Positions 1 through 64,000 of a stretch of 64,000 nucleotides of DNA are shown one piece after another. Made by a program: the position numbers and the translations under genes. The stretch is from Candidatus Zixiibacteriota bacterium (lineage in GTDB: Bacteria; Zixibacteria; MSB-5A5; GN15; FEB-12): positions 251,849-315,848 of the forward strand of contig JBFLZR010000001.1 of NCBI GenBank assembly GCA_040756055.1. Reading direction: 5' to 3'. Below the pieces are notes generated by a model. That model was given only the letters and a program-made list of their open reading frames with translations. It ran no database searches and was not told where the DNA came from. Within the stretch, counting starts at the first letter, position 1. Every line of letters begins with the position of its first letter.

Positions 1-1
1 T

Positions 2-163
2 GGCTTTGCCGCGCTGATTGCACTGAGTCGTGTGTTCGTCGGCGTTCACTACCCGGGCGATATCTTTGTCGGAGCGGTAATCGGACGGGTGGCCGGTGTA
101 TTGACAGCGACAATATTTAACGTAATCACGAGATTGATACGTCCCTGGCAATCAGGCGACTGA
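2..163 (+). CDS. PAP2-family phosphatase, C-terminal fragment
   Basis: The window opens inside this gene; only the last 53 residues are visible, ending at TGA 161-163. They contain SRVFVGVHYPGD, which fits the last phosphatase motif (SR-x5-H-x3-D) of the PAP2 / phosphatidic-acid phosphatase superfamily, followed by hydrophobic residues of a final membrane helix and a short basic tail. Enzymes of this family are membrane proteins that remove phosphate from lipid phosphates such as undecaprenyl pyrophosphate or phosphatidic acid. The substrate cannot be told from this fragment. The stop lies 19 bases before the macro-domain gene on the same strand, so the two may be co-transcribed. Confidence 0.75.
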   Translation, partial: GFAALIALSRVFVGVHYPGDIFVGAVIGRVAGVLTATIFNVITRLIRPWQSGD

Positions 164-182
164 TTCGCGATAGGAGGTTGCC

Positions 183-701
183 GTGGCCTACAAAATTGAG
201 ATCGTGCGAGGCGACATTACCCGGACCGATACCGAGGCCATCGTAAATGCCGCCAATAACCATTTCTGGATGGGTTCCGGAGTGGCCGGAGCTATCAAAG
301 CGGCGGGCGGCGAAATAATCGAGAAAGAGGCCGTGAAAAAAGGCCCGGTAATGCCCGGCGAGGCTGTTCACTCGACGGCCGGGACATTGCCCTACAAGGT
401 AGTGATTCACGCCGCGGTGATGGGACAGGACCTGCGCACCTCGGATAAATACATCAGGCAAGCCACCATAAGTTGCCTCAATATCGCCGAGAAACTGGAC
501 ATCAAGTCCCTGGCTTTTCCCGCCTTCGGAACCGGCGTTGGCGGCTTTCCCATGAAAGCCTGCGCGCACATCATGATTGATGCCGTAATAGCCTATTCGG
601 ACCTGTCACGGAAGATAGAAAGAGTGCAGTTCTGCCTTTTCGAGGAGCACGGTTACACCGTTTTCAAAGACATGCTTGCTAAGAAGGAAAACCCGAACTG
701 A
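183..701 (+). CDS. Macro-domain protein (ADP-ribose / O-acetyl-ADP-ribose hydrolase type)
   Basis: A 172-residue single-domain macro protein. It shows the ligand-binding landmarks of the family: IEIVRGDIT near the N-terminus, IVNAANNHFWMGSGVAGAI at about residues 20-38 and AFPAFGTGVGGFP at about 110-122. Macro domains bind ADP-ribose, and many bacterial members remove ADP-ribose or acetyl groups from it; which reaction applies here is not shown. The start is a GTG at 183 preceded by a strong AGGAGG site (171-176). It lies just after the PAP2 fragment and converges on a minus-strand lipoprotein gene 11 bases away. No NAD-dependent partner gene such as a sirtuin is visible nearby. Confidence 0.88.
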   Translation: MAYKIEIVRGDITRTDTEAIVNAANNHFWMGSGVAGAIKAAGGEIIEKEAVKKGPVMPGEAVHSTAGTLPYKVVIHAAVMGQDLRTSDKYIRQATISCLNIAEKLDIKSLAFPAFGTGVGGFPMKACAHIMIDAVIAYSDLSRKIERVQFCLFEEHGYTVFKDMLAKKENPN

Positions 702-712
702 TCGGGACCGGC

Positions 713-1276
713 TCACTCGGAGCTTCTTACCTTAAACTGGCCGGAAAACGCCAGAGCCCGATTATCACGATTCACATACCGGCCGTCAATTGTCATAAAC
801 ACATGCTTCGAGGTAACTGAATCGACCGAGTAGGAGCCTTCCCTGGCAAGGAAGATTTTATCCTCTGCGGCAATATCGTACTGGCCGAGCACCTGGAAAT
901 ACGACGCCTCGTTCAGGTCGGCTTTAACCGCCGTGACCGGCTGCGGCAGTTGAACGTAAAGTCGGCAGCGCCAGTATTGATCGAAACCCATAAGCTTGAA
1001 GTCGTCGCCGGCATCCTCGGGATTCCATCTGGTGCCAACAGTGACAACCGCCACGTTTCCCTCACCGGTAATCAGATTGTTGTTGTCGCTGAAGGGGTCG
1101 CTGATTACGGCGCTCTCGACATACTGCGTCTGTTCGACATCAACCTTCTTCGTTACGGCATCGTCCGAGACATAGAGATCCATACGGTACCGACTGGTGA
1201 TACCGCAGGATAGCAGAAAAGACACCGTGGTGACAAGGATAATGACCGCCGCGAGCGATTTTCTTAAGATAGCCAT
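713..1276 (-). CDS. Predicted lipoprotein of unknown function
   Basis: A 187-residue protein. It begins with a short basic N-terminus, a hydrophobic stretch and a lipobox-like LLSC at about residues 21-24, so it is probably a lipid-anchored envelope protein. The mature part is rich in beta-forming and polar residues and has no motif I recognise. It is the last gene of a possible run on the minus strand after the serine palmitoyltransferase and ceramide-synthase-like genes, 84 bases below the latter. A link to lipid metabolism is only suggested by position. No strong ribosome site is visible before the ATG at 1276. Confidence 0.6.
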   Translation of the reverse strand: MAILRKSLAAVIILVTTVSFLLSCGITSRYRMDLYVSDDAVTKKVDVEQTQYVESAVISDPFSDNNNLITGEGNVAVVTVGTRWNPEDAGDDFKLMGFDQYWRCRLYVQLPQPVTAVKADLNEASYFQVLGQYDIAAEDKIFLAREGSYSVDSVTSKHVFMTIDGRYVNRDNRALAFSGQFKVRSSE

Positions 1277-1360
1277 ATCGAATTATATGCTTTCCTGAAA
1301 TTGATGTCAATCAACACTAAACCAGACGGCCGGCGGCGACGGGCTGTTTACGGAAATATC

Positions 1361-2488
1361 CTAAAGCGGGAGTTCTACGATGCGATACTTTTTATAAGGT
1401 TTTGCCCCCATTTGGGCGGCTGCCTTGAGCATCAGCTCATTTGTCTCGAGCATCCATGACAACTCGGCCCACTTATATCCCAACTCAATACCCCTGTTGT
1501 ATGTGAGCACGTACATGGCCATGTCGATCCCGCGCTTCTGGAATTGAGGCACGACGCCGAAGGTGATCATCCGCACGCAGTCGATCTTATTTCTGATTTT
1601 GGTATGCCACAGCAGTTTCAGCAGACCGAAAGGCAAAAGCCGACCTTTCAAGTGAATCAGTGCCTGATTGATGTCGGGAAGGGCAAGACTGAAGGCCACC
1701 GGCCGATCCTCATACTCCGCTATGAACACCAGCTCGGGTTCAACAATCTGCTTGAGGTTTTGCGCCGTGTAGAAGAACTCATCCTCGCCCATCGGGACAA
1801 AACCCCAGTTGTACTGCCAGGCCTCGTTATAGATTCTGTTGACTCTTTTTATCTCCCGGTCAAACTCCGACATCCTGAGAGTGCGGATTTTCACCTTGCT
1901 GCGCTCGGCCTGTTTGGCGACCACCCGCTGTACTCTTTCCGAAATGGGCTCCTCTTTCGTTATCCGCAAAGCCATCAGATCCATGACCTTCTTGAGCCCG
2001 AATTTCTCCGCCAGCTTGGGCAGGTACGGCTGGTTGTAGGTCATCATGACTGTCGGCGGCGCGTCGAAACCCTCGACCAAAAAACCGCACTCGTGGTTGG
2101 TGGAGAAGCTCATCGGGCCGCGCATCTTATCCATTCCCTGACGCTTGAGTTCGATCATGGCCACTTTGAGCAGCGTGGACGCTATTTCATAGTCATCAGG
2201 ACAGTCGAAAAATCCGAAAAAACCTGTCTGTTCCTCGTGAAACTGGTTATGATTGTAATTGATGCAGGTGGCGATACGCCCCACAACCTCGCCGCTCTCC
2301 ATGGCGAGAAAGAGCTTCACCGATGATGTCTTATAGAACGGGTTTTTCTGGCGGTCAAAAAATTCCTTACGTTCCGATATCAGCGGCGTAACGTAATTAC
2401 TATCCCCCCGGTAGAGCCTATTGGGATAGGTTATGAATTTTTTCAGATGTGAGGATGATTCAACTTCTACGACTTCGATTCGTGCCAT
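1361..2488 (-). CDS. GNAT-fold acyltransferase, bacterial ceramide synthase-like (YghO/BcerS family)
   Basis: A 375-residue protein with the pattern of the YghO/BcerS family: FITYPNRLYRGDSNYV near residue 20, FFGFFDCPDD near 90, MRGPMSFSTNHECG near 120, EGFDAPPTVMMTYNQPYL near 140, NEAWQYNWGFVPM near 225 and LSWMLETNELML near the C-terminus. The C-terminal half resembles a GNAT acyltransferase, with GVVPQFQKRGID in the acyl-CoA binding position. Known relatives include the Caulobacter ceramide synthase, which N-acylates 3-ketosphinganine with acyl-CoA. The gene lies six bases downstream of the serine palmitoyltransferase gene, which supports the same role here. The assignment to ceramide synthesis is inference from family and neighbour; other amine acceptors are possible. 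Confidence 0.75.
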   Translation of the reverse strand: MARIEVVEVESSSHLKKFITYPNRLYRGDSNYVTPLISERKEFFDRQKNPFYKTSSVKLFLAMESGEVVGRIATCINYNHNQFHEEQTGFFGFFDCPDDYEIASTLLKVAMIELKRQGMDKMRGPMSFSTNHECGFLVEGFDAPPTVMMTYNQPYLPKLAEKFGLKKVMDLMALRITKEEPISERVQRVVAKQAERSKVKIRTLRMSEFDREIKRVNRIYNEAWQYNWGFVPMGEDEFFYTAQNLKQIVEPELVFIAEYEDRPVAFSLALPDINQALIHLKGRLLPFGLLKLLWHTKIRNKIDCVRMITFGVVPQFQKRGIDMAMYVLTYNRGIELGYKWAELSWMLETNELMLKAAAQMGAKPYKKYRIVELPL

Positions 2489-2494
2489 AAGCTA

Positions 2495-3721
2495 TTACGA
2501 AATCAGTCCCTTGGCGCGTCCAACTTTGGCCACCACCTCGACAACCCTGTCGAGCTGCCCACTGGTATGGGTGGCGGTATAAGAAGTACGAATCATCGAC
2601 TGGCCCGGAGGCACGGCCGGCGATATCACCGGGTTGGTAAACACGCCGTTGTCGAATAGTTCCTTCCAGAAAGCAAAGGCCTCGAGATCTTCACCCACAA
2701 CTATCGGGACAATCGGAGTGGCTGAATGACCGGTATTGAATCCGAGACTCTGAAATTCCTTTTTCATGCGACGGGCGTTTTTCCACAGGTTCTCACGTCT
2801 CTCCGGTTCCGCCTCGATAATATCCAGCGCCGCCAAAACCGCCGCCGCGTTGGATGGCGGAATGGAGGCCGAAAATATCAGCGAGCGGGCGGTGTGCTGG
2901 ACATAGTCGATAACCTTCGCGTCACCGGCGATAAATCCGCCGAGAGAGGCGAACGACTTGGAGAAAGTGCCCATAGTCATATCGACCACGTCGCCCAGAC
3001 CGAAGTGCTGCGCGGTGCCGGCGCCGGTCTCACCCATCACGCCAATACCGTGAGCATCATCGACAAGAACACGGGCGTTATATCGCTTGGCAATCTCGAC
3101 AAGTCGCGGCAGTTCGATAATGTCCCCCTCCATCGAGAAAACACCATCCACCGCCACCAGAATACCCCCGCGACTGTTGATATTGCGCACATTGGCGATG
3201 ACCCGTTCGAAATCATCCATGTCGTTATGGGCGAATTTATACAACTTGCCGTAAGACAGGCGGCAGCCATCCACGATGCACGCATGAACCTGACGATCGA
3301 TTATGACCGCATCACTCTTTCCGACAAGACTCGAAATAGCGCCCAGATTAGTCTGAAAACCGGTCGAGAAAACCAGTGCCGCCGGTTTCTTCATGAATTT
3401 TGCCAGGCGTTCTTCAAGCTCCAGATGCAGATCGAGCGTCCCGTTGAGAAAACGGGAACCGGTACATCCGGAACCATACTTACGAGCCGCCTCGGCGGCC
3501 GCCTCTTTCACTTTTGGATGATTCACCAAGCCGAGATAGTTGTTGGAGCCAACCATGATACACTTGTGGCCGTCCACAACAACCTCATCGCCGGGCGCAG
3601 ATTGAAGGGGGTGAAAATAGGGATAAATTCCCATCGCCTTGACGTTGTCGGCGTCATCAAAATTGAAGCACTTTTGAAATAAGTCCGGGTATGTAACTTC
3701 AGTATTATCGCTGGTCTGCAA
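2495..3721 (-). CDS. spt: Serine palmitoyltransferase-like PLP enzyme (alpha-oxoamine synthase family)
   Basis: A 408-residue fold-type I PLP enzyme that joins an amino acid and an acyl thioester with loss of CO2. Visible motifs are GSNNYLGL (about residue 58), YGSGCTGSRFLNGTLDLHLE (about 85-105), VDDAHGIGVMGETGAG (about 222) and the PLP-lysine segment GTFSKSFASLGGF (about 250-262). GCTGSRFLNGT together with TFSKSFASLGG is the form found in Bacteroidetes serine palmitoyltransferase rather than in KBL or BioF. The first step of sphingolipid synthesis, serine plus acyl-CoA or acyl-ACP to 3-ketosphinganine, is therefore the most likely reaction. It heads the run into the ceramide-synthase-like gene. 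Glycine C-acetyltransferase is the main alternative. Confidence 0.82.
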   Translation of the reverse strand: MQTSDNTEVTYPDLFQKCFNFDDADNVKAMGIYPYFHPLQSAPGDEVVVDGHKCIMVGSNNYLGLVNHPKVKEAAAEAARKYGSGCTGSRFLNGTLDLHLELEERLAKFMKKPAALVFSTGFQTNLGAISSLVGKSDAVIIDRQVHACIVDGCRLSYGKLYKFAHNDMDDFERVIANVRNINSRGGILVAVDGVFSMEGDIIELPRLVEIAKRYNARVLVDDAHGIGVMGETGAGTAQHFGLGDVVDMTMGTFSKSFASLGGFIAGDAKVIDYVQHTARSLIFSASIPPSNAAAVLAALDIIEAEPERRENLWKNARRMKKEFQSLGFNTGHSATPIVPIVVGEDLEAFAFWKELFDNGVFTNPVISPAVPPGQSMIRTSYTATHTSGQLDRVVEVVAKVGRAKGLIS

Positions 3722-3941
3722 GAAAGCTCCTTTTCAGAGGATATAGTCCTTTTCCAAAGCTTGAGTAAACGAATCCTGTTCTCTATTGTCAATTGTTAAG
3801 CAACCCAATATAAGAAACTATATTATTTAGCGAAAATAATTTTTGTCCAAACGACAGCAAAAGATTTTTACTTCAGCGCCCTCAAACCGGAAAGGCTCGA
3901 GGGGAATAACTCGTTGTCTCTCAAGCCAATACGCCTAGACG

Positions 3942-4697
3942 TTATTTCGGCCGGGTCCCGAAAATGTACATATAGTTTCGGCTGATTGCTATTGGCTCTT
4001 CCTTGTTGGACCCATACCCCTCGATATCAACGAAACCGACTTTTTTGAACATACCAATCAACTCGTGGTAAGAGTACAATCTGATCGAGGTGTCATGAGA
4101 AGACGTTCCATGGGGGCCGATAAACGTCCAGGTGGCGGTGCCGACAGACCGGGCAAAATCAAATCCCCGTTTCTCCAGTACCTTCATTTTCCCGGCCTCA
4201 TACCAATCGCTTGAACGAAAGTTGGCCATGACCCAGTCGCGATTTATGATATGGAGCAGAAATTTTCCTCCCGGTTTGAGCGCCTTGAACATCTTTTTGA
4301 GCACCAGAAGATTGTCGGACTCCTTCTCAAAATACCCGAACGAAGTCCACAGGTTTGCGGCAGCATCGAATTCACGATCAAAGTTGATTCGACGCATGTC
4401 CATCCGATGAAGGTCGATTTTCAAGCCCGACCGCCTGGCCTTTGCCCTGAATTCCTCGAGATAACTGGAAGTGATATCAACGCCCCTTACCTTAATGCCG
4501 GCCCTTGCCAGCGGCAGGGAAACGCGCCCTATGCCGCAGGGGCAGTCGAGAAATTTCATGCCCGGACGGAGATTGAGCTTTTTGAGAATGAGCTTAACGT
4601 CGCCATTTGTGGTTCCACGCTCGGACATTATGGCGAAAACGGGTCGAAAGTCCGGAAAGAAATCGTCCCACCACCCCGGGTCCTTACCTTTTGCCAT
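3942..4697 (-). CDS. Class I SAM-dependent methyltransferase
   Basis: A 251-residue Rossmann-fold methyltransferase. Motif I is FLDCPCGIGRVSLPLA at about residues 49-64, followed by the acidic-loop region VRGVDITSSYLEEF, then LHRMDMRRINFD, and LKPGGKFLLHI near residue 140. The substrate is unknown. It has its own strong ribosome site (GGAGGT, nine bases before the ATG at 4697). It is separated from the upstream serC by a stem-loop terminator and from the downstream sphingolipid genes by about 220 bases, so it looks monocistronic. Confidence 0.8.
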   Translation of the reverse strand: MAKGKDPGWWDDFFPDFRPVFAIMSERGTTNGDVKLILKKLNLRPGMKFLDCPCGIGRVSLPLARAGIKVRGVDITSSYLEEFRAKARRSGLKIDLHRMDMRRINFDREFDAAANLWTSFGYFEKESDNLLVLKKMFKALKPGGKFLLHIINRDWVMANFRSSDWYEAGKMKVLEKRGFDFARSVGTATWTFIGPHGTSSHDTSIRLYSYHELIGMFKKVGFVDIEGYGSNKEEPIAISRNYMYIFGTRPK

Positions 4698-4716
4698 ATA
4701 ACCTCCCTGCTTATAG

Positions 4717-4746
4717 AAAAGTGGCGACCGTCATTAGCCGCCACTT
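4717..4746 (-). terminator. Rho-independent terminator after serC
   Basis: AAGTGGCG (4719-4726) pairs with CGCCACTT (4739-4746) around a 12-base loop. On the minus strand the stem is followed by a short run of U. It lies 46 bases beyond the serC stop codon and ends the DUF1015-serA-serC operon. Confidence 0.65.
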
Positions 4747-4791
4747 GTGAGAATCTCAGTAGTTAACGTTGTGAGTAGCCGCTTTGACTAC

Positions 4792-5871
4792 CTAATTGTT
4801 CTTCTTGAACTCTTCCATGAACTGCGCCAGGCGGTCCACACCTTCCATCGTCATAGCATTGTACATGGAGACGCGGATACCGCCAACATCGCGGTGACCC
4901 TTCAAACCGCCCATACCGGCAGCCTTGGCATCGGCGATGAACTTCTTTTCGAGGTCCTCGTTGGGCAGCCTCATCGTGAGATTCATCCAGCTGCGGCTGT
5001 CGGCCTTCACCGTCCCGCGGTAATAGTCGGGGTGCTGATCCATGAGTTTATAGATGCGTTCTTTCTTGGCGAAGTTGGCTTTCTCGATCGCCTCAAGACC
5101 ACCCTGCCTTTTGATCCACTCCAGCACCAGCTTCACGATATAAACCGGGAAGGCCGGCGGGGTGTTGTACAGGGATTTCTTAGCGGCGTGAGTCTTGTAG
5201 TTGAGCATCGTGGGAAGGCCCTCCGCACACCGGTCGAGAAGGCTCTGCTTGATAATAACAACCGTTACCCCGGCGGGGCCCAGGTTCTTCTGCGCCCCGG
5301 CGTAAATCATCGAGAACTTCTTGAAATCGTGGCGACGGGAAGCTATATCCGATGACATGTCACAAATCATCGGTACATTGCCGGCGTTAGGAAACGACGA
5401 ATACTGGGTGCCGAAGATCGTATTGTTCGATGTCACGTGCAGGTAGGCGGCATCCTTGGGAAAGTCGATTTTTTTCGGAATGTGGTCGTAGCTGGACTCC
5501 TTGGACGATCCGGCCAGATGCACGTTGCCGATTAATTTCGCTTCTTTGATGGCTTTGTTTGACCAGGCGCCGGTATCAACATAGGCGGCCGTTTTCCCTT
5601 TGTGCAGGAAATTCATCGGCACCATCGAAAACTGCATCGAGGCCCCACCGCCCAGAAAGAGCACATGGTAGGACTCATCCAGGCCGAGAATCTCCCTGAA
5701 CAGAGCGATGGCAGTGTCGTTGATTTCGTCGTATTCTTTGGACCGGTGCGAGATCTCCATCACCGACATACCCGTCCCTTTGTAATCGAGAAATTCCTGC
5801 TGGACGATCTTCAAGACATCCAGAGGCAGGGTGGCCGGTCCGGCGTTGAAGTTATGAATTCTATGAGTCAT
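4792..5871 (-). CDS. serC: Phosphoserine aminotransferase
   Basis: A 359-residue class V PLP aminotransferase that converts 3-phosphohydroxypyruvate and glutamate to phosphoserine in serine synthesis; it also acts in pyridoxal phosphate synthesis in some bacteria. It begins with the family hallmark HNFNAGPATLPLDVL, has FLGGGASMQFSMVPMN at about residue 73 and the PLP-lysine region IYAGAQKNLGPAGVTVV at about 190-206, and ends with GGIRVSMYNAMTMEGVDRL. Length is normal for SerC. GAGGAAAT precedes the ATG at 5871. It lies 43 bases downstream of serA in the same operon, which fits the consecutive steps of the pathway. Confidence 0.95.
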   Translation of the reverse strand: MTHRIHNFNAGPATLPLDVLKIVQQEFLDYKGTGMSVMEISHRSKEYDEINDTAIALFREILGLDESYHVLFLGGGASMQFSMVPMNFLHKGKTAAYVDTGAWSNKAIKEAKLIGNVHLAGSSKESSYDHIPKKIDFPKDAAYLHVTSNNTIFGTQYSSFPNAGNVPMICDMSSDIASRRHDFKKFSMIYAGAQKNLGPAGVTVVIIKQSLLDRCAEGLPTMLNYKTHAAKKSLYNTPPAFPVYIVKLVLEWIKRQGGLEAIEKANFAKKERIYKLMDQHPDYYRGTVKADSRSWMNLTMRLPNEDLEKKFIADAKAAGMGGLKGHRDVGGIRVSMYNAMTMEGVDRLAQFMEEFKKNN

Positions 5872-5914
5872 TTTATTTCCTCGCTTGAGCTAAACGTTCC
5901 GGGTTTTGTTGCCC

Positions 5915-6796
5915 TTACTTTGCCTTTACGTAATCAGCTATCAGAAGGTCGACAATATAACCGATTCTGAGCATATTTTCTTTTGTCGAAGCGCCGATAT
6001 GCGGGGCCATCAGCGTGTTTGGAGCCTTGAGAATGGGCGACGACGGATCCGGCGGGTCGGACAGCCACACATCGGTGCCGTATCCGGCCAGTTTGCCGCT
6101 CTTGAGTGCCTCGGCCACGTCTTCTTCAACGATACACCCGGCACGGCCGGTGTTAATTAAGTAAGCTCCGTTTTTAAACCACTCCAGAGTCTTCTTGTTA
6201 ATAACGCCCTTAGTGGCGGGAAGCAGGGGCATGTGAAGAGAGACGAAATCGGACTGCCGGATGGTATCTTCCATACCGGGTACGATCTCGGCGAAATCCG
6301 TGAAGAAGACATCGGGGTGCCATCCGAGCACTCTCATGCCGAACGCCCGCGCCCTGGTGGCCAGCGCCAAGCCGATTCTTCCCAGACCGAGAATACCGAG
6401 AGTCTTGCCCAGAAGCTCCGTGCGTTTCAGCTCCTTCTTAAGCCATTTACCTTCACTCATCGAGACATGAGCTTCAGCAATGCGGTTGGGCATCGCGATC
6501 ATCAGGGCAAAAGCCAGCTCGGCCACCGCGACCGTCGAAGCGTCGGCGGTGTTGGACACTCTGATGCCCTTCCCGCGGGCATAGACCTGATCGACATTAT
6601 CGAGGCCAACGCCTCCGCGGATGACATATTTCAGCTTCGGTGAGGCGTCAATATACTCTTTGGTCACTTTAGTCTTGCTGCGGATAAGAATGATTTCCGC
6701 CTCGGCCTGACGGCTCTTATCGTCGGTGACCTCCCCGTACTTGGCCAGCTTACCGGGGAGAGTGGAATCGAATGCGTCTGAGATAAGTATCAGCAT
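5915..6796 (-). CDS. serA: D-3-phosphoglycerate dehydrogenase, short form without ACT domain
   Basis: A 293-residue D-2-hydroxyacid dehydrogenase. The NAD-binding motif is GILGLGRIGLALA (about residues 133-145). Catalytic-site segments are VIRGGVGLDNVD (about 58-69), LINTGRAGCIVEE (about 213-225) and LMAPHIGAST (about 264-273, catalytic His). It matches the catalytic core of SerA but stops there, lacking the ACT or intervening regulatory domains of long SerA. Such short forms are known; feedback control by serine through ACT would be absent. The operon position before serC strongly supports phosphoglycerate oxidation to phosphohydroxypyruvate, the first step of serine synthesis. Confidence 0.88.
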   Translation of the reverse strand: MLILISDAFDSTLPGKLAKYGEVTDDKSRQAEAEIILIRSKTKVTKEYIDASPKLKYVIRGGVGLDNVDQVYARGKGIRVSNTADASTVAVAELAFALMIAMPNRIAEAHVSMSEGKWLKKELKRTELLGKTLGILGLGRIGLALATRARAFGMRVLGWHPDVFFTDFAEIVPGMEDTIRQSDFVSLHMPLLPATKGVINKKTLEWFKNGAYLINTGRAGCIVEEDVAEALKSGKLAGYGTDVWLSDPPDPSSPILKAPNTLMAPHIGASTKENMLRIGYIVDLLIADYVKAK

Positions 6797-6813
6797 TTTT
6801 CACGCCTTTCTGC

Positions 6814-8058
6814 TTAATCTTTCAATAAATTGACAACCATACCGCTTCGCAGCTTGGGTTCAAACCAGGTGGACTTCGGCGGCATTACCTCGCCGGCATC
6901 GGCTACCTTGAGAAGCTGCTCCACCGACACCGGGTACATCGAAAACGCTATCTTATATTCATCGCTGTCAACCAGCTTGATCAACTCTCCAACTCCCCTG
7001 ATACCACCGATGAAATCAATGCGGTCATCGGTCCGGATATCCTCGATCCCGAGAATCGGCGTCAGGAAGTTCTTTGTCAGAATAGCCGAGTCAATCGAGT
7101 CGACCGGGTGAGCGGCATCGAAACTACCTTCGCGCGGCGTCAGGACGAACCATCTGCCTTCGGCATACAGACCGATGCGGTGATTCTCTTTCGGATCCAC
7201 CGGGCCGTCATGAGGGGCTACCTCAAATGACTTTTCGGCCTGAGATAAAACCTCCTTTAGAGAAAGTCCCCGGAGGTCCTTAACCACCCGGTTGTATGGC
7301 AGGATGCGGAGTTCATCGGCCGGGAAGATGACGTTCAGAAAGAAATTGTACAATTCCTTGCCGGTGTGGCCGGGATTCTTCTGCTTCATACGACGGCAGA
7401 CTTCAGAGGCCGACTGCGAGCGATGGTGTCCATCGGCGATGTACATCTCGCCAAGCTTCCCGAATGCTGCAACAATCGCCTTTATCGTTATTTCATCATC
7501 GACCACCCATAACTCGTGAGTCACCCCGTCGGGGCTGGTAAAACTGACTTTTGGCGCTCTTGAAGACAGCCTCGTGAACAGACTCTTTATTTCGGGGTTC
7601 TGCCTGAAAGTCGTAAAAACCGGACCCACCTGAGCCTGAAGGGTCATGATATGGTTCGCCCGATCGTTGACTTTGGCTGGACGCGTATGTTCGTGCTTTT
7701 TAATAAGCCCCTTGTCATATTCTTCAACCGATGTCAGCGCCACCAGACCGGTCTGTGAACGACCTCGCCAGGAAAGGCGATAAAGATAGAAAAACGGCTT
7801 GTCGTCCCTCGCCATCAGACCTTCATTCATCAAGCGCTCGAGGTTTTCTCTGCCCTTCTTATAAATTTCCTCGCCATACGGCGGAGTATTCGGGGGAAAA
7901 TCGACTTCGGACTTGTTCACGCGCAGAAATGAATCAGGATTGTCTTTGACTATCGCCCGGGCTTCTTCACTGCTAAGGACATCGTAGGGGGGAGAAGCGA
8001 TCACATGGGCTTTCTCCGGCCGGGGTCTCAACCCCCGAAAGGGACGTACGACAGACAC
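6814..8058 (-). CDS. DUF1015-family protein, first gene of the serine operon
   Basis: A 414-residue protein of the DUF1015 family, which has no settled biochemical function. Family features visible are PFRGLRPRPEKAHVIASPPY at the start, IKKHEHTRPAKVNDR at about residue 118, IADGHHRSQSASEV at about 208 and YNRVVKDL. The start is GTG at 8058 with GAGAGG about 13 bases upstream. Its stop is 17 bases before serA, and serA is 43 bases before serC. DUF1015 genes are repeatedly found beside serA and serC in other bacteria, so a role in serine metabolism is likely, but the activity is not known. Confidence 0.85.
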   Translation of the reverse strand: MSVVRPFRGLRPRPEKAHVIASPPYDVLSSEEARAIVKDNPDSFLRVNKSEVDFPPNTPPYGEEIYKKGRENLERLMNEGLMARDDKPFFYLYRLSWRGRSQTGLVALTSVEEYDKGLIKKHEHTRPAKVNDRANHIMTLQAQVGPVFTTFRQNPEIKSLFTRLSSRAPKVSFTSPDGVTHELWVVDDEITIKAIVAAFGKLGEMYIADGHHRSQSASEVCRRMKQKNPGHTGKELYNFFLNVIFPADELRILPYNRVVKDLRGLSLKEVLSQAEKSFEVAPHDGPVDPKENHRIGLYAEGRWFVLTPREGSFDAAHPVDSIDSAILTKNFLTPILGIEDIRTDDRIDFIGGIRGVGELIKLVDSDEYKIAFSMYPVSVEQLLKVADAGEVMPPKSTWFEPKLRSGMVVNLLKD

Positions 8059-8241
8059 GGATGAACCTCTCTTTCCAGACTAAAAAATGGACGTACCAGC
8101 TACCGTTTGTATAGTCCGCCTAAGATAATCGAAACGGCTCGCCCCTGTCAATCCATTAATACCCGGCGCGAAGACCCTGTGTTTCATTGTTTTTTGCGCG
8201 AGGTGGAGCGTATATGCTCAGGGTTCGTGGGATAAAAGCAC

Positions 8242-8270
8242 AAAAAAAAGGGCCGGCTCAAAGCCGGCCC
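8242..8270 (-). terminator. Rho-independent terminator after the SWIB gene
   Basis: GGGCCGGCT (8250-8258) pairs perfectly with AGCCGGCCC (8262-8270) around a three-base loop. Eight A residues on the plus strand give a U-tract on the minus-strand transcript. It lies 21 bases beyond the SWIB gene stop. Confidence 0.9.
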
Positions 8271-8291
8271 TTATAGGCTATAGCCAGAGGC

Positions 8292-8753
8292 TTATTTCAT
8301 GTGCTTGGAGACCAGCTTGGTCATCTCAAACATCGAAACTTTGCCCTTGCCTCCGAAGATCTTCTTCAGTTTCTCGTCAGCATTGATCATACGCTTGTTA
8401 ACGGTGTCCTGAAGTTTGTTCTTCTTGATGTACGCCCAGAGCTTCTTGGTAACTTCGGTGCGCGGAATCGGCTTGGTGCCGACCACGGCGCCGAGGTCAG
8501 AGGAGAGCGTCATCGGACGCATGAAAGCGGGATTTGGTTTCCTTTTGGTTTTCGCCTTTTTGGCGGGTTTTTTCTTGGGCGCGGCTTTTTTCTTTGGCGC
8601 CTTTTTCGTCGCTTTCTTCTTCGGGGCAGCTTTCTTCTTGGTGGTTTTCTTCTTCGGAGCAGCTTTCTTCTTCGGAGCTGCTTTCTTCTTCGGAGCCGCT
8701 TTCTTCTTCGGGGCGGCTTTCTTCTTGGTGGTTTTCTTCTTGGCTACTGCCAT
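8292..8753 (-). CDS. SWIB-domain protein with histone H1-like lysine/alanine/proline tail
   Basis: About 153 residues. The first ~65 are a low-complexity basic tail built of repeated KKKAAP and KKTTKKKA units, like eukaryotic histone H1 or bacterial HctA-type proteins. The last ~80 form a SWIB/MDM2 domain, seen in GTKPIPRTEVTKKLWAYIKK, MINADEKLKKIFGG and MFEMTKLVSKHM. I choose ATG 8753 (MAVAKKK) because AAGGAG sits seven bases before it; an in-frame ATG at 8771 would overlap that site. It is probably an abundant DNA-binding, chromatin-like protein. SWIB domains are known in chlamydial and other bacterial proteins, but their role is poorly defined. The tail's DNA is itself a short repetitive tract (about 8560-8750). 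Confidence 0.88.
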   Translation of the reverse strand: MAVAKKKTTKKKAAPKKKAAPKKKAAPKKKAAPKKKTTKKKAAPKKKATKKAPKKKAAPKKKPAKKAKTKRKPNPAFMRPMTLSSDLGAVVGTKPIPRTEVTKKLWAYIKKNKLQDTVNKRMINADEKLKKIFGGKGKVSMFEMTKLVSKHMK

Positions 8754-8953
8754 TGTGTTGCTCCTTAGCATTAAGGGTTGGTTTGTTATAAAAATTTTTT
8801 GAGAGTGTTCTCTCTCTCACAAAGCGCATTTCCAGACTCAAAATACAAGTTTTTTGAAAATTTGTGCAAGAAAAATCTATAGGCAAGCAGCAAAAAAATG
8901 AGATTTTTTCATAGGGGATTTAGACCCTCCCGAACCCATTTTCAGAGTGCAAA

Positions 8954-10150
8954 TCAGCCTCGAACGAGTTCAATCACCGGCGCCTCGGCCGGACACCCCA
9001 GCCGAAACGGGAACCAGTGCCCCACTCCCGAAGAGGTGTAGAGGTGACTGTTCTTCCTCCGGTAGTGCCCCCAGAGATAACGATCGGGCCAGACCGATTC
9101 GAAGAGGGAACGATTCATATCGCCCACCTGTCCCCCGTGCGTATGCCCTGCCAGAGTAAGCTGCACCCCCGTATCAGCGGAATAATCGAGAGCGTCGGGA
9201 CGGTGGCTCATGAGCACTACGAAGTCATCGATGGTTCTGTCCTTCAGGGCAGCATCGGTGCAGGAGCGGAAAAAATCATAATCCTTCGCCCCCAGAAAAC
9301 GCGGGTCGTCGATACCGGCAATATACAGCGGCTGACCTCTCTGCGACAAACGCACGCCTTCGTTGACCAGCAGGGGAACGGTTGACCGATCGAATATCTG
9401 CCGCACCTGCGTAATCCCCCTGAAATATTCGTGGTTACCCAGGCATGCGAACGCCCCGAGGGGCGAGGCGAACTGTTCGACCATCCGCAACGCATCGGGG
9501 AGCATCCGGAGATTATCGGCAATGTCGCCGGTCAACACGGTCAGATGCGGCTGGAAACCACTGGCCTTATCGAGCACCTCGGCCAAATCATCCAGGGTCA
9601 CATGAAGACGCAGGTGACTATCGGACAGGTGAAGGATCCTGAGCCCCTCGAGGGAAACTGGCAGGTCGGCCATCGCGATAGTCTTCTTGTACACTTTCGC
9701 GCCGGTCACCGCGGCCGCCATACCGCCCGCCCCCATAGACAAACTGGCCAGTGGTATCGCGGCGGCACCGGCACGAAGGAAGCGTCGGCGATGATGGTCA
9801 ACCTTCCTTTCGTGAAAGACGCTGCGACGACGAGCGAGTCGGTCCATAAGCGAGTTAATCAAATGAAGGGAGCCTGAAACCGGCAACGACAAAATCAGAC
9901 TCAACTGAAGAACGAACGAGAGGATCGCCCCCGTTGCTCCAGGGTACGACAGCCAATTATTCGCATGATACTCCCCGACACCCCACAAAATAACAAACAG
10001 CATGCCTGCCGTCGGGAGAGCCCAGGCCGACATCTTTATCCATCTGCGGCGCCACCATTCGCGATTTAAAAAACGCAAAAAGAGCAGTTGCGTTATGCCG
10101 AACAACAGAATCAAAAAAACCGCTACGGCTACGGGGAACAGGTTTCTCAC
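8954..10150 (-). CDS. Membrane-anchored calcineurin-like metallophosphoesterase
   Basis: A 398-residue protein with about three hydrophobic N-terminal helices (residues 5-105), a basic twin-arginine-like segment RRRFLRAGAAAIP at about 122-134, and a C-terminal metallophosphoesterase domain. All metal-binding blocks are visible: LHLSDSHLRLH, LTGDIADN, CLGNHEYFRG, MSHRPDALD and LAGHTHGGQVGD. The layout matches YkuE/YaeI-type phosphodiesterases, some of which act on lipids or cell-envelope substrates on the outer face of the membrane. The start is GTG at 10150 with GGAG five bases upstream. The substrate is unknown. Confidence 0.88.
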   Translation of the reverse strand: MRNLFPVAVAVFLILLFGITQLLFLRFLNREWWRRRWIKMSAWALPTAGMLFVILWGVGEYHANNWLSYPGATGAILSFVLQLSLILSLPVSGSLHLINSLMDRLARRRSVFHERKVDHHRRRFLRAGAAAIPLASLSMGAGGMAAAVTGAKVYKKTIAMADLPVSLEGLRILHLSDSHLRLHVTLDDLAEVLDKASGFQPHLTVLTGDIADNLRMLPDALRMVEQFASPLGAFACLGNHEYFRGITQVRQIFDRSTVPLLVNEGVRLSQRGQPLYIAGIDDPRFLGAKDYDFFRSCTDAALKDRTIDDFVVLMSHRPDALDYSADTGVQLTLAGHTHGGQVGDMNRSLFESVWPDRYLWGHYRRKNSHLYTSSGVGHWFPFRLGCPAEAPVIELVRG

Positions 10151-10290
10151 GTATGCTCCATTTCCGGGTCCGGGATCCCATGGTCATCTGCAAGGTTTAA
10201 ACGAAAAACACCACGATAAGTTCTCATATTTGCGGCCTTTGTTTTGTACAGGATGTAGTGTTGGCTGTGGAAGACTTTTTTCCGGCAGAG

Positions 10291-11889
10291 CTATTTGCGC
10301 CATACCGACGGACGAAGGAGGATTATGACGGTGAGAATCTCGAGACGACCCAGCAACATCGAGAATACCAAGATCCATTTCCCCGGTATGGGTATCCAGC
10401 CGTAATTTTCAATAGCCCCGACTCCCGCAAGACCCGGCCCGATATTTCCGATCGTGGCGATTGAGCAGGTGACGGCGGTGGTCAAATCCGGGACGAACAA
10501 AAGCATGAGACCGCCGGTGATGATGAAAAGGGCCACAAAGAGAATTACGAACGAGACGACGTTTATAATCCGTCGGTCATCGACCGAATCATCGCCCACC
10601 TTCACCGGCGACACCAGACGGGGCTGTGTCAGCTTGCGAAGTTCGTTCATGACTATTTTGCCAACCATGAGGACCCTGATCATTTTCATACCACCGCCGG
10701 TGGAACCGGCACAGCCTCCGAAAAACATCAGCAAGACAAGGGTAAACCTGATGAAATCGGGCCAGAGGTCAAAATCGGCGGTGACAAACCCGGTGGTGGT
10801 CACCATTGACAGCGCCTGAAAACTGGCCACACGAAAACTGTCATAGAGCGATTCCACCTTATTGCTCTCGTTTACATAATGCTCGACGAAGGCATCTGTC
10901 GACATTGGTTCGTGACGGAAACTGAGGGCGGCCTGCTCCGCCGGAGCCGGACCTTTGAAATAGAGAACACCGGTAATCACGGCAATTGCGAGCACAATCA
11001 CCGTCAGGTAGAAGGTGAATTCCCTGTTTTTCGTGAGGATGCGAAAATCACCGCGCATGGCCCGAAAGTGGACGAGGAAATTTATACCCGCAAAGAACAT
11101 GAAAACGGTTATGACCCATTCAATAAAGTCGGATTCGAAAGCGGCTATAGAGGCATTCCTGGTGGAAAAACCGCCGGTCGCCATAGTCGCGAAAGTATGA
11201 CAGACAGCGTCGAACAGGTTCATTCCGCCCACCCACAGAAGGACTGTCTCTATAGCCGACAACAGCAAGTACACCCCCCACAGCACCGAGGCGGTCTGCG
11301 TCAAACGCGGATAAAGGCGCTCCTTGGTCGGCCCGGGGACCTCACCCCGGAACATCTGGTAACCATACACCCCCATCGCGGGAAACACCACTATTGCCAG
11401 AGTGATAATTCCCATACCTCCCAGCCAGTGAGTCAGCGAACGCAAAAACAGCATCGATCGCGGAACCGACTCTATGTCGGTCAGAATAGTGGCCCCCGTA
11501 GTGGTAAAGCCGGACATTATCTCGAAATAAGCATCGGTAAAATGGGCGAAGAAGTTGGGCCATCCCGAAGGATCGCCGGCGATAAAATAGCTTAGCAGCG
11601 GTATGGAACTGATCAGAGCCAGCCCCAACCAGCCGAATGTGACAATAGCATAGCCCTCCTTGATCCCCTGAAGATACTGGGCACTCCTGAACGCAACCAC
11701 CATCTGCGTACCCACCAGCAATGATATCAGAATCGCGATGCCGAAGCCGACTACTTCACCCTCGACAAGCATCTCCTCAAGAGAAAGATGAAAATTGTCA
11801 TAAACAGCGATGACCATGGGAACCAGAAGAAACAGCCCCATCACCTGCATAAGCTTACCGATCGCGTATCCAACGGCGGCCTTCTGCAT
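10291..11889 (-). CDS. trkH: Trk-type potassium uptake channel subunit TrkH
   Basis: A 532-residue polytopic membrane protein of the TrkH/KtrB family, with four pore segments whose selectivity-filter regions are visible: TTTGATILTD, ATGGFSTRNAS, TTTGFVTADFD and IGNIGPGLAG. GGCAGSTGGGMKMIRV lies between pores three and four, in the gating region. It imports K+ and is gated by the cytoplasmic ring protein TrkA, whose gene ends three bases upstream. GAGGTTAG precedes the ATG at 11889. Length is normal for TrkH with an extended loop near residue 325. A second, different K+ system lies at 40.8 kb. Confidence 0.93.
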   Translation of the reverse strand: MQKAAVGYAIGKLMQVMGLFLLVPMVIAVYDNFHLSLEEMLVEGEVVGFGIAILISLLVGTQMVVAFRSAQYLQGIKEGYAIVTFGWLGLALISSIPLLSYFIAGDPSGWPNFFAHFTDAYFEIMSGFTTTGATILTDIESVPRSMLFLRSLTHWLGGMGIITLAIVVFPAMGVYGYQMFRGEVPGPTKERLYPRLTQTASVLWGVYLLLSAIETVLLWVGGMNLFDAVCHTFATMATGGFSTRNASIAAFESDFIEWVITVFMFFAGINFLVHFRAMRGDFRILTKNREFTFYLTVIVLAIAVITGVLYFKGPAPAEQAALSFRHEPMSTDAFVEHYVNESNKVESLYDSFRVASFQALSMVTTTGFVTADFDLWPDFIRFTLVLLMFFGGCAGSTGGGMKMIRVLMVGKIVMNELRKLTQPRLVSPVKVGDDSVDDRRIINVVSFVILFVALFIITGGLMLLFVPDLTTAVTCSIATIGNIGPGLAGVGAIENYGWIPIPGKWILVFSMLLGRLEILTVIILLRPSVWRK

Positions 11890-11892
11890 GGG

Positions 11893-13269
11893 CTAACCTC
11901 TATCGAAAAAACGACGTGGTTTGAACAATTTGGATAAAGTCGGGATATTCCGCTGGTGGGTTATTACGATCACATGATCGTCGGCCTCGACAACGGTCTC
12001 ACCGCCGGGAAGAATCATTCGGTCCTGACGTATAATCACCCCGATTATGGAGCCTTTTTTGAGCTTGGTGGCGATATTCCTTACCTTGGTACCGGCGACA
12101 TCGCTGGCCGGGTCAACATTGAATCGCACGGCCTGAATATCGATGTCGGAGAGACGTACCACCGCCCCGATGTGTCCTCGTGAGATAATTTCCAGAATCT
12201 CCCGGGCGGTCGTAAGGCGGGGGTTGATAATATGATCGATTCCGATAGACTTGTAGAGCTTGTTGTGTCGCACGTCAGTCGTGGTGGCGATCACTTCATG
12301 AGCACCCTCGGCCTTGGCCAGCAAAGCGGAGAGCATGTTGTAATCCGGGCTGTCCGAAACAGCGATAAAAAACGACGCCCGGTCAACATAGATCTCCCGC
12401 AACAAATCATCTTCTGTACAGTCTCCGTGTAAAACCTCAACCTTGTTGAGCACGGCCGCCGCCTGCTCGGCATGCTCGCGATTGGGATCGACGAAGGTCA
12501 CCTGATAATCATCGAGTTGCTCGAGCGCCTGGGCGAGCACAAGAGTGGCATACGAGTCGCCGGTGATAATGATCTTGCGGCTGGCTTTCTTTTCAAAACC
12601 CACCAGCGTCATAAAACGCTCGAGCGACTCTTTCGGGAAGAGCGCATAGACCGTATCGCCGGGATGAATGACCGTGTTCCCATCGGGAATCATGCCGACA
12701 CCGTTGCGGACAATAGCGGAAAACAGCACTGTATCGGGGGCAATATGCTCACGAATCTCGCGGGTCACCTTGTTGGCCAGCGGCATGTTCTGAGTTACCT
12801 TGTAGCCGCGTATAAGCATTTTGCCGTCCTCAAAATTGGCCGATTGTACCGAGTGAGGTGTCTGGACGAATTGAAGAATCTGGTCCACCAGCACTTTCTC
12901 CGGGTGAATCACCGAGGTGATGCCCACTTTGTCCAGGTCTATGAGTTTGGCGTCGCGAGCGTACTCCTCTCCCCGAAGCCGGGCGATACGCTGGCTGACA
13001 TTGTACTGCGCGGCTATAGAGCAGGCCACGATGTTGACTTCGTTGCTCGGGGTGACGGCCAGAAGCATGTCGGCCCCTTTTATACCAGCCTGATCGAGAA
13101 CCGAAGGGGACGCCCCTGAGCCGTTTATGACCTGTAAATCGAGGCGTTCCGATATATTCTGGCACAGCTGCGGATCGACCTCGACCAGGCTGAGCCGATG
13201 CTTGTCATTAAGCAGATACTCAGCCAGGCTATAGCCGACTATGCCCCCGCCCACGATTATGATGCGCAT
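11893..13269 (-). CDS. trkA: Trk potassium uptake regulatory protein TrkA
   Basis: A 458-residue cytoplasmic protein with two tandem RCK units. Each has a Rossmann NAD(H)-binding segment (IIIVGGGIVGYSLAEYL at residues 3-19; IITGDSYATLVLAQALEQL at about 233) followed by a TrkA-C domain. Such tandem-RCK proteins assemble a gating ring under TrkH that senses nucleotides. It is the promoter-proximal gene of trkA-trkH, with GGGTAAG before the ATG at 13269. The double-length form distinguishes it from the single-RCK KtrA at 42.2 kb. Confidence 0.93.
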   Translation of the reverse strand: MRIIIVGGGIVGYSLAEYLLNDKHRLSLVEVDPQLCQNISERLDLQVINGSGASPSVLDQAGIKGADMLLAVTPSNEVNIVACSIAAQYNVSQRIARLRGEEYARDAKLIDLDKVGITSVIHPEKVLVDQILQFVQTPHSVQSANFEDGKMLIRGYKVTQNMPLANKVTREIREHIAPDTVLFSAIVRNGVGMIPDGNTVIHPGDTVYALFPKESLERFMTLVGFEKKASRKIIITGDSYATLVLAQALEQLDDYQVTFVDPNREHAEQAAAVLNKVEVLHGDCTEDDLLREIYVDRASFFIAVSDSPDYNMLSALLAKAEGAHEVIATTTDVRHNKLYKSIGIDHIINPRLTTAREILEIISRGHIGAVVRLSDIDIQAVRFNVDPASDVAGTKVRNIATKLKKGSIIGVIIRQDRMILPGGETVVEADDHVIVITHQRNIPTLSKLFKPRRFFDRG

Positions 13270-13504
13270 TTGCTTACCCTACAAATTATGACCGGATATC
13301 ATCTCCGCCTCAAATTCAGTCATAAATACAGGCAAAGCCCCGCTGGAATCAATTAAATTATTTATCCGGGTCCTTGCTCCGCCCCGCCTTAAAGCCCGAT
13401 AAAAGGCATAGTTTCTCGCGAACCAACTCCACCCGGTTGCGGTTTGCAGCATTGACAGGTATATTCTTTCGACGGACGGGCAATCCGGGTGCCCGGGTCA
13501 AAGT

Positions 13505-13675
13505 ATGGCAGAATTTAGATTTCGAAAGTTTTTGAAATTCCCCAGGACGTGGCGTGAGGTAAAAAGCCTCGGCTGGAAATTCATTCTCGCTTTTGTGCTT
13601 TTCTATCTGATCCGGGACAGCATTCTATACCTGCTGATTCCCTATCTGATTTACCGAGGCGTTATCGGCGGCTGA
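13505..13675 (+). CDS. Small single-helix membrane protein, 56 aa
   Basis: ATG at 13505, TGA at 13673-13675. The first 25 residues are basic (FRFRKFLKFPRTWREVK). Then comes a hydrophobic helix of about 25 residues rich in I, L, F and Y, broken by a central RD, and a short RGVIGG tail. This fits a small inner-membrane protein with its basic N-terminus inside. The coding look (no rare runs, clear amphipathic then hydrophobic pattern) supports a real gene, but I see no clear ribosome site. It converges with the minus-strand coiled-coil gene seven bases away. The function is unknown. Confidence 0.6.
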   Translation: MAEFRFRKFLKFPRTWREVKSLGWKFILAFVLFYLIRDSILYLLIPYLIYRGVIGG

Positions 13676-13681
13676 CGATGA

Positions 13682-14113
13682 CTATCGGCCGGTCTCTGTG
13701 TTTAACAGGTCCTGACCATTAAGGATTTTCAGACTCTGCTTTTGAGCCCATTCGTGTTCGGACTTCAGGCGCTTCAAATCGGCGGTTAGCCGCTCAATTT
13801 CCATCGTGGTCTCTTCGTTGTTAAGAAGTCCTGACCTCACTTGCCGCGAGATCATAAAACAGCGTTGCAGGATAAGTTCGTGGTCATTCATGAACCTTCG
13901 ATGGATGTTGAAAAGCGCTTCGTGCGTATTTTTGATTCGAACAAGTTCGTCTTCCGATGTCAACTCCGAAGCAATGTTGTGAAGTTGCTTCTGAACATAA
14001 GCATCGACCGAGCGCATCCTGTTGCTCCGCCGTTTGAAATTCCTCTCTTCGCCAACAATTTTGTCGAGCAGCCTGAAGAGCCGCCGCTTGTTGACGGTGT
14101 TATGTTTTATCAT
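13682..14113 (-). CDS. Coiled-coil protein of unknown function
   Basis: A highly charged, helix-rich protein of about 143 residues with no signal or membrane segment. Heptad-like spacing of L, I and M in the region ending MEIERLTADLKRLKSE (about residues 100-125) suggests a coiled coil. I prefer ATG 14113 (MIKHNTVNKRR); an in-frame GTG at 14128 is possible, and GGGGGC stands about eight bases before the ATG. No family is recognised. It could be a structural or adaptor protein. Confidence 0.55.
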   Translation of the reverse strand: MIKHNTVNKRRLFRLLDKIVGEERNFKRRSNRMRSVDAYVQKQLHNIASELTSEDELVRIKNTHEALFNIHRRFMNDHELILQRCFMISRQVRSGLLNNEETTMEIERLTADLKRLKSEHEWAQKQSLKILNGQDLLNTETGR

Positions 14114-14180
14114 TTGAGTTGCCCCCACGTGAATACCGTTGTTATTTCAATATGCGGACCGAACGGTCCAGTATCAAGCG

Positions 14181-14215
14181 AAAAAGCCGGCAGGGGACCT
14201 GCCGGCTTTTATTTT
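14181..14215 (-). terminator. Terminator after the M32 carboxypeptidase gene
   Basis: AGCCGGCAGG (14185-14194) pairs perfectly with CCTGCCGGCT (14198-14207) around a three-base loop, with A-tracts and T-tracts on both sides. It lies just beyond the minus-strand M32 gene stop. Confidence 0.85.
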
Positions 14216-14234
14216 TCCACGGACCAGTTAGACT

Positions 14235-15749
14235 CTAAAATCCGTAAATCTGACGGTATTTGGCATTCATATAGTCAATTAACGGCTTGAAGGACAGTGG
14301 CTTACCCGTAACCTTCTCGGCCAGTTTGTTGGCCCGGTATCTTTGCCCCTGAAGATGAATCTTTTCGCGAAGCCACTCACGAAGCGTGCTGAAATTCCCG
14401 ACCTCGAACTGTTTCATCAGGTCCGGCATTTCCTTTTGCGCCTGCGCGAAAAACTGAGCCGAATACAGGTTGCCCAGAGTGTAGGTCGGGAAATAACCCA
14501 CATAACCGGCCGACCAGTGAACATCCTGCAGACAGCCATTGGCATCCTTGTCGACATCAATACCGAAGTATTTCTTAAACCGGCTGTTCCACTCGCCCGG
14601 AACATCGGCGGGCTTCAAATCTCCGGTTAGAAGCGGCCGTTCGAGTTCGAAGCGAAGGAGGATGTGAAGGTTGTAGGTAGCTTCATCGGCTTCAACGCGG
14701 ATGTATGAAGGCCTCACATCGTTTATGGCGCCGTAGAAATCATCGAGCTTAACATCACCCAGGGCATTTTTGAAAATCCGCTGGGCCTGCGGGAAGAAAT
14801 AAACCCAGAAAGCGCGCGAGCGCCCCACCTGATTCTCCCACATGCGTGATTGAGATTCGTGAATACCCAGGGAGACCGAGTCGCCCATGGGAGTGCCGAA
14901 ATAATCTTTCTTGTTCAGCCCCATCTCGTACAGACCATGACCGGCCTCGTGCATGATCCCGAAGAGGGCGTCGTTGATCCGGTGCGGGTTATACCGTGTG
15001 GTAATACGGGTATCACCGTAGCCGATACCGGTACAGAACGGGTGAGTGGTGATATCGAGCCGCCCCTGATCAAAACCAAAACCCATGGCCGCCGCGACCG
15101 ATTCGCCGAAAATGCGCTGAAGCTCGACATCATAGTCACGCTCCACAATGCTCTTATCAGGCTTGCGAGGCGCCCCCTGAATCTTACCCAGGAGTTCGAC
15201 CAGTTCCTTTCTGAGATTGACGAAAACATCGACAATATCCGTGGTCTTCGCGCCAACCTCATAGTCGTCCAGAAGAGCGTCATACGGTTCGCCATCGTAT
15301 CCATAGGCGTCGGCTTTCTTCTTCTGCAGGGCGATTACTTTCGCCAACCAGGGCTCGAAATGTTTGAAATCAGATTTCTTGCGGGCCTCGACCCACTCCC
15401 CCTGCGCCAGAGTCGTGACTTTGGTGATTTCCTCAACCAGATCCTTCGGAAGTTTGGTCTGCTTGTTGTAAAAGTGGCGCATTTCGCGCACGTTCACCGC
15501 CTCAACAGATTCCGGATCCTTGACCAGTTCGGATTGTTCCACCTGCGATAGCAGTTCCCCGACTCTGGGATCGGTCATCTTTTCGTGAGCCAGACCGGAG
15601 ATCAGACCCAACTGATCCGCCCTATGATTGGCGCCGCCGCGCGGCATATAAGTACGCTCGTCCCAGCCCAGCACGGCGTTGCAAGAGTGAAGCAGGGACA
15701 CCTCTTTCATCCGCCTGATGAGTTCGTCATAAGCCTGTTGCGTTGACAT
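14235..15749 (-). CDS. M32-family metallocarboxypeptidase (thermostable carboxypeptidase 1 type)
   Basis: A 504-residue cytoplasmic zinc carboxypeptidase. The HExxH zinc motif is in GIMHEAGHGLYEMG (about residues 262-275). The family marker THPFCTGIGYGDTRITTRY precedes it at about 232-250, and GIHESQSRMWENQVGRS follows with the further metal ligand Glu. These are the standard M32 blocks and the length is typical. The enzyme removes C-terminal residues from peptides with broad specificity. AAAGGAG lies about six bases before the ATG at 15749. It belongs with the other peptide-processing genes nearby (oligoendopeptidase F and POT transporter). Confidence 0.93.
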   Translation of the reverse strand: MSTQQAYDELIRRMKEVSLLHSCNAVLGWDERTYMPRGGANHRADQLGLISGLAHEKMTDPRVGELLSQVEQSELVKDPESVEAVNVREMRHFYNKQTKLPKDLVEEITKVTTLAQGEWVEARKKSDFKHFEPWLAKVIALQKKKADAYGYDGEPYDALLDDYEVGAKTTDIVDVFVNLRKELVELLGKIQGAPRKPDKSIVERDYDVELQRIFGESVAAAMGFGFDQGRLDITTHPFCTGIGYGDTRITTRYNPHRINDALFGIMHEAGHGLYEMGLNKKDYFGTPMGDSVSLGIHESQSRMWENQVGRSRAFWVYFFPQAQRIFKNALGDVKLDDFYGAINDVRPSYIRVEADEATYNLHILLRFELERPLLTGDLKPADVPGEWNSRFKKYFGIDVDKDANGCLQDVHWSAGYVGYFPTYTLGNLYSAQFFAQAQKEMPDLMKQFEVGNFSTLREWLREKIHLQGQRYRANKLAEKVTGKPLSFKPLIDYMNAKYRQIYGF

Positions 15750-15998
15750 CAGAAAACTCCTTTGTATTCCAGGTCCAACAGTATTGTCGCCATGTTCGAA
15801 ACAGCGCCTAAGATAAGAAAAAACTGCGCCCGGCGCAACCTGACGGTCAACATTAATGGCATTATTAATCTATTTTATCCCGTAAGAGAAGGCATTACCG
15901 GGTCGTCCGGCGAAAGAATCCGCAAGCGGCGATAAAGAGATTGTCCGCTTGCGACGGTTTAATTATATTGCCGGCTCGGGGACTAAAGTCAGCAAAGG

Positions 15999-16865
15999 AT
16001 GTTTGTGGCACACGTTGTGAACGAAAAGGCCGACGCTCTTCTGGATAAGGAATTCAAAGTTCTTGACCACGGGTTTGTCCGACTGGTCGACTACATGGGC
16101 TCCGATGAATCAATTGTCCAGGCGGCCAGAGTAAGTTATGGCAAGGGGACCAAGAAAGTATCCGAGGACCGCGGCCTGATCCGATACCTGATGCGGCACC
16201 GTCACACCACCCCTTTTGAAATGGTCGAGTTCAAGTTTCACGTAAAACTCCCTATTTTTGTCGCCCGCCAATGGATACGGCACCGCACCGCCAGCGTCAA
16301 TGAGTACTCCGGCCGATATTCGGTTATGAAAGAGGAATTTTACCTTCCACATCCGGAGGACATTCGCTACCAATCGACAGTCAACAAACAGGGTCGGTCT
16401 GAAGATGAAGTCCCCGAAGAACTCCAGCGGAAACTCCTCGATTATCTTGTTACATCACAAAAAGAAAGCTTCGACAGCTATATGAAATTCGTCGACGACG
16501 GCGTGGCCCGCGAACTCGCCCGCATTGCCCTGCCGCTCTCGATGTACACCGAATGGTACTGGAAAATCGACCTGCACAATCTTTTCCACTTTCTCAAATT
16601 GCGCATGGATCCCCACGCCCAGCAGGAATTTCAGCAGTACGCCGTCATAATGGCTAATATAGTTAAGACAGTCTGCCCGGTAGCATATGAAGCCTTCACG
16701 GACTATTCCGTAAACTCCGCCTATTTCTCCGGGCCCGAGTTGAACGTCCTCAAAAAGCATCTTGCTCAATGTGATTACGACATAGACGAGTTGGTAAATT
16801 TAGGGCTGTCCAAACGCGAAGCTGCCGAGTTTCTGGAAAAGCTTTCGAAAATCAGAGACATCTGA
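15999..16865 (+). CDS. thyX: Flavin-dependent thymidylate synthase
   Basis: A 288-residue ThyX. It makes dTMP from dUMP using methylene-tetrahydrofolate and a reduced flavin. The signature RHRTASVNEYSGRYS (about residues 88-102) fits the family motif RHRxxSxNExSxRY. RYLMRHRHTTPFEMVEF precedes it and LHNLFHFLKLRMDPHAQQE (about 192-210) carries the conserved C-terminal Arg/His block. Length is at the long end for ThyX. The ATG at 15999 directly abuts AAAGG, so translation may really begin at GTG 16005, six bases further, where that site is better spaced. No thyA is seen in the window. Confidence 0.95.
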   Translation: MFVAHVVNEKADALLDKEFKVLDHGFVRLVDYMGSDESIVQAARVSYGKGTKKVSEDRGLIRYLMRHRHTTPFEMVEFKFHVKLPIFVARQWIRHRTASVNEYSGRYSVMKEEFYLPHPEDIRYQSTVNKQGRSEDEVPEELQRKLLDYLVTSQKESFDSYMKFVDDGVARELARIALPLSMYTEWYWKIDLHNLFHFLKLRMDPHAQQEFQQYAVIMANIVKTVCPVAYEAFTDYSVNSAYFSGPELNVLKKHLAQCDYDIDELVNLGLSKREAAEFLEKLSKIRDI

Positions 16866-16895
16866 AGACCGCCCTGGCTTCGGCGGAAGTTAATC

Positions 16896-18008
16896 TCAAA
16901 TCAGACGAAACTCCACCGTTTCGAATACTTTACCGTTAACGACAATATCCAGTTGATGTTTGCCCGGAAGATGTGTTCTGGTGCTGTGGTTGCGCAAAGA
17001 GTGCTTTGTAGCTATCGCTAAAACACCGTCCGCCGCAAGTTTCTTCTCGGTGAGTTTGAAGACTTTGGGGGAGAGCTTGCCGCTTTTTTTCACAAAATGA
17101 ATCCGGTAATCTATTGCCAGCTTCTGGGCGCTCTTGCCAAGAGACACTACCTCAAAAGATATGGTGGCATCGGAGCCGATTTTTATCTTTTTCGGCGACA
17201 AAGTGAGGCCGCGTAGCGCTATCTTCGGATTGGCCGTAAATCCAAGCAACGAAAACACCCTCGGATCCCCTTTTTTGATCAGCGTTCGGCAGGCATGTTT
17301 GATGATCCAGTCGGTGTGCTTATGTCTATCTTTCTGCCACACCGTTGCGGTCTTGATAACCAGAGCGGGATGGTCTTTCGAGATGTCATTGAGATTGTTC
17401 GCCACCGCCTTTCTCACATACAAAGACTCATCCGCTTTGAGCTTTTCGAGAAGCTTTATAACCGGTCGCGGGTCCTTCTTGAACTGCTCGATATGGGCCG
17501 TCCAGACCCCTCTGGGGCGCGATCCCTCGGCAGCCAGGCGGCGAATGTGCTCGTTTGAGTTCTCCGCCCACATGCTCATCACCGAGAGCATCTTCGCCGG
17601 ATCGCGATTTACATAAGGTCTTATGGCGAACTCAGCCGAACTGTATTGCGTGAGATCCCGCATGGCATCGACTGAGATGTCAAAATGTTCCAGTCCAAAA
17701 AGCTCGATATAGGACATGAGCGCCCAGTTCTCGAACCCTCCAAGATTCGGTGCGATTTTCCTGAAAATATTCATGACCCGGCTGTAGTCGGTCGGAAGAA
17801 AATCCCTGAGCGCCTCTGCGATTTTGAAGATTCGTTGCTTAAGTTCCAGCCTGGAAAAAGCGTCATTGGAGAGAGATTCCACAAAAGAAGATTGGTCGAA
17901 TCCTTTGTGGACCCGACCAATCTCGCCGGCAATCTTGCTTATTGACGCCCTGTTCAGGTAGTCTTTCCACAGACCGCTTTCGGGCTTGTTGTTGTTCTCA
18001 GGCGGCAT
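16896..18008 (-). CDS. AlkC-type DNA alkylation repair protein with C-terminal Ig-like domain
   Basis: A 370-residue protein. Residues 1 to about 260 are helical repeats of the AlkC/AlkD (HEAT-like) glycosylase superfamily, with AlkC-like blocks EFAIRPYVNRDPAKML, NEHIRRLAAEGSRPRGVW and SLYVRKAVANNLNDISKDHP. Residues about 270-370 are beta-rich and fit the Ig-like C-terminal domain known in Pseudomonas AlkC. The family excises alkylated bases such as 3-methyladenine and 3-methylcytosine without flipping the base. It starts three bases after the oligoendopeptidase stop, so the two are probably translated from one message. Substrate specificity here is inferred. Confidence 0.85.
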   Translation of the reverse strand: MPPENNNKPESGLWKDYLNRASISKIAGEIGRVHKGFDQSSFVESLSNDAFSRLELKQRIFKIAEALRDFLPTDYSRVMNIFRKIAPNLGGFENWALMSYIELFGLEHFDISVDAMRDLTQYSSAEFAIRPYVNRDPAKMLSVMSMWAENSNEHIRRLAAEGSRPRGVWTAHIEQFKKDPRPVIKLLEKLKADESLYVRKAVANNLNDISKDHPALVIKTATVWQKDRHKHTDWIIKHACRTLIKKGDPRVFSLLGFTANPKIALRGLTLSPKKIKIGSDATISFEVVSLGKSAQKLAIDYRIHFVKKSGKLSPKVFKLTEKKLAADGVLAIATKHSLRNHSTRTHLPGKHQLDIVVNGKVFETVEFRLI

Positions 18009-18011
18009 AAC

Positions 18012-19829
18012 TTAAGAAAGTGAATCCGCCAGCTTGACGAATTCATCCACATCGGCCAGCGACCTGTTGATGGCATCGACCCAGAAATCTTCTTTGGTCA
18101 GATCGACCCCGAGGTATTTCTGAGCCATTTGCTCTGTGGTCATGCTGCCGGTCTCCGCCAGAAGCGCCTTGTACTGTCTGGCGAACGCGGGACCCTCCTT
18201 TTTAGCGCGGTCGTAAACACCGCCGGCGAAGAGATACCCGAAAGTATAGGGAAAATTGTAAAATGGCTGGTCGCTGATGTAGAAATGGAGCTTCGAGCAC
18301 CAGAAGAGCGGATGATACCCGGACTCATCGAGCAGCCCGCAGAAAGCCTTCTTCTGAGCCTCAACCATAAGCTCGCTCAACTGATCCGGACCGACCACTC
18401 CGTGTTTACGCTCTTCGTAGAAGGCGCGGTCGAACAGGTAGCGGCAATGAAGATCAGTGAACATTACATAAGCGCTCTGGAGCTTCTGCTCCACCAGCAT
18501 CAATTTTTCCTGCGGGTCGGTCGCTTGCGCCAGGGCAGCATCGTTGACGAGAGTCTCTGCGAAGATTGACGCAGTCTCGGCGAGGTTCATCGGGTAAATG
18601 GTGGAAAAATACGGTTTGTCCTTCAGCACCCAACCGTGATAAGCGTGTCCCAATTCATGCGCAAGAGTGAGAAGATTATCGTAAGAGCCGGCGTAGGTCA
18701 TAAAAACCCGCGGCTGACGAAACTTGCCCGTTCCCGTGCAGTAGGCGCCGGCGCGTTTGCCGGGCCGATCCTCAGCTTCCACCCAGCGTTTCTCGAGAGC
18801 CATCTTGCAAAAGTCGGCCATGTCAGGCGAGAGGCCGGCTATGTTCTTTCTTATAAACTCACCCGCCTCCTCGAAAGAATACATCTTGTTGACACTGCCG
18901 CACGGGGCGAATTCATCGTACCAGGCGTATTTGTCAATCCCCAGAAGTTTCTTTTTGGCGTTTATGTATGGCTGGAGCCGTTTGGTTTCGCGGGAAATAA
19001 CCTCCCACATCGTATCAACCGTTTTCTCCTGAGTGCGCGACATCACCAGAGCTTCTTTTACCGGCGGTTCCCAGCCACGGCGGTCATAAAGGGTGAGACG
19101 GAACCCACTGAGGGCGTTAAGCATCATTGCGGCCAGGTCGGCCCTCGATGACCACCCTTGCACCATTTTTTCAAACGCCTGCTTGCGAATCTCTCGGTCC
19201 GGGCTGGCCATTTTGGTCGCCAGCTGACCCATTGAAATCTTGCCGACCTTACCGTGCTCTTCGAAGTCGACTCTGAGCCCACCCGCCATCTTATCGTAAA
19301 TCTGATTCCAGGCATGGTAGCCGTTCACCGACAACTCCAGAGCCAGCGACTCCAATTCCACGGGCATTTTGCTTCGGGCAATCACGCGTAGTTCATCAAG
19401 GTAGAACCTGATTCCTTCGAGCCGGGGGTCGGCAAGAAGCATCTTCCACTGGTCATCCGATTGCGCCATGCTCAGCGCCTCGAGTTGCGTGCGGAGCTTC
19501 TCCCATCGTGACAATAGAACGTGCCCTTCGCCATAAACAGCATCAGCCGTCGAATCCTCGACATTCGCCGAAGCCAGCGCGTTGGCGAACGATTTGGTCA
19601 GTTCGATATCCTCCAGAAGGGACTGGAGCTTCAGTATCACTTCGACCCAGGCGCCCCGCGAATTATCGTCAATCGACTCCGGGAGCTTATCTATCATAGC
19701 GGAGGCCTCTTTCAAACCGGCCTTCACGTTCTCACGATGTTTTCGGAAATCTTCGGATTTACTGCCGCCCCTGAAAATTGAGTCAAGGTCCCATTTGGGC
19801 GCGGGGGGTATTTTGGCTGATGTGGTCAT
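18012..19829 (-). CDS. pepF: M3-family oligoendopeptidase F
   Basis: About 605 residues. The zinc motif HELGH is in LAHELGHAYHGWVL (about residue 385), followed by the downstream Glu in NLAETASIFAETLV. The N-terminal region has the pepF-type opening PPAPKWDLDSIFRGGS. These enzymes cleave short peptides in the cytoplasm. I choose ATG 19829 (MTTSAKI) because AGGAG sits about eight bases before it; the longest frame extends 16 residues further upstream without such a site. The gene overlaps functionally with the neighbouring peptide transporter and M32 carboxypeptidase and is followed three bases later by the AlkC-type gene. Confidence 0.93.
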   Translation of the reverse strand: MTTSAKIPPAPKWDLDSIFRGGSKSEDFRKHRENVKAGLKEASAMIDKLPESIDDNSRGAWVEVILKLQSLLEDIELTKSFANALASANVEDSTADAVYGEGHVLLSRWEKLRTQLEALSMAQSDDQWKMLLADPRLEGIRFYLDELRVIARSKMPVELESLALELSVNGYHAWNQIYDKMAGGLRVDFEEHGKVGKISMGQLATKMASPDREIRKQAFEKMVQGWSSRADLAAMMLNALSGFRLTLYDRRGWEPPVKEALVMSRTQEKTVDTMWEVISRETKRLQPYINAKKKLLGIDKYAWYDEFAPCGSVNKMYSFEEAGEFIRKNIAGLSPDMADFCKMALEKRWVEAEDRPGKRAGAYCTGTGKFRQPRVFMTYAGSYDNLLTLAHELGHAYHGWVLKDKPYFSTIYPMNLAETASIFAETLVNDAALAQATDPQEKLMLVEQKLQSAYVMFTDLHCRYLFDRAFYEERKHGVVGPDQLSELMVEAQKKAFCGLLDESGYHPLFWCSKLHFYISDQPFYNFPYTFGYLFAGGVYDRAKKEGPAFARQYKALLAETGSMTTEQMAQKYLGVDLTKEDFWVDAINRSLADVDEFVKLADSLS

Positions 19830-19977
19830 TTTCTGGCTCCTGACAGGAATACTGTTTTTCTCTTTGGTAGACGCCAATATAGGTAATGCGGCTCTCTAAA
19901 GCAAGAAGCGCAATCAGGAGCCCCCACTGCTGACACCGCTTTAGAGGTTGGCCCCCGTCATCCGATTCGCTGTATTG

Positions 19978-20007
19978 ACAAAAGGCCCCGGCTATACGTC
20001 CGGAGCC
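19978..20007 (-). terminator. Possible terminator overlapping the POT gene stop
   Basis: GGCCCCGG (19984-19991) can pair with CCGGAGCC (20000-20007) with one C-A mismatch, and the minus-strand transcript then runs into UUUUG. The stem includes the stop codon of the transporter gene. It is weaker than the other terminators here. Confidence 0.4.
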
Positions 20008-21461
20008 TCGTGCTTTTTAACCCATTTAGAATAGAACACCATGGCGATCGCCGAAGCGATTCCGATCGCCGCAAACTGGTACCACAGCTTGTACGGATGA
20101 TACGCCGACCAGAGCATATCCGTCGCCTGCTGATGACTCATATTCGTGATATCGACCAGTTTCTGCATGGCGTCGGTGCGGGAAACATCGGTGATATTGA
20201 AATTCTTCGCCAGATAATCCAGCGCCAGATTCGCTTTGTCACCCATTCTGTCATAAACGTGTCCCGCGAAGATCGACCCTACTCCCCATCCTATTCCCTG
20301 TGGAATATTGGCATACCCCATATATAGCCCCTTCTTGCCCTCAGGAGCTATCACCCCGAGATATTCGTTCATTTTCGGCGATGACAACATCTCACCCACC
20401 GAGAACAGAAGAATACCGAGAAGGCAGAAGTAGCCGGAAGTTGTGAATCCGGCCGCGATCAGTCCCACCGAAGAAATCGTAATGCCAAGCGTGATTGAGT
20501 GCACTCTTCGCATCCGCGACACCAGATAGGAGACGAAAATGACCGCGACCACGATAAGCCCGGCATTGGCGTTGATCAACCATTCCTGGGATATTTGAGG
20601 TGCGCGATTGGAATTGGCCTGAAGCATCCAATCCGGCAAACCGAGGTCCTTTACAACCTGAGAACTGTTGACCCAATCGACGATAAAATTGGGAAGCATA
20701 TCGAAAAGCTGCATGAACATCAGCCAGAACCCCGACATGATAACAATAAAAACGATAAGCCGAAGGTTGAAAATGTTCTTAAGGGTTATCCACAGAACTT
20801 TGAAGGGATTCCCTGTCTGGTCGCCACCCGCGGCCGGGTCCTTGTAGGTGAGAAGCATCAGGAAATTAAGCGACACGATAACCGCGCAGCCATAAAACAC
20901 CACCGGCCACGAATAACCATAAAGGTAATGTGCCAGAGGTGGTCCGAGAAAGCCTCCCACGTTAACCAGCATGTAGAACGTTCCCCATCCGACCGAGGAG
21001 TTCTTTTTGGTCAATACTTGACACATTGTCCCCTGCACACCCGGTTTGAATATAGCCGTGCCTAACGCCAGCGTACAGCAGCCAATGAGAAAAGGCCAGA
21101 ACTCCCGCTGGGTGGCCATAAGCAGATAGCCGATAATCTTGATGACTATCGAGGTGGCGATGGTCTTTTTGTAACCATAGCGGTCGGCAAACCCACCCGA
21201 GACCATCGGTGTCAGCGACTGAAAAAGCGCCCACCACAAAAAGATTATCCCCTTATCGGTCTGGGAAAAGTGAAGCCCGCCAATCTCATCCGCCTGGGCA
21301 ATGTAAATGGGTATTACAACCCGAACGCCATAGTAGGCCAGACGCTCAAGCATCTCCATCACGTTGACCATCCAGAACGGGCGGGCCATGCTGGCGAGCT
21401 GGCTTAACAGGCCGTCGGAGGTGGGCGATGGTGGAGCAGCCGATGTTTGCGTGGTCGACAT
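19992..21461 (-). CDS. POT/PTR2-like proton-coupled oligopeptide transporter (MFS)
   Basis: A 489-residue major-facilitator protein with about 12 or more membrane helices. The POT proton/peptide signature ExxER-xYYG appears as EMLERLAYYGVR at about residues 37-48, followed by the MFS loop GGFADRYGYKKT (about 90-101) and GTAIFKPGVQG (about 133-143), the PTR2 motif region. In place of the usual Phe in ERFxYYG there is Leu. It probably imports di- and tripeptides for the peptidases encoded next to it. AAGGAC lies six bases before the ATG at 21461. Substrates are inferred from family and context. Confidence 0.82.
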   Translation of the reverse strand: MSTTQTSAAPPSPTSDGLLSQLASMARPFWMVNVMEMLERLAYYGVRVVIPIYIAQADEIGGLHFSQTDKGIIFLWWALFQSLTPMVSGGFADRYGYKKTIATSIVIKIIGYLLMATQREFWPFLIGCCTLALGTAIFKPGVQGTMCQVLTKKNSSVGWGTFYMLVNVGGFLGPPLAHYLYGYSWPVVFYGCAVIVSLNFLMLLTYKDPAAGGDQTGNPFKVLWITLKNIFNLRLIVFIVIMSGFWLMFMQLFDMLPNFIVDWVNSSQVVKDLGLPDWMLQANSNRAPQISQEWLINANAGLIVVAVIFVSYLVSRMRRVHSITLGITISSVGLIAAGFTTSGYFCLLGILLFSVGEMLSSPKMNEYLGVIAPEGKKGLYMGYANIPQGIGWGVGSIFAGHVYDRMGDKANLALDYLAKNFNITDVSRTDAMQKLVDITNMSHQQATDMLWSAYHPYKLWYQFAAIGIASAIAMVFYSKWVKKHEAPDV

Positions 21462-21490
21462 AGAAGTCCTTTTACTGAGATAGTTAGTAA

Positions 21491-21724
21491 ATTTCCCCTA
21501 ATAAACTGGCATTTCGACACTGCGTCAACAGCAAAGACGGCCTGACCATCAGCTCTGTCTACACCAAAAAAGACGCTGGAATTCGGCCTTTGGAGACTTA
21601 TTATTACGGAGGCGCTATCTGGGTTGTGTCAGGTCTTGGCCAGACTAAGTCGGGGTGTGACCTGAGGCTCAAACAAAGACCGTCAGATGACATCCCCGAC
21701 ACCATCGGGGACAGCATCTGACGG
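21491..21724 (+). pseudogene. Possible C-terminal coding remnant running into the repeat array
   Basis: An open plus-strand frame without an ATG runs from after a TAA at 21488 to a TGA at 21722. Its first ~40 codons look like real coding sequence (for example SKDGLTISSVYTKKDAGI and ETYYYGGAIW); the rest is the first repeat unit read through. It may be the tail of a gene whose 5' part has been replaced or deleted. I do not recognise the family, and chance is a real alternative. Confidence 0.25.
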
Positions 21725-22159
21725 AACGAGACATCATCCCGTTGTGTCAGGTCTTGGCCCGACGAAGTCCGGGGTGTGACCTGACACGGAAGCAGCAGCG
21801 CCAATCCCGTTGTGTCAGGTCTTGGCCCGGCGAGTTCGGGGTAGCGGCCTGAGGCTCGAACAAAGACCGTCAGATGACATCCCCGGCACCATCGGGGACA
21901 GCATCTGACGGAACGAGACATAATCCCGTTGTGTCAGGTCTTGGCCCGACGAAGTCGGGGTGCGACCTGACACGGAAGCAGCAGAGCCAATCCCATTGTG
22001 TCAGGTCTTGGCCCGGCGAGTTCGGGGTAGCGGCCTGAGGCTCAAACAAAGACCGTCAGATGACATCCCCGACACCATCGGGGACAACATCTGACGGAAC
22101 GAGACATAATCCCGTTGTGTCAGGTCTTGGCCCGACGAAGTCGGGGTGTGACCTGACAC
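21624..22159. repeat. Tandem array of three ~186-bp units, each with three palindromes
   Basis: Units begin at 21624, 21810 and 21996; the third is cut short at 22159. Each holds element A1 (TTGTGTCAGGTC...), palindrome B and element A2. B (21680-21724, 21867-21911, 22053-22097) has perfect 10-base arms CCGTCAGATG/CATCTGACGG and inner arms CCCCGA/TCGGGG. A2 has perfect arms GTGTCAGGTC/GACCTGACAC (for example 21931-21940 with 21964-21973). A1 shares the left half of A2 but has a diverged right half. Units are almost identical, so amplification is recent. No coding sequence is credible inside. Confidence 0.93.
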
Positions 22160-22186
22160 TATAGCCCGGATGATCGGAAAGGAAGC

Positions 22187-22468
22187 ATGACCGAAGACAA
22201 CGACGAGCCGGTTGAGTACCCTATCGATGGTACCCTCGATTTGCACCTCTTTGCGCCAAAAGACACGAAAGATGTGGTCTTGGAGTATATCCAGGAGTGC
22301 CTGAAAAGGGGTATTTACAGGCTTCGCATTGTCCACGGCAAGGGGATCGGCGTCAAGCGCGAGATAGTGCACTCTATCCTGACAAATCATCCCGATGTTG
22401 TTCGGTTTTATCATGAGGGTGGGTCGGGTGGAAGTTGGGGTGCGACAGTCGTTGATCTCAGGCATTGA
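22187..22468 (+). CDS. Small Smr-domain protein
   Basis: A 93-residue protein that is little more than one Smr domain. TLDLHLFAPKD (about residues 16-26) carries the DLH motif, RLRIVHGKGIG (about 45-55) the HGxG motif, and GSWGATVVDLR closes the domain. Smr domains in MutS2 and stand-alone proteins act as DNA or RNA nickases; some cleave collided-ribosome mRNA. The partner here is unknown. GGAAAGGAAG lies directly before the ATG at 22187, and a perfect terminator follows. It begins 28 bases after the palindromic repeat array. Confidence 0.87.
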   Translation: MTEDNDEPVEYPIDGTLDLHLFAPKDTKDVVLEYIQECLKRGIYRLRIVHGKGIGVKREIVHSILTNHPDVVRFYHEGGSGGSWGATVVDLRH

Positions 22469-22492
22469 TATGGAATGCGATACGGCTATAAA

Positions 22493-22525
22493 GCAAAAAC
22501 CCTCCATCAGGAGGGCTTTTGCTTT
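22493..22525 (+). terminator. Terminator after the Smr gene
   Basis: GCAAAAACCCTCC (22493-22505) pairs with GGAGGGCTTTTGC (22510-22522) around ATCA, with one mismatch, followed by TTT. It lies 24 bases past the Smr stop. Confidence 0.8.
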
Positions 22526-22838
22526 GGCGGTTCAGTACTGCTGATTTGGCAGTACTACCCAAGTGTTGCTGCACTCTCCAGCCTTCACACGGTTTGTAGT
22601 ACAGCTTTACCCGAAGTATAAAGCAGGGCATCCCGTTCGGTCTTATTCTGATTGCCAGTTTCGCCGTGTGTGCCGACGACTGAGGAGGTCTGTCCGTGGC
22701 TGCGAAGGTACTGCGAAACCGGTTCTCAGTTTTGATAGGGACAGACGGGGATCTATTTTAGAATACTCACATTCCTCTTTTGAGTCAAGGGAATTCTGGT
22801 GTAGCAGCCGGGTTTAGTTGCGGTTGGCTTTGAATAAT
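22526..22838. other. Non-coding interval between Smr and FG-GAP genes
   Basis: About 310 bases without a supported gene. It contains one perfect hairpin, AGTACTGC (22534-22541) with GCAGTACT (22549-22556). The open frame at 22563-22817 has an unusual composition and no ribosome site, and I do not call it. Nothing else is recognised. Confidence 0.5.
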
Positions 22839-22875
22839 AAAAGCTCCGGCGGCCCATTGCGGGCCTGACCGGAGC
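22839..22875 (-). terminator. Terminator after the FG-GAP protein gene
   Basis: GCTCCGG (22843-22849) pairs with CCGGAGC (22869-22875), and inside it GGCCC pairs with GGGCC. The minus-strand RNA then enters UUUUAUUAUU. It lies 38 bases past the stop of the gene ending at 22913. Confidence 0.8.
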
Positions 22876-22912
22876 ATCGTTCCCCCCGTTTGTTATGCTG
22901 TGAATCAGACCA

Positions 22913-25267
22913 TTACTTCACAAGCAGCATTTTCTTGGTTTCGACAAAGTCAGCGGCCTCCAGACGATACAGATAAACACCGCTGGCTGCGTTGCTGCCG
23001 TCCCACGACACCGTATGGCTACCTGCTTCGACAGGCCCGTTAACCAGTGTCGTTACCTTCTGTCCAATTATGTTGTAGACCTCTAGCTTAACGTTGCACG
23101 CCTGTGGTACTGAGAAGGCAATATCCGTTGACGGATTGAAGGGATTGGGGCAGTTCTGCTGGAGTTGGAATGCATTAGGCAAACTACCCGTCTGCCCTAT
23201 ATGGTATGCGATATCTATCGTGCTAAGCGGTATGACACCAGCATCTATGACCCGACTGTGATTCAGTTCATTACAGATGAACAGAACGAGATTGTGATCA
23301 CCTTCAGGGTCATCAATAAGGTTATCACAGAAAGTTATCGCTTGTGACACTGTCGCACCATCTTCACTTATTACGTCTTGCTGGAAGATATTACCGGCCG
23401 CGACATTGAATAGTAATGCCATAAGGTTTTGCTGGGCGCGGGTGCGAACACCCACGTCAGCCTTGAGATTCATCAGGTCGGATGCCAGGGTCAGTTTGTC
23501 AATGCAGTCATCCGTAATCGGTGGTTCATAAAGCACGACTTGATTTATTTCGTTCGAATTGAAGTGACCTGCAATCAGATCGAGATAGCCGCAGAGTTGG
23601 TCCGCCGTGAGTTCTGCACTCCCAGCCCCGCCGAGAGCCACAGCAACTTCGTGCTTCCAGTATCCGATCCCCCTCGGGCGCCCACTCTGTTCGAGGCAGA
23701 CCAAATTGAAGTCAACAGTAACTTTATCAGCGCACCCAACGGAAAGGGGTATTTCCTGCTCACCAGCCTCGTATCCAAGTGGAGTGACAATGGACAGTAC
23801 ATAACTGCGGTTGTTAATGACACTCTCAAAATCAAAATATCCCTCCTGGGAAGTCAACTGAGAAGCGGCGAGGTTACCATCGGCGTCATACAAATCCATT
23901 GTTACGCCGGCCAACGCTGAACCGGTCTCAGGACAATTTGCGAAGACATATCCGGATACTTTGCTTTCCGCAAAGGAAAATACGTACGCTTTACCGGGGC
24001 CACTATTGTTATCGGCGCGGGCCCCTACAATCATCTCGGGCCAACCGTCACCATCAACATCACCGGCATCTGAAACCGAAAGACCGAACTCGTTATAAAG
24101 TGACGCTCCCTCGCCATCCAACGTGTGAAGTATTGAGCCGTCAGCGCCCGAGTAGATATAGACCCGTCCCAGCCATGACTCGTAACCATCAGCGCCAATA
24201 GCGACATCATCATAGCCATCATGATTAACGTCGCCGGCACCCGAGACACATATTCCGAACTGATCTTGTGTGTTCTCCCCCTTGAGAATGCGATCCGCAT
24301 CTCCAGCTTGAATATTTAAGGGAAATGGGCCGACCCGACCATAGAATATATATGCACGTCCGGCATAATAGCCCTCCGAACTGTGTCGGTAGGCACCAAC
24401 GACGAAATCCATTAAACCGTCACCGTTTAGATCGCCGGCGTCGGACACCGAATATCCGAATAGATCCCCAATCGCCTCTCCCGTGAACACATATAATAGA
24501 CTGCCATCTTGACCTGAGTAGATATTTGCCACACCTTTGGCCGACCAAACCGCCGAGCCGACCAGCAGGTCATCGTATCCATCTCCATTTACGTCTCCAG
24601 CACCGGACACGGAGAAACCAAGGCACTGCCCAGTCTGCCCGATGAATTCATACAGCAGGGAATCATCGTGGCCGGAATAAACGTACGCTTTGCCCGCAAG
24701 ATTTCCGCCCTCGTCGTTACTATTCGCTCCTATGATAATATCATCGTAGCCATCATCGTTAACATCGCCAGCATCTGATATGTCATACATACCAAAACGG
24801 TCGCCCCAGGCTTCACCGTAAAACTTGTACAAAAGAGTAAAATCAGCGCCGGAATAGACATATGCCATACCGTTTCCCCAAGCGCTGGTACCAGTAGCTT
24901 GAGAAGCACCGACGAGAAGATCATCATGGCCGTCACCGTTAACATCGCCGGCACCGGACACTGTTGTGCCAAAGAAATCATAGTCCGACTCGCCAGTAAA
25001 CTCGTGTAGTAACGAGCCATCACGTCCCGAGTAGACATACGCCTTACCAGTACAGGAGCCCAGCTCATCGTTCCAAGGTGCCCCCACGATGAAATCGTCA
25101 TAGCCATCAGCGTTAACATCTCCGGCGTCACAAACGTGCATCCCGAACGCATCACCCGTCGCTTCACCTTCGAAGGTGTACAAGGGCGGGCACCCTTCTG
25201 CTTCGACGACACTTACTAGGAGCAGAACCGATGTCATTATTGACAGCACAAAACTCCACAATCTCAT
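22913..25267 (-). CDS. Secreted FG-GAP beta-propeller protein with type IX-like sorting domain
   Basis: A 784-residue exported protein. After a signal peptide (about residues 1-23) come seven FG-GAP repeats (about 28-430), each with a calcium-loop motif such as AGDVNGDGYDDLLVG, predicting one seven-bladed propeller like that of integrin alpha. Next is an SdrD/Cna-B-like domain (SGYVFANCPETGSALAGVTM). It is followed by an unnamed ~170-residue region opening with GIGYWKHE. The C-terminal ~85 residues, with NCPNPFNPSTDIAFSVP, YNIIGQKV and GVYLYRLEA, form a Por/type IX secretion-type sorting domain. It is probably a cell-surface or released protein. AAGGAGA lies before the ATG at 25267; it follows the Lon-like protease gene by 100 bases. 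Confidence 0.9.
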   Translation of the reverse strand: MRLWSFVLSIMTSVLLLVSVVEAEGCPPLYTFEGEATGDAFGMHVCDAGDVNADGYDDFIVGAPWNDELGSCTGKAYVYSGRDGSLLHEFTGESDYDFFGTTVSGAGDVNGDGHDDLLVGASQATGTSAWGNGMAYVYSGADFTLLYKFYGEAWGDRFGMYDISDAGDVNDDGYDDIIIGANSNDEGGNLAGKAYVYSGHDDSLLYEFIGQTGQCLGFSVSGAGDVNGDGYDDLLVGSAVWSAKGVANIYSGQDGSLLYVFTGEAIGDLFGYSVSDAGDLNGDGLMDFVVGAYRHSSEGYYAGRAYIFYGRVGPFPLNIQAGDADRILKGENTQDQFGICVSGAGDVNHDGYDDVAIGADGYESWLGRVYIYSGADGSILHTLDGEGASLYNEFGLSVSDAGDVDGDGWPEMIVGARADNNSGPGKAYVFSFAESKVSGYVFANCPETGSALAGVTMDLYDADGNLAASQLTSQEGYFDFESVINNRSYVLSIVTPLGYEAGEQEIPLSVGCADKVTVDFNLVCLEQSGRPRGIGYWKHEVAVALGGAGSAELTADQLCGYLDLIAGHFNSNEINQVVLYEPPITDDCIDKLTLASDLMNLKADVGVRTRAQQNLMALLFNVAAGNIFQQDVISEDGATVSQAITFCDNLIDDPEGDHNLVLFICNELNHSRVIDAGVIPLSTIDIAYHIGQTGSLPNAFQLQQNCPNPFNPSTDIAFSVPQACNVKLEVYNIIGQKVTTLVNGPVEAGSHTVSWDGSNAASGVYLYRLEAADFVETKKMLLVK

Positions 25268-25367
25268 ATTGTACTTCTCCTTTGTGTTACTTTTGCAGGG
25301 TTAGTTAATTGTTTACTTGCTGCTTCTGCAGTTGTAATAGCAGCTAAAGAGAAGATTTGTGGAAAAA

Positions 25368-27626
25368 TTAGCGGGATTTTTCGGACGCCCGGAGCTGGCC
25401 CTCGGTCACCCAGCCGGAATCCGTCCAGTACTTGACAGCATCACGCAGGTTTGTGAAATATTCTGTTGTATCGTGCATAGGCTCGAGCAACCCGAGATCG
25501 ACAAGTCTCTCTCTGGCACGCATGAATGGGTCACGCTTCTTACATTCGATCGCGCGCAGACTGCTATCGAGACAATATGTCAGCGGCTCGTCGCCATCGA
25601 CGTTCTCTTCCACTATGACGTCCAGTAAGTTTGAGCCCAATAATTTTATCTCACTGACGCCGTTATACTGGTTGTGCATTTTTCGGCAATAGTCAGTAGG
25701 CGGAAAGACCATGTACAGCGATTGATTGCCTCTGCCAACACTTGAAGTATCATATGCCTCATCTTCGTACGGAGGCGCTGTCCCATACGCCGAATCAGGA
25801 GCGAGAACAAAAAGACTCGCACTTCCCTCGGGGTTGTTAATACCGTAGAAAATTAACTGTTCGCACACACCAGATCCGTCCGAACTGAGTTTTGGCCAGC
25901 TTGTAGCGGTGCCGGCGTCCACATACCAGCCATTCAGGTCCCCCTCAGAAGTCCAAAACTTGATATGGGTTCTGGCAGGATGTGATCGCGTAAGACTGGT
26001 GAGTATAAGTGTGTCATCTGAAAAACGGATTACTTTCAACTCATGAGAGTTGTATGTCTGGTTTCTTGTGGAGTCTGCGATGCAGTGGTGGAGTATAACG
26101 GCATCTCGTGTGAACAACATTTCTCCCCTGAAGTCATAGGCATATAGCATGGAGCTACTGCCGCATACGGCATTCGACTGCGGTAAAACATATACTTCAT
26201 TCACACCGTCCCCGTTCATATCATCTACCACCCACCTCTGGCAATCCACAGTGTCACAACCGTATTCAACTTCCCACAGCCGTGTGGAGTCGGCGTTCAA
26301 AGCTTCAAACCCTTTCTTGGTCGGATGTACATACTTCGGATTATCGTCAAACCCCACCCACGCTTTCGGATAGATAAGGCTGATCAACAGGTATGCCAGC
26401 GCCAGAAGTATCGGCACCTGGATATGAGTCGCGCGGCTGTAGCGCGCGGCCTTGCGGGCAACATACTGACCCATGCACACTTTTTCGGAGCGAAGGACAT
26501 TTTTGTCATCCAAAACATCGGTCAGGCGATCATACGGCACCAGATGGAGCTTACGGCTCGGATATTCACTCTCAAGTTGTCCGAGGACAATCTTCGCGTT
26601 ATCAAGATTATCCTCCGGCAGCACCAGAAACCGGATATGCGAAAAGAAGGCGCGCGATATCTTCTCACGGAGCGTCTCCTCGTTAACCGGCGTAATATTA
26701 CCGGTCTCGCCAACCCCGCCCGTAAAAGCCACCTCCTGCGATATGAGGCGCTCATGACGCATCACTTCGGTCTTCATCAGACCCGCGAAAGTAACCGCCG
26801 CCACCCCAAGACCGATTGAATCACCCGTAAACGTCTGGCTGCTGTCAGCAATACTGAAATGCCCGTGGTAGTATCTGCTTGCCTTGTCTTTGTAACCATG
26901 AATTTCAAAATACTCCCGGAGAGCCGCGAGAGCGTTGTAGCTGCTTCCCACAAAGGGATCATCGGGCGTCTTTATCTGATTCTCAAATGTGATTTCATCA
27001 GTCGTGGCTGATTTGCCAAATAGTTCCACACTTGCCCGCAGGGCGCGAAGTCGGCCATGACCGTGGCCGCGCTCACCCGATGTCTCCACGAACAGACAAT
27101 AGGCCTGATCATGACGAAGTTCTTCAGACAGAATAGTCCAATGCGAGTGGATTTGTTCGAGAGTGCCGACCACTGGAGAACCGGCCTGCTTAAGATACTG
27201 GCAGAGTATGGATAGTCCCTCACGGTCTCGAAGACTGTCCAGTTCTTCCGGCAGCATGCCCCCCGATGATCGTTCGGTCAATACCGAAACCGCCTTTGCG
27301 AACTCGCCGACATAGCAGTACACCTGAGCCAGACGAAATCCGATAATCTTGCTCTGATCGGGAAGGTCGAGCAGTTCCGTGACCCGCACGATTTGATCCA
27401 GCTTGTCTACGGGGAGGTCCGCCAGCGAGGCATCCGTGATAAACGTCTGGACAAATTGCCGCAGTTCCAGACGGTAGCTTTCAAACTGGGGTTTATCGAT
27501 AAGGGGATGATTCTCCGCAGCGAAGTCCATTAAATGCAATAGCCTGATATCATCGGCGACATTAGCCGCGAGACGGGCCTTGAGCCGTTCGAACTCTCGC
27601 GCGAATTGTACCGGGGATATGCTCAT
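25368..27626 (-). CDS. Membrane-anchored Lon-like (S16) serine protease with C-terminal FG-GAP-like domain
   Basis: About 752 residues. The N-terminal ~230 are helical. Residues about 262-380 form a Lon-type S16 protease domain: GDSIGLGVAAV gives catalytic Ser270, LREKISRAF gives Lys322, and VAFTGGVGETGNITPV and RFLVLPEDNLDNA match Lon strands. No AAA+ ATPase is attached. A single membrane helix follows at about 401-422 (PILLALAYLLISLIYP), then a ~330-residue beta-rich region with VDDMNGDGVNEVYVLP, an FG-GAP/VCBS-type calcium loop. The expected topology is protease inside, propeller-like sensor outside. ATG 27626 overlaps the TGA of the upstream zinc-finger gene (ATGA), which fixes the start; the frame continues 27 codons upstream but would overlap that gene by 85 bases. 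The substrate is unknown. Confidence 0.82.
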   Translation of the reverse strand: MSISPVQFAREFERLKARLAANVADDIRLLHLMDFAAENHPLIDKPQFESYRLELRQFVQTFITDASLADLPVDKLDQIVRVTELLDLPDQSKIIGFRLAQVYCYVGEFAKAVSVLTERSSGGMLPEELDSLRDREGLSILCQYLKQAGSPVVGTLEQIHSHWTILSEELRHDQAYCLFVETSGERGHGHGRLRALRASVELFGKSATTDEITFENQIKTPDDPFVGSSYNALAALREYFEIHGYKDKASRYYHGHFSIADSSQTFTGDSIGLGVAAVTFAGLMKTEVMRHERLISQEVAFTGGVGETGNITPVNEETLREKISRAFFSHIRFLVLPEDNLDNAKIVLGQLESEYPSRKLHLVPYDRLTDVLDDKNVLRSEKVCMGQYVARKAARYSRATHIQVPILLALAYLLISLIYPKAWVGFDDNPKYVHPTKKGFEALNADSTRLWEVEYGCDTVDCQRWVVDDMNGDGVNEVYVLPQSNAVCGSSSMLYAYDFRGEMLFTRDAVILHHCIADSTRNQTYNSHELKVIRFSDDTLILTSLTRSHPARTHIKFWTSEGDLNGWYVDAGTATSWPKLSSDGSGVCEQLIFYGINNPEGSASLFVLAPDSAYGTAPPYEDEAYDTSSVGRGNQSLYMVFPPTDYCRKMHNQYNGVSEIKLLGSNLLDVIVEENVDGDEPLTYCLDSSLRAIECKKRDPFMRARERLVDLGLLEPMHDTTEYFTNLRDAVKYWTDSGWVTEGQLRASEKSR

Positions 27627-28474
27627 TGATGAAACAGCCTGAAGATGATTTTGCGCGCCCTGTCTTTCAGGGTAATCTTGCGTCCCATCTGCGGCCCAGC
27701 CCGCCACGTGTCAACAACACCATCAGCCATCATCACCACCCGCACCGGATCAAAGTCGGGTCTGCCATCCAATTGGAGTATCTCGATTGTGAATTTCTTG
27801 CCTACCGTTTTTCCCTCGAATGTGATCTTTATCCGATCATCGTTTTCAGTCGTAAGAATAGTCTCTTTTTCGTAAATCGTTTTATCCGGGTCAAAATCCA
27901 GTGCTTCGAGGGTGAAAACAGCATCGGGAAGGTGCAGCTGCCATGCCGAATCGCCCGCGCGGTCAACCATCCCCGGCTCGATTTCGGCGTGCCCCTGTTC
28001 ATCAGTCACCACCGAAAGTTCTCTTTCGGGTACATCGACCATGATATGCGCGTAAAGTGAAGAATCCTCGGCAATAACCTGCAGGTAATCTTTGGACAAC
28101 TCGGTATCCCGCATCAACCTCAGGACCACATCGGGCGACTCGCAGTAGAGCGTTTTCAGATGTTCCAATTTTGGTTTGGCCGCTTTTCCATCGGCAGCCA
28201 ACTGACCAGCAAGAACGGAGGCGGCGTGCAGCTCCCTGAGAGTTATGACTTTAGGCCCAAAGGCTTGCCACGACAGTTTCTTTTTCATCGACTCGGCCGC
28301 CATTGGAATTCCGCGTTTCTCGGATTCACGTAGGGCGCTGACTTCCAGCCGAATATCATCAGCCAATTCGCGGCAAAACTCGCACGTTTCGAGATGCCGG
28401 GCAATCTGCTGTCTGCCCCCGTTTGATAGCTCGCCGAGGATATATTGCTTTATTTCATCCTTGTTCGGGTGCAA
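27623..28474 (-). CDS. Zinc-finger (zf-HC2) anti-sigma-like protein
   Basis: A 283-residue protein. The N-terminus is a putative anti-sigma zinc finger: IARHLETCEFCREL (about residues 24-37) gives H-x3-C-x2-C, with a helical lead-in typical of zf-HC2. Unlike classical anti-sigma factors it has no membrane helix. The middle is helical (about 75-145) and the C-terminal ~130 residues look beta-rich. The start is TTG at 28474 with GGAAGGGA well placed before it, 12 bases after the stop of the upstream gene. Its stop overlaps the start of the Lon-like protease gene. A role in binding the upstream gene product is inferred from order only. Confidence 0.75.
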   Translation of the reverse strand: MHPNKDEIKQYILGELSNGGRQQIARHLETCEFCRELADDIRLEVSALRESEKRGIPMAAESMKKKLSWQAFGPKVITLRELHAASVLAGQLAADGKAAKPKLEHLKTLYCESPDVVLRLMRDTELSKDYLQVIAEDSSLYAHIMVDVPERELSVVTDEQGHAEIEPGMVDRAGDSAWQLHLPDAVFTLEALDFDPDKTIYEKETILTTENDDRIKITFEGKTVGKKFTIEILQLDGRPDFDPVRVVMMADGVVDTWRAGPQMGRKITLKDRARKIIFRLFHQ

Positions 28475-28486
28475 AATATCCCTTCC

Positions 28487-29560
28487 TTACTCCACCACAT
28501 TCCAATAGACACCAAATTGGCGAATTATCGGGTTTTTTCTCAACCTTGACGAAAAGTCTTCCTTGGTGCGATCTATGACGGTTTCGAAGACATACTTGAA
28601 GTCTTCCAGGTATCTCTCAACATACTGCGGCGGCATAACTTCCCGAAAATAGTCCGGTATGACGGCGGGGTCGCCATCATGGCCGAAATCATCGAGATAC
28701 CGGCCGCAAGCGGCCAGAAACAGCCCGGAATCTTCGCCCCTGATCCGAGTTTTCGTCACAAACGGCCGGATGACCTGATCATCGATGTATTTCATGGTTT
28801 CCAACTTAATAGCAGACACTGCGTCTCTTATGGCGCTCGTTTGCGGGCCGGGAACGGCCATCGGGCCGAACTGCGGCAATTGAAGAAAAGCCACATTGAC
28901 GGCAACAACGGCTTTCAGAAGGTCGGTTCGGCCTATGGCAGCGCAGTAAGCCGGGGCCTGCGCGAGGCGCTCGAAGATCTTGCGGCACCAGTCGGTCCGG
29001 CTATTGCTTCCAGCGAAGGCCTCTTCGGCAATAATCCTGAGTTCTTCGTACGGGATTGTCGGCTTCGAGAAGTCGGGCTTGCCGGCCTTCAAATGGATGA
29101 ATTCCTCATATCCCCTCATGAAAGTCACGTAATGGTCTTCTCTTAAAATATCCTTGAATCGCCGTTTAAGTGTCTCAACCTGCGGGTTGGCCTGCTTTTT
29201 GAGCCGGCTTATTTCCTGATGCGCAAATCCCTTCAGAAGACTCTCAAACAGCATCCAGAGCCTTTCCGGCTCACACTGTTCAAAATCGCGGACGCCGCTG
29301 GACTGATAGAACTCGAAAATGACACTAAATGGCCGTTGCGGCTTGGTTTGGAAGAGACTTCCGAGGATATCTACCGCAAGGTCGTCCACGGCGCTCTCTT
29401 CGCTGTACAAATCGAGAGGCAGACGATACCCTTTCTGACGCAGATAAATCAGATATCCCCTGATAAAAACTAGTGTACTGTCAAAGATGTCTGAGAATCT
29501 TTTTTGATCTGGACTTACAAGGAAATTCTTGAGCCTTAAAGGTGCTTCCCTACCCATCAA
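28487..29560 (-). CDS. Unknown protein heading the Lon-like operon; weak sigma-region-2 resemblance
   Basis: A 357-residue, mainly helical soluble protein that I do not recognise. Near residues 20-70 the segment FSDIFDSTLVFIRGYLIYLR followed by DDLAVDILGSLF recalls the spacing of ECF sigma region 2 (a helix of aromatic and basic residues, then a DL-x-DI-x2-LF helix), with an insertion between. LKRRFKDILRED (about 129-140) is strongly basic. There is no obvious region 4. It is the first gene of a three-gene run with a zf-HC2 protein and a Lon-like membrane protease, an order common for sigma/anti-sigma modules. The sigma-like reading is a hypothesis; an enzyme or scaffold is equally possible. 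Confidence 0.6.
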   Translation of the reverse strand: MMGREAPLRLKNFLVSPDQKRFSDIFDSTLVFIRGYLIYLRQKGYRLPLDLYSEESAVDDLAVDILGSLFQTKPQRPFSVIFEFYQSSGVRDFEQCEPERLWMLFESLLKGFAHQEISRLKKQANPQVETLKRRFKDILREDHYVTFMRGYEEFIHLKAGKPDFSKPTIPYEELRIIAEEAFAGSNSRTDWCRKIFERLAQAPAYCAAIGRTDLLKAVVAVNVAFLQLPQFGPMAVPGPQTSAIRDAVSAIKLETMKYIDDQVIRPFVTKTRIRGEDSGLFLAACGRYLDDFGHDGDPAVIPDYFREVMPPQYVERYLEDFKYVFETVIDRTKEDFSSRLRKNPIIRQFGVYWNVVE

Positions 29561-29659
29561 GTTTAGATGCCAGTCACAATGCTATTTACAGTCTGTTGAA
29601 ATATAGCTCGTTTGGTCCTTAATGTCAAGGTTGTCAACGGGTACGCCGGACTGGGGTCG

Positions 29660-31990
29660 CTACTGCTCGACGCGGGCAAGGACAGACTCAAATGGGTTGA
29701 GTCGAAGCTTGTGCGGACGCTGCTTGAGGCCCGGAAGCGAAAAATCGTAATCGGGGCTGTCGATGAAAATACGGACATACGCTTTGGTCTTGTCATCCAT
29801 CTCGATCTCCAGCGGTACATACATCATGAAATCCTCGGCCACCCCGGTCGTGACCACGCGGCAGTGAGCCGTGTAAGCGCCCGACGAATCCTTTTCAATA
29901 TCGTAGGTGAATTTATACGTCGGTAGGTTACTGGAATAAATCCACTGGTCGAAAAACCAGCCCATATCACCGCCGAAATACTTCTCGGTCAACCGCCTGA
30001 AATCCGCCGTCGTAACATCGCGACCACGATACATCCCGTAATACTCCTTCATCATGGTCAAAAACAGATCCTCGTTCATAGTCTGAAAATCGATGAGCAT
30101 GTTGCGCAACATATGGAGCACCAAAGCGGCCTTCTTGTATATAACCAGGCCGTAATCTTCCAGGGTCTCGGAGCTTCTCGTGCGATACCCCAGAGCAATC
30201 GGTCCGGATTCTGCCCCCGATGTAAACAGATACTGACGGGCGGTGAAGACATCGTTGCGGTAGTCTCTCACGCGGTCAAGGAACTTGTCATTGCCGAGGA
30301 CCGCCTGAAGATACATAAGCGAGCTGTACTCGGCGAATCCCTCGCTGAGCCAGGTATCGTGATAAGTTTCATAGCCGACCCCGACGCCCCACCACTGGTG
30401 AGCCACTTCATGGGCGCGGTTCACCCGCTGGTACCCCTCGTAATCGGTGCTTATCCAGGTATCGACCCCCAGATGCAGAAAACCCGGAAAAGCCTCGTGG
30501 CCGGCTTTCATGACCTCACCCACTACCAGCCTGTTGTACTGGCACGGTCCGAAATAGTGTGTGAACAGCTTCAAGGAGCCAATGATATCCTCACCAACCT
30601 GATCTTGCATGTTTCTGCCGGTCGGGGTCGTGCCCTGCGCCAATTCCTGCGCCAGGGCACTATGAAAATCCTTTGAAAAATAAATATCCACCGGAGGTAC
30701 CTTGTCGGCTTCAAAGGCATACTTCTCCAGCGGTCCGATATTGAAAGACACATTCTCGGCCGGAGGAAATACTTTCCATGTCGTAAAGACAGTATCCTCG
30801 GTAATTTCCTCCTTAAGGCGATTGCCGGCAGCCACGAAAGCATACTGCGGATGAGTTTTGAAATTGAGAGTAAACAGCGCTTTTGAGCTATAACCATAGC
30901 GGGGATACCAGTCACCGCCGGTTTTCACGAAAAACTGGCCCATCTCTTTTTCTACGATATCACCATGATAGAAAAACTTCAGCGTCACCAACTCACCGGC
31001 TGCCAACGGGCGGTCAAACATCACATACAGCGGGTACGATTTATACTTGTCCTCTTCATAGCGCACGAACGCGACCTTCTGATCAGTGGAGTCTGTGATA
31101 CTGTCCACGACCAGCTCCGGGTGAAGATACATCTCCAGCACCCGCGTCGGTCCCAACCTCACCTCGAACTCCATCGCGCTGGCAGCCGCGAACTTCGCGT
31201 TGTTTGAAATAGAGGCGTCGATCGTATAGCGGTCGGGGCGAATACGATCCTTATTCAGACCATTGATATTAACATAGCCGGGGTCAATGTACTGTGTGTA
31301 TCGGCACACTGTCTCCATAAACGACAGACCGTATCCCTTATACCTTTTGAGAAAACTCACTTCCTCGCGTTCATTGGGATCGAACACGTAAATCACCGGA
31401 TCGCTCTTATCCGGTTCAAGATGTACCATCAGGTAGGGAAGTTGCCCCGGATGGGCCATAGCCTGCAGGGCTCCGAAAAGGTACTCGCGATTTTCATCTT
31501 TGGTAATTTCTTCGAACAGCTTTTTCGCTTCGCCGGCATGGCTGTCGCCAAACACTCCCAACCCACCTCGGCAAGACTCTGTAATCATCTCGTAAATGGG
31601 GGGAGAAAACACAAGAAGCATGTTCTTGAAAGAGCGGTTCAAGGAATCGGTGGCAAAGAAGCGATTCAGTTGCTCCTGCTCCATTTTCACCGTGGGAGCG
31701 AACCTGAATTGTCCCATACCTTCGTAGTAGGCCGCCCAATATTGCTCGGCCCCGTCGATAGTCACCGGCTTGAAAAACACAAAACGACCTGTACCAAAAA
31801 CTATTTCAAGGTCTTTGTGCTTGATCTCCAATTCACTGACATGACAGGTCGTGGAGACATCCAGTTCCCCCTTGAACATGTCTTTCAGGGCAGCCTGCAA
31901 CTCGGTCCCGTCGGCGGCTGATAAACCCCCGGCGACAAGCAGAAGAACCATCAGGCAGGTGGTAATCACAATACGCCTGACCGAATTCAA
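29660..31990 (-). CDS. Exported M1-family zinc metallopeptidase
   Basis: A 776-residue protein with an N-terminal signal peptide (about residues 1-26). The M1 zinc site is HEVAHQWWG followed 18 residues on by the Glu ligand in WLSEGFAEYSSLMYLQ (together about residues 528-560). The usual M1 exopeptidase GAMEN motif is not evident, as in many extracellular M1-like proteins of this group, so aminopeptidase activity is not assured. The start is TTG at 31990 with AAGGAG six bases before it. It lies 30 bases downstream of the M48 peptidase gene and is probably co-transcribed with it. Confidence 0.88.
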   Translation of the reverse strand: MNSVRRIVITTCLMVLLLVAGGLSAADGTELQAALKDMFKGELDVSTTCHVSELEIKHKDLEIVFGTGRFVFFKPVTIDGAEQYWAAYYEGMGQFRFAPTVKMEQEQLNRFFATDSLNRSFKNMLLVFSPPIYEMITESCRGGLGVFGDSHAGEAKKLFEEITKDENREYLFGALQAMAHPGQLPYLMVHLEPDKSDPVIYVFDPNEREEVSFLKRYKGYGLSFMETVCRYTQYIDPGYVNINGLNKDRIRPDRYTIDASISNNAKFAAASAMEFEVRLGPTRVLEMYLHPELVVDSITDSTDQKVAFVRYEEDKYKSYPLYVMFDRPLAAGELVTLKFFYHGDIVEKEMGQFFVKTGGDWYPRYGYSSKALFTLNFKTHPQYAFVAAGNRLKEEITEDTVFTTWKVFPPAENVSFNIGPLEKYAFEADKVPPVDIYFSKDFHSALAQELAQGTTPTGRNMQDQVGEDIIGSLKLFTHYFGPCQYNRLVVGEVMKAGHEAFPGFLHLGVDTWISTDYEGYQRVNRAHEVAHQWWGVGVGYETYHDTWLSEGFAEYSSLMYLQAVLGNDKFLDRVRDYRNDVFTARQYLFTSGAESGPIALGYRTRSSETLEDYGLVIYKKAALVLHMLRNMLIDFQTMNEDLFLTMMKEYYGMYRGRDVTTADFRRLTEKYFGGDMGWFFDQWIYSSNLPTYKFTYDIEKDSSGAYTAHCRVVTTGVAEDFMMYVPLEIEMDDKTKAYVRIFIDSPDYDFSLPGLKQRPHKLRLNPFESVLARVEQ

Positions 31991-32020
31991 ACCAAACTCC
32001 TTTTTATACTACAACCGTTT

Positions 32021-33343
32021 TCACGGTCTATAGTTGCGCACAAAATCCATACGCTTATTCAGGGCGGGATGACTGTAAAACCAGAATTCGATGAACGGAT
32101 GCGGGTCGGGATCCGAAAGATTCAACACCGAGAGTTTATCGAAAGCTATCGCCGCCGACTCTCCCGTCACACCCGAAATATCCATGCTGTATTTGTCCGA
32201 CTGGCGCTCCATGTGACGACTGAAACCATTGGATATCGGGTTGAACAGGAAGCTGATTACAGTCAACATCAGCAAAATCAGGGGAAGGGAGGCTATATCA
32301 TTGAGGGAGTCGAAACCAAACCGATGTTTGAGGCGGTTTATGACCGGCTGAATTGTCCTGCTCACCACCCACATGGCCACACCAATGAACGCCACCGCGA
32401 TGAGCAGGCCAATCCAGACATGGTTCATCACATAGTGCCCCATCTCATGGCCCATGACAAATTTGATTTCATCGGTCGTAAAATTATCGATCATGGTATC
32501 ATATAGAACGATGCGTTTGGTGGCGAAAAGCCCGGTAACATAGGCATTGATTTTGGATGACTGTTTGGAAGCATCGACCTGAAAAACATCGGAACCCTCT
32601 ATGCCGGCTTTATCGGCCAGAGCGAGTATCTCCGCTTTGAGTTGCTTGTCTTTGAGCGGCTCGTAATCATTAAACAAAGGAGAGATAACCACCGGCGAAA
32701 TCACAATGACAAACACGGCAATTGGAATCATTCCGGCCGACACCCACAGCCACCACTTCTTCGATTTTTCAATAGCAAAGTAGATTAGCCAGACAGGGAT
32801 AATGGCGAATATCACGGTTATCAAAAGCCCCAGCAGGCTCTCGCCCAGCCAGGCGCCAAAGGTCTGGTTGACAAAACCATACTCACCCTCGACAAGAAAA
32901 TCTCGATAGAGATGAAACGGAAAATTAATGATGTAGTCAGCCACGAACAACAAAACGATGAACAGCCACAGGATAAGGAATTTCCTTCTTGCCACCATTG
33001 CCCAGTTTCTTAGCCTTGCCGAGAAACCCGTGAACAAAATCAATGACAGCACCGCCAGCGTCAGGAAAAATTCTATGAACCGCCAGATGTGGTTGAATTG
33101 TGAGTAGGCGATGAGCTTGGCTTTGCGTTCCGGCGACATCGGATAGAGCGGCTCTGCATCCGATGTCTGGCCTGCGGCATAAGTTGAATCCGTTGCCGAA
33201 AGTTCTGATGTGCTGTCGATTGTCTGTCCGGATGACACCGAATCAGTCGCGTCCGACTCGGTCCGCGCCAACACATATCCGGCCCCCATCAGTGTGACGG
33301 TTAAAATCAATACCGCCAGAAGTCCTGTTTTTCCGATTGACAT
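32021..33343 (-). CDS. M48-family membrane zinc endopeptidase (Ste24/CAAX protease-like)
   Basis: A 440-residue integral membrane protease. An N-terminal signal or anchor helix is followed by a Ser/Thr-rich linker (residues about 28-60) and several membrane helices. The zinc site FVMGHEMGHYVMNH lies at about residue 290, with the GLFATKRIVLYDTMI strand just before it and the third-ligand region HMERQSDKYSMDISG at about 380. This is the arrangement of Ste24-type M48 enzymes, which act in membrane protein quality control or prenyl-protein processing. The substrate is unknown. AGGGATAG lies before the ATG at 33343. Confidence 0.88.
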   Translation of the reverse strand: MSIGKTGLLAVLILTVTLMGAGYVLARTESDATDSVSSGQTIDSTSELSATDSTYAAGQTSDAEPLYPMSPERKAKLIAYSQFNHIWRFIEFFLTLAVLSLILFTGFSARLRNWAMVARRKFLILWLFIVLLFVADYIINFPFHLYRDFLVEGEYGFVNQTFGAWLGESLLGLLITVIFAIIPVWLIYFAIEKSKKWWLWVSAGMIPIAVFVIVISPVVISPLFNDYEPLKDKQLKAEILALADKAGIEGSDVFQVDASKQSSKINAYVTGLFATKRIVLYDTMIDNFTTDEIKFVMGHEMGHYVMNHVWIGLLIAVAFIGVAMWVVSRTIQPVINRLKHRFGFDSLNDIASLPLILLMLTVISFLFNPISNGFSRHMERQSDKYSMDISGVTGESAAIAFDKLSVLNLSDPDPHPFIEFWFYSHPALNKRMDFVRNYRP

Positions 33344-33503
33344 TTGTCTATCCCTGCTAGTGATTTATAGGGTAACCTAATTATCTTAAGCGGGGCCTTA
33401 TTGTCAAGAACAGTTTTGACCCCTTCAACTTAGCCCTCTTAAGTTTTAATATTTAGTTGATGCCTGAACCATTTTTATACGTCTTTAGTATAGAGGAGGT
33501 TCT

Positions 33504-34361
33504 ATGAGGAAGCGTGTTATTTTCGCGGCGCTGATGTTTCTCGCGGCGCCTTTATTTTCCGGATGCAGCGATGACGAAACAACAGGTCCCGAAGGGGGTG
33601 AGGAGTACCTCGTTCTGGGACACATTATGTGCAGACCCTATGTTGACTTCAGCGCGGTGGTACACGACGTGTACAGGAAGGGGTGTGACATTGACTCGAT
33701 TCTGGTGTGCGACAGCCTCTGCAGTGAATATGAGAGTTACAACCTCGTTCCCGGCGAGGGTTCGGAGACCAGCTACTATTACAACAACCGGGCCGATTCT
33801 ACGCGCTTGCGCTCCGGCGATGTCGCCACGGTCAGATTCTACGATGGTATCAATGCTGCGTTGACAGAGGTCGCCGTACTATCCTGGAATAATGACTCGG
33901 TCAAGTATATCTCACCGTTGGCGAACACGGTCATAAATCCGTCCGAATCATTTGAGCTGGTCTGGCACCGGGTGGCAAATGCTCATTGGTATGGCCTGAA
34001 CATACACTTCGTAACCGATTCCGCCGGCACGATGGTATTCAGTGAGTGGTATGCTTGGACCGAGGATACGACTTTGGTGATCGACGGAAGTGGCTTTCCT
34101 AAAAATGGCCAGATTTCAATAGCCGGTGTTTCTGTGGCTGGCCCAAGTCCCGGTTCAGCCCCGAATGTCAGCGGCTTGAAATTAACCGGCACTATTTACG
34201 GTCTCGCAAACCCCGCCGCAGTATATTTCACGGTAGGCACCGGGTTCAATCCCGGGGTAGTTGGAAAGATCAGCCCCTGGCAGGACGAACCCGACAGCCT
34301 TGCCATTGAACTGATAGAAAAGCTGTACGAAGCTGGCCAGGTACGGAAGGAGGCAATATGA
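33504..34361 (+). CDS. Lipoprotein, first of a tandem paralogous pair
   Basis: A 285-residue envelope lipoprotein. The signal peptide ends in a lipobox LFSGC at about residues 17-21, followed by an acidic linker SDDETTGPEGGEEY. The mature part is beta-rich with no recognised family. It shares many blocks with the next gene: GCDIDSI, DSTRLRSGD, SFELVWHRV, WYGLNIHFVTDSAG and ISIAGVSVAGPSPGS. The GAGGAGGT ribosome site before ATG 33504 is strong. Its TGA overlaps the ATG of the second copy. Confidence 0.75.
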   Translation: MRKRVIFAALMFLAAPLFSGCSDDETTGPEGGEEYLVLGHIMCRPYVDFSAVVHDVYRKGCDIDSILVCDSLCSEYESYNLVPGEGSETSYYYNNRADSTRLRSGDVATVRFYDGINAALTEVAVLSWNNDSVKYISPLANTVINPSESFELVWHRVANAHWYGLNIHFVTDSAGTMVFSEWYAWTEDTTLVIDGSGFPKNGQISIAGVSVAGPSPGSAPNVSGLKLTGTIYGLANPAAVYFTVGTGFNPGVVGKISPWQDEPDSLAIELIEKLYEAGQVRKEAI

Positions 34362-35200
34362 GAAAGCGCACATCAATGGCGATTTTGCCGCTGGTCATGT
34401 CGCTTCTTGTGTTTGGCTGCGGCGATGACGACAACAACCTGGGATTAGCAGGCGGTGAAGAGTACTACGTGATCGGGAGCATTGAACTTTATCCCAGCGT
34501 TCATTTTTATGCATCGATCTATCCCGTGTACGGACAGGGATGCGATATAGACTCCGTGTATTTCGCCGACAGCGCCTGCGGCATCTACCAGGGGACCTCT
34601 TTCAGCGTTTACGGCATGGAGTACCGCTACTACGCCGAGTATAGAAACGAAAGCGACTCGACTCGATTCAGATCCGGCGATACGGCCTCGGTGCGATTTT
34701 GCGACGATAATCAATCCGTGACGGTCGAATTTCCGGTCCTTTTGTACTACGAAGATACCATGGTGTATCTTTCGCCTGAGCAACTGGACACCGTCCGGCG
34801 CGCTGAGACTTTCGAGTTGGTCTGGTCATCGGTGCCCGACGCCGAGTGGTACGGCTTGCTTGTTTACTTCGTGCACGATTCTTCCGGCCAAATCACCTAT
34901 GAGTCCTGGTATGTAGCCACGATGGATACTTCCATCATTTTCGATGGAAACAACCACCGGCAGGACGGCCTGCTTAGCATAGCCGGAATCGCAGTTGTCG
35001 GCCCGTTTCCCGATTCCCCACCCAACCTGTCCGGTCTCAAGATTGTCGGCTGCATTTATAGCCGATCGGCCGGCGCCTATCTCAACGTGGTCGTTGGAGA
35101 GGGTCTTTCCTGGGCCACAGCTTCGCCAGCCGTTGCCGACATAGCTGTACGCGACAGCCTGATAGACAGAATGGTGGAAGACCTCTACGGATTCAAATGA
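34358..35200 (+). CDS. Lipoprotein, second of a tandem paralogous pair
   Basis: A 280-residue lipoprotein with lipobox VFGC at about residues 18-21 and linker GDDDNNLGLAGGEEYY. It is collinear with its neighbour: GCDIDSVYFADSACGIY, DSTRFRSGDTASVRF, TFELVWSSVPDAEWYGL, LLSIAGIAVVGPFPDSPP and LSGLKIVGCIY. The two are clearly duplicates but diverged well beyond recent copying. ATG 34358 overlaps the stop of the first gene (ATGA), so they are translationally coupled. The function is unknown; many paired Cys, Asp and Tyr residues suggest an extracellular beta domain. A stem-loop terminator follows 18 bases on. Confidence 0.75.
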   Translation: MRKRTSMAILPLVMSLLVFGCGDDDNNLGLAGGEEYYVIGSIELYPSVHFYASIYPVYGQGCDIDSVYFADSACGIYQGTSFSVYGMEYRYYAEYRNESDSTRFRSGDTASVRFCDDNQSVTVEFPVLLYYEDTMVYLSPEQLDTVRRAETFELVWSSVPDAEWYGLLVYFVHDSSGQITYESWYVATMDTSIIFDGNNHRQDGLLSIAGIAVVGPFPDSPPNLSGLKIVGCIYSRSAGAYLNVVVGEGLSWATASPAVADIAVRDSLIDRMVEDLYGFK

Positions 35201-35217
35201 CCTATTTCAATTAACAC

Positions 35218-35250
35218 AAAAAAGGCTGCCCGTACGAGCAGCCTTTTTAT
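35218..35250. terminator. Bidirectional terminator between lipoprotein pair and aldolase gene
   Basis: AAAAAGGCTGC (35219-35229) pairs perfectly with GCAGCCTTTTT (35238-35248) around an eight-base loop. It serves the plus-strand lipoprotein pair and the minus-strand aldolase gene that end on either side. Confidence 0.88.
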
Positions 35251-35266
35251 TTACATAAGCCCTACG

Positions 35267-36316
35267 TCAGGCAATCGTAACTTCCTTACACAGATATACA
35301 TCCTGAATGGCATTCAGCAGTTCCACACCCTCTTTCATCGGCCGCTGGAACGCCTTCCTGCCGGAAATCAAACCCATCCCGCCGGCCCGCTTGTTAATAA
35401 CGGCCGTCTTGACAGCCTGCGCCAGATCTGTGTCACCGGCTGACGCGCCGCCGGAGTTAATCAGTCCTATCCGGCCCATATAACAATTAGCAACCTGATA
35501 GCGAGTGAGATCAATCGGGTTGTCGGAAGTCAAATCTGAATAAACCTTCTTGTGGGTTTTCCCGAACTTCAGAGCATTATAACCACCATTGTTCTCGGGC
35601 AGTTTCTGCTTGATAATATCGGCTTCGATTGTCACACCCAGATGATTCGCCTGACCGCTCAGGTCGGCCGAGACATGATAGTCCTTGTCTTTTTTGAATT
35701 CCGGATTTCTCAGATAGCACCACAGCACGGTGAACATCCCCAGCTCATGAGCATACGAGAAAGCCTCGGTGACTTCCTGAAGCTGCCGCGTACCCTCCTC
35801 GGAACCAAAATAGATCGTAGCTCCCACACCGGCCGCGCCCAAATTGAACGCGTCTTTTACCGATGAATACATCACCTGGTCAAACTTGTTGGGATAGGTG
35901 AGCATTTCACTGTGGTTCAACTTCAAAACCATAGGAATCTTGTGCGCGTATTTGCGTGAGATCGCTCCCAGCACGCCGAATGTGGAGGCGACACCGTTAC
36001 ATCCACCTTCCATGGCAAGCTCGACAATCTTGAGAGGATCGAAATAATCCGGGTTGGGGGCAAACGAAGCTCCGGCGGAATGCTCTATCCCCTGATCCAC
36101 CGGCAGAATGGATACATAACCGGTTCCGGCCAACCGTCCATTGGTCAGCAGCCAATTAATTGACTGCATCACTTTCGGCGAGCGGTCAGACTGGCTGACA
36201 ACCTCGTCCACGAAACGCGGCCCCGGCAGATACAACCTGGATTTCGAGATGGTCTTGCACTCGTGCGTCAAAAGGCTTTTGTCGCTGCCCAGTAACTGCT
36301 CAATTTTACTGATCAT
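35267..36316 (-). CDS. fbaB: Class I fructose-bisphosphate aldolase (FbaB/DhnA type)
   Basis: A 349-residue Schiff-base aldolase of the archaeal/DhnA type, which cleaves fructose 1,6-bisphosphate to two triose phosphates in glycolysis and reverses this in gluconeogenesis. Visible family blocks are [20 protein letters not shown] (about residues 66-85), [11 protein letters not shown] (about 128), [16 protein letters not shown] (about 158-173) and [17 protein letters not shown] near the C-terminus, the phosphate-binding glycine region. GGGAG lies about nine bases before the ATG at 36316. No class II enzyme is seen in the window. Confidence 0.92.
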
Positions 36317-36448
36317 TTGAAAATCTCCCTGATTGGTTTGAACTGATTGTTATAGCCGATTTATAACCCTTTTGCGCTTGAAACGCAACCAGATTTATGG
36401 AGTGCTCCCTTCGAGGTTCAAACGACGTAAAAACCGCGTTAAGCAAAG

Positions 36449-36485
36449 AAAAACCCCGCCGCGACTTAGAGCCTTCGGCGGGGGT
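36449..36485 (-). terminator. Terminator after the DUF5916 gene
   Basis: CCCCGCCG (36454-36461) pairs with CGGCGGGG (36476-36483) across a 14-base loop; the minus-strand RNA continues into UUUUUCUUU. It lies 34 bases past the stop at 36517. Confidence 0.8.
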
Positions 36486-36516
36486 CTTTACTCCCAAACA
36501 CGAAATCGGAGCAACC

Positions 36517-38820
36517 TCAAATCTGGAACAGATACTGCAGCTTCATGAAAAACTGTCTCGAAGTAAGGCAGGTTTTGGTGTCGCGGCCGTCAACACCCAA
36601 CCCGTTATAAGTGCAGTAGTCATAGGTAGATCCGACATAGAAGACCGAAAACGGACTGATGCGGTAGGTCAGCAGCGGATCCAAATCAAAACTCTCTGAA
36701 AAGTCGTTGTATTGGCCCACCAGACGAAGCGAGAGAGCTTTGGTCAACTGAAGACTCCAGCGACTACGCATGATATATCCCTCGTAAAGCTCCTCATCTG
36801 TTTCGAGTGCATTACCTTTGACATAGGTATACGATGTCTCGATGTACAACCGGTCAATAGGTCTCAAATCCACCCAGGCCGACGCCGCTACCTCTTTTTC
36901 CATAATCGGCGGATCCTCGCTCTGGGCGACTACATGCGAGTAGTTGATCGAACCGCCGAAGGCAAGCTTCAGACCCGGCTGCGTGTTAAAACAGGTGTGA
37001 AGAAGCCAGATATCTTCGAAGTCAATACCACCCCATCGCTCTAAGCCACGGTAGTACCGTGAGTGCATATTTGTCTGGGCCGTTCTCAATTTCGTCTCGA
37101 AGCCAAGATCCACAAATCGCTCCTTGAGCTCACCGGCGAAATTCCAGGCGTTACCAAGCTGCACGGTCGGAATCACCCATTGAAAAAGCCCATCATCGAA
37201 GCGAAATACATACTGGCTATAGAGTCTCGCGCTGCGCTGGTCGTTTTTCGCCTGAAAGCCGTTCGCCGTCCGGTAGGTGGGGCTGCGCTCGAGATAACTG
37301 AGGTCAACGAAAGAATTGCGGGTTTCCCGATTAACGCCGAAATAATAAGCGTTACCCCAGAACGACTCGCCATTGAACCCGGCGGTATATTTACCGTCAT
37401 CGAAAGTCGAATAATGGAAATCCGGATCGTCTTCATCGAATGTGATAGTGGAATCATCCGGCTCGGCCGTGTGAGTAGCCATCGTTTGCCATTCGAACTT
37501 ATACTTCTGTGATAGATGCACCGCCCCGTCAAAGCTCAAGACAGACCCGGAGCCGCCCCCTTCAAAGCGCCGATCGGTTACCAGAATCCCTGCGTGGGAA
37601 TTCTCGCCGAATGTCTGACGGGCGCGCATGATATTCGAAGTACTCTTGCCGCCAAGGAATATGGCGCTGCCTTCTTCAAACGGCATTATTATGGGGCTGT
37701 TTTCATCGTGCGCGGTCAGATAAGCAAAGCTCGTTCTCTCCTTGCGAGCGGTAACCTTGGCGGTGAAATCGGGGTCGTTTATTGAGCGCGTGTAGACGGC
37801 CGCAAAAATCGTCGAGAATAAATCACTTCCTTCCTGAAAGAAGGGGCGGCGCTCCGCGAAAGAAAGCGCAAAATTCGTATTTACATCAATCTGGTCCGCG
37901 TCAGCTTCCACCTGGCTGAAGTCCGGATTGTAAGAAGCCTCCACCACGATGTCCGATGTTACGGAATACTTGCCATTGAGCGACAACTCGCCGTCGGGAT
38001 CTGAATTGTCAAAAGTCGAGAACGGATCATCCGAATCAGACAGAGAACCGGATTGATAACCGACGACAGTCGGCATAATCTCCACACCGCGACCCGGCTG
38101 CACATCTTCAATACCATGAACCGTACCCCATTGGCACGGCCAGCAGTTTTCATCACGGTCATAAGCTGCCCAGGAATACTGCCCGCGCACGTCACGGGGG
38201 TGATTGCGCCAGAAATCCACCCGCCAGGTCTGCACTTGCTGATTGGGAAACCGCATACTCGAAAACGGCACGGCCATTTCAATCTGGTAACCCGAATCCG
38301 TAACCTTACCAGCCGACTCCCAGACCAAATCATAACCGCTGTCCTCGCCGCCATTACGCGACCAGAGTAGATCGCCCTGAATACCATAAGGATTCACCGA
38401 CAGCTCATACGCCCACGCCGCGTCACCATACGTATCTACGGCCAGAACAATATTGTCATCTACCCAGATATTGTCCCTTTCGCAGAATGATGCTCTGATG
38501 GTCGACGGATCATCATAGCAAACGAAGGCAACATAGAGATTGTCCGAGTCATACGTAATGAACGCCTCCGTATTGACCGGGGGTTTGGTCTGGTCGCCCG
38601 GCTGATGTTCGGCAAAATTATCAGCTTTGGCCGCGCCACGCCATCCGGAATCATTCAGGTCGCCATCGATTGAGATCTTTCCCTGCAGCCGTTTGGCGGT
38701 CAACTCCGGATGATATACCGGGGTGTACTCGGTATCCGTCTCCGTCGCCAGACCGGTCGCCGCAAGAATCAAAACTGTAAAACACAGACCAAGGCACTTC
38801 AAAGAACCGGTGCTTATCAT
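36517..38820 (-). CDS. DUF5916 outer-membrane-type protein with N-terminal CBM9-like domain
   Basis: A 767-residue exported protein. After a signal peptide (about residues 1-25), residues about 40-235 form a carbohydrate-binding-module-9-like domain (ISIDGDLNDSGWRGA, FITYDSDNLYVAFVCYD, VDDNIVLAVDTYGD, GYQIEMAVPFSSM). The rest is the DUF5916 region, marked by the block FALSFAERRPFFQEGSDLFS. It is a beta-barrel-like C-terminus of alternating aromatic and polar residues ending in FFMKLQYLFQI with a terminal hydrophobic residue, as outer-membrane proteins do. DUF5916 proteins are common in Bacteroidetes and relatives; their function is not established. GAGGGTG precedes the ATG at 38820. Confidence 0.85.
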   Translation of the reverse strand: MISTGSLKCLGLCFTVLILAATGLATETDTEYTPVYHPELTAKRLQGKISIDGDLNDSGWRGAAKADNFAEHQPGDQTKPPVNTEAFITYDSDNLYVAFVCYDDPSTIRASFCERDNIWVDDNIVLAVDTYGDAAWAYELSVNPYGIQGDLLWSRNGGEDSGYDLVWESAGKVTDSGYQIEMAVPFSSMRFPNQQVQTWRVDFWRNHPRDVRGQYSWAAYDRDENCWPCQWGTVHGIEDVQPGRGVEIMPTVVGYQSGSLSDSDDPFSTFDNSDPDGELSLNGKYSVTSDIVVEASYNPDFSQVEADADQIDVNTNFALSFAERRPFFQEGSDLFSTIFAAVYTRSINDPDFTAKVTARKERTSFAYLTAHDENSPIIMPFEEGSAIFLGGKSTSNIMRARQTFGENSHAGILVTDRRFEGGGSGSVLSFDGAVHLSQKYKFEWQTMATHTAEPDDSTITFDEDDPDFHYSTFDDGKYTAGFNGESFWGNAYYFGVNRETRNSFVDLSYLERSPTYRTANGFQAKNDQRSARLYSQYVFRFDDGLFQWVIPTVQLGNAWNFAGELKERFVDLGFETKLRTAQTNMHSRYYRGLERWGGIDFEDIWLLHTCFNTQPGLKLAFGGSINYSHVVAQSEDPPIMEKEVAASAWVDLRPIDRLYIETSYTYVKGNALETDEELYEGYIMRSRWSLQLTKALSLRLVGQYNDFSESFDLDPLLTYRISPFSVFYVGSTYDYCTYNGLGVDGRDTKTCLTSRQFFMKLQYLFQI

Positions 38821-39065
38821 AAATACACCCTCTTGTCAATAGGGCTATGCCCTTAGTTTTTCGTCAAACGGCGGGAAGTTCGAGACGCCTGTTTCTCACC
38901 ACATCTGGGATTAATGTACGGGACAAATCTTATGGGGTTTCAAAAAATGTGGGCGCAAAACTCGCTATTTGGGACTAGACCCAAACACCGCAAAAACCGG
39001 CAGACGTTGCAACTCGCAGTCTGACTCCTGCGAAGGACAGAACCACCGACACCGGCGAAAACCCG

Positions 39066-39854
39066 CTACCTCATTTCGAGCTCAAAAACGGTAACCGCCT
39101 GGCCGAAAAGATAGACCCGATTACCCTCAACCTGAACCCTCAGTCGCCCGCCTCTTTTCGAGGCCTGGTAGGCCCGCAGATCGGTCTTCACCAGCCGGTC
39201 CATCCAATAAGGCCCCAGGCAGCAGTGTGCCGACCCGGTCACCGGATCCTCATTGATACCAACATCGGGGGCGAAATACCTCGAAATAAAATCATATTCC
39301 TCGTTGTCCGACCTGGCTGTAACGATCACTCCTCTTACGGGAAGCTTCGCGAGCGATGAAAAGTCCGGAGCTATGTCTCTGAGTATCGGGGCAGATTCTA
39401 CTTCGACAATGTACGTTGCTTTACAGGCGCCGACAAAGACAGCGCTGACTCCAAGGGCTTCAAGAAGACCGGATGGCGGCGGCGCCGCTTCGGGCCGCCG
39501 CGAAGGGAAATTTAACTTTATCCATCCATCGGTTAATTCGGCGGTCAGCAGTCCGCTACGAGTATCAAAGCGGGCCATTCGGTCCACCGGCAGGTAACCC
39601 TGTTCCCACAGTATGTGGGCCGACGCCAGGGTGGCATGACCGCACAGGTCCACCTCGGCTTCAGGCGTAAACCACCTGAGATTATAACCGTCGTCGGTCG
39701 GATACAAAAACGCGGTTTCCGAAAGGTTCATCTCAGAGGCCACCGCTTTCATCCATTCCACGGGCGCAGCGTCATCCATGACACACACACCCGCAGGATT
39801 TCCCGAGAACGGCTCGCTGGTAAAAGAATCAACCTGATATATTTTTTGACGCAT
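39066..39854 (-). CDS. PhzF-family isomerase/epimerase-like protein
   Basis: A 262-residue protein of the PhzF family (diaminopimelate-epimerase fold). It opens with the hallmark YQVDSFTSEPFSGNPAGVCV, has NLSETAFLYP (about residues 43-52) with the catalytic Glu, VDLCGHATLASAHIL (about 69-83) and GINEDPVTGSAHCCLGPYW (about 212-230). In Pseudomonas PhzF isomerises a phenazine precursor; most members in non-producers have unknown substrates, and no phenazine genes are present here. Length is somewhat short but all core motifs are there. Confidence 0.88.
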   Translation of the reverse strand: MRQKIYQVDSFTSEPFSGNPAGVCVMDDAAPVEWMKAVASEMNLSETAFLYPTDDGYNLRWFTPEAEVDLCGHATLASAHILWEQGYLPVDRMARFDTRSGLLTAELTDGWIKLNFPSRRPEAAPPPSGLLEALGVSAVFVGACKATYIVEVESAPILRDIAPDFSSLAKLPVRGVIVTARSDNEEYDFISRYFAPDVGINEDPVTGSAHCCLGPYWMDRLVKTDLRAYQASKRGGRLRVQVEGNRVYLFGQAVTVFELEMR

Positions 39855-39973
39855 TTAATTCTGACCCTTTCAATACATCCGTATAAACAAGACGCTCCAG
39901 GCGGCACCATGCTTAATTACGAGACGGCCCGCAGTTTGTTGCGACACGGCAATAAGCGCATTGCTGAAGAAAA

Positions 39974-40000
39974 ATAAAAAGCCCCGCTATCCGGGGCTTT
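39974..40000 (-). terminator. Terminator after the STAS gene
   Basis: AAAGCCCCG (39978-39986) pairs with CGGGGCTTT (39992-40000) around a five-base loop, followed on the minus strand by UUUAUUUU. It lies 26 bases past the STAS stop codon. Confidence 0.85.
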
Positions 40001-40026
40001 AGTTCATCTTATCAAAGCAGTGGCTA

Positions 40027-40362
40027 TCAGGCAAACGCCTTCAGGGCTTCCTTGCGACTGTCATAGTGCTCGAACACGGAGATTAGTCTCGTGATAGTGA
40101 GAATGGACTCAATCTTGGTTATGTTGGCCAGAACCAGCCTGCCACCGGCGTTCTTGACTGTAGTCAGGGCCGAGATCAGCATCCCCAGACCGACGGAATT
40201 CATCCAGTCAACCCTGGACAAATCGACCACGATGTTCTTTTTGTTCTGCTGGATGTATTCATGAATCTTGCCGTGGAAAAGAGTCGTTTCCTCACCTCCC
40301 ATTATCTTGCCGGAAACATCAATGACAACAACATTACCCTCTAAAAAGTCTTCAAACTTCAT
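40027..40362 (-). CDS. STAS-domain anti-sigma factor antagonist-like protein
   Basis: A 111-residue single STAS domain like SpoIIAA/RsbV. The phosphorylatable serine lies in WMNSVGLGMLIS (about residues 53-64), preceded by the strand NIVVDLSRVD and followed by GGRLVLANITKIE. Family members bind and release anti-sigma kinases in a phosphorylation-dependent way. No anti-sigma kinase or PP2C phosphatase is encoded nearby, so the partner is elsewhere. GAGGGAAAA lies before the ATG at 40362. It ends in a strong terminator and is monocistronic. Confidence 0.9.
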   Translation of the reverse strand: MKFEDFLEGNVVVIDVSGKIMGGEETTLFHGKIHEYIQQNKKNIVVDLSRVDWMNSVGLGMLISALTTVKNAGGRLVLANITKIESILTITRLISVFEHYDSRKEALKAFA

Positions 40363-40782
40363 ACAATTTTCCCTCTAACCTTTCTTAAATGTTTTGATTT
40401 CCTGTTCGGAGCAACCGTGACTCTCGCGGGTTGTATTCAGTTTTCTCGTTCTGACATTGAAAGTCACAAGTTTGCCGCAGATTACGATTATATTAATTTC
40501 CCCCGCTGCGATTTCTGCATTTTCACCCGGACAATCCTCTAAAGTAGAGTAAAAGGACTTCGGCGGCGCTTATCGACCCGGGCCTGACCGCGTAAGTCCT
40601 TTAACGCCAAAATACGCCGTCGGTTTCAAAAATCAAGCGGTTTTTCCCGCACTCCGTTTCCCGCTGAAACCCAAGTTGCGGTCAAATAAAAACTTGCACC
40701 TACGGCGGCATAACGCCCCGCCCGACGCTCTTCTTTTTTAAAGTAGCGCCGGCGGCGTAAACAGTCTATCTTTCACAACTGT
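40363..40782. other. Non-coding interval upstream of ktrB
   Basis: About 420 bases with no supported gene between divergent STAS and ktrB genes, so it must hold both promoters. Its clearest structure is a perfect inverted repeat AAAGGACTT (40552-40560) / AAGTCCTTT (40594-40602) around 33 bases of GC-rich sequence, which could be an RNA stem or an operator. It does not match a ydaO-type c-di-AMP riboswitch that I can recognise. Confidence 0.5.
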
Positions 40783-42135
40783 ATGAGCATGGAGTTATTG
40801 GGACCCAATCCCGGACGGCACATCCCCGTCTTCTTTTTGATGGCCATTGCTGTCGGGGCCGCCCTGCTGTCTTTGCCGGTGAGTTGTCAGGATGGTCGCC
40901 TTGCAATAGTCGACGCCGTCTTCACCGCAACATCGGCGGTCTGCATCACCGGACTGATAGTCGTTGACACCGCTCACGACCTTTCCCGCTTCGGGCAAAT
41001 CGTTGTCCTTGTCCTGATACAGGTTGGGGGGCTCGGCTTTATGACTCTCACCTCAGTCGTCCTGTTCTCTCTTGGAACAAGGCTTACCTTTCGTGAAAAG
41101 CTCAGCGTCGACCAAAGTCTCAATATCGGCATAAGCGGCGATATCGCCGGCCTCATTAAGGCGGTGGTAATGACCACTTTTTTATTTGAACTCTGTGGCG
41201 CGGTGGCGCTGCTTTTTAGGTTCTGGGGGGAGTTTAGCTTCGGCGAGGCCTGTTTCCATGCCGTCTTTCATTCCGTGTCGGCTTTTTGTAATGCCGGTTT
41301 CTCCACGTTCAGCAACAGCCTGGAAAACTATCGCTTTGATAATGTCACGATTCTGATCTTTTCCGCCCTGATCATTTTCGGAGGGCTGGGCTTCGTCGTC
41401 ATAAGCGATATATTCAACCGCTTCCGCAATAGAAACCGCCCTCTTACTTTACACTCAAAACTCTGCCTGACAATGACGGCCATATTGCTGGTCGCCGGTA
41501 CCATAGCGTTTCTGGTGGCCGAAAATAAGAATTTCTTTCAGGGAGCGCCGACGATCAGCAACCTGTCCAACGCCTTTTTTCAAGCGGTGACCTCTCGCAC
41601 GGCCGGCTTCAACACCATCCCGCAAGCCAGCCTTGCCGAGATCAGCATCCTGATAACCATGATACTCATGTTCATCGGCGCCTGTCCCGGCTCAACGGCA
41701 GGAGGGATCAAGACCACCACTTTTGCCATCATAGCCATCATGGTGTACCGGCGATTCACCGGATACAAAAACGTCTCGGTTTTCAAACGGACAATAAGCA
41801 ACGATTCTGTCTCTCGCGCGCTGACAGTCTTTATCCTGGCGATAATAGTAATCTTGGTCGTCTTTGTAACGTTCATGTACTCGGAACAAACACCGGCTTC
41901 ACATAAATTGAGCCACGGCTGGTTTGTGGAAAATCTGTTCGAGGTGATATCCGCGTTTGGGACGGTCGGCCTGTCCATGGGCGTCACACCCCACCTTCAC
42001 GATATCGGCAAACTGCTGATCGTGGTTACGATGTTCATTGGCAGGGTGGGACTTCTCACGCTGGCGTTCGCTCTCGCGCGCCCCAGCCAGCGGGGAGAAG
42101 TAATCTATCGCGAAGAAGAAGTTATGGTCGGATAA
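40783..42135 (+). CDS. ktrB: KtrB/TrkH-type potassium channel subunit
   Basis: A 450-residue K+ transporter of the TrkH/KtrB superfamily, close to the KtrB length. Four pore loops are visible: TATSAVCITGLIVVDT, HSVSAFCNAGFSTFSN, QAVTSRTAGFNTI and SAFGTVGLSMG, each with the conserved central Gly, with GACPGSTAGGIKTTTF before pore four. It is followed 15 bases later by a single-RCK regulator, the KtrA-KtrB arrangement of Na+-dependent K+ uptake. No clear ribosome site precedes ATG 40783; an ATG two codons further (40789) is also possible. It is distinct from the longer TrkH at 10.3 kb. Confidence 0.9.
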   Translation: MSMELLGPNPGRHIPVFFLMAIAVGAALLSLPVSCQDGRLAIVDAVFTATSAVCITGLIVVDTAHDLSRFGQIVVLVLIQVGGLGFMTLTSVVLFSLGTRLTFREKLSVDQSLNIGISGDIAGLIKAVVMTTFLFELCGAVALLFRFWGEFSFGEACFHAVFHSVSAFCNAGFSTFSNSLENYRFDNVTILIFSALIIFGGLGFVVISDIFNRFRNRNRPLTLHSKLCLTMTAILLVAGTIAFLVAENKNFFQGAPTISNLSNAFFQAVTSRTAGFNTIPQASLAEISILITMILMFIGACPGSTAGGIKTTTFAIIAIMVYRRFTGYKNVSVFKRTISNDSVSRALTVFILAIIVILVVFVTFMYSEQTPASHKLSHGWFVENLFEVISAFGTVGLSMGVTPHLHDIGKLLIVVTMFIGRVGLLTLAFALARPSQRGEVIYREEEVMVG

Positions 42136-42150
42136 TAGAGAGGTAACGAT

Positions 42151-42804
42151 ATGAAAAGATTCATAGTGATTGGCATGGGTAATTTCGGCTCCACTGTCGC
42201 CGAGGAACTTCTCAACCTCGACTGTGAGGTTACCGCTATAGACAGTGATAAGTCCAGAGTGCAGGCTCTCCATGAACATCCCAGACTGATCGCGATACTG
42301 GCCGATGCTACCGATCGCAATTTCTTGGAAAAGCTCGACATACAAAACGCCGACAGCATCGTTATTTCAACCGGCCGAAATTCACACGCCTCCATCCTGA
42401 TGGCGTTGCACCTGAGTGAACTGAAAGCGAAAGAAATTGTCGTCAAAGCCAATTCTCAGGAGCATGCCAAGATACTGCTTAAAGTGGGCGCTACCGAAGC
42501 AGTCATTCCGGAACGCCAGATGGCCGTCAAGGTCGCGCATTCGCTGGCACAACCGAATCTGGTTGATTATCTGCCGCTGGGCGAAGACTATCACATAGCC
42601 GAAATAATGGCTCCGGCCGAGTTTGCGAACAAAAACCTGGCCGAGCTTAGACTTCGCTCCCAGTACCAGGTACAGGTCATTGCCACGAAAAACAGCGTTA
42701 CCAACAAGTTCAATTTCGTTATTGACGGCGACTACAAAATCAAGGCTACCGATATACTGGTCATTCTCGGAAAGCAAGAAGACATCAACAAGTTAAGGGC
42801 ATAA
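42151..42804 (+). CDS. ktrA: KtrA-type RCK regulator of potassium uptake
   Basis: A 217-residue protein with one RCK unit: nucleotide-binding segment FIVIGMGNFGSTVAEELL (residues 3-20), the acidic end of strand two in VTAIDSDKSRV, and a TrkA-C domain from about residue 135. It forms the cytoplasmic ring that opens KtrB in response to nucleotides. AGAGGTAACG lies just before the ATG at 42151. The gene pair is the second K+ uptake system in the window. Confidence 0.92.
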   Translation: MKRFIVIGMGNFGSTVAEELLNLDCEVTAIDSDKSRVQALHEHPRLIAILADATDRNFLEKLDIQNADSIVISTGRNSHASILMALHLSELKAKEIVVKANSQEHAKILLKVGATEAVIPERQMAVKVAHSLAQPNLVDYLPLGEDYHIAEIMAPAEFANKNLAELRLRSQYQVQVIATKNSVTNKFNFVIDGDYKIKATDILVILGKQEDINKLRA

Positions 42805-42954
42805 AGACACACTCTCTCACAAGCCTTTCATAACCGGGCTCGTCCCGCCAATCCGCGGAAAAAGCGGGGCTTCTCAAAATTTCCCCATCGCTCCGGCCCG
42901 ACATCAACGTACCACGTCTGCTATCGCACAACAATCAAAAACGCAGGAGAAAAT

Positions 42955-43566
42955 ATGATCAACCGCTTAATATTGCCGGTTGCCTTTCTGGCATTGGCGG
43001 CACTTATGCTGATGATCGCGTGCTCCGGGGAACCAAAACAGGTGGACGCCTACGGCATGCAAAATCAGATCGAAAGAGGCAAATACCTCGTCAATATCGG
43101 AGGCTGCAACGATTGCCACACTCCAAAGATATACACGGACAAGGGGCCTGTGCCCGACGAGTCGCGGCTTCTTGCCGGCCACCCGGCTAATGGTACGCTG
43201 CCCGATGTCCCGAACAACTTGATTACACCTGAAGGCTGGGCCGCCATCACTAACAGCGATTTCACCGCCTGGGTGGGTCCATGGGGAATAAGCTACGCCG
43301 CTAACTTGACGCCCGATGAAGTCACGGGAACCGGCGCCTGGCTGGAATCTTCATTTGTCGACGCCATGCGCAACGGTAAACACATGGGCACCGGCAGAGC
43401 CATTCTACCGCCGATGCCGTGGATGAACATCGGTCAACTCAGCGATGATGACCTCAGGGCTATTTTTGCCTACCTCCAATCGCTCAAGCCTATCAACAAT
43501 ATGGTGCCGCAGCCGGTAAGCGCCGAAAAACTGATGTCAGGCGCTCAGCCAAAGAGCACGATGTAA
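42955..43566 (+). CDS. Mono-haem cytochrome c lipoprotein
   Basis: A 203-residue lipoprotein with a hydrophobic leader ending MIAC (about residue 23) and a c-type haem site GGCNDCHTPK (about residues 49-58). A candidate Met ligand lies near residues 142-152 (PPMPWMNIG). LSDDDLRAIFAYLQSLKP is the typical last helix of a class I cytochrome c domain. It is probably anchored in the periplasm and carries electrons; a partner oxidase could be the bd-type enzyme at 50.6 kb, but that is only suggested by co-presence. AGGAGA lies before ATG 42955. Confidence 0.85.
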   Translation: MINRLILPVAFLALAALMLMIACSGEPKQVDAYGMQNQIERGKYLVNIGGCNDCHTPKIYTDKGPVPDESRLLAGHPANGTLPDVPNNLITPEGWAAITNSDFTAWVGPWGISYAANLTPDEVTGTGAWLESSFVDAMRNGKHMGTGRAILPPMPWMNIGQLSDDDLRAIFAYLQSLKPINNMVPQPVSAEKLMSGAQPKSTM

Positions 43567-43588
43567 CTTTGTGGGGGATCGAATATAA

Positions 43589-43622
43589 AAAGGTCCGGGT
43601 GTTTCTCTGCCGAAACACCCGG
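43589..43622 (-). terminator. Terminator after recA
   Basis: CCGGGTGTTT (43595-43604) pairs perfectly with AAACACCCGG (43613-43622) around an eight-base loop; the minus-strand RNA then enters a U-rich tract. It lies just past the recA stop and may also end the plus-strand cytochrome gene. Confidence 0.85.
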
Positions 43623-43630
43623 GATAAATA

Positions 43631-44716
43631 TCAAGCTTCTTCTTCCACCGCGGATTTAGCGAGAGGCTCGTACTTCATGCCGAGCTTCTCTTTGACTTTC
43701 GACAGAACCTCCGCCGCCACCTGAGGGGTATCTTCGAGGAAACGCTTGGCGTTCTCGCGCCCCTGCCCCAAACGATCCGAACCATAGCTGAACCACGCTC
43801 CGGATTTGTCCACGATACCTTTATCAACGGCGACATCGAGAAGCTCACCGCTCGAAGAAACACCTTTGCCATAGATGATATCGAACTCGGTCTCCCTGAA
43901 TGGAGGCGCCACTTTATTTTTCACAACCCTGACACGGGTTCTTGAACCGATAACCTCCTGATTGTCCTTAATCGAAGCTATCCGGCGAATATCCAACCGC
44001 ACCGTCGAATAAAACTTTAGCGCATTACCACCTGTCGTAGTCTCCGGGTTGCCGAACATAACGCCGATCTTCATACGAATCTGATTGATAAAAACGACGG
44101 CCGTTTTCGATTTACTGATAATGGCCGTAAGCTTCCTCAAAGCCTGCGACATGAGTCGGGCCTGAAGACCCATGTGGCTGTCGCCCATGTCTCCTTCGAT
44201 CTCGGACTTCGGCGTCAACGCCGCGACAGAATCCACGACGATAATATCCACCGCGCTCGAGCGAACCAGTGTCTCGGTAATTTCAAGGGCCTGCTCGCCC
44301 GTATCCGGTTGGGAAACGAGAAGATTGTCGATATCAACGCCGAGGGCTTTGGCATACGTGGCATCGAGGGCGTGCTCAGCATCTATAAAAGCCGCCACCC
44401 CGCCAAGCTTCTGAGCTTCCGCGATTATGTGAAGCGCCAAAGTTGTCTTACCCGATGATTCCGGACCGAAAATCTCCGTAACCCGTCCGCGAGGTATCCC
44501 GCCGACACCAAGAGCGTAGTCGAGCCCCAGCGATCCGGAAGGAATAACTTCGATCTCCAAAACCGTATTATCACCCAACCGCATGATAGAACCCTTGCCG
44601 AAAGAACGCTCAATTTGGGTCAGCGCGGCATCCAGCGCCTTCTTGCGGTCAGGAGCAGTTGCCAAAGAAGCCATATCTGCTCTGCCTTTCTTTATCTCTA
44701 TTTTGTTTTTGCTCAT
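43631..44716 (-). CDS. recA: Recombinase RecA
   Basis: A 361-residue RecA. It forms filaments on single-stranded DNA for homologous recombination and triggers LexA self-cleavage. The Walker A box is [11 protein letters not shown] (about residue 83), Walker B is [19 protein letters not shown] (about 158), loop L1/L2 residues follow in [19 protein letters not shown] and [23 protein letters not shown] and GRVTEI are typical. The N-terminal extension before the ALDAAL helix is slightly long; ATG 44674 is an alternative start. Upstream is a perfect short palindrome that could be a control site. Confidence 0.97.
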
Positions 44717-45082
44717 GACACAACCTATGCGAGTTCAATTTCAAAATATATCACATTCTCCGCGAGAATAAAATAATTTATTGCCCTGACAGGGAGTGTC
44801 AGTCTAAATACAGGCTCCGCAGAAAATTCTACGATGTCACTGCCCTCACGCGACCCATATTTCCAGGCCGCCAAACTGGTCTAAGCGAAGGGAATCCACC
44901 GATCCGCCTCTATCATCTTGTCGCCAAAGTATGCACATATTTAGCCATTTGTGAACAGTCGGAGTCATCTTTTAATATAGACTGTCTGGCTCCGTTATCT
45001 CCGTTATCGGCGCGTAAGCCAATGGTTTTGCGCCACAACCAGTTACAAGCACTACCGTAAAATCCACGAAACCCGCAAATTA
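44717..45082. other. Non-coding interval between recA and the PEP-CTERM gene
   Basis: About 365 bases without a supported gene, between divergent genes. It holds a palindrome near recA (44786-44802) and a direct repeat TCCGTTATC TCCGTTATC at about 45002. The right part should contain activator sites for the sigma-54 promoter described separately, but I cannot identify them. Confidence 0.5.
44786..44802. promoter_or_regulatory. Short palindrome upstream of recA, possible operator
   Basis: CTGACA (44786-44791) and TGTCAG (44797-44802) are perfect inverted arms separated by five bases, about 70 to 85 bases upstream of the recA start. A LexA-like operator would be expected in such a place, but the sequence is not the Escherichia coli, Bacillus or alphaproteobacterial SOS box. 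Confidence 0.35.
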
Positions 45083-45098
45083 AGGCACACGAATTGCT
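45083..45098 (+). promoter_or_regulatory. Sigma-54 (-24/-12) promoter of the PEP-CTERM gene
   Basis: AGGCACACGAATTGCT matches the RpoN consensus TGGCACR-N4-TTGCW at all fixed positions but the first. GG (45084-45085) and GC (45096-45097) are separated by exactly ten bases. Transcription would start near 45109 and leave a leader of about 115 bases before the PEP-CTERM gene. Confidence 0.7.
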
Positions 45099-45223
45099 AC
45101 AATATACGTATGGTTTTTGGGACAGCTAGAGAGAACAATTTAGTTAACAGGAACAAAAAGCCTTCGAAGTCCCCCGGATTAACCGAATAGTATATCCGGC
45201 TTTGACGGCTCTTTATAACGCTA

Positions 45224-45607
45224 ATGAGAAATAGCAAAATAATCTTAACAGTTGCGGTGGTTGTATTGGTCTTGGCCACCGCGTATCCGTCACAGGCTCT
45301 GGTGCTCGGTAATAATAGGCCGACGACAACACTTCCGAGCGGTTGGAATTGGACACCTGGCAGTTCATACGCGCCGTCTCCCGGCGGCAGTGTGAACCCC
45401 ACCCTGTTCACTTCGCAGCGATTTTCGGGCGGCCACGAAGGCGAGTCCGAATTGAGCGGCTTCTTCCAACGCAGTCGCTCCTCCGAATATCATTACGACC
45501 GGCAGGAGTGCGAACTCGAAACAACCCCGACCCCTGAACCTGCCAGCCTGATTCTTTTCGCGGCTGGTCTTGCCGGGGCGGGCGTCTACCGCCGCATCAG
45601 GAAATAA
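45224..45607 (+). CDS. Short PEP-CTERM exosortase-target protein
   Basis: A 127-residue exported protein. It has a signal peptide (about residues 1-25, cut near SQA), a polar, Ser/Gly/Pro-rich middle with no recognised domain, and a C-terminal sorting tag: TPTPEPASLILFAAGLAGAG followed by a basic tail YRRIRK. This is the PEP-CTERM arrangement of PEP motif, hydrophobic helix and Arg cluster. Such proteins are processed by exosortase and linked to exopolysaccharide formation. No exosortase gene is in the window. A near-perfect sigma-54 promoter precedes it, matching the RpoN/PrsK/PrsR control known for this class in Zoogloea. Confidence 0.9.
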   Translation: MRNSKIILTVAVVVLVLATAYPSQALVLGNNRPTTTLPSGWNWTPGSSYAPSPGGSVNPTLFTSQRFSGGHEGESELSGFFQRSRSSEYHYDRQECELETTPTPEPASLILFAAGLAGAGVYRRIRK

Positions 45608-45639
45608 TTGCGACCTCACACCTTCTCATTTTTACGCAG

Positions 45640-45666
45640 GGCGGCTCACCAAGGGCCGCCTTTTTT
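45640..45666 (+). terminator. Terminator after the PEP-CTERM gene
   Basis: GGCGGC (45640-45645) pairs with GCCGCC (45655-45660), followed by TTTTTT. It lies 32 bases past the stop codon. Confidence 0.8.
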
Positions 45667-45840
45667 ATGACGCCGTCAGACAACAAGACCAAAAATGTAA
45701 TTGACCGCGACGCACTTTCATCGTACCTATTACTGCACACGAAATTTTAAATGATTTTAAACAGACTCACCTTTTTTCGTCGGTAGCGCAATCGTGACAT
45801 TTCGGTACATACGGCCACTCTATGTTACAAAGACTGAACA

Positions 45841-48800
45841 ATGAAATACGCTAATTTCGTTCATCTTCATACTCACAGCCAGTATTCGCTGCTTGACGGC
45901 GCCTGTCGCCTCGACAACGTCATAGATATGGCCATCGAATACAAAATGCCCGCCCTGGCTATTACCGACCACGGCAATCTCTTCGGCGCGATCGAATTCT
46001 ACAAAAAAGCCACCAAAGCCGGCCTGAAACCGATAATTGGATGTGAGGCATACGTCGCGGGCGGAAGCCGCTTCGACAAACAGCCCTCAAGCAGATTTCC
46101 CGACGGCGGCTTCCACCTGGTGTTGCTGGCCAAAGACGACACCGGATACAAAAATCTCATCAAGCTGGCGTCAGCGGCTTTCCTGGAAGGCTTCTACCAC
46201 CGCCCACGAATCGATAAAGAGATTCTTCGCCTGCACACCGATGGTCTAATAGCGCTGTCCGCCTGCCTCAAAGGCGAGGTCAACTGGAATCTGATAAATG
46301 GCCGAACCGAAGAAGCCGTAGCCGCGGCGAGAGAACTCAATGACATATTCGGCAAGGGCAATTTCTATCTCGAAATACAGAATCACGGTCTCGAAAAGGA
46401 ATTGACCCTGATTCCCAAGATCGACGCTATCTCGCGCGAAACCGGCATACCATTGGTGGCGACGAACGACTGCCACTATCTGCGTCAGCAGGACTATGCG
46501 GCGCACGACGCCCTGCTTTGTATTCAGACGGGGAAAGTCGTCTCGGATACCGACCGAATGCGCTATTCCACCGATCAGATATACTTCAAGTCCCCTCAGG
46601 AGATGGAGTCGGCTTTGGGCGACTTTAAAGAAGCTCTCGAAAACACCGTGCACATCGCCGAATCCTGCCACCTGGAACTCGAACTCGGCAAGCTCAAGCT
46701 CCCGCGCTTCCCGATACCGACACCTTTCGTCGACCCCGATGTCTACCTGCGCCACCTGTGCGAGGAAGGCTTGAGACATCGATATGCTCAAATCACCGAC
46801 GAAATCTCGGTGCGGCTCAATTACGAACTGGGCGTGATCAAACAAATGGGCTACGCCGGTTATTTTCTGATTGTGAAGGATTTTTGCGACTACGCCCGCT
46901 CCCAGAAAATCCCGGTTGGTCCCGGCCGCGGATCCGCCGCCGGATCACTGGTCTCGTACGCCCTGAAAATCACCAATATCGACCCGATCAAGTTTGAACT
47001 GCTGTTCGAAAGATTCCTCAATCCCGAGCGCGTGTCGATGCCCGATATAGACATCGACTTCGCCGACCGTGGCCGCGACAAAATCATCCAGTACGTGATC
47101 GAGAAGTACGGGTCTGAAAATGTCTGTCAGATTATAACGTTTGGCACCATGATGGCTCGCGGGGTGGTGCGCGATGTCGGCCGGGTGCTGGGTATGCCGT
47201 ACAGCGATGTCGACAAGATCGCCAAGATGGTTCCCGAGCGCATTGGCATTACGCTGGAGACGGCGCTCAAAGAAGTCCCGGAGTTGGCCCAGCTTAAGCA
47301 GACCGACAAGCGCGTTGAACGGCTGCTCGATTACTCTATCACGCTTGAGGGCCTGGCGCGCCATTGTTCGACTCACGCCGCCGGAGTCGTGATCGCGCCA
47401 TCGGCGCTAACAAACTATGTCCCGCTGTTCAAAGGTACCCGCGATGAAATAACCACCCAGTACGATATGAAGATGGTCGAAGAAATCGGCCTTCTCAAGA
47501 TGGATTTCCTCGGCCTGCGCACCCTGACGGTTATCGATGATACTCTGCGTATGGTCAAAGAGAGCGGCGGGCCGGAAATCGATATAGACAACCTCCCTCT
47601 TGATGACCCCGAAGTATACAAGTTGTTCGCCCGCGGTGATACGATCGGGATTTTCCAGTTTGAATCGCCCGGCATGAGAGACTATCTTCGCAAACTCACG
47701 CCGGAGAACTTAACCGATATCACCGCCATGAACGCTCTCTATCGCCCCGGGCCGCTCGACTCTCATATGATAGACATTTATATCGAACGCAAGCGCGGCG
47801 CCAAAGGGATCAAGTATCTCCATCCCAAGATGGAGCAGATTCTCGGAAGCACCTACGGCGTTATTGTCTTTCAGGAGCAGGTACTTCACATCGCCAATTC
47901 CCTGGCCGGCTACAGCATGGGAGCCGCCGATCTTCTCCGAAAAGCTATGGGTAAAAAAGACGCCGCTCTGATGGCGGCTCAGAAAAAGGAATTTCTTCAG
48001 GGGTCCGATAAAAACAAAATCGACCGCAAAGTCGCCGAAGAGGTCTTCAACCAGATCGAGACGTTCGCCCGTTACGGATTCAATAAAGCCCACGCCACTT
48101 GCTACGCTTTCGTCGCCTATCAGACCGCCTGGCTCAAACACTACCACCCGCGCGAATTCATGGCCGCCCTCATGTCGTCCGAAATTAATAACTCCGACCG
48201 CATCTACCAGCTTCTCGAAGAATGCCGCCGCATGAACATAGAAGTGCTCCCGCCGGATATAAACGAATCAAAAGTCGATTTCTCCGTCGTTGACGGAAAA
48301 ATCAGGTTCGGCTTGATGGCGGTCAAGAACGTGGGGGAAGGTCCGGCGCGTTCGATTGTGGAAGAAAGAATCAACGGGGGACCGTTCGCGAAGCTGGAGG
48401 ATGTTGTCAGCAGGGTTGCGCTCAAGGCAATCAATCGCCGTACCCTGGAGTCGCTTATCGCCGGCGGAGCGTGCGATTCACTCGAAGGTAACCGGGCACA
48501 AAAATATGAAGCGGTTGAGGCAATGCTGGAGTTTGGCCACAAAATCTCAGAAAACAGCTCTTCGCACGATCTTTTTGCCGACACCGGCGGCACCATCGAG
48601 CGCGTCGCCCCGCCGCTTCCCGACATACCGGAGTGGTCTAACAGCGCCAAACTGGCTCAGGAAAAAGCCATGCTCGGTTATTATATCTCCGGACACCCGC
48701 TCGACAAATACAAAGATGAGATGGCCTATTTCACCACCTATCGCATAGGTGAACTCGGGCGGGCGGCTGACCAGAAAGAAGTTACCGTGGGAGGGGTCGT

Positions 48801-49293
48801 TTCTTCAGTGAAAAGAATGCTCGACAAAAAGGGCAACATGATGGCCTTCATCACCCTGGAAGACTACTCCGGCTCGGTGGAACTCATTGTTTTTGCCGAG
48901 TGTTACGACAAGAGCAAAGATTGTATCGTTGAGGAGCAGATGTGCCTGGTGACAGGACGGGTATCGACCCGCGAGGGTGAAGCTTCGAAAATCATCTGCT
49001 CCGAAGTGATGCCGCTGGAAAAACTTTCGGAACGGTTTAGCTGTCAACTGGTTATAAAGATTGATCGAGAGTGTTCCGACAGCAAGATTGAGAAGGCTCT
49101 GGATTCTCTGGACCAGTACAAAGGCGATGCTCCGGTGCTGTTGGCGGCTCAGGAAAACGGCTCGGAAGTCTATATCAAGTCTCGGAAATATGCCGTCAGA
49201 CCGGATTTCGCGCTTTTGAACAGCCTCAAGGAATTGCTCGGTGAATCGGCGGCCTTCTTAAGACCGCTAAGCAAAAAGGACGAATTTCAATAA
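45841..49293 (+). CDS. dnaE: DNA polymerase III alpha subunit
   Basis: A 1150-residue replicative polymerase of the DnaE type. The N-terminal PHP domain begins FVHLHTHSQYSLLDGA with ALAITDHGNLFGA and retains metal-binding His residues. The palm follows with GPGRGSAAGSLVSYAL and MPDIDIDFADRGRDKI (about residues 396-416), which carries two catalytic Asp. The fingers region has GIFQFESPGMRDYL, and MGKKDAALMAAQKKEF and YGFNKAHATCYAFVAYQTAW follow. Near the C-terminus VTVGGVVSSVKRMLDKKGN opens the OB-fold. Length is normal. Two thioredoxin-fold genes follow on the same strand, the first after 14 bases. Confidence 0.97.
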   Translation: MKYANFVHLHTHSQYSLLDGACRLDNVIDMAIEYKMPALAITDHGNLFGAIEFYKKATKAGLKPIIGCEAYVAGGSRFDKQPSSRFPDGGFHLVLLAKDDTGYKNLIKLASAAFLEGFYHRPRIDKEILRLHTDGLIALSACLKGEVNWNLINGRTEEAVAAARELNDIFGKGNFYLEIQNHGLEKELTLIPKIDAISRETGIPLVATNDCHYLRQQDYAAHDALLCIQTGKVVSDTDRMRYSTDQIYFKSPQEMESALGDFKEALENTVHIAESCHLELELGKLKLPRFPIPTPFVDPDVYLRHLCEEGLRHRYAQITDEISVRLNYELGVIKQMGYAGYFLIVKDFCDYARSQKIPVGPGRGSAAGSLVSYALKITNIDPIKFELLFERFLNPERVSMPDIDIDFADRGRDKIIQYVIEKYGSENVCQIITFGTMMARGVVRDVGRVLGMPYSDVDKIAKMVPERIGITLETALKEVPELAQLKQTDKRVERLLDYSITLEGLARHCSTHAAGVVIAPSALTNYVPLFKGTRDEITTQYDMKMVEEIGLLKMDFLGLRTLTVIDDTLRMVKESGGPEIDIDNLPLDDPEVYKLFARGDTIGIFQFESPGMRDYLRKLTPENLTDITAMNALYRPGPLDSHMIDIYIERKRGAKGIKYLHPKMEQILGSTYGVIVFQEQVLHIANSLAGYSMGAADLLRKAMGKKDAALMAAQKKEFLQGSDKNKIDRKVAEEVFNQIETFARYGFNKAHATCYAFVAYQTAWLKHYHPREFMAALMSSEINNSDRIYQLLEECRRMNIEVLPPDINESKVDFSVVDGKIRFGLMAVKNVGEGPARSIVEERINGGPFAKLEDVVSRVALKAINRRTLESLIAGGACDSLEGNRAQKYEAVEAMLEFGHKISENSSSHDLFADTGGTIERVAPPLPDIPEWSNSAKLAQEKAMLGYYISGHPLDKYKDEMAYFTTYRIGELGRAADQKEVTVGGVVSSVKRMLDKKGNMMAFITLEDYSGSVELIVFAECYDKSKDCIVEEQMCLVTGRVSTREGEASKIICSEVMPLEKLSERFSCQLVIKIDRECSDSKIEKALDSLDQYKGDAPVLLAAQENGSEVYIKSRKYAVRPDFALLNSLKELLGESAAFLRPLSKKDEFQ

Positions 49294-49307
49294 AACCGGA
49301 ATCACTT

Positions 49308-49841
49308 ATGAAAATTGCCAGGATCTCACTAATCGCCATACTCCTAACCGCACTCGCCTCTGTCGCGCTGTCGGGATCAAAAAATGAACCGGAGAAAGAA
49401 AAGAAACCGCCCGAAGAAACAAAGAAGGAAATAGTCTGGCTGTCCTACGATATCGCCCTCAAAAAAGCGAAAACAGAAGAAAAACACATATTTATCGATT
49501 TCACCGCCGCCTGGTGCGGATACTGCAAAAAAATGGATCGTGAAACATTCTCCGACCAGCGGGTGATTGATATCCTCAACAACGACTTCGTCCCGGTCAA
49601 GGTCGATGGCGAGTCGTCGAAAGAGCTGGATATCGACGGTTACAAAATAACAGAGCGGAATCTCGCCATTCGGGAATTCGGCGTGCGCGGCTACCCGACT
49701 TTCTGGTTTTTGAAATCCGATGGAAGCAAGCTCGCCCCCATCGGCGGGTATCGAACCACCGAATACATGCTCGAAGCCCTGACCTACGTCAAGGATTACA
49801 AATATCAGGATTCAACATCGACGGAAGGCGGCAAACAATAA
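49308..49841 (+). CDS. Exported thioredoxin-fold protein (DsbD-gamma-like)
   Basis: A 177-residue protein with a signal peptide (about residues 1-22), a charged linker, and one thioredoxin domain. The active site is FTAAWCGYCKKMDRETF (about residues 64-80), a CxxC pair of the thioredoxin_7/DsbD C-terminal type, with cis-Pro in VRGYPTFWFL. It probably acts as a periplasmic disulfide reductant or chaperone. It lies 14 bases after dnaE, so it may share its transcript, although the functional link is not obvious. Confidence 0.88.
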   Translation: MKIARISLIAILLTALASVALSGSKNEPEKEKKPPEETKKEIVWLSYDIALKKAKTEEKHIFIDFTAAWCGYCKKMDRETFSDQRVIDILNNDFVPVKVDGESSKELDIDGYKITERNLAIREFGVRGYPTFWFLKSDGSKLAPIGGYRTTEYMLEALTYVKDYKYQDSTSTEGGKQ

Positions 49842-49962
49842 TCCGATAGTCTCTTCGGCGGCAAAAACACCCAGGGGGAAAACGCAATTTCCCCTTGCTC
49901 AGGCGTTAGTATTTATTAACTTACCGCCGGTGAATTCGAAAATTGACAAGAAGGAAAATTAT

Positions 49963-50520
49963 ATGCTTAGAAAATTCATCCACCTGAATCTGCTACTGGG
50001 GATAATGCTGCTTCTGGCATCGTGCGGTTCCCAGCAAGCGGCCGACCAGACTAACGATCAGTCCGCACAGAACAACCCAGCCGTCGACACCACCGGGACA
50101 ATCGGCGAAAACGGCATGTTCGTCTTTAAGGCCTATGATCTTGAGGGCGGTCTCCGCGACTCGAGAGAGTGGGTCGGCAAAAAACCGGTAGTACTGAATT
50201 TCTGGGGCACCTGGTGCCCGCCCTGCCGCAAGGAAATACCCGACCTCGTTAAAGTCTATAACGAATACACCTCCGACCAGATCGAAATGATAGGCCTGGC
50301 GGTGCGCGACTCTCCCGAAAATGTCAGGACCTTCTCTGAGCAAAACGGCATGAACTGGATCATGCTCATGGGCGACCAGAACCTTGGAATACGCTACGGC
50401 ATCACCGGCGTGCCAACGACGATCTTCATCGACCGCAATGGCAACGAAATCGGCCGCTTCGTCGGACCCCGCGATTACCAGACTTTCAAAGACGCCTTCG
50501 AACTGGCGCTTCGCAGCTAA
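49963..50520 (+). CDS. TlpA/ResA-like thiol-disulfide lipoprotein
   Basis: About 185 residues. The leader ends in a classic lipobox LLASC (about residues 17-21). A redoxin domain follows with active site FWGTWCPPCRKEIPDL (about residues 87-102) and cis-Pro in ITGVPTTIFIDRNG. Proteins of this kind keep cytochrome c apoprotein cysteines reduced for haem attachment, which suits a window with several c-type cytochromes. I choose ATG 49963 because AAGGAA stands about eight bases before it; an in-frame GTG at 49930 lacks a site. A strong terminator follows. Confidence 0.88.
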   Translation: MLRKFIHLNLLLGIMLLLASCGSQQAADQTNDQSAQNNPAVDTTGTIGENGMFVFKAYDLEGGLRDSREWVGKKPVVLNFWGTWCPPCRKEIPDLVKVYNEYTSDQIEMIGLAVRDSPENVRTFSEQNGMNWIMLMGDQNLGIRYGITGVPTTIFIDRNGNEIGRFVGPRDYQTFKDAFELALRS

Positions 50521-50545
50521 GCCAATCAAATCACCGCAAACAACA

Positions 50546-50580
50546 AAGGGTGAACCGTAAATTCGGTTCACCCTTCTTTT
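50546..50580. terminator. Bidirectional terminator between TlpA-like and oxidase genes
   Basis: AAGGGTGAACCG (50546-50557) pairs perfectly with CGGTTCACCCTT (50564-50575) around six bases, then CTTTT. It separates convergent genes ending at 50520 and 50599. Confidence 0.88.
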
Positions 50581-50598
50581 ATCCTTTTTATCCGCCTG

Positions 50599-51624
50599 TC
50601 AGGCTGCCTGACCTTTTCCCGAAACGAAAAGCTTCAGCATATACCAGACCAGACCGACAGCGACCAAAAATAGAATCAAAAATATCACGAAGATCGACCA
50701 CTGCGGACTGACCGGAAGCGAAGCCGGGTCGAACTTGCCGTCCAGAAACAGCAACCTCACCGTGTGGCGAATCCATACCATTGCGATCATCGAAAGAAAC
50801 AGCATAAGCGACGCCGCCAGAAACTTCTTCTTGAAGAAAAAGTGCAGCGAACCCAGTGAGAGAATAATCGCAATCAGCAATGCCCACGCCGCCGTACTCC
50901 GCATAAACGGCAGAATATACTCTCCGAACATGAACAGATAGGCCAGACCGATCACCATCGCCGCCACCATCCCCCACAGGTAGAATGTCTTTCCGATCTT
51001 GAAAGCGCCTTCGTCGTCTTTCCCCAGCAGCCCGACGAAAAAGCCACCCACCGTTATCGCTCCGAGGATCATATGGAGCCATCGGAAGATATAAGAGCCT
51101 AAATCTGGATTTATGATCAGTCCGCCCTGGTGGCCGGCATACATGGAGGCGTACAGCTCCGGCCGCTCCGCGAGGGAAAACACGGAACTGTATACGAATG
51201 AGATGTACAGAAGACCCACGAGCGTAATCCACAAAAATACGTTGACCCGCTTGTTCTCACGTCCGGTGACAAACGACGCCGCGTACATGAAATAATAGGC
51301 AATGATGGCCACCACGAATATCATCAGCCAGAACCATCCGCTGACAATCGACGCGGCATACACCGGCTTGGCTAAAACAAGCTGGGCGAACAGTAGTGGC
51401 GCCACGCCGATAGTGACCGTAGCCGCCATGATATTCGGAAAGAGCTTGATGAACTTCTGCACCACCGGGTGACTCCATCGATCGTTGAATTTCCCGAACA
51501 GCAGAATTATCACTCCGCCAAGAAGAAAATTCATCGCCACCAGATGCAGTGTCAGCGTCACTATGTGCAGCACGTTGACCAGCCAGAGAGGCGCCGACAG
51601 GAAATTGTAGTCAGGTAAATTCAT
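50599..51624 (-). CDS. Cytochrome bd-superfamily oxidase, small membrane subunit (CydA'-like)
   Basis: A 341-residue protein with about nine membrane helices. Its first helix, LWLVNVLHIVTLTLHLVAMN, has two His spaced like those of CydA helix I rather than CydB, and it lacks c-type haem motifs. It is the partner of the large subunit encoded just upstream; the ATG at 51624 overlaps that gene's stop (ATGA). The pair fits two-subunit bd-like oxidases described as CydA-CydA', found outside the usual quinol-oxidase clades. Assignment is from pairing and helix pattern; a CydB-like fold is the alternative. Confidence 0.72.
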   Translation of the reverse strand: MNLPDYNFLSAPLWLVNVLHIVTLTLHLVAMNFLLGGVIILLFGKFNDRWSHPVVQKFIKLFPNIMAATVTIGVAPLLFAQLVLAKPVYAASIVSGWFWLMIFVVAIIAYYFMYAASFVTGRENKRVNVFLWITLVGLLYISFVYSSVFSLAERPELYASMYAGHQGGLIINPDLGSYIFRWLHMILGAITVGGFFVGLLGKDDEGAFKIGKTFYLWGMVAAMVIGLAYLFMFGEYILPFMRSTAAWALLIAIILSLGSLHFFFKKKFLAASLMLFLSMIAMVWIRHTVRLLFLDGKFDPASLPVSPQWSIFVIFLILFLVAVGLVWYMLKLFVSGKGQAA

Positions 51625-53132
51625 TGCGTCCCCCCTTTGTTTAACGACAGCAGATATTCGATCAACGCCTTCCGCTCGACATCATCACCGGTAAACGCCG
51701 GCATCTCTTCGCCTAAATCAGCCGCCATATCCAGCAGGTCGCTGAGATCATCAGCCGTGAGCCCGGCCAGCGTTGCCCATTTATCATTGAAGCCGCCGAT
51801 TTCATGACAACGACCGCAGCGGACCTCATAGACCTTCTTCCCGAGCGCCACACCGCTCAGCTTGTAGATTTCGCTCAGATGCCGATTGTCAAGTCTGGCG
51901 TAGAGATGCGCGGCAATCAGGTCTGCCTCCTGAGGAGTACCCGTGAATGGCGGCATATTGCCCTTGATTACGTTGATACCACGCACCGAAGCGGCGATGA
52001 AGGCCGTGTCGGTTCCATCGAGGGCCGGCTTGAGCGCCTTGTATCCGCCTCTGGTGTGACAGCTCCGACAGGCCCGCCGAAACAGGTCGGCCCCATCATC
52101 ACCCGTGCGGAAAGTCATATGCTCCAGCATTCCTTCGCGGGTGTAAAGGTCGGCTTTGGCGACTTCGATGCCGTTTCCATACATGTAGCCCGAAATCACA
52201 TACGGCTTGCGAATTGATTCGCGCAGCCACTCATACTCGCCGAACCAGCTCAAACCGAAAATCATAAGAAGAATCGCGGCGACCATGTTGTGACGTTTCG
52301 GAATGAGCAGCCCGAAGACAACAATCAAAACCAATATCAGACCGGCGTTCCAGAAAGACCCGTACAGACTCGCGATTGGTGTTGGCATCTGGGCCCAGGC
52401 GTTCTGCACGATGTCCGATGGAATGGCGTTCCAGTACCAGTAAAACGTAGGCACCATCACCGCCAATCCCACCAGCGCCCAGATCGCGTTGTACCTGACT
52501 ACTCTGGCCTTGAATTCATCGGCTTTGTACCTCGCCGCTACAACCAGCGCATATAAACCGGCCAGCATAATAGAGATCCCGGTGCGCAGCCAGAGTGAGG
52601 ACCAGAACGTGGGATTGAAAAATCCATCCCAGAAGTTTCCTGTGGCAAGCCAGTCACCCGGGGTCAACATGAAAGTTACGATTCCGTTGATGATGAACAA
52701 CGACATCCACGCGGCGCCGAAATAAACCCAGCCGACAAACATGTGCGCTTTGGCCGACATCTTGTCCCAGCCGTAGAAATACACCAGGGCGGCCGTGATT
52801 TCCATCAAGAAGAACGTCCATTCCGTTGCCCAGCCCCAGACGAAGTTGTGAATCAGAGCCTCTGTCGCGGCCGGGTTCAACAAACCGATAACGAACCAGA
52901 TGCCCACGCCGGTCAGAGCCCCGAACACCACGGTGACGAGAACGAAGAACTTGCTGAGCTTTTTCAAAAACCCCAGCATCAATTCGTCATTTTTCCTGCG
53001 AGCCGATCGCTCGGCTACCACAAGATAAAGACCGCCGCCGATCGCAAAGTGCGACACAAAGACGTGAATCACGGCTACGACAGCCATCAGTATCCCATAA
53101 CCGATGTCCACGTCCCAGAAGGGATAGTTCAT
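51621..53132 (-). CDS. Cytochrome bd-superfamily oxidase large subunit with C-terminal dihaem cytochrome c
   Basis: A 503-residue membrane protein. Helix I has VIHVFVSHFAIGGG with His23 and His28; GWATEWTFFLMEI (99-111) carries Glu104 and Glu111, matching the conserved acidic pair of CydA; GWDKMSAKAHMF with His130 follows. About eight helices end near residue 300. The periplasmic tail holds two class I cytochrome c units with CRSCH (355-359) and CGRCH (439-443). Canonical CydA has neither; bd-like enzymes with fused haem c are thought to use cytochrome c rather than only quinol as electron donor. It is the first gene of the pair, with AGGAGTGGAG upstream of ATG 53132. The substrate (O2 or another) is inferred. 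Confidence 0.8.
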   Translation of the reverse strand: MNYPFWDVDIGYGILMAVVAVIHVFVSHFAIGGGLYLVVAERSARRKNDELMLGFLKKLSKFFVLVTVVFGALTGVGIWFVIGLLNPAATEALIHNFVWGWATEWTFFLMEITAALVYFYGWDKMSAKAHMFVGWVYFGAAWMSLFIINGIVTFMLTPGDWLATGNFWDGFFNPTFWSSLWLRTGISIMLAGLYALVVAARYKADEFKARVVRYNAIWALVGLAVMVPTFYWYWNAIPSDIVQNAWAQMPTPIASLYGSFWNAGLILVLIVVFGLLIPKRHNMVAAILLMIFGLSWFGEYEWLRESIRKPYVISGYMYGNGIEVAKADLYTREGMLEHMTFRTGDDGADLFRRACRSCHTRGGYKALKPALDGTDTAFIAASVRGINVIKGNMPPFTGTPQEADLIAAHLYARLDNRHLSEIYKLSGVALGKKVYEVRCGRCHEIGGFNDKWATLAGLTADDLSDLLDMAADLGEEMPAFTGDDVERKALIEYLLSLNKGGTQ

Positions 53133-53257
53133 ACCAGTAACTCCACTCCTTTTGGTAGTTTAATTGATTGTGGCTCTATTTTATAAAAACAAAATGCGTG
53201 ACGCAAGTCTCATTGAGTCAAAAAGTGCAGCATAGGCCAAAAAAGTCCCCTTTTGGC

Positions 53258-53692
53258 TCAGGCATCCATCGACGGTCTCTTGGTAAAGTATTTGATGTTG
53301 TGCTCGCACCTGTAGCCGTTATTTTGAAAACATGAAATCGACGGATAGTTAATTTCCTCAATGAGTGCGCATATAACCACTGCCCCCCTTTCCCTTAAAA
53401 ATTCCTCGGCGTGCGCAATAAGCTCACCGGCCAGCTGTTTTCCCCGAAAGTCCGGATCGATAGCCAGTCGATTTATCCATCCCCGGCGACCATCAAAATT
53501 CGCGATCACCACCCCGATCATCGCGTCATCTTCAAACAAACCATAAAAAGCGCAGATTGAATTGGCCATTTCCCTGGCCATCGACTCGCGGCTGTCACGT
53601 CCCTTTGGTTTGTAAGGCAGGCCGGCAATGGACCAAACCCTGATAATATCATCGTAGTCATCAATTGAAAGTATCCTAATCTCGCGGGCCAT
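53258..53692 (-). CDS. GNAT-family N-acetyltransferase
   Basis: A 144-residue single GNAT domain. The acetyl-CoA loop is in LAIDPDFRGKQLAGELIAHA (about residues 75-94), and YPSISCFQNNGYRCEHNIKYF near the C-terminus is the usual last strand pair. The acceptor is unknown. GGAGGAAA stands before ATG 53692. Its start lies within the last 17 bases of the upstream DUF116 gene, so the two are translationally linked. Confidence 0.87.
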   Translation of the reverse strand: MAREIRILSIDDYDDIIRVWSIAGLPYKPKGRDSRESMAREMANSICAFYGLFEDDAMIGVVIANFDGRRGWINRLAIDPDFRGKQLAGELIAHAEEFLRERGAVVICALIEEINYPSISCFQNNGYRCEHNIKYFTKRPSMDA

Positions 53693-54350
53693 ATTTTTCC
53701 TCCAGAATCGCCTTCAACGACGACCAGGCGAATTCGGATGCGAACGGCTCATCGTTCCAGTGTTCGCATCCGGTAAAATTGAGAAGCACGCCGCGCGCCG
53801 GCACGCCAACATCGGCCGCCGTGCGCATTCCCGAAGCCAGCATCATGATACACGCTATGCCGATAACGCTCAAGTCTTCCATCTTAGCGGCAAAGTATTC
53901 AATCTGTTCGGTCAGTTTGCGTTTGGAAAAGACAATCTTCAAACCGTATTTCGCGGCCAGATCACCAACCTGATATGCCTGACAGGTCGGCAAACACCTT
54001 TTGCAAAAATAGCCATACCGCTTTTCCACTTTCTCACACTCCTTCTCGTGAATAGAAAGGCAGTCCGGCATGATTATCAGGGTGTTTTTGGCCTTGTTGA
54101 ATTTCTCCCGGTTGATCTGATCATAAATCTTGAAAGCGACCATCTCCAGCAGATACTTTTCTTTCTCCGACTGACGAAGCTCACTGTCATCGCGACCCGT
54201 GTCGGCTTTGGCTCGCTCGACAAAACCCTCGACTCGGGAAAACTCCTCGGAAAAAGTATCGAATCCCGACTTGATGAATTCGCTGACGAATTTATCTAGC
54301 TTTGCGGTGAAATCCGGTCCGAGACGGTAGGTGGGATGCTTGCTGTCCAT
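53676..54350 (-). CDS. DUF116-family cysteine-rich protein
   Basis: About 224 residues. The C-terminal two thirds match the DUF116 family: LIIMPDCLSIHEKECEKVEK, then YGYFCKRCLPTCQAY with a C-x2-C-x3-C pattern, IGIACIMMLASGMRTAADVG and LNFTGCEHWND, which together could bind a metal or iron-sulfur centre. The function is unknown. The frame is open to 54404 with TTG or GTG starts that overlap the TPR gene. I prefer ATG 54350 (MDSKHPTYRL), although neither choice has a strong ribosome site. Confidence 0.75.
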   Translation of the reverse strand: MDSKHPTYRLGPDFTAKLDKFVSEFIKSGFDTFSEEFSRVEGFVERAKADTGRDDSELRQSEKEKYLLEMVAFKIYDQINREKFNKAKNTLIIMPDCLSIHEKECEKVEKRYGYFCKRCLPTCQAYQVGDLAAKYGLKIVFSKRKLTEQIEYFAAKMEDLSVIGIACIMMLASGMRTAADVGVPARGVLLNFTGCEHWNDEPFASEFAWSSLKAILEEKYGPRD

Positions 54351-54390
54351 GGGCCCAATATAGAAAAAGGGCCGCACGGGCGACACAATT

Positions 54391-54918
54391 TTATTTGCCC
54401 TCAAGGCTGGTGAGCGGTTTAAGCCTCTCTATGCCGCTTCTGGCCTGCTCTGACTGGGGATTGAGATTGAATGCGGTAATAAAATTCTGCTGAGCGCGCG
54501 CTGTTTGACCACTTTTCTCGTAGCAATTCCCCAGAGCCACGTAAATTAATGAACGATCGGTTGCTGTATTAGGGCAATGTCGAAGAGCCATCCGGAGGGT
54601 CTCCAGACTCTGCTCGAACTCATCTCTTTCTGTTTGAATCATGCCTTTCAGATAATAGGCTTGCCAACGGTCGGGGTTGAGCGATAGCTCTCTATCGACA
54701 ATCGTCAGGCAGCTATCCAGCGAGCCTCGCCCGTACAACTCTTTTGCCTGTGAAAGCCGCGGTTCATCCGGCCTTGACTCTTTCTGGGCGGTCACGGCAA
54801 CCGGATCAGCCACCGGCCTCTGGCCGAGATACCTGGCTTTTACGGTGTCCATACCGCCGCTACAGCCAAGGATAAGGCTCAGAATTGTGGCCATGCCTAA
54901 AGGTATAATATGCCTCAT
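54391..54918 (-). CDS. TPR-repeat lipoprotein
   Basis: A 175-residue lipoprotein with lipobox LILGC at about residues 15-19, a polar linker, and about three tetratricopeptide units from residue 55 on (AKELYGRGSLDSCLTIVDR, AYYLKGMIQTERDEFEQSL, ALGNCYEKSGQTARAQQNF). TPR proteins mediate protein contacts; in the envelope they often sit in assembly or secretion complexes. The partner is unknown. It heads a minus-strand run into DUF116 and the GNAT gene. Confidence 0.82.
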   Translation of the reverse strand: MRHIIPLGMATILSLILGCSGGMDTVKARYLGQRPVADPVAVTAQKESRPDEPRLSQAKELYGRGSLDSCLTIVDRELSLNPDRWQAYYLKGMIQTERDEFEQSLETLRMALRHCPNTATDRSLIYVALGNCYEKSGQTARAQQNFITAFNLNPQSEQARSGIERLKPLTSLEGK

Positions 54919-55048
54919 TATTACTGATTATCGGCGTTTCGGTGGACAATATTCAGAGGGAAAAATACTTCAAAAAGGCGTTGAATTAAGCTTATGAGCC
55001 GTAGTATTATAAGCAGGTATCAATAACTTTTGCGCGCGGGAGTTCACA

Positions 55049-55348
55049 GTGACTTATCAACCACCGCCCAGGTTTTTCAAAAATCCCGGCCTTGCCGCCG
55101 TGTTTTCGTTTTTCTATATGGGGCTGGGGCAGATCTATAACGGCCAGATAGCCAAAGGAATACTCTTCATCGTGGCTTACACAATCTCCTGGCTGTTTAT
55201 TGCCTCAATCATACTGTTGCCAATCGGGATCATAAGTACCCCTGTCTTGTTTATCTACGGCATGTACGATGCCTATAAATCGGCCGAAAAAATCAATCGC
55301 GACATTGCCTCACAACCGCCTCACGGCAGCGGACCGGCCGTCAACTAA
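55049..55348 (+). CDS. TM2-domain small membrane protein
   Basis: A 99-residue protein. The first helix segment KNPGLAAVFSFFYMGLGQIY followed by NGQIAKGILF is the TM2-family signature, followed by a second helix region to about residue 75 and an acidic/basic soluble tail. The family occurs widely in bacteria and its role is unclear. The start is GTG at 55049 with GGGAG seven bases upstream. It lies 63 bases before coaX on the same strand. Confidence 0.83.
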   Translation: MTYQPPPRFFKNPGLAAVFSFFYMGLGQIYNGQIAKGILFIVAYTISWLFIASIILLPIGIISTPVLFIYGMYDAYKSAEKINRDIASQPPHGSGPAVN

Positions 55349-55411
55349 GATAAGACAGGCGGGGATATACCCGGACTTGACGATTGATGGGCAAAACGGC
55401 TATATTCCACC

Positions 55412-56182
55412 ATGCTTCTGGCTATAGACATCGGCAACACCACTATCGTGGTAGGTCTTTTCAAAGAGACAATTCTTAAGGACCGCTTCAGCCTATCCAC
55501 CCGGCACGGTATGACGGCCGATGAGGCCGGTTTTGTGATTACCGGCTGGCTCGAAAGAATGAGCCTGTCCGCTGAGGACGTGGAGGTTGTCATAATCAGT
55601 TCCGTCGTACCGCCGCTGACCACCACGTTTGAAATTACTTCGAAAAGGCACCTTGGTTGTCTTCCTATAATTGTATCGCACAAACTGAAATTGCCGATCA
55701 CTATCGAAATTGACCAACCCGACCAGGTAGGCGCCGATCGAATCGCCAACGCGGTGGCCGGCTTCACCAAATTCGGCGGACCGGTCATAGTTGTCGATTT
55801 CGGCACCGCCACGAATTTTGATATCGTCGACAACAAAGCCGCCTACGTTGGCGGAATACTCCTGCCGGGCCCGGAAACATCCATGGCGGAGCTGGCAAAA
55901 CGAGCGGCTCGCCTGTTCGAAGTTCGTATCGAGCCGCCAGATTTCGTAGTCGGCAAATCCACCGCGGGCGCCCTTAAGTCCGGGTTGTTTTACGGAACGA
56001 TTGGACAGGTTGACTACTTGATTGATAAGGTCCTCGAAGAAACCGGCTTTAAAGGGTGCACGATTGTGGGCACCGGCGGCTTCTCGCGCGGCATCGACAA
56101 ATATTCAAAACATATCAAGACGATAGAGCCGAATCTCACTCTCGAAGGTCTTCGGCTCATAGCCGGCCTTAACGCCAAATAA
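55412..56182 (+). CDS. coaX: Type III pantothenate kinase
   Basis: A 256-residue CoaX, which phosphorylates pantothenate with ATP in the first step of coenzyme A synthesis. Visible motifs are the ASKHA phosphate-1 segment LLAIDIGNTTIVVGLF (residues 2-17), DQPDQVGADRIANAV (about 103-117), the phosphate-2 segment IVVDFGTATNFDIV (about 127-140) and CTIVGTGGFSRGI (about 212-224). Length is typical. No coaA is seen. It ends in a perfect bidirectional terminator. Confidence 0.95.
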   Translation: MLLAIDIGNTTIVVGLFKETILKDRFSLSTRHGMTADEAGFVITGWLERMSLSAEDVEVVIISSVVPPLTTTFEITSKRHLGCLPIIVSHKLKLPITIEIDQPDQVGADRIANAVAGFTKFGGPVIVVDFGTATNFDIVDNKAAYVGGILLPGPETSMAELAKRAARLFEVRIEPPDFVVGKSTAGALKSGLFYGTIGQVDYLIDKVLEETGFKGCTIVGTGGFSRGIDKYSKHIKTIEPNLTLEGLRLIAGLNAK

Positions 56183-56206
56183 AAAGGCGCCTCTCGGGCG
56201 CCTTTA
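56181..56206. terminator. Bidirectional terminator between coaX and the desulfurase-like gene
   Basis: AAAGGCGCC (56183-56191) pairs perfectly with GGCGCCTTT (56197-56205) around five bases. It begins right after the coaX stop. Confidence 0.85.
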
Positions 56207-56229
56207 TCGCTTTCATCGCAAACATCGCT

Positions 56230-57657
56230 TCAAAGCTTATAATACTGCTGGAAATCCAGCTCGAAACCTTTCGGAGCGTATTCCCCTTTTTCCTTGTTGA
56301 GGACATAGTCTTTGAAATAGTCTCCTGCCGCTATCTTGCGAATCATCCCCAGGAATCGGTCAATCTCATCTTTGGTATTGTATATACCGAACGACACGCG
56401 AATCGTCCCCGGCAGGTGAGAGCGGTCGCGGGCGAGAATCTCTTCTTCCAACACCCTCGATTCGTCGTCACTCACTTTCAACAGCGACTTGACATAAAGG
56501 TGAGCGCAGAAACAACCCGACCTCACCCCGATAGCTCCCTCATAGCTCAAAATCGCCGCTACCAACGCATGCGGCAAATCGCCGACATTCAGCGATATTA
56601 CACCAAGCCTTTGGGCGGCATTCTTTGGGTCGGCGTCACCATAGAGCTCAACCGAAGGAATTTCTTTCAGCTTCTCCAGAGCATAGGCTGTCAACTGGGC
56701 CTCATGACGAATGATCTCATCCCAGCCAATCTGCTGAATCATCTGGATGACCTTGGCCAGAGCCACCACCCCGATGATATCCGGCGTCCCGGCCTCTTCC
56801 TTCTCCGGGAGATCGGTCCAGTAAGCATCTTCGAGCGTGACTATGTCAACCACACCTCCACCGACTTCCTCCGGATCACCCCGCTCGAAAGTCTCCCGCT
56901 CACCAATAAGCACCCCCACCCCGAACGGCGCGTAGACCTTGTGGGCGGAGAAAACAAGATAATCAAGCATGCACTCTTTATTGTTGGCCTTCATGTCAAC
57001 GGGACGGTGCGGTGCCAACTGGGCGGCATCGACCAGGATCTTCGCGCCAATCTTGTGCGTCTCGCAGGCGAAGAAATCAATATCGTTGATATAACCTGTC
57101 ACGTTGGAGGCGCCCGTGATGGCCACGAGCTTTATTTTGGAGCCGTAACGTTTCAGCTTCGCCAGAAAGTCGTCTGTGGATATGGTACCGTTATCGTTTA
57201 GCCCGATATGCTCGACCTTCGCCACCCTTCTCCACGGAAGTTCGTTGGAATGATGCTCCATTAGGGTCGTAAGAACGATATCCTGTTTGGTCAGCGGCAG
57301 CCGGTTGGCCATTTTGTTGAGCGCTTCGGTTGAATTTTTCGTAAAAATGACAACCTGCTTGCTCAAATCGGCGCCTACAAAATCAGCAACGATATCACGC
57401 GACCGCTCAAAGGCCCAACTCGACAATTGGGACTTGAACCCTGTTCCACGGTGAACATTGGAGTACCAGCGCAAGAACGATGTTACTGAATCGGCTATAT
57501 GAGAAAAGGTCGGCGTGGAAGCCGCGTTATCGAAATTAATATACTTCTGCGGACCGTGCAGTGTCGGCACCGTCGTCTCAGCGCCGATGAGAAGTCCCGG
57601 CAGATCCTTTATCGTAATTTTCTTCGTATCAGCTAAGACACTGACTGGTTTAGACAT
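56230..57657 (-). CDS. Class V aminotransferase / cysteine desulfurase-like protein
   Basis: A 475-residue PLP enzyme of the SufS/CsdA superfamily. It shows YINFDNAASTPTF (about residues 39-51), LMEHHSNELPWRR (about 132-144), ILVDAAQLAPHRPVDM (about 211-226) and the PLP lysine in VFSAHKVYAPFGVGVL (about 239-254). RSGCFCAHLY (about 375-384) places a Cys near the position of the catalytic cysteine. It is about 70 residues longer than SufS, with an inserted segment after that loop and an extended C-terminus, and no SufBCD or IscU genes are nearby. It may therefore be a desulfurase-like enzyme with another role. GAGGTACGG precedes ATG 57657. Confidence 0.82.
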   Translation of the reverse strand: MSKPVSVLADTKKITIKDLPGLLIGAETTVPTLHGPQKYINFDNAASTPTFSHIADSVTSFLRWYSNVHRGTGFKSQLSSWAFERSRDIVADFVGADLSKQVVIFTKNSTEALNKMANRLPLTKQDIVLTTLMEHHSNELPWRRVAKVEHIGLNDNGTISTDDFLAKLKRYGSKIKLVAITGASNVTGYINDIDFFACETHKIGAKILVDAAQLAPHRPVDMKANNKECMLDYLVFSAHKVYAPFGVGVLIGERETFERGDPEEVGGGVVDIVTLEDAYWTDLPEKEEAGTPDIIGVVALAKVIQMIQQIGWDEIIRHEAQLTAYALEKLKEIPSVELYGDADPKNAAQRLGVISLNVGDLPHALVAAILSYEGAIGVRSGCFCAHLYVKSLLKVSDDESRVLEEEILARDRSHLPGTIRVSFGIYNTKDEIDRFLGMIRKIAAGDYFKDYVLNKEKGEYAPKGFELDFQQYYKL

Positions 57658-57766
57658 ATCCGTACCTCGATATTACTTTTGGCTCTGGGCTAATATAGGT
57701 AAATGCCTCGATAAAGCAAACAGATTAAAACCGATTTCGACAAGTGGCTTTGAGTCCGGCATGCAC

Positions 57767-58870
57767 CTAGCCAAGTTTCTGCGCTAGTACATCGACAATG
57801 CGCTCCGAACTGCGACCGTCCCAGAGTCGCGGAATCGTCCCCTTTTTACCTCTTCCATCCAGTATCTGTTCCACAGTAGCTAAAATGCACTCTGGATCGG
57901 TCCCACAAAGAGTATTCGTGCCCTCGTCGATAGTGGCCAGAAGTTCAGTGTTTTCGCGCATCGTAATACACGGTATGCCCAGATAGGTAGTCTCCTCCTG
58001 GATACCACCGCTATCGGTCAACACTATACGCGCCTCGGATTGAAGTTTAAGGAAATCCAGATAACCCAGAGGCTCGATGAGACGGAGGCCTGTCCCGGTC
58101 GATCCTGCGCCCAACCCAAACTGCTCAATGCGACTGCGAGTGCGAGGATGGCAGGGAAAGACGACGGGGAGTTTTTCGCTTATCTTTTCGATACAAGACA
58201 TAAGCCTGCCCAGAACCTCCGGATCATCGACATTCGATGGCCGGTGCATGGTCATAGCCACATAGCTCCTTGGCTCCAAAGACAGCCTGCCGAGGATGTC
58301 GCTGCCGCCGGCGATTTCCAAGTTGGCAACCAATGAGTCTATCATGATATTACCGGTGTAAAAAACCTTTTCACGGGAAACACCCTCGGCCTCAAGATTC
58401 ACCATCCCGGCATCCTCGGTCACGAACAAATAATCTGACAACCTGTCGGTGACAATGCGGTTGATTTCCTCCGGCATCCGGTTGTCGAAACTGCGCAATC
58501 CGGCCTCGACATGAGCCAATTTGAGGCACAATTTGGCCGCCACGATTGCCGCGGCGATTGTGGAATTGACGTCACCAAAAACAACTACCAGGTCGGGACG
58601 AAGCCTGATCAGTTCTTTTTCCAGCCCGACCATAATACTGCCCGTCTGCTCGGCGTGCGTCCCGGAACCGACACCAAGATAAACATCCGGTTGCGACATC
58701 TTCAGCTGCTCGAAAAACAGCTGAGAAAGATTGTGATCATAATGCTGTCCGGTGTGAATAAGGACCGTCTCGAATTTGTCAGGATATTTCTTAAGTTGCG
58801 CCAGAAGCGGCGCCGATTTCATGAAATTCGGCCTGGCCCCCACGATTAACACTAGTCTGTATCTACGCAT
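57767..58870 (-). CDS. wecB: UDP-N-acetylglucosamine 2-epimerase (non-hydrolysing)
   Basis: About 367 residues. It interconverts UDP-GlcNAc and UDP-ManNAc for polysaccharide synthesis. Blocks visible are LIVGARPNFMKSAPLLAQL at the start, LIHTGQHYDHNLSQLFF, VVVFGDVNSTIAAAIVA, HVEAGLRSFDNRMPEEINR (about 117-135) and VLTDSGGIQEETTYLGIPC (about 285). I choose ATG 58870 (MRRYRLVLIVGARP), which fits the family N-terminus; the open frame extends nine codons upstream only through TTG codons. It lies downstream of a GT4 glycosyltransferase on the same strand, which suits an envelope or exopolysaccharide role. Confidence 0.93.
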   Translation of the reverse strand: MRRYRLVLIVGARPNFMKSAPLLAQLKKYPDKFETVLIHTGQHYDHNLSQLFFEQLKMSQPDVYLGVGSGTHAEQTGSIMVGLEKELIRLRPDLVVVFGDVNSTIAAAIVAAKLCLKLAHVEAGLRSFDNRMPEEINRIVTDRLSDYLFVTEDAGMVNLEAEGVSREKVFYTGNIMIDSLVANLEIAGGSDILGRLSLEPRSYVAMTMHRPSNVDDPEVLGRLMSCIEKISEKLPVVFPCHPRTRSRIEQFGLGAGSTGTGLRLIEPLGYLDFLKLQSEARIVLTDSGGIQEETTYLGIPCITMRENTELLATIDEGTNTLCGTDPECILATVEQILDGRGKKGTIPRLWDGRSSERIVDVLAQKLG

Positions 58871-59092
58871 CCTGGTTTTCAATCTCCCCGTCAACAATCC
58901 GGACGGTGCGGCTGGTAATGGTTTTGTAAAGTACTAACTATAACACTATAACACCGCGATTTGCAACCGATTTTGCCCCCCAAGACAGACAGTTGCCGCA
59001 AATGGTTACAAAAATGTTTAGTTGTTAGCGGGTAAACATTTATATGGAGCTAAAATGATGCGAACGCGGTATCGGTGGTCACAAGTTGCAAA

Positions 59093-60304
59093 TCAGATGC
59101 TGTCCAAAAACGACAGGTATCTCTCCGCCCATTTTTCACGACAGTGATTGCGGGTGACATGCTCGTGGTACTTCTGCCCCAGCGCTACGCCGTCGATTTC
59201 TCCGGTCTTGAGCGCCATTATGAGTTGAGTCAGACGGTCAGCATCATCTGCCTGGAAAGAAAGCGCTCCTCCGGCCAGCTCCAACTCCGAAACAGCCTCA
59301 CCGCCGGATGAGCCATAGATGATCGGCTTACCTGACGCCATGTATTCGAACAACTTGCTCGGCAGCGAACCTTTTGTCACCGGCACATCTTTCATACTGT
59401 GCACCAGGACATCACCGGCACGAAGGAAATAAGGGATGGTCTCAAGGGGCTGAAGACCGAAGAAGCCGACATTTTTAAGACCGTAGTCTCTGACCATTCC
59501 CTCAAGAACCTTCTTTTTCTGCCCATCGCCAATAAAGGCGAAATATATATCGGGTTGGTCAGTCAACTGTCGCGCCGCCTCGACAAGAGTCTCCAGGGAG
59601 TGGGCCCATCCCAGAGTACCGGCGTAAATGACAAGAAACTTCTCCTCCAACCCGAATTTTTTGCGTATGCCGTTGGAGTCGGAATCTATGAACTCGCGAC
59701 TCACGCCCGACTTAACCGTCGTCACCTTCTTCTCATCCAATCCAAGGCCGAGAAGATAATCAGTTATCCCCTGGGTCACCGGGACTACCGCGTCGGCCTT
59801 GCGATAAAGATGGTGCATCATTTTCTTCAATAGCCGCGTGAACGGTGAACGGCTGAGATTACCAAAGTCCTCGCTCGACTCGGGCTGCAGGTCACGAATC
59901 TCAAGGACAAATTTGCTCTTTCTAATTCTGCTGAGGATATAGCCAATCACCGGGGTCGTGACCGGCGGCGACGAAGCTATGACGACATCAAAACGGTCTT
60001 TTAATCGAAATGAATTGAGGATGGAGGTTGTCAGGAAACTTATAAACCCGACCATCCGCTTGGTCGGCTGACTGTTAGAAGCCGGCAGCACCCAACTGCG
60101 ATGAACCTGGACACCATCCATTTCCTCTTTAAAGTAAAAACGCCCACGATAACGGGGCGGGACTATTCCATCCGGATAATTGGGCATAGCAGTGAGAACC
60201 GATACCTGATGACCTTTGCTAACGAAGTATCGGGCGAATTCAAAGAGACGTCTAACCGCTCCCCTCTCCGGAGGGAAATGTTGAGTTACAATGAGAATCT
60301 TCAT
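59093..60304 (-). CDS. GT4-family glycosyltransferase
   Basis: About 403 residues with a two-domain GT-B fold. The N-terminus MKILIVTQHFPPERGAVRRL has the glycine/proline loop of WcaI-like and WbuB-like GT4 enzymes, VVIASSPPVTTPVIGY follows, and the donor-binding region is seen in VIYAGTLGWAHSLETLVEAA (about residue 230) and GSLPSKLFEYMASGKPIIYG (about 315-335), with the conserved Glu. The sugar donor and acceptor are unknown; a WbuB-like fucosamine transferase is one possibility. The frame continues 49 codons upstream, but those codons are atypical and ATG 60304 begins the family homology. Confidence 0.88.
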   Translation of the reverse strand: MKILIVTQHFPPERGAVRRLFEFARYFVSKGHQVSVLTAMPNYPDGIVPPRYRGRFYFKEEMDGVQVHRSWVLPASNSQPTKRMVGFISFLTTSILNSFRLKDRFDVVIASSPPVTTPVIGYILSRIRKSKFVLEIRDLQPESSEDFGNLSRSPFTRLLKKMMHHLYRKADAVVPVTQGITDYLLGLGLDEKKVTTVKSGVSREFIDSDSNGIRKKFGLEEKFLVIYAGTLGWAHSLETLVEAARQLTDQPDIYFAFIGDGQKKKVLEGMVRDYGLKNVGFFGLQPLETIPYFLRAGDVLVHSMKDVPVTKGSLPSKLFEYMASGKPIIYGSSGGEAVSELELAGGALSFQADDADRLTQLIMALKTGEIDGVALGQKYHEHVTRNHCREKWAERYLSFLDSI

Positions 60305-60397
60305 AGGCCCACAGACTGTAAGTCTATCATCTTTTACGGGTTTACGCAAGATTTTTCTGCCCGGCCCGCTCCTTTTTAATATTTTTCTTTTAAACGC

Positions 60398-60426
60398 TTG
60401 ACTCCGTTGGAAATGCTCAATATTTT
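60398..60426 (+). promoter_or_regulatory. Possible sigma-70-type promoter of the cytochrome gene
   Basis: TTGACT (60398-60403) and TATTTT (60421-60426) are separated by 17 bases, giving a start about 60 bases before the gene at 60495. The -10 element is only a partial match. Confidence 0.4.
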
Positions 60427-60494
60427 TTTCGGGTTGCGAACCTGAAACCAAAACTAATTGTATAAGGGTTAACAGATAACTTCAAAGAGGTAGT

Positions 60495-61037
60495 ATGATG
60501 CGTAAGTTAGTGGTTATTGCCCTGTTAGGTTTCGCGCTTTTGGCCTTTGCCGCCATGCTCGCCGTGGCTCAAGAAGAGACCAAAACCGAGGCCAAGACTG
60601 AGGCCAAAGAAGGCGCCAAGGCCGAATTTGTCGGGGCCGAAAAATGCGCCAAGGTCTGTCATAAGGTCCAGTTCAACTCATGGCTGGAAACCGGTCATGC
60701 CAAAGCGTTCACCGTTCTCACGGATGAAGACAAGGCCAAGCCGGAATGCGTTACCCCATGTCACGTCACAGGCAAGCTCGCCGATGGCACGCTGCTTGAA
60801 GGCGTTCAGTGCGAAGCCTGCCACGGTGCCGGTTCTGAGTATAAGTCGCCCAAAATCATGAGCAAGCCAAAATGGAGTGGCGATCCGGCCGGTTACAAGA
60901 AGATGGCGATGGATGCCGGATTGATTTACCCGACAGCCGAACACTGCACCCAGTGCCACAAGGAAGAAGGCAACCCGAATTTCAAGCCGTTCGATTTCGA
61001 AGCTTCCAAAGGCAAAGTGCACGCATTCGAGGAATAA
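60495..61037 (+). CDS. Tetrahaem-type cytochrome c with two CxxxCH motifs
   Basis: A 180-residue exported protein. After a signal peptide (about residues 1-25) comes a repetitive charged segment (TKTEAKTEAKEGAKAE), then a cytochrome c554-like domain. Four haem sites line up: CAKVCH (about 52-57), CVTPCH (about 86-91), CEACH (about 107-111) and CTQCH (about 151-155). The first two have three residues between the cysteines instead of two, and the surrounding text (GAEKCAKVCHKVQFNSW; CHVTGKL; CEACHGAGSEYKSP) otherwise matches the family. GAGGTAG lies before the ATG at 60495, with a second in-frame ATG adjacent. It is probably periplasmic and carries electrons. Confidence 0.9.
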   Translation: MMRKLVVIALLGFALLAFAAMLAVAQEETKTEAKTEAKEGAKAEFVGAEKCAKVCHKVQFNSWLETGHAKAFTVLTDEDKAKPECVTPCHVTGKLADGTLLEGVQCEACHGAGSEYKSPKIMSKPKWSGDPAGYKKMAMDAGLIYPTAEHCTQCHKEEGNPNFKPFDFEASKGKVHAFEE

Positions 61038-61072
61038 CCGACTCGATTCCGAGTAAGAAATTAGTAAACTCT

Positions 61073-61099
61073 AAAGGCGGCCTTCAGGCCGCCTTTTCT
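61073..61099. terminator. Bidirectional terminator after the cytochrome gene
   Basis: AAAGGCGGCC (61073-61082) pairs perfectly with GGCCGCCTTT (61087-61096) around TTCA, followed by T. It separates convergent genes. Confidence 0.88.
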
Positions 61100-61677
61100 T
61101 ATATCATCGGGGGATTATCAGAGAAACCCTTAAAGGGAAATGTGCGCACGGAAACCCACCGCTCATTTACCAGCGGCGTCATTAAATCCAGCGAAGATGC
61201 AAAGAATTTTTCCCGCGGAAGATACGAAGCTATTTGTTCCTTCACGAGCACCAGGCGGTGTTCTGAAATTTCCCGCGCCACAGTTACGTGAGGCTGATAC
61301 AACTTCTGAGCCAGAGGTATGCCCAGCCGGGAATACAACCGGTAATACAACTCGGTGAGATGATCGTTCTTGAGGACATTCCAATAAATAGTCGGAGAAC
61401 CCGGATAAAAGTCGCCGATACTATCGAGCTGAATCTGAAACGATTTCTGGCCATCGGTCTCGGTTTTGATCAGGCCGGCGAGTTCATCAAGAGGAAGATT
61501 CGTTTCGAATGGAAATACCACCGTTATGTGAGGAGCCACCAGGTTGTAAAGCGGGTCGAATCGCTCGCGAAGCGGCGCGACTATCTCGTGCAGCGCCTGC
61601 GGCAGAAGTATCACCACCGCATAGCGATTGCGACGACGCTCACCGAGAGCCCCGCCATATTCAAAAATCCTATCCAT
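61099..61677 (-). CDS. 2'-5' RNA ligase-like phosphoesterase (2H family)
   Basis: About 192 residues with the two HxT motifs of the 2H phosphoesterase superfamily: VAPHITVVFPFE (about residues 47-58) and YQPHVTVAREI (about 126-136). The arrangement is that of YjcG/ThpR-like proteins, which hydrolyse or ligate 2',5' or cyclic phosphates in RNA or nucleotides. The substrate is unknown. I choose ATG 61677 (MDRIFEYGG), which leaves 25 bases after the OmpA gene stop; the longer frame to 61725 would overlap that gene. Confidence 0.82.
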   Translation of the reverse strand: MDRIFEYGGALGERRRNRYAVVILLPQALHEIVAPLRERFDPLYNLVAPHITVVFPFETNLPLDELAGLIKTETDGQKSFQIQLDSIGDFYPGSPTIYWNVLKNDHLTELYYRLYSRLGIPLAQKLYQPHVTVAREISEHRLVLVKEQIASYLPREKFFASSLDLMTPLVNERWVSVRTFPFKGFSDNPPMI

Positions 61678-61702
61678 CTTATCCGACAAAATAACAGAAG
61701 TA

Positions 61703-63148
61703 CTACTTATAAAAAATGATCTCAATGCGCCTGTTTTTGGCGCGCCCTTCGGCAGTGTCGTTCGAAGCTACGAAATTCGTCTCACCCTTCCCGAACACCT
61801 TGATGCGCGATATATCGACCCCGTGCATCGCGAGATAATCACGAACACGGTTAGCGCGCTTCTCCGACAGCTTCTGGTTGGCGACATCGGTGCCGATATT
61901 ATCCGTATATCCGCTGATTTCCAGACGGATCTCGGGCACGAAATTCAGTATCCGGGCCAGTTGCCGCAGTCTTTCCTGATTGTTGGGATCCACTTCGAAC
62001 GAACCGGGCGGATAATCGATATTCAGCACCATCGGATGCGAGAAGTCAGTCAGATCAATACATCCAAATTTGTCCACGTCCACACCATAAAGCGTGTAAG
62101 GACAATCATCGATCCCATCCGGAACTCCGTCGCCGTCTGAATCCGTCGGACAACCGCTGCTATCGACGCGAGCTCCCACCTGATTGAAAGGACACTTGTC
62201 GAGATAGTCAGGCATGCCGTCAAAATCCGAATCGATCGGACAGCCATAAATATCAACCATGCCGGCCGCCCGCGGGTCGGTACCGGCGCAGTCATCGAGG
62301 CCATCGCTGATGCCATCGGCATCGCTGTCAATGGCACATCCGGTTTTGTTCACGATAGCGCCGAGAGGCGTGTCCAGACATCGGTCAAGTTCATCCGGCA
62401 CACCATCACCATCGCCGTCAAGAGCCTGACGCGACGACTCACCGGCCGCCGCCACCGTCGCCTGCGACCAGGTACCACTCGATTTCCATCCCCCGCCTGA
62501 ACCACCGCCAAACGCGTACTTAAGGGTCAAGAATGACCCTACCTGCCAGGTGTTACGAGCGTCCTTCACCGAAGTCTCGAACTCGGCGCCGGCTCCCGTC
62601 AGCATGTCGGCTTGAACATCCCAGCACAGCGCCAGTTTTGACGACAAGGTCAAATCAAAACCCGTTCGCGCCGTAACAAAGATCTCGGTGGCGGCAAAGT
62701 CTGTTCGCTCATTGTGCACCCCAAGAACATCAATTGCCGTATCACCGACCGGCTCCACGATTTTCCACACCATCAACCCCCCGCCGAATCCAACATGCAT
62801 ATTCAGGCTGTTATCGGGATTGAACAGATATTTGTTCAGGGTGATTCCCAGCCGCGAAGCCTTCCATTTTTGCGTGGCGTTGGCATCATCGCCGCCAAAC
62901 GACAAACTGGAAGATGCTGTGCTGTCGTTAAGATTGCGATGTATCGAGAAATCAAACTCAAGATGCCAGCGGTCCGAGAATCTGTAACCGGCGCTGCCGC
63001 CAAAGCTCTCGTTCAGGGGAAATTTGTAACCGTCACCTCCCGTGATTGTCGATACACCGCCCTTCAAACCGAAGTAATAGCGATAGTCCGATCCCTGACA
63101 CGGAATCGAAAGCATGAGTACAAGTATGAGAATCACAAATCGAAGCAT
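61703..63148 (-). CDS. OmpA-family outer membrane protein with thrombospondin-3 repeats
   Basis: About 481 residues. A signal peptide (about 1-20, cut near CQG) precedes a beta-barrel-like domain (about 22-220) of alternating hydrophobic strands. Next come four or five calcium-binding TSP3 repeats (about 240-350; for example DGDGVPDELDRCLDTP and SDGDGVPDGIDDCPYT). The C-terminal OmpA peptidoglycan-binding domain (about 365-481) has LEISGYTDNIG, LSEKRANRVRDYL and GRAKNRRIEIIF. It links the outer membrane to the cell wall. ATG 63148 has GGAG seven bases upstream; two TTG codons further upstream lack support. Confidence 0.92.
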   Translation of the reverse strand: MLRFVILILVLMLSIPCQGSDYRYYFGLKGGVSTITGGDGYKFPLNESFGGSAGYRFSDRWHLEFDFSIHRNLNDSTASSSLSFGGDDANATQKWKASRLGITLNKYLFNPDNSLNMHVGFGGGLMVWKIVEPVGDTAIDVLGVHNERTDFAATEIFVTARTGFDLTLSSKLALCWDVQADMLTGAGAEFETSVKDARNTWQVGSFLTLKYAFGGGSGGGWKSSGTWSQATVAAAGESSRQALDGDGDGVPDELDRCLDTPLGAIVNKTGCAIDSDADGISDGLDDCAGTDPRAAGMVDIYGCPIDSDFDGMPDYLDKCPFNQVGARVDSSGCPTDSDGDGVPDGIDDCPYTLYGVDVDKFGCIDLTDFSHPMVLNIDYPPGSFEVDPNNQERLRQLARILNFVPEIRLEISGYTDNIGTDVANQKLSEKRANRVRDYLAMHGVDISRIKVFGKGETNFVASNDTAEGRAKNRRIEIIFYK

Positions 63149-63169
63149 CAACAATCTCCACGGCGAAGC

Positions 63170-64000
63170 TTAATAGAGCTTCCTTACCTCCGCCCCAACA
63201 TAGTAGTGAGTGAGAATTTTATCGTACGTCCATCCCTCCCGGGACAAACCGATTGCTCCACACTGGCACATCCCGACACCGTGACCGTAGCCGCTGCCGG
63301 CGAACGTGATCGACTCTATCTCCCCGCGTCCGTCACGCTCTATCTCAACCTTGAAACGGCCCGATGGCAGGATCAGATCCGGATTCGAAGTACGCCCGAC
63401 CACCCAACGAATACGGTCCTTGTAAAAACGGAAAACATCATTGTCGGTATGGACCAGCATGGTTGCCACCCTGCCGCCGGGCGTTAATTCCGAGATAGTG
63501 ATATCGCGGATTTTTCCGATTCGAAGGTCACGGCCGCGATCGCTTGAAAGGTACTGTTCTATTCGGCCCCTTAGCTGCTCCTCCGTGAAAGTCTCTTTCC
63601 AATTATAGTATTTGGACCAGGAACAGGCGCCGTTGTCCGCCACGGGCTGAAGATAAGGCAGCTCCTTGCGGTCCCAGACCGTGGCGATATCATCGGTATA
63701 CCCGCCGCACGTGGAATGATAGTAGGCGTTGATGTACTTATCCTCAAAGAAAAGAACCCGTCCGGCGGTGAGATCGATGGCCCGATTGACCAACTTTTCT
63801 TCGACATCGTGCCCCTGGTACACCTGGTCGATAATACTCGATTTCATATCATACTGCTTGTTGGCATACTGCTGAAGATGCGCCATGGCATAGGTCCGGG
63901 CAGCCACCGCCTGAGCCATAACCGCCTGAAGTTCATCATCGGTGCGCTTGCCTATCTCCGGAGGAACAACGCCGCGCAGATAATCTTCCATATAAATCAC
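63170..64000 (-). CDS. SpoIID/LytB-domain protein, N-terminus outside the window
   Basis: 276 residues are visible; the gene continues beyond the right edge, and the GTG at 63998-64000 is most likely internal. SpoIID blocks are MEDYLRGVVPPEIGKRTDD near the visible start, AQAVAARTYAM, YYHSTCGGYTDDIATVW (about 93-109) and the C-terminal SGYGHGVGMCQCGAIGLSREG. The family includes the lytic transglycosylase SpoIID, which acts on denuded peptidoglycan, and LytB activators. Homologues occur widely in non-sporulating bacteria. It lies 21 bases upstream of the OmpA gene, so both may act at the cell wall. Confidence 0.9.
   Translation of the reverse strand: MIYMEDYLRGVVPPEIGKRTDDELQAVMAQAVAARTYAMAHLQQYANKQYDMKSSIIDQVYQGHDVEEKLVNRAIDLTAGRVLFFEDKYINAYYHSTCGGYTDDIATVWDRKELPYLQPVADNGACSWSKYYNWKETFTEEQLRGRIEQYLSSDRGRDLRIGKIRDITISELTPGGRVATMLVHTDNDVFRFYKDRIRWVVGRTSNPDLILPSGRFKVEIERDGRGEIESITFAGSGYGHGVGMCQCGAIGLSREGWTYDKILTHYYVGAEVRKLY

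Follow-up and report, generated by a model that had tools for sequence, protein, structure and literature searches.

How an operon that joins a helical protein of a new family to a zinc protein of the anti-sigma type and a membrane-anchored Lon-like protease might work, and what it might control, is the question raised by positions 25368–29560 of the window, the whole 64,000-nucleotide stretch of DNA analysed here, which lies within contig C1 of the 3.3-Mb genome of a Candidatus Zixiibacteriota bacterium. Genes 1, 2 and 3 are all on the minus strand and are tightly packed, with a gap of 12 bases between genes 1 and 2 and an ATGA overlap between genes 2 and 3, as a first-pass annotation of the locus had described. 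That annotation presented the locus as a three-gene module; the three genes are confirmed, while a fourth gene and the bipartite motif in front of it had been overlooked. In the order in which they would be transcribed, the elements are:

29600–29628, minus strand: putative sigma-70-type promoter of the gene 1-2-3 operon, TTGACA-N17-TATATT, the best site of the region (11/12).
28487–29560, minus strand: gene 1, 357 aa, all-helical apart from one beta hairpin, a new family; proposed transcription factor of the module.
27623–28474, minus strand: gene 2, 283 aa, soluble, with an N-terminal zf-HC2/ZAS domain (H2-x24-H27-x3-C31-x2-C34); suggested to inhibit gene 1 and to be cut by gene 3.
25368–27626, minus strand: gene 3, 752 aa, with a helical N-terminus (1–168), an S16 Lon-fold domain (about 174–382, with S270 and K322), a membrane helix (about 402–420) and an outside FG-GAP-like domain (about 430–752).
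25336–25365, minus strand: bipartite promoter-like motif TTTCCACAAA-N11-GCTGCTATT, lying 2 nt beyond the stop codon of gene 3, with 70 nt left to gene 4; candidate target site of gene 1.
22913–25267, minus strand: gene 4, 784 aa, exported, with a signal peptide, FG-GAP repeats and a C-terminal sorting tail (Por_Secre_tail/FlgD_ig; Pfam); proposed output.

We suggest, at a probability of roughly 55%, that these elements make up a self-contained surface-signalling system with one target and with the logic of FecI/FecR/FecA. Conservation of the locus is the starting point for this model. When the surroundings were fetched and searched with profiles of all three genes, the order and strand gene 1-gene 2-gene 3 were found to be kept in 38 loci of Zixibacteria, far above chance, including loci in which gene 1 is recognisable by profile alone (E about 1e-10 to 1e-18). 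The conserved module proposed at first pass is therefore borne out by the gene order in relatives, and gene 1 gave no match to an enzyme fold. The exceptions are contig ends, fragments and broken copies, together with one locus (L039) that carries genes 1 and 2 and no gene 3. In most loci 5–60 bases separate gene 1 from gene 2, and gene 2 generally abuts or overlaps gene 3. The distribution is patchy: the gene 1 family occurs in 38 of the 132 genomes of the phylum, and one of three other genomes searched from the window's own genus has a relative. Most relatives in GTDB genomes carry the label Candidatus Zixiibacteriota, as do most of the seven loci found in a scan of genome contigs; no plasmid relatives were found, and a search of the open-licence literature returned no description of it.

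Gene 2 starts with TTG, its relatives begin MHP, and in the window its zf-HC2 score falls just under the Pfam cut-off. A profile search of the PDB returned RsiW, RslA, DdvA and ChrR as top matches. Ligand spacing was examined in 44 relatives. H27, C31 and C34 are invariant and H2 is nearly so, the first ligand of distant members being a Cys ~24 residues upstream. The spacing H2-H27-C31-C34 is identical to that of the RslA ligands H25, H50, C54 and C57 (PMC2877774). The second part of the protein is unlike known families; it is conserved (A93-A94, T157-D158, G161) and rich in predicted strand-like motifs, and hydropathy gives no membrane segment anywhere in gene 2. The HxxxCxxC motif of the first annotation is present, and the anti-sigma-like character of the zinc domain is supported by the closest solved structures and by the RslA spacing. 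Zinc anti-sigma-like domains are also present in proteins with other partners, a fact that counts against our reading.

Gene 3 scores 17 bits against Pfam Lon_C, under the cut-off of 21.1. Its AlphaFold2 model (pLDDT 88.7) was compared with the PDB by Foldseek, and each of the 50 best matches is a Lon protease domain (E 2e-10 to 1e-8, probability 1.0, TM to target up to 0.83). S270 and K322 line up with the catalytic Ser-Lys pair of A. fulgidus Lon (1z0e), and neither varies among 27 relatives with identities as low as 24%; this invariant dyad rules out a degenerate protease. An AAA+ domain, as expected of a LonA or LonB protease, was matched in no gene 3 member. The single strongly hydrophobic segment, at about 402–420 in the hydropathy profile, is preceded by RKAARYSR, and by the positive-inside rule the protease would lie inside and the C-terminal half, with its FG-GAP-like repeats, outside. 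The earlier description of a membrane S16 Lon-like protease with an outside domain agrees with this fold, dyad and single membrane segment.

In five other genomes of the class (L131–L135) the outside domain and membrane helix of gene 3 are joined to histidine kinase cores (profile E 1e-14 to 3e-33; HATPase_c E 1e-12 to 5e-13). Because it has been swapped onto histidine kinases, the outside domain is probably a signal-input domain, and the swap is the best evidence suggesting that the outside half is a sensor and that gene 3 may be a receptor with proteolysis as its output. The kinases resemble gene 3 in having the FG-GAP-like outside domain and the membrane helix, whereas a cytoplasmic HATPase_c takes the place of the Lon protease; they occur without genes 1 and 2, and the motif is absent behind them.

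In nearly all loci a large exported gene follows gene 3 on the same strand, usually 60–250 bases on, with domains that differ from locus to locus. The next gene is on the same strand in 23 of 27 loci. By crude rules, 17 of 27 next genes show a sorting tail or dockerin pattern within 500 bases versus 4 of 191 background pairs, and a signal-like N-terminus is found in 22 of 27 versus 42 of 191. Among 25 gene 4 proteins there are 14 Por_Secre_tail, 14 FlgD_ig and 6 dockerin matches. Elsewhere these proteins are highly diverse in domain content (FG-GAP, lactonase-type and WD40-like propellers, laminin G and others), with a mean column identity of 14%, and the families listed for them include no TonB-receptor domain. 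In two loci of one genus (L101, L146) gene 4 is missing and the motif is kept, which counts against our reading, and in another (L141) gene 4 is reduced to a tail remnant behind the motif.

Transcriptional control by the module is best supported by the motif before gene 4. Its consensus in the gene 3-gene 4 spacer is TTTC[TC][AG]CAAA-N11-GNNNCTATT. A Gibbs search in which gaps of 11–19 were allowed gave 19.3 bits versus 11.1–11.9 bits in 12 shuffled sets, with a gap of 11 at every site, and when the second box could lie at any gap from 4 to 29, all 30 of 30 non-redundant sites chose 11. The motif, with identical spacing of its boxes, lies 0–147 bases past the gene 3 stop in 32 of the 35 loci with an intact gene 3 end, and ten of these, left out of the model building, score 14–21 bits; three intact loci (L103, L053, L137) have no good motif and count against our reading. 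An exact match is present as a single copy in the 3.3-Mb window genome. The 132 genomes together hold 17 exact matches, 10 at the operon and 7 elsewhere, the latter no more than for a reversed control pattern, which rules out a genome-wide regulon. The motif is not a general promoter of tailed proteins either, because the window genome has 39 proteins with the sorting tail of gene 4 and one motif. RNAalifold found no RNA structure and Rfam no meaningful match, ruling out an RNA element.

In 19 of 35 loci, versus 0.9 in shuffles, a sigma-70-type site of at least 10/12 precedes gene 1, and none of 23 gene 3-gene 4 spacers holds one; therefore the operon of genes 1, 2 and 3 looks constitutive, with gene 4 under special control. 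A weak purine preference ~11–13 nt past the centre of the second box would, if it marks the start of transcription, place the two boxes at about −35 and −10. The base at position 6 of the first box is A where gene 1 belongs to the main clade and G where it belongs to the distant one, and paralogous operons within one genome follow their own clade (in G130, L102 has A and L104 and L139 have G; in G011, L144 has A and L095 has G). This covariation argues for recognition of the motif by a product of the same operon, which in our reading would be gene 1. Shared ancestry of operon and site could account for part of it, and one locus (L100) breaks the rule.

Is gene 1, then, a sigma factor? Its reading frame opens with TTG at 29560, and the ATG of the next codon, at 29557, is the likelier start. 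The AlphaFold2 model has a pLDDT of 87 and a pTM of 0.43, so that its parts are confident while their relative placement is uncertain. Gene 1 matched no family in Pfam or NCBIfam, helix-turn-helix families included; a profile search of the PDB gave no match, and Foldseek against the PDB and BFVD gave nothing at E <= 0.001. In these searches gene 1 thus resembled no sigma factor and no DNA-binding domain, in sequence or in fold. The profile comparison with sigma factors called for at first pass was run with hhalign: full and split profiles, with reversed versions as controls, were aligned to a profile built from 15 ECF sigma factors of the genomes studied here. The probability was below 1%, no better than with reversed profiles, in a setting in which divergent ECF groups recognise each other at 98–99%. 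Sigma-70 regions 2 and 4 were detected neither by hhalign nor by fold search, and the sigma region-2-like segment proposed earlier, a likeness of DDLAVDIL to region 2.2 noted by eye, drew no backing from profiles or folds. We therefore reject gene 1 as a sigma factor by homology, on the negative results in Pfam, NCBIfam, PDB profiles, hhalign and Foldseek, and regard it as a new protein family.

In our model, the operon would be made from an ordinary sigma-70 promoter, and gene 2, by virtue of its zinc anti-sigma-like domain, would keep gene 1 inactive in the cytoplasm. Gene 3 would sit in the inner membrane with its Lon-type protease inside and its FG-GAP-like sensor outside, so that a signal on the sensor would activate the protease and lead to the cutting of gene 2. 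Gene 1, once freed, would bring RNA polymerase to the bipartite motif behind gene 3, and gene 4, the variable exported surface protein, would be switched on. The logic proposed at first pass, in which an outside signal could reach the protease and lead to the destruction of the anti-sigma-like protein, is thus right in its outline and unsupported at gene 1, for which hhalign and Foldseek found no sigma homology. It is tempting to go further, and we propose tentatively that gene 1 founds a class of initiation-specificity factors not detectably related in sequence or fold to sigma-70 or sigma-54, controlled by an inhibitor of the zinc anti-sigma type together with a receptor protease that spans the membrane, and devoted to a single surface-protein promoter, TTTCYACAAA-N15-CTATT. 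That gene 1 might direct core RNA polymerase is a proposal to which the dedicated bipartite motif lends indirect support.

The same circuit could operate with a less unusual gene 1, namely a DNA-binding activator. Bound to TTTCYACAAA around −35, it would draw sigma-70 holoenzyme to a weak −10, the TATTnn that lies inside CTATT. Such an activator would sit well with the missing sigma homology and with the T-A-T that the second box has in common with TATAAT, but gene 1 matches no helix-turn-helix family, T6 of the −10 is not conserved, and the G (93%) and C (100%) at fixed positions upstream of TATT, together with the invariant spacing, suggest that the second box is read specifically; we hold this version to be doubtful. 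It is unlikely that the motif is read by another factor of the cell, for instance an ECF factor, with gene 1 as an adaptor or protease substrate and the zinc domain of gene 2 mediating assembly only. Candidate readers do exist, since the window genome has 18 matches to sigma-70 region 2 and canonical ECF/zinc-finger cassettes lie near the operon in some genomes (L048, L107, L108); the motif, however, is unique in the genome and found only with this operon, and its variants track the clade of the operon and not the genome.

Two further explanations take gene 4 and not the circuit as their centre. Gene 3 could serve the export of gene 4 as a protease for quality control or processing; genes 1 and 2 would then be accessories and regulation secondary. 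Such a role is in keeping with a gene 4 that is always exported and a protease that is anchored in the membrane. We think this very improbable, because the charges before the helix put the protease inside while mature gene 4 would be outside, gene 4 differs greatly in sequence among loci, and the zinc anti-sigma domain and the dedicated promoter would be left unexplained. The variability of gene 4 and the persistence of the motif where gene 4 is absent or survives as a tail remnant would instead fit a recombination or insertion site for the exchange of gene 4 cargoes. This is the least probable of the explanations considered here: behind gene 4 the window shows no further copy of the motif, each genome has one exact copy, the boxes stand at promoter spacing, and the module has no recombinase. 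We retain the surface-signalling circuit as our preferred reading.

Known systems provide precedents for several parts of this circuit. One of them is CalpL/CalpT/CalpS, in which a type III CRISPR-associated Lon protease is combined with an anti-sigma factor and an ECF sigma factor (PMC11417357). Both systems pair a Lon-fold protease without AAA+, used as a switch, with an anti-sigma-like protein and a transcription factor, and the use of a Lon-like protease in place of S2P or DegS, regarded as unusual at first pass, accordingly has a precedent. The input of CalpL is an intracellular cyclic nucleotide sensed by a SAVED domain, whereas the putative sensor of the module is outside and FG-GAP-like; gene 1 is not an ECF factor, and the module adds a dedicated exported output gene. 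No SAVED or CARF sensor was found on the Lon domain of gene 3, and the PADLOC CRISPR-Lon models match the dyad region only (E 0.01–0.07). A defence role of the module was rejected, these matches being weak and confined to that region.

In FecI-FecR-FecA, the regulator operon is under sigma-70 and not autoregulated, and a single target promoter directly behind the regulators drives a surface protein (PMC9249621). The module is similar in its sigma-70-type regulator operon, its surface-protein output and its single promoter-like site directly behind the regulators, with one exact motif per genome, behind gene 3. It differs in its components: FecR is a membrane-spanning protein that RseP cleaves, whereas the module has a soluble zinc protein, and its presumed protease is the membrane sensor itself. 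The sequence of gene 1 shows no relation to FecI-type factors, and gene 4, with its sorting tails or dockerins, is not a TonB-dependent receptor, so that neither a FecR-type anti-sigma factor nor such a receptor is present, gene 2 being a soluble ZAS protein. The zinc anti-sigma factors RsrA, RslA, ChrR and RsiW share the N-terminal zinc module with gene 2, in the case of RslA with identical spacing, but differ from it in the C-terminal part; gene 2 has no membrane segment, and its partner is not a recognisable sigma factor. The system is thus a known anti-sigma and surface-signalling logic in a new form, built around what may be a new class of protein.

If the model holds, the module would be a second, independent case of a Lon-type protease as the switch of an anti-sigma circuit, and gene 3 would be a true one-protein receptor, with its sensor outside and its protease inside, and not a cyclic-nucleotide effector. 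It would provide a compact route from the outside of the cell to one target promoter, possibly by way of a new family of promoter-specificity factors, and the dedicated promoter makes the role of gene 1 directly accessible with a short DNA fragment and purified proteins. Finally, we note that the same sensor is common to the protease and the histidine kinase versions, suggesting that inputs have been swapped between two biochemical outputs.

The FG-GAP-like outside domain of gene 3 (the membrane Lon-fold protease), its proposed sensor, is common to histidine kinases of other genomes of the class (loci L131-L135), in which it lies C-terminal to the kinase core, and the kinases of at least L131 and L133 are adjoined by exported tailed or dockerin proteins.

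Histidine kinases with the gene 3-type FG-GAP-like domain (locus coordinates)
L131 3727-5805
L132 1616-3667
L133 214-2292
L134 87-2195
L135 6142-7710

Four further loci carry, near the Lon operon, cassettes of a canonical ECF sigma factor and a zinc-finger protein, joined where visible by a large TPR-like protein; the zinc module of anti-sigma-like gene 2 recognisably resembles theirs (hhalign 92%, finger region).

Canonical ECF sigma factor/zinc-finger cassettes
L048 9906-13775
L107 3-2078
L108 14543-15749
L056 2374-6603

The bipartite promoter-like motif is present behind gene 3 in one genus that lacks gene 4, the exported protein, in whose place the opposite strand encodes a two-component system.

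Motif behind gene 3, gene 4 absent
L101 7645-7948
L146 1374-1596

One genome, G130, holds four paralogous operon copies, three with distinct motif variants (L102, L104, L139) and one, L103, with no clear motif. Downstream of gene 4, a 186-nt unit stands in three tandem copies (window 21583-22141; 69-100% identity); within the unit lie short palindromes, CCGTCAGATG...CATCTGACGG for example.
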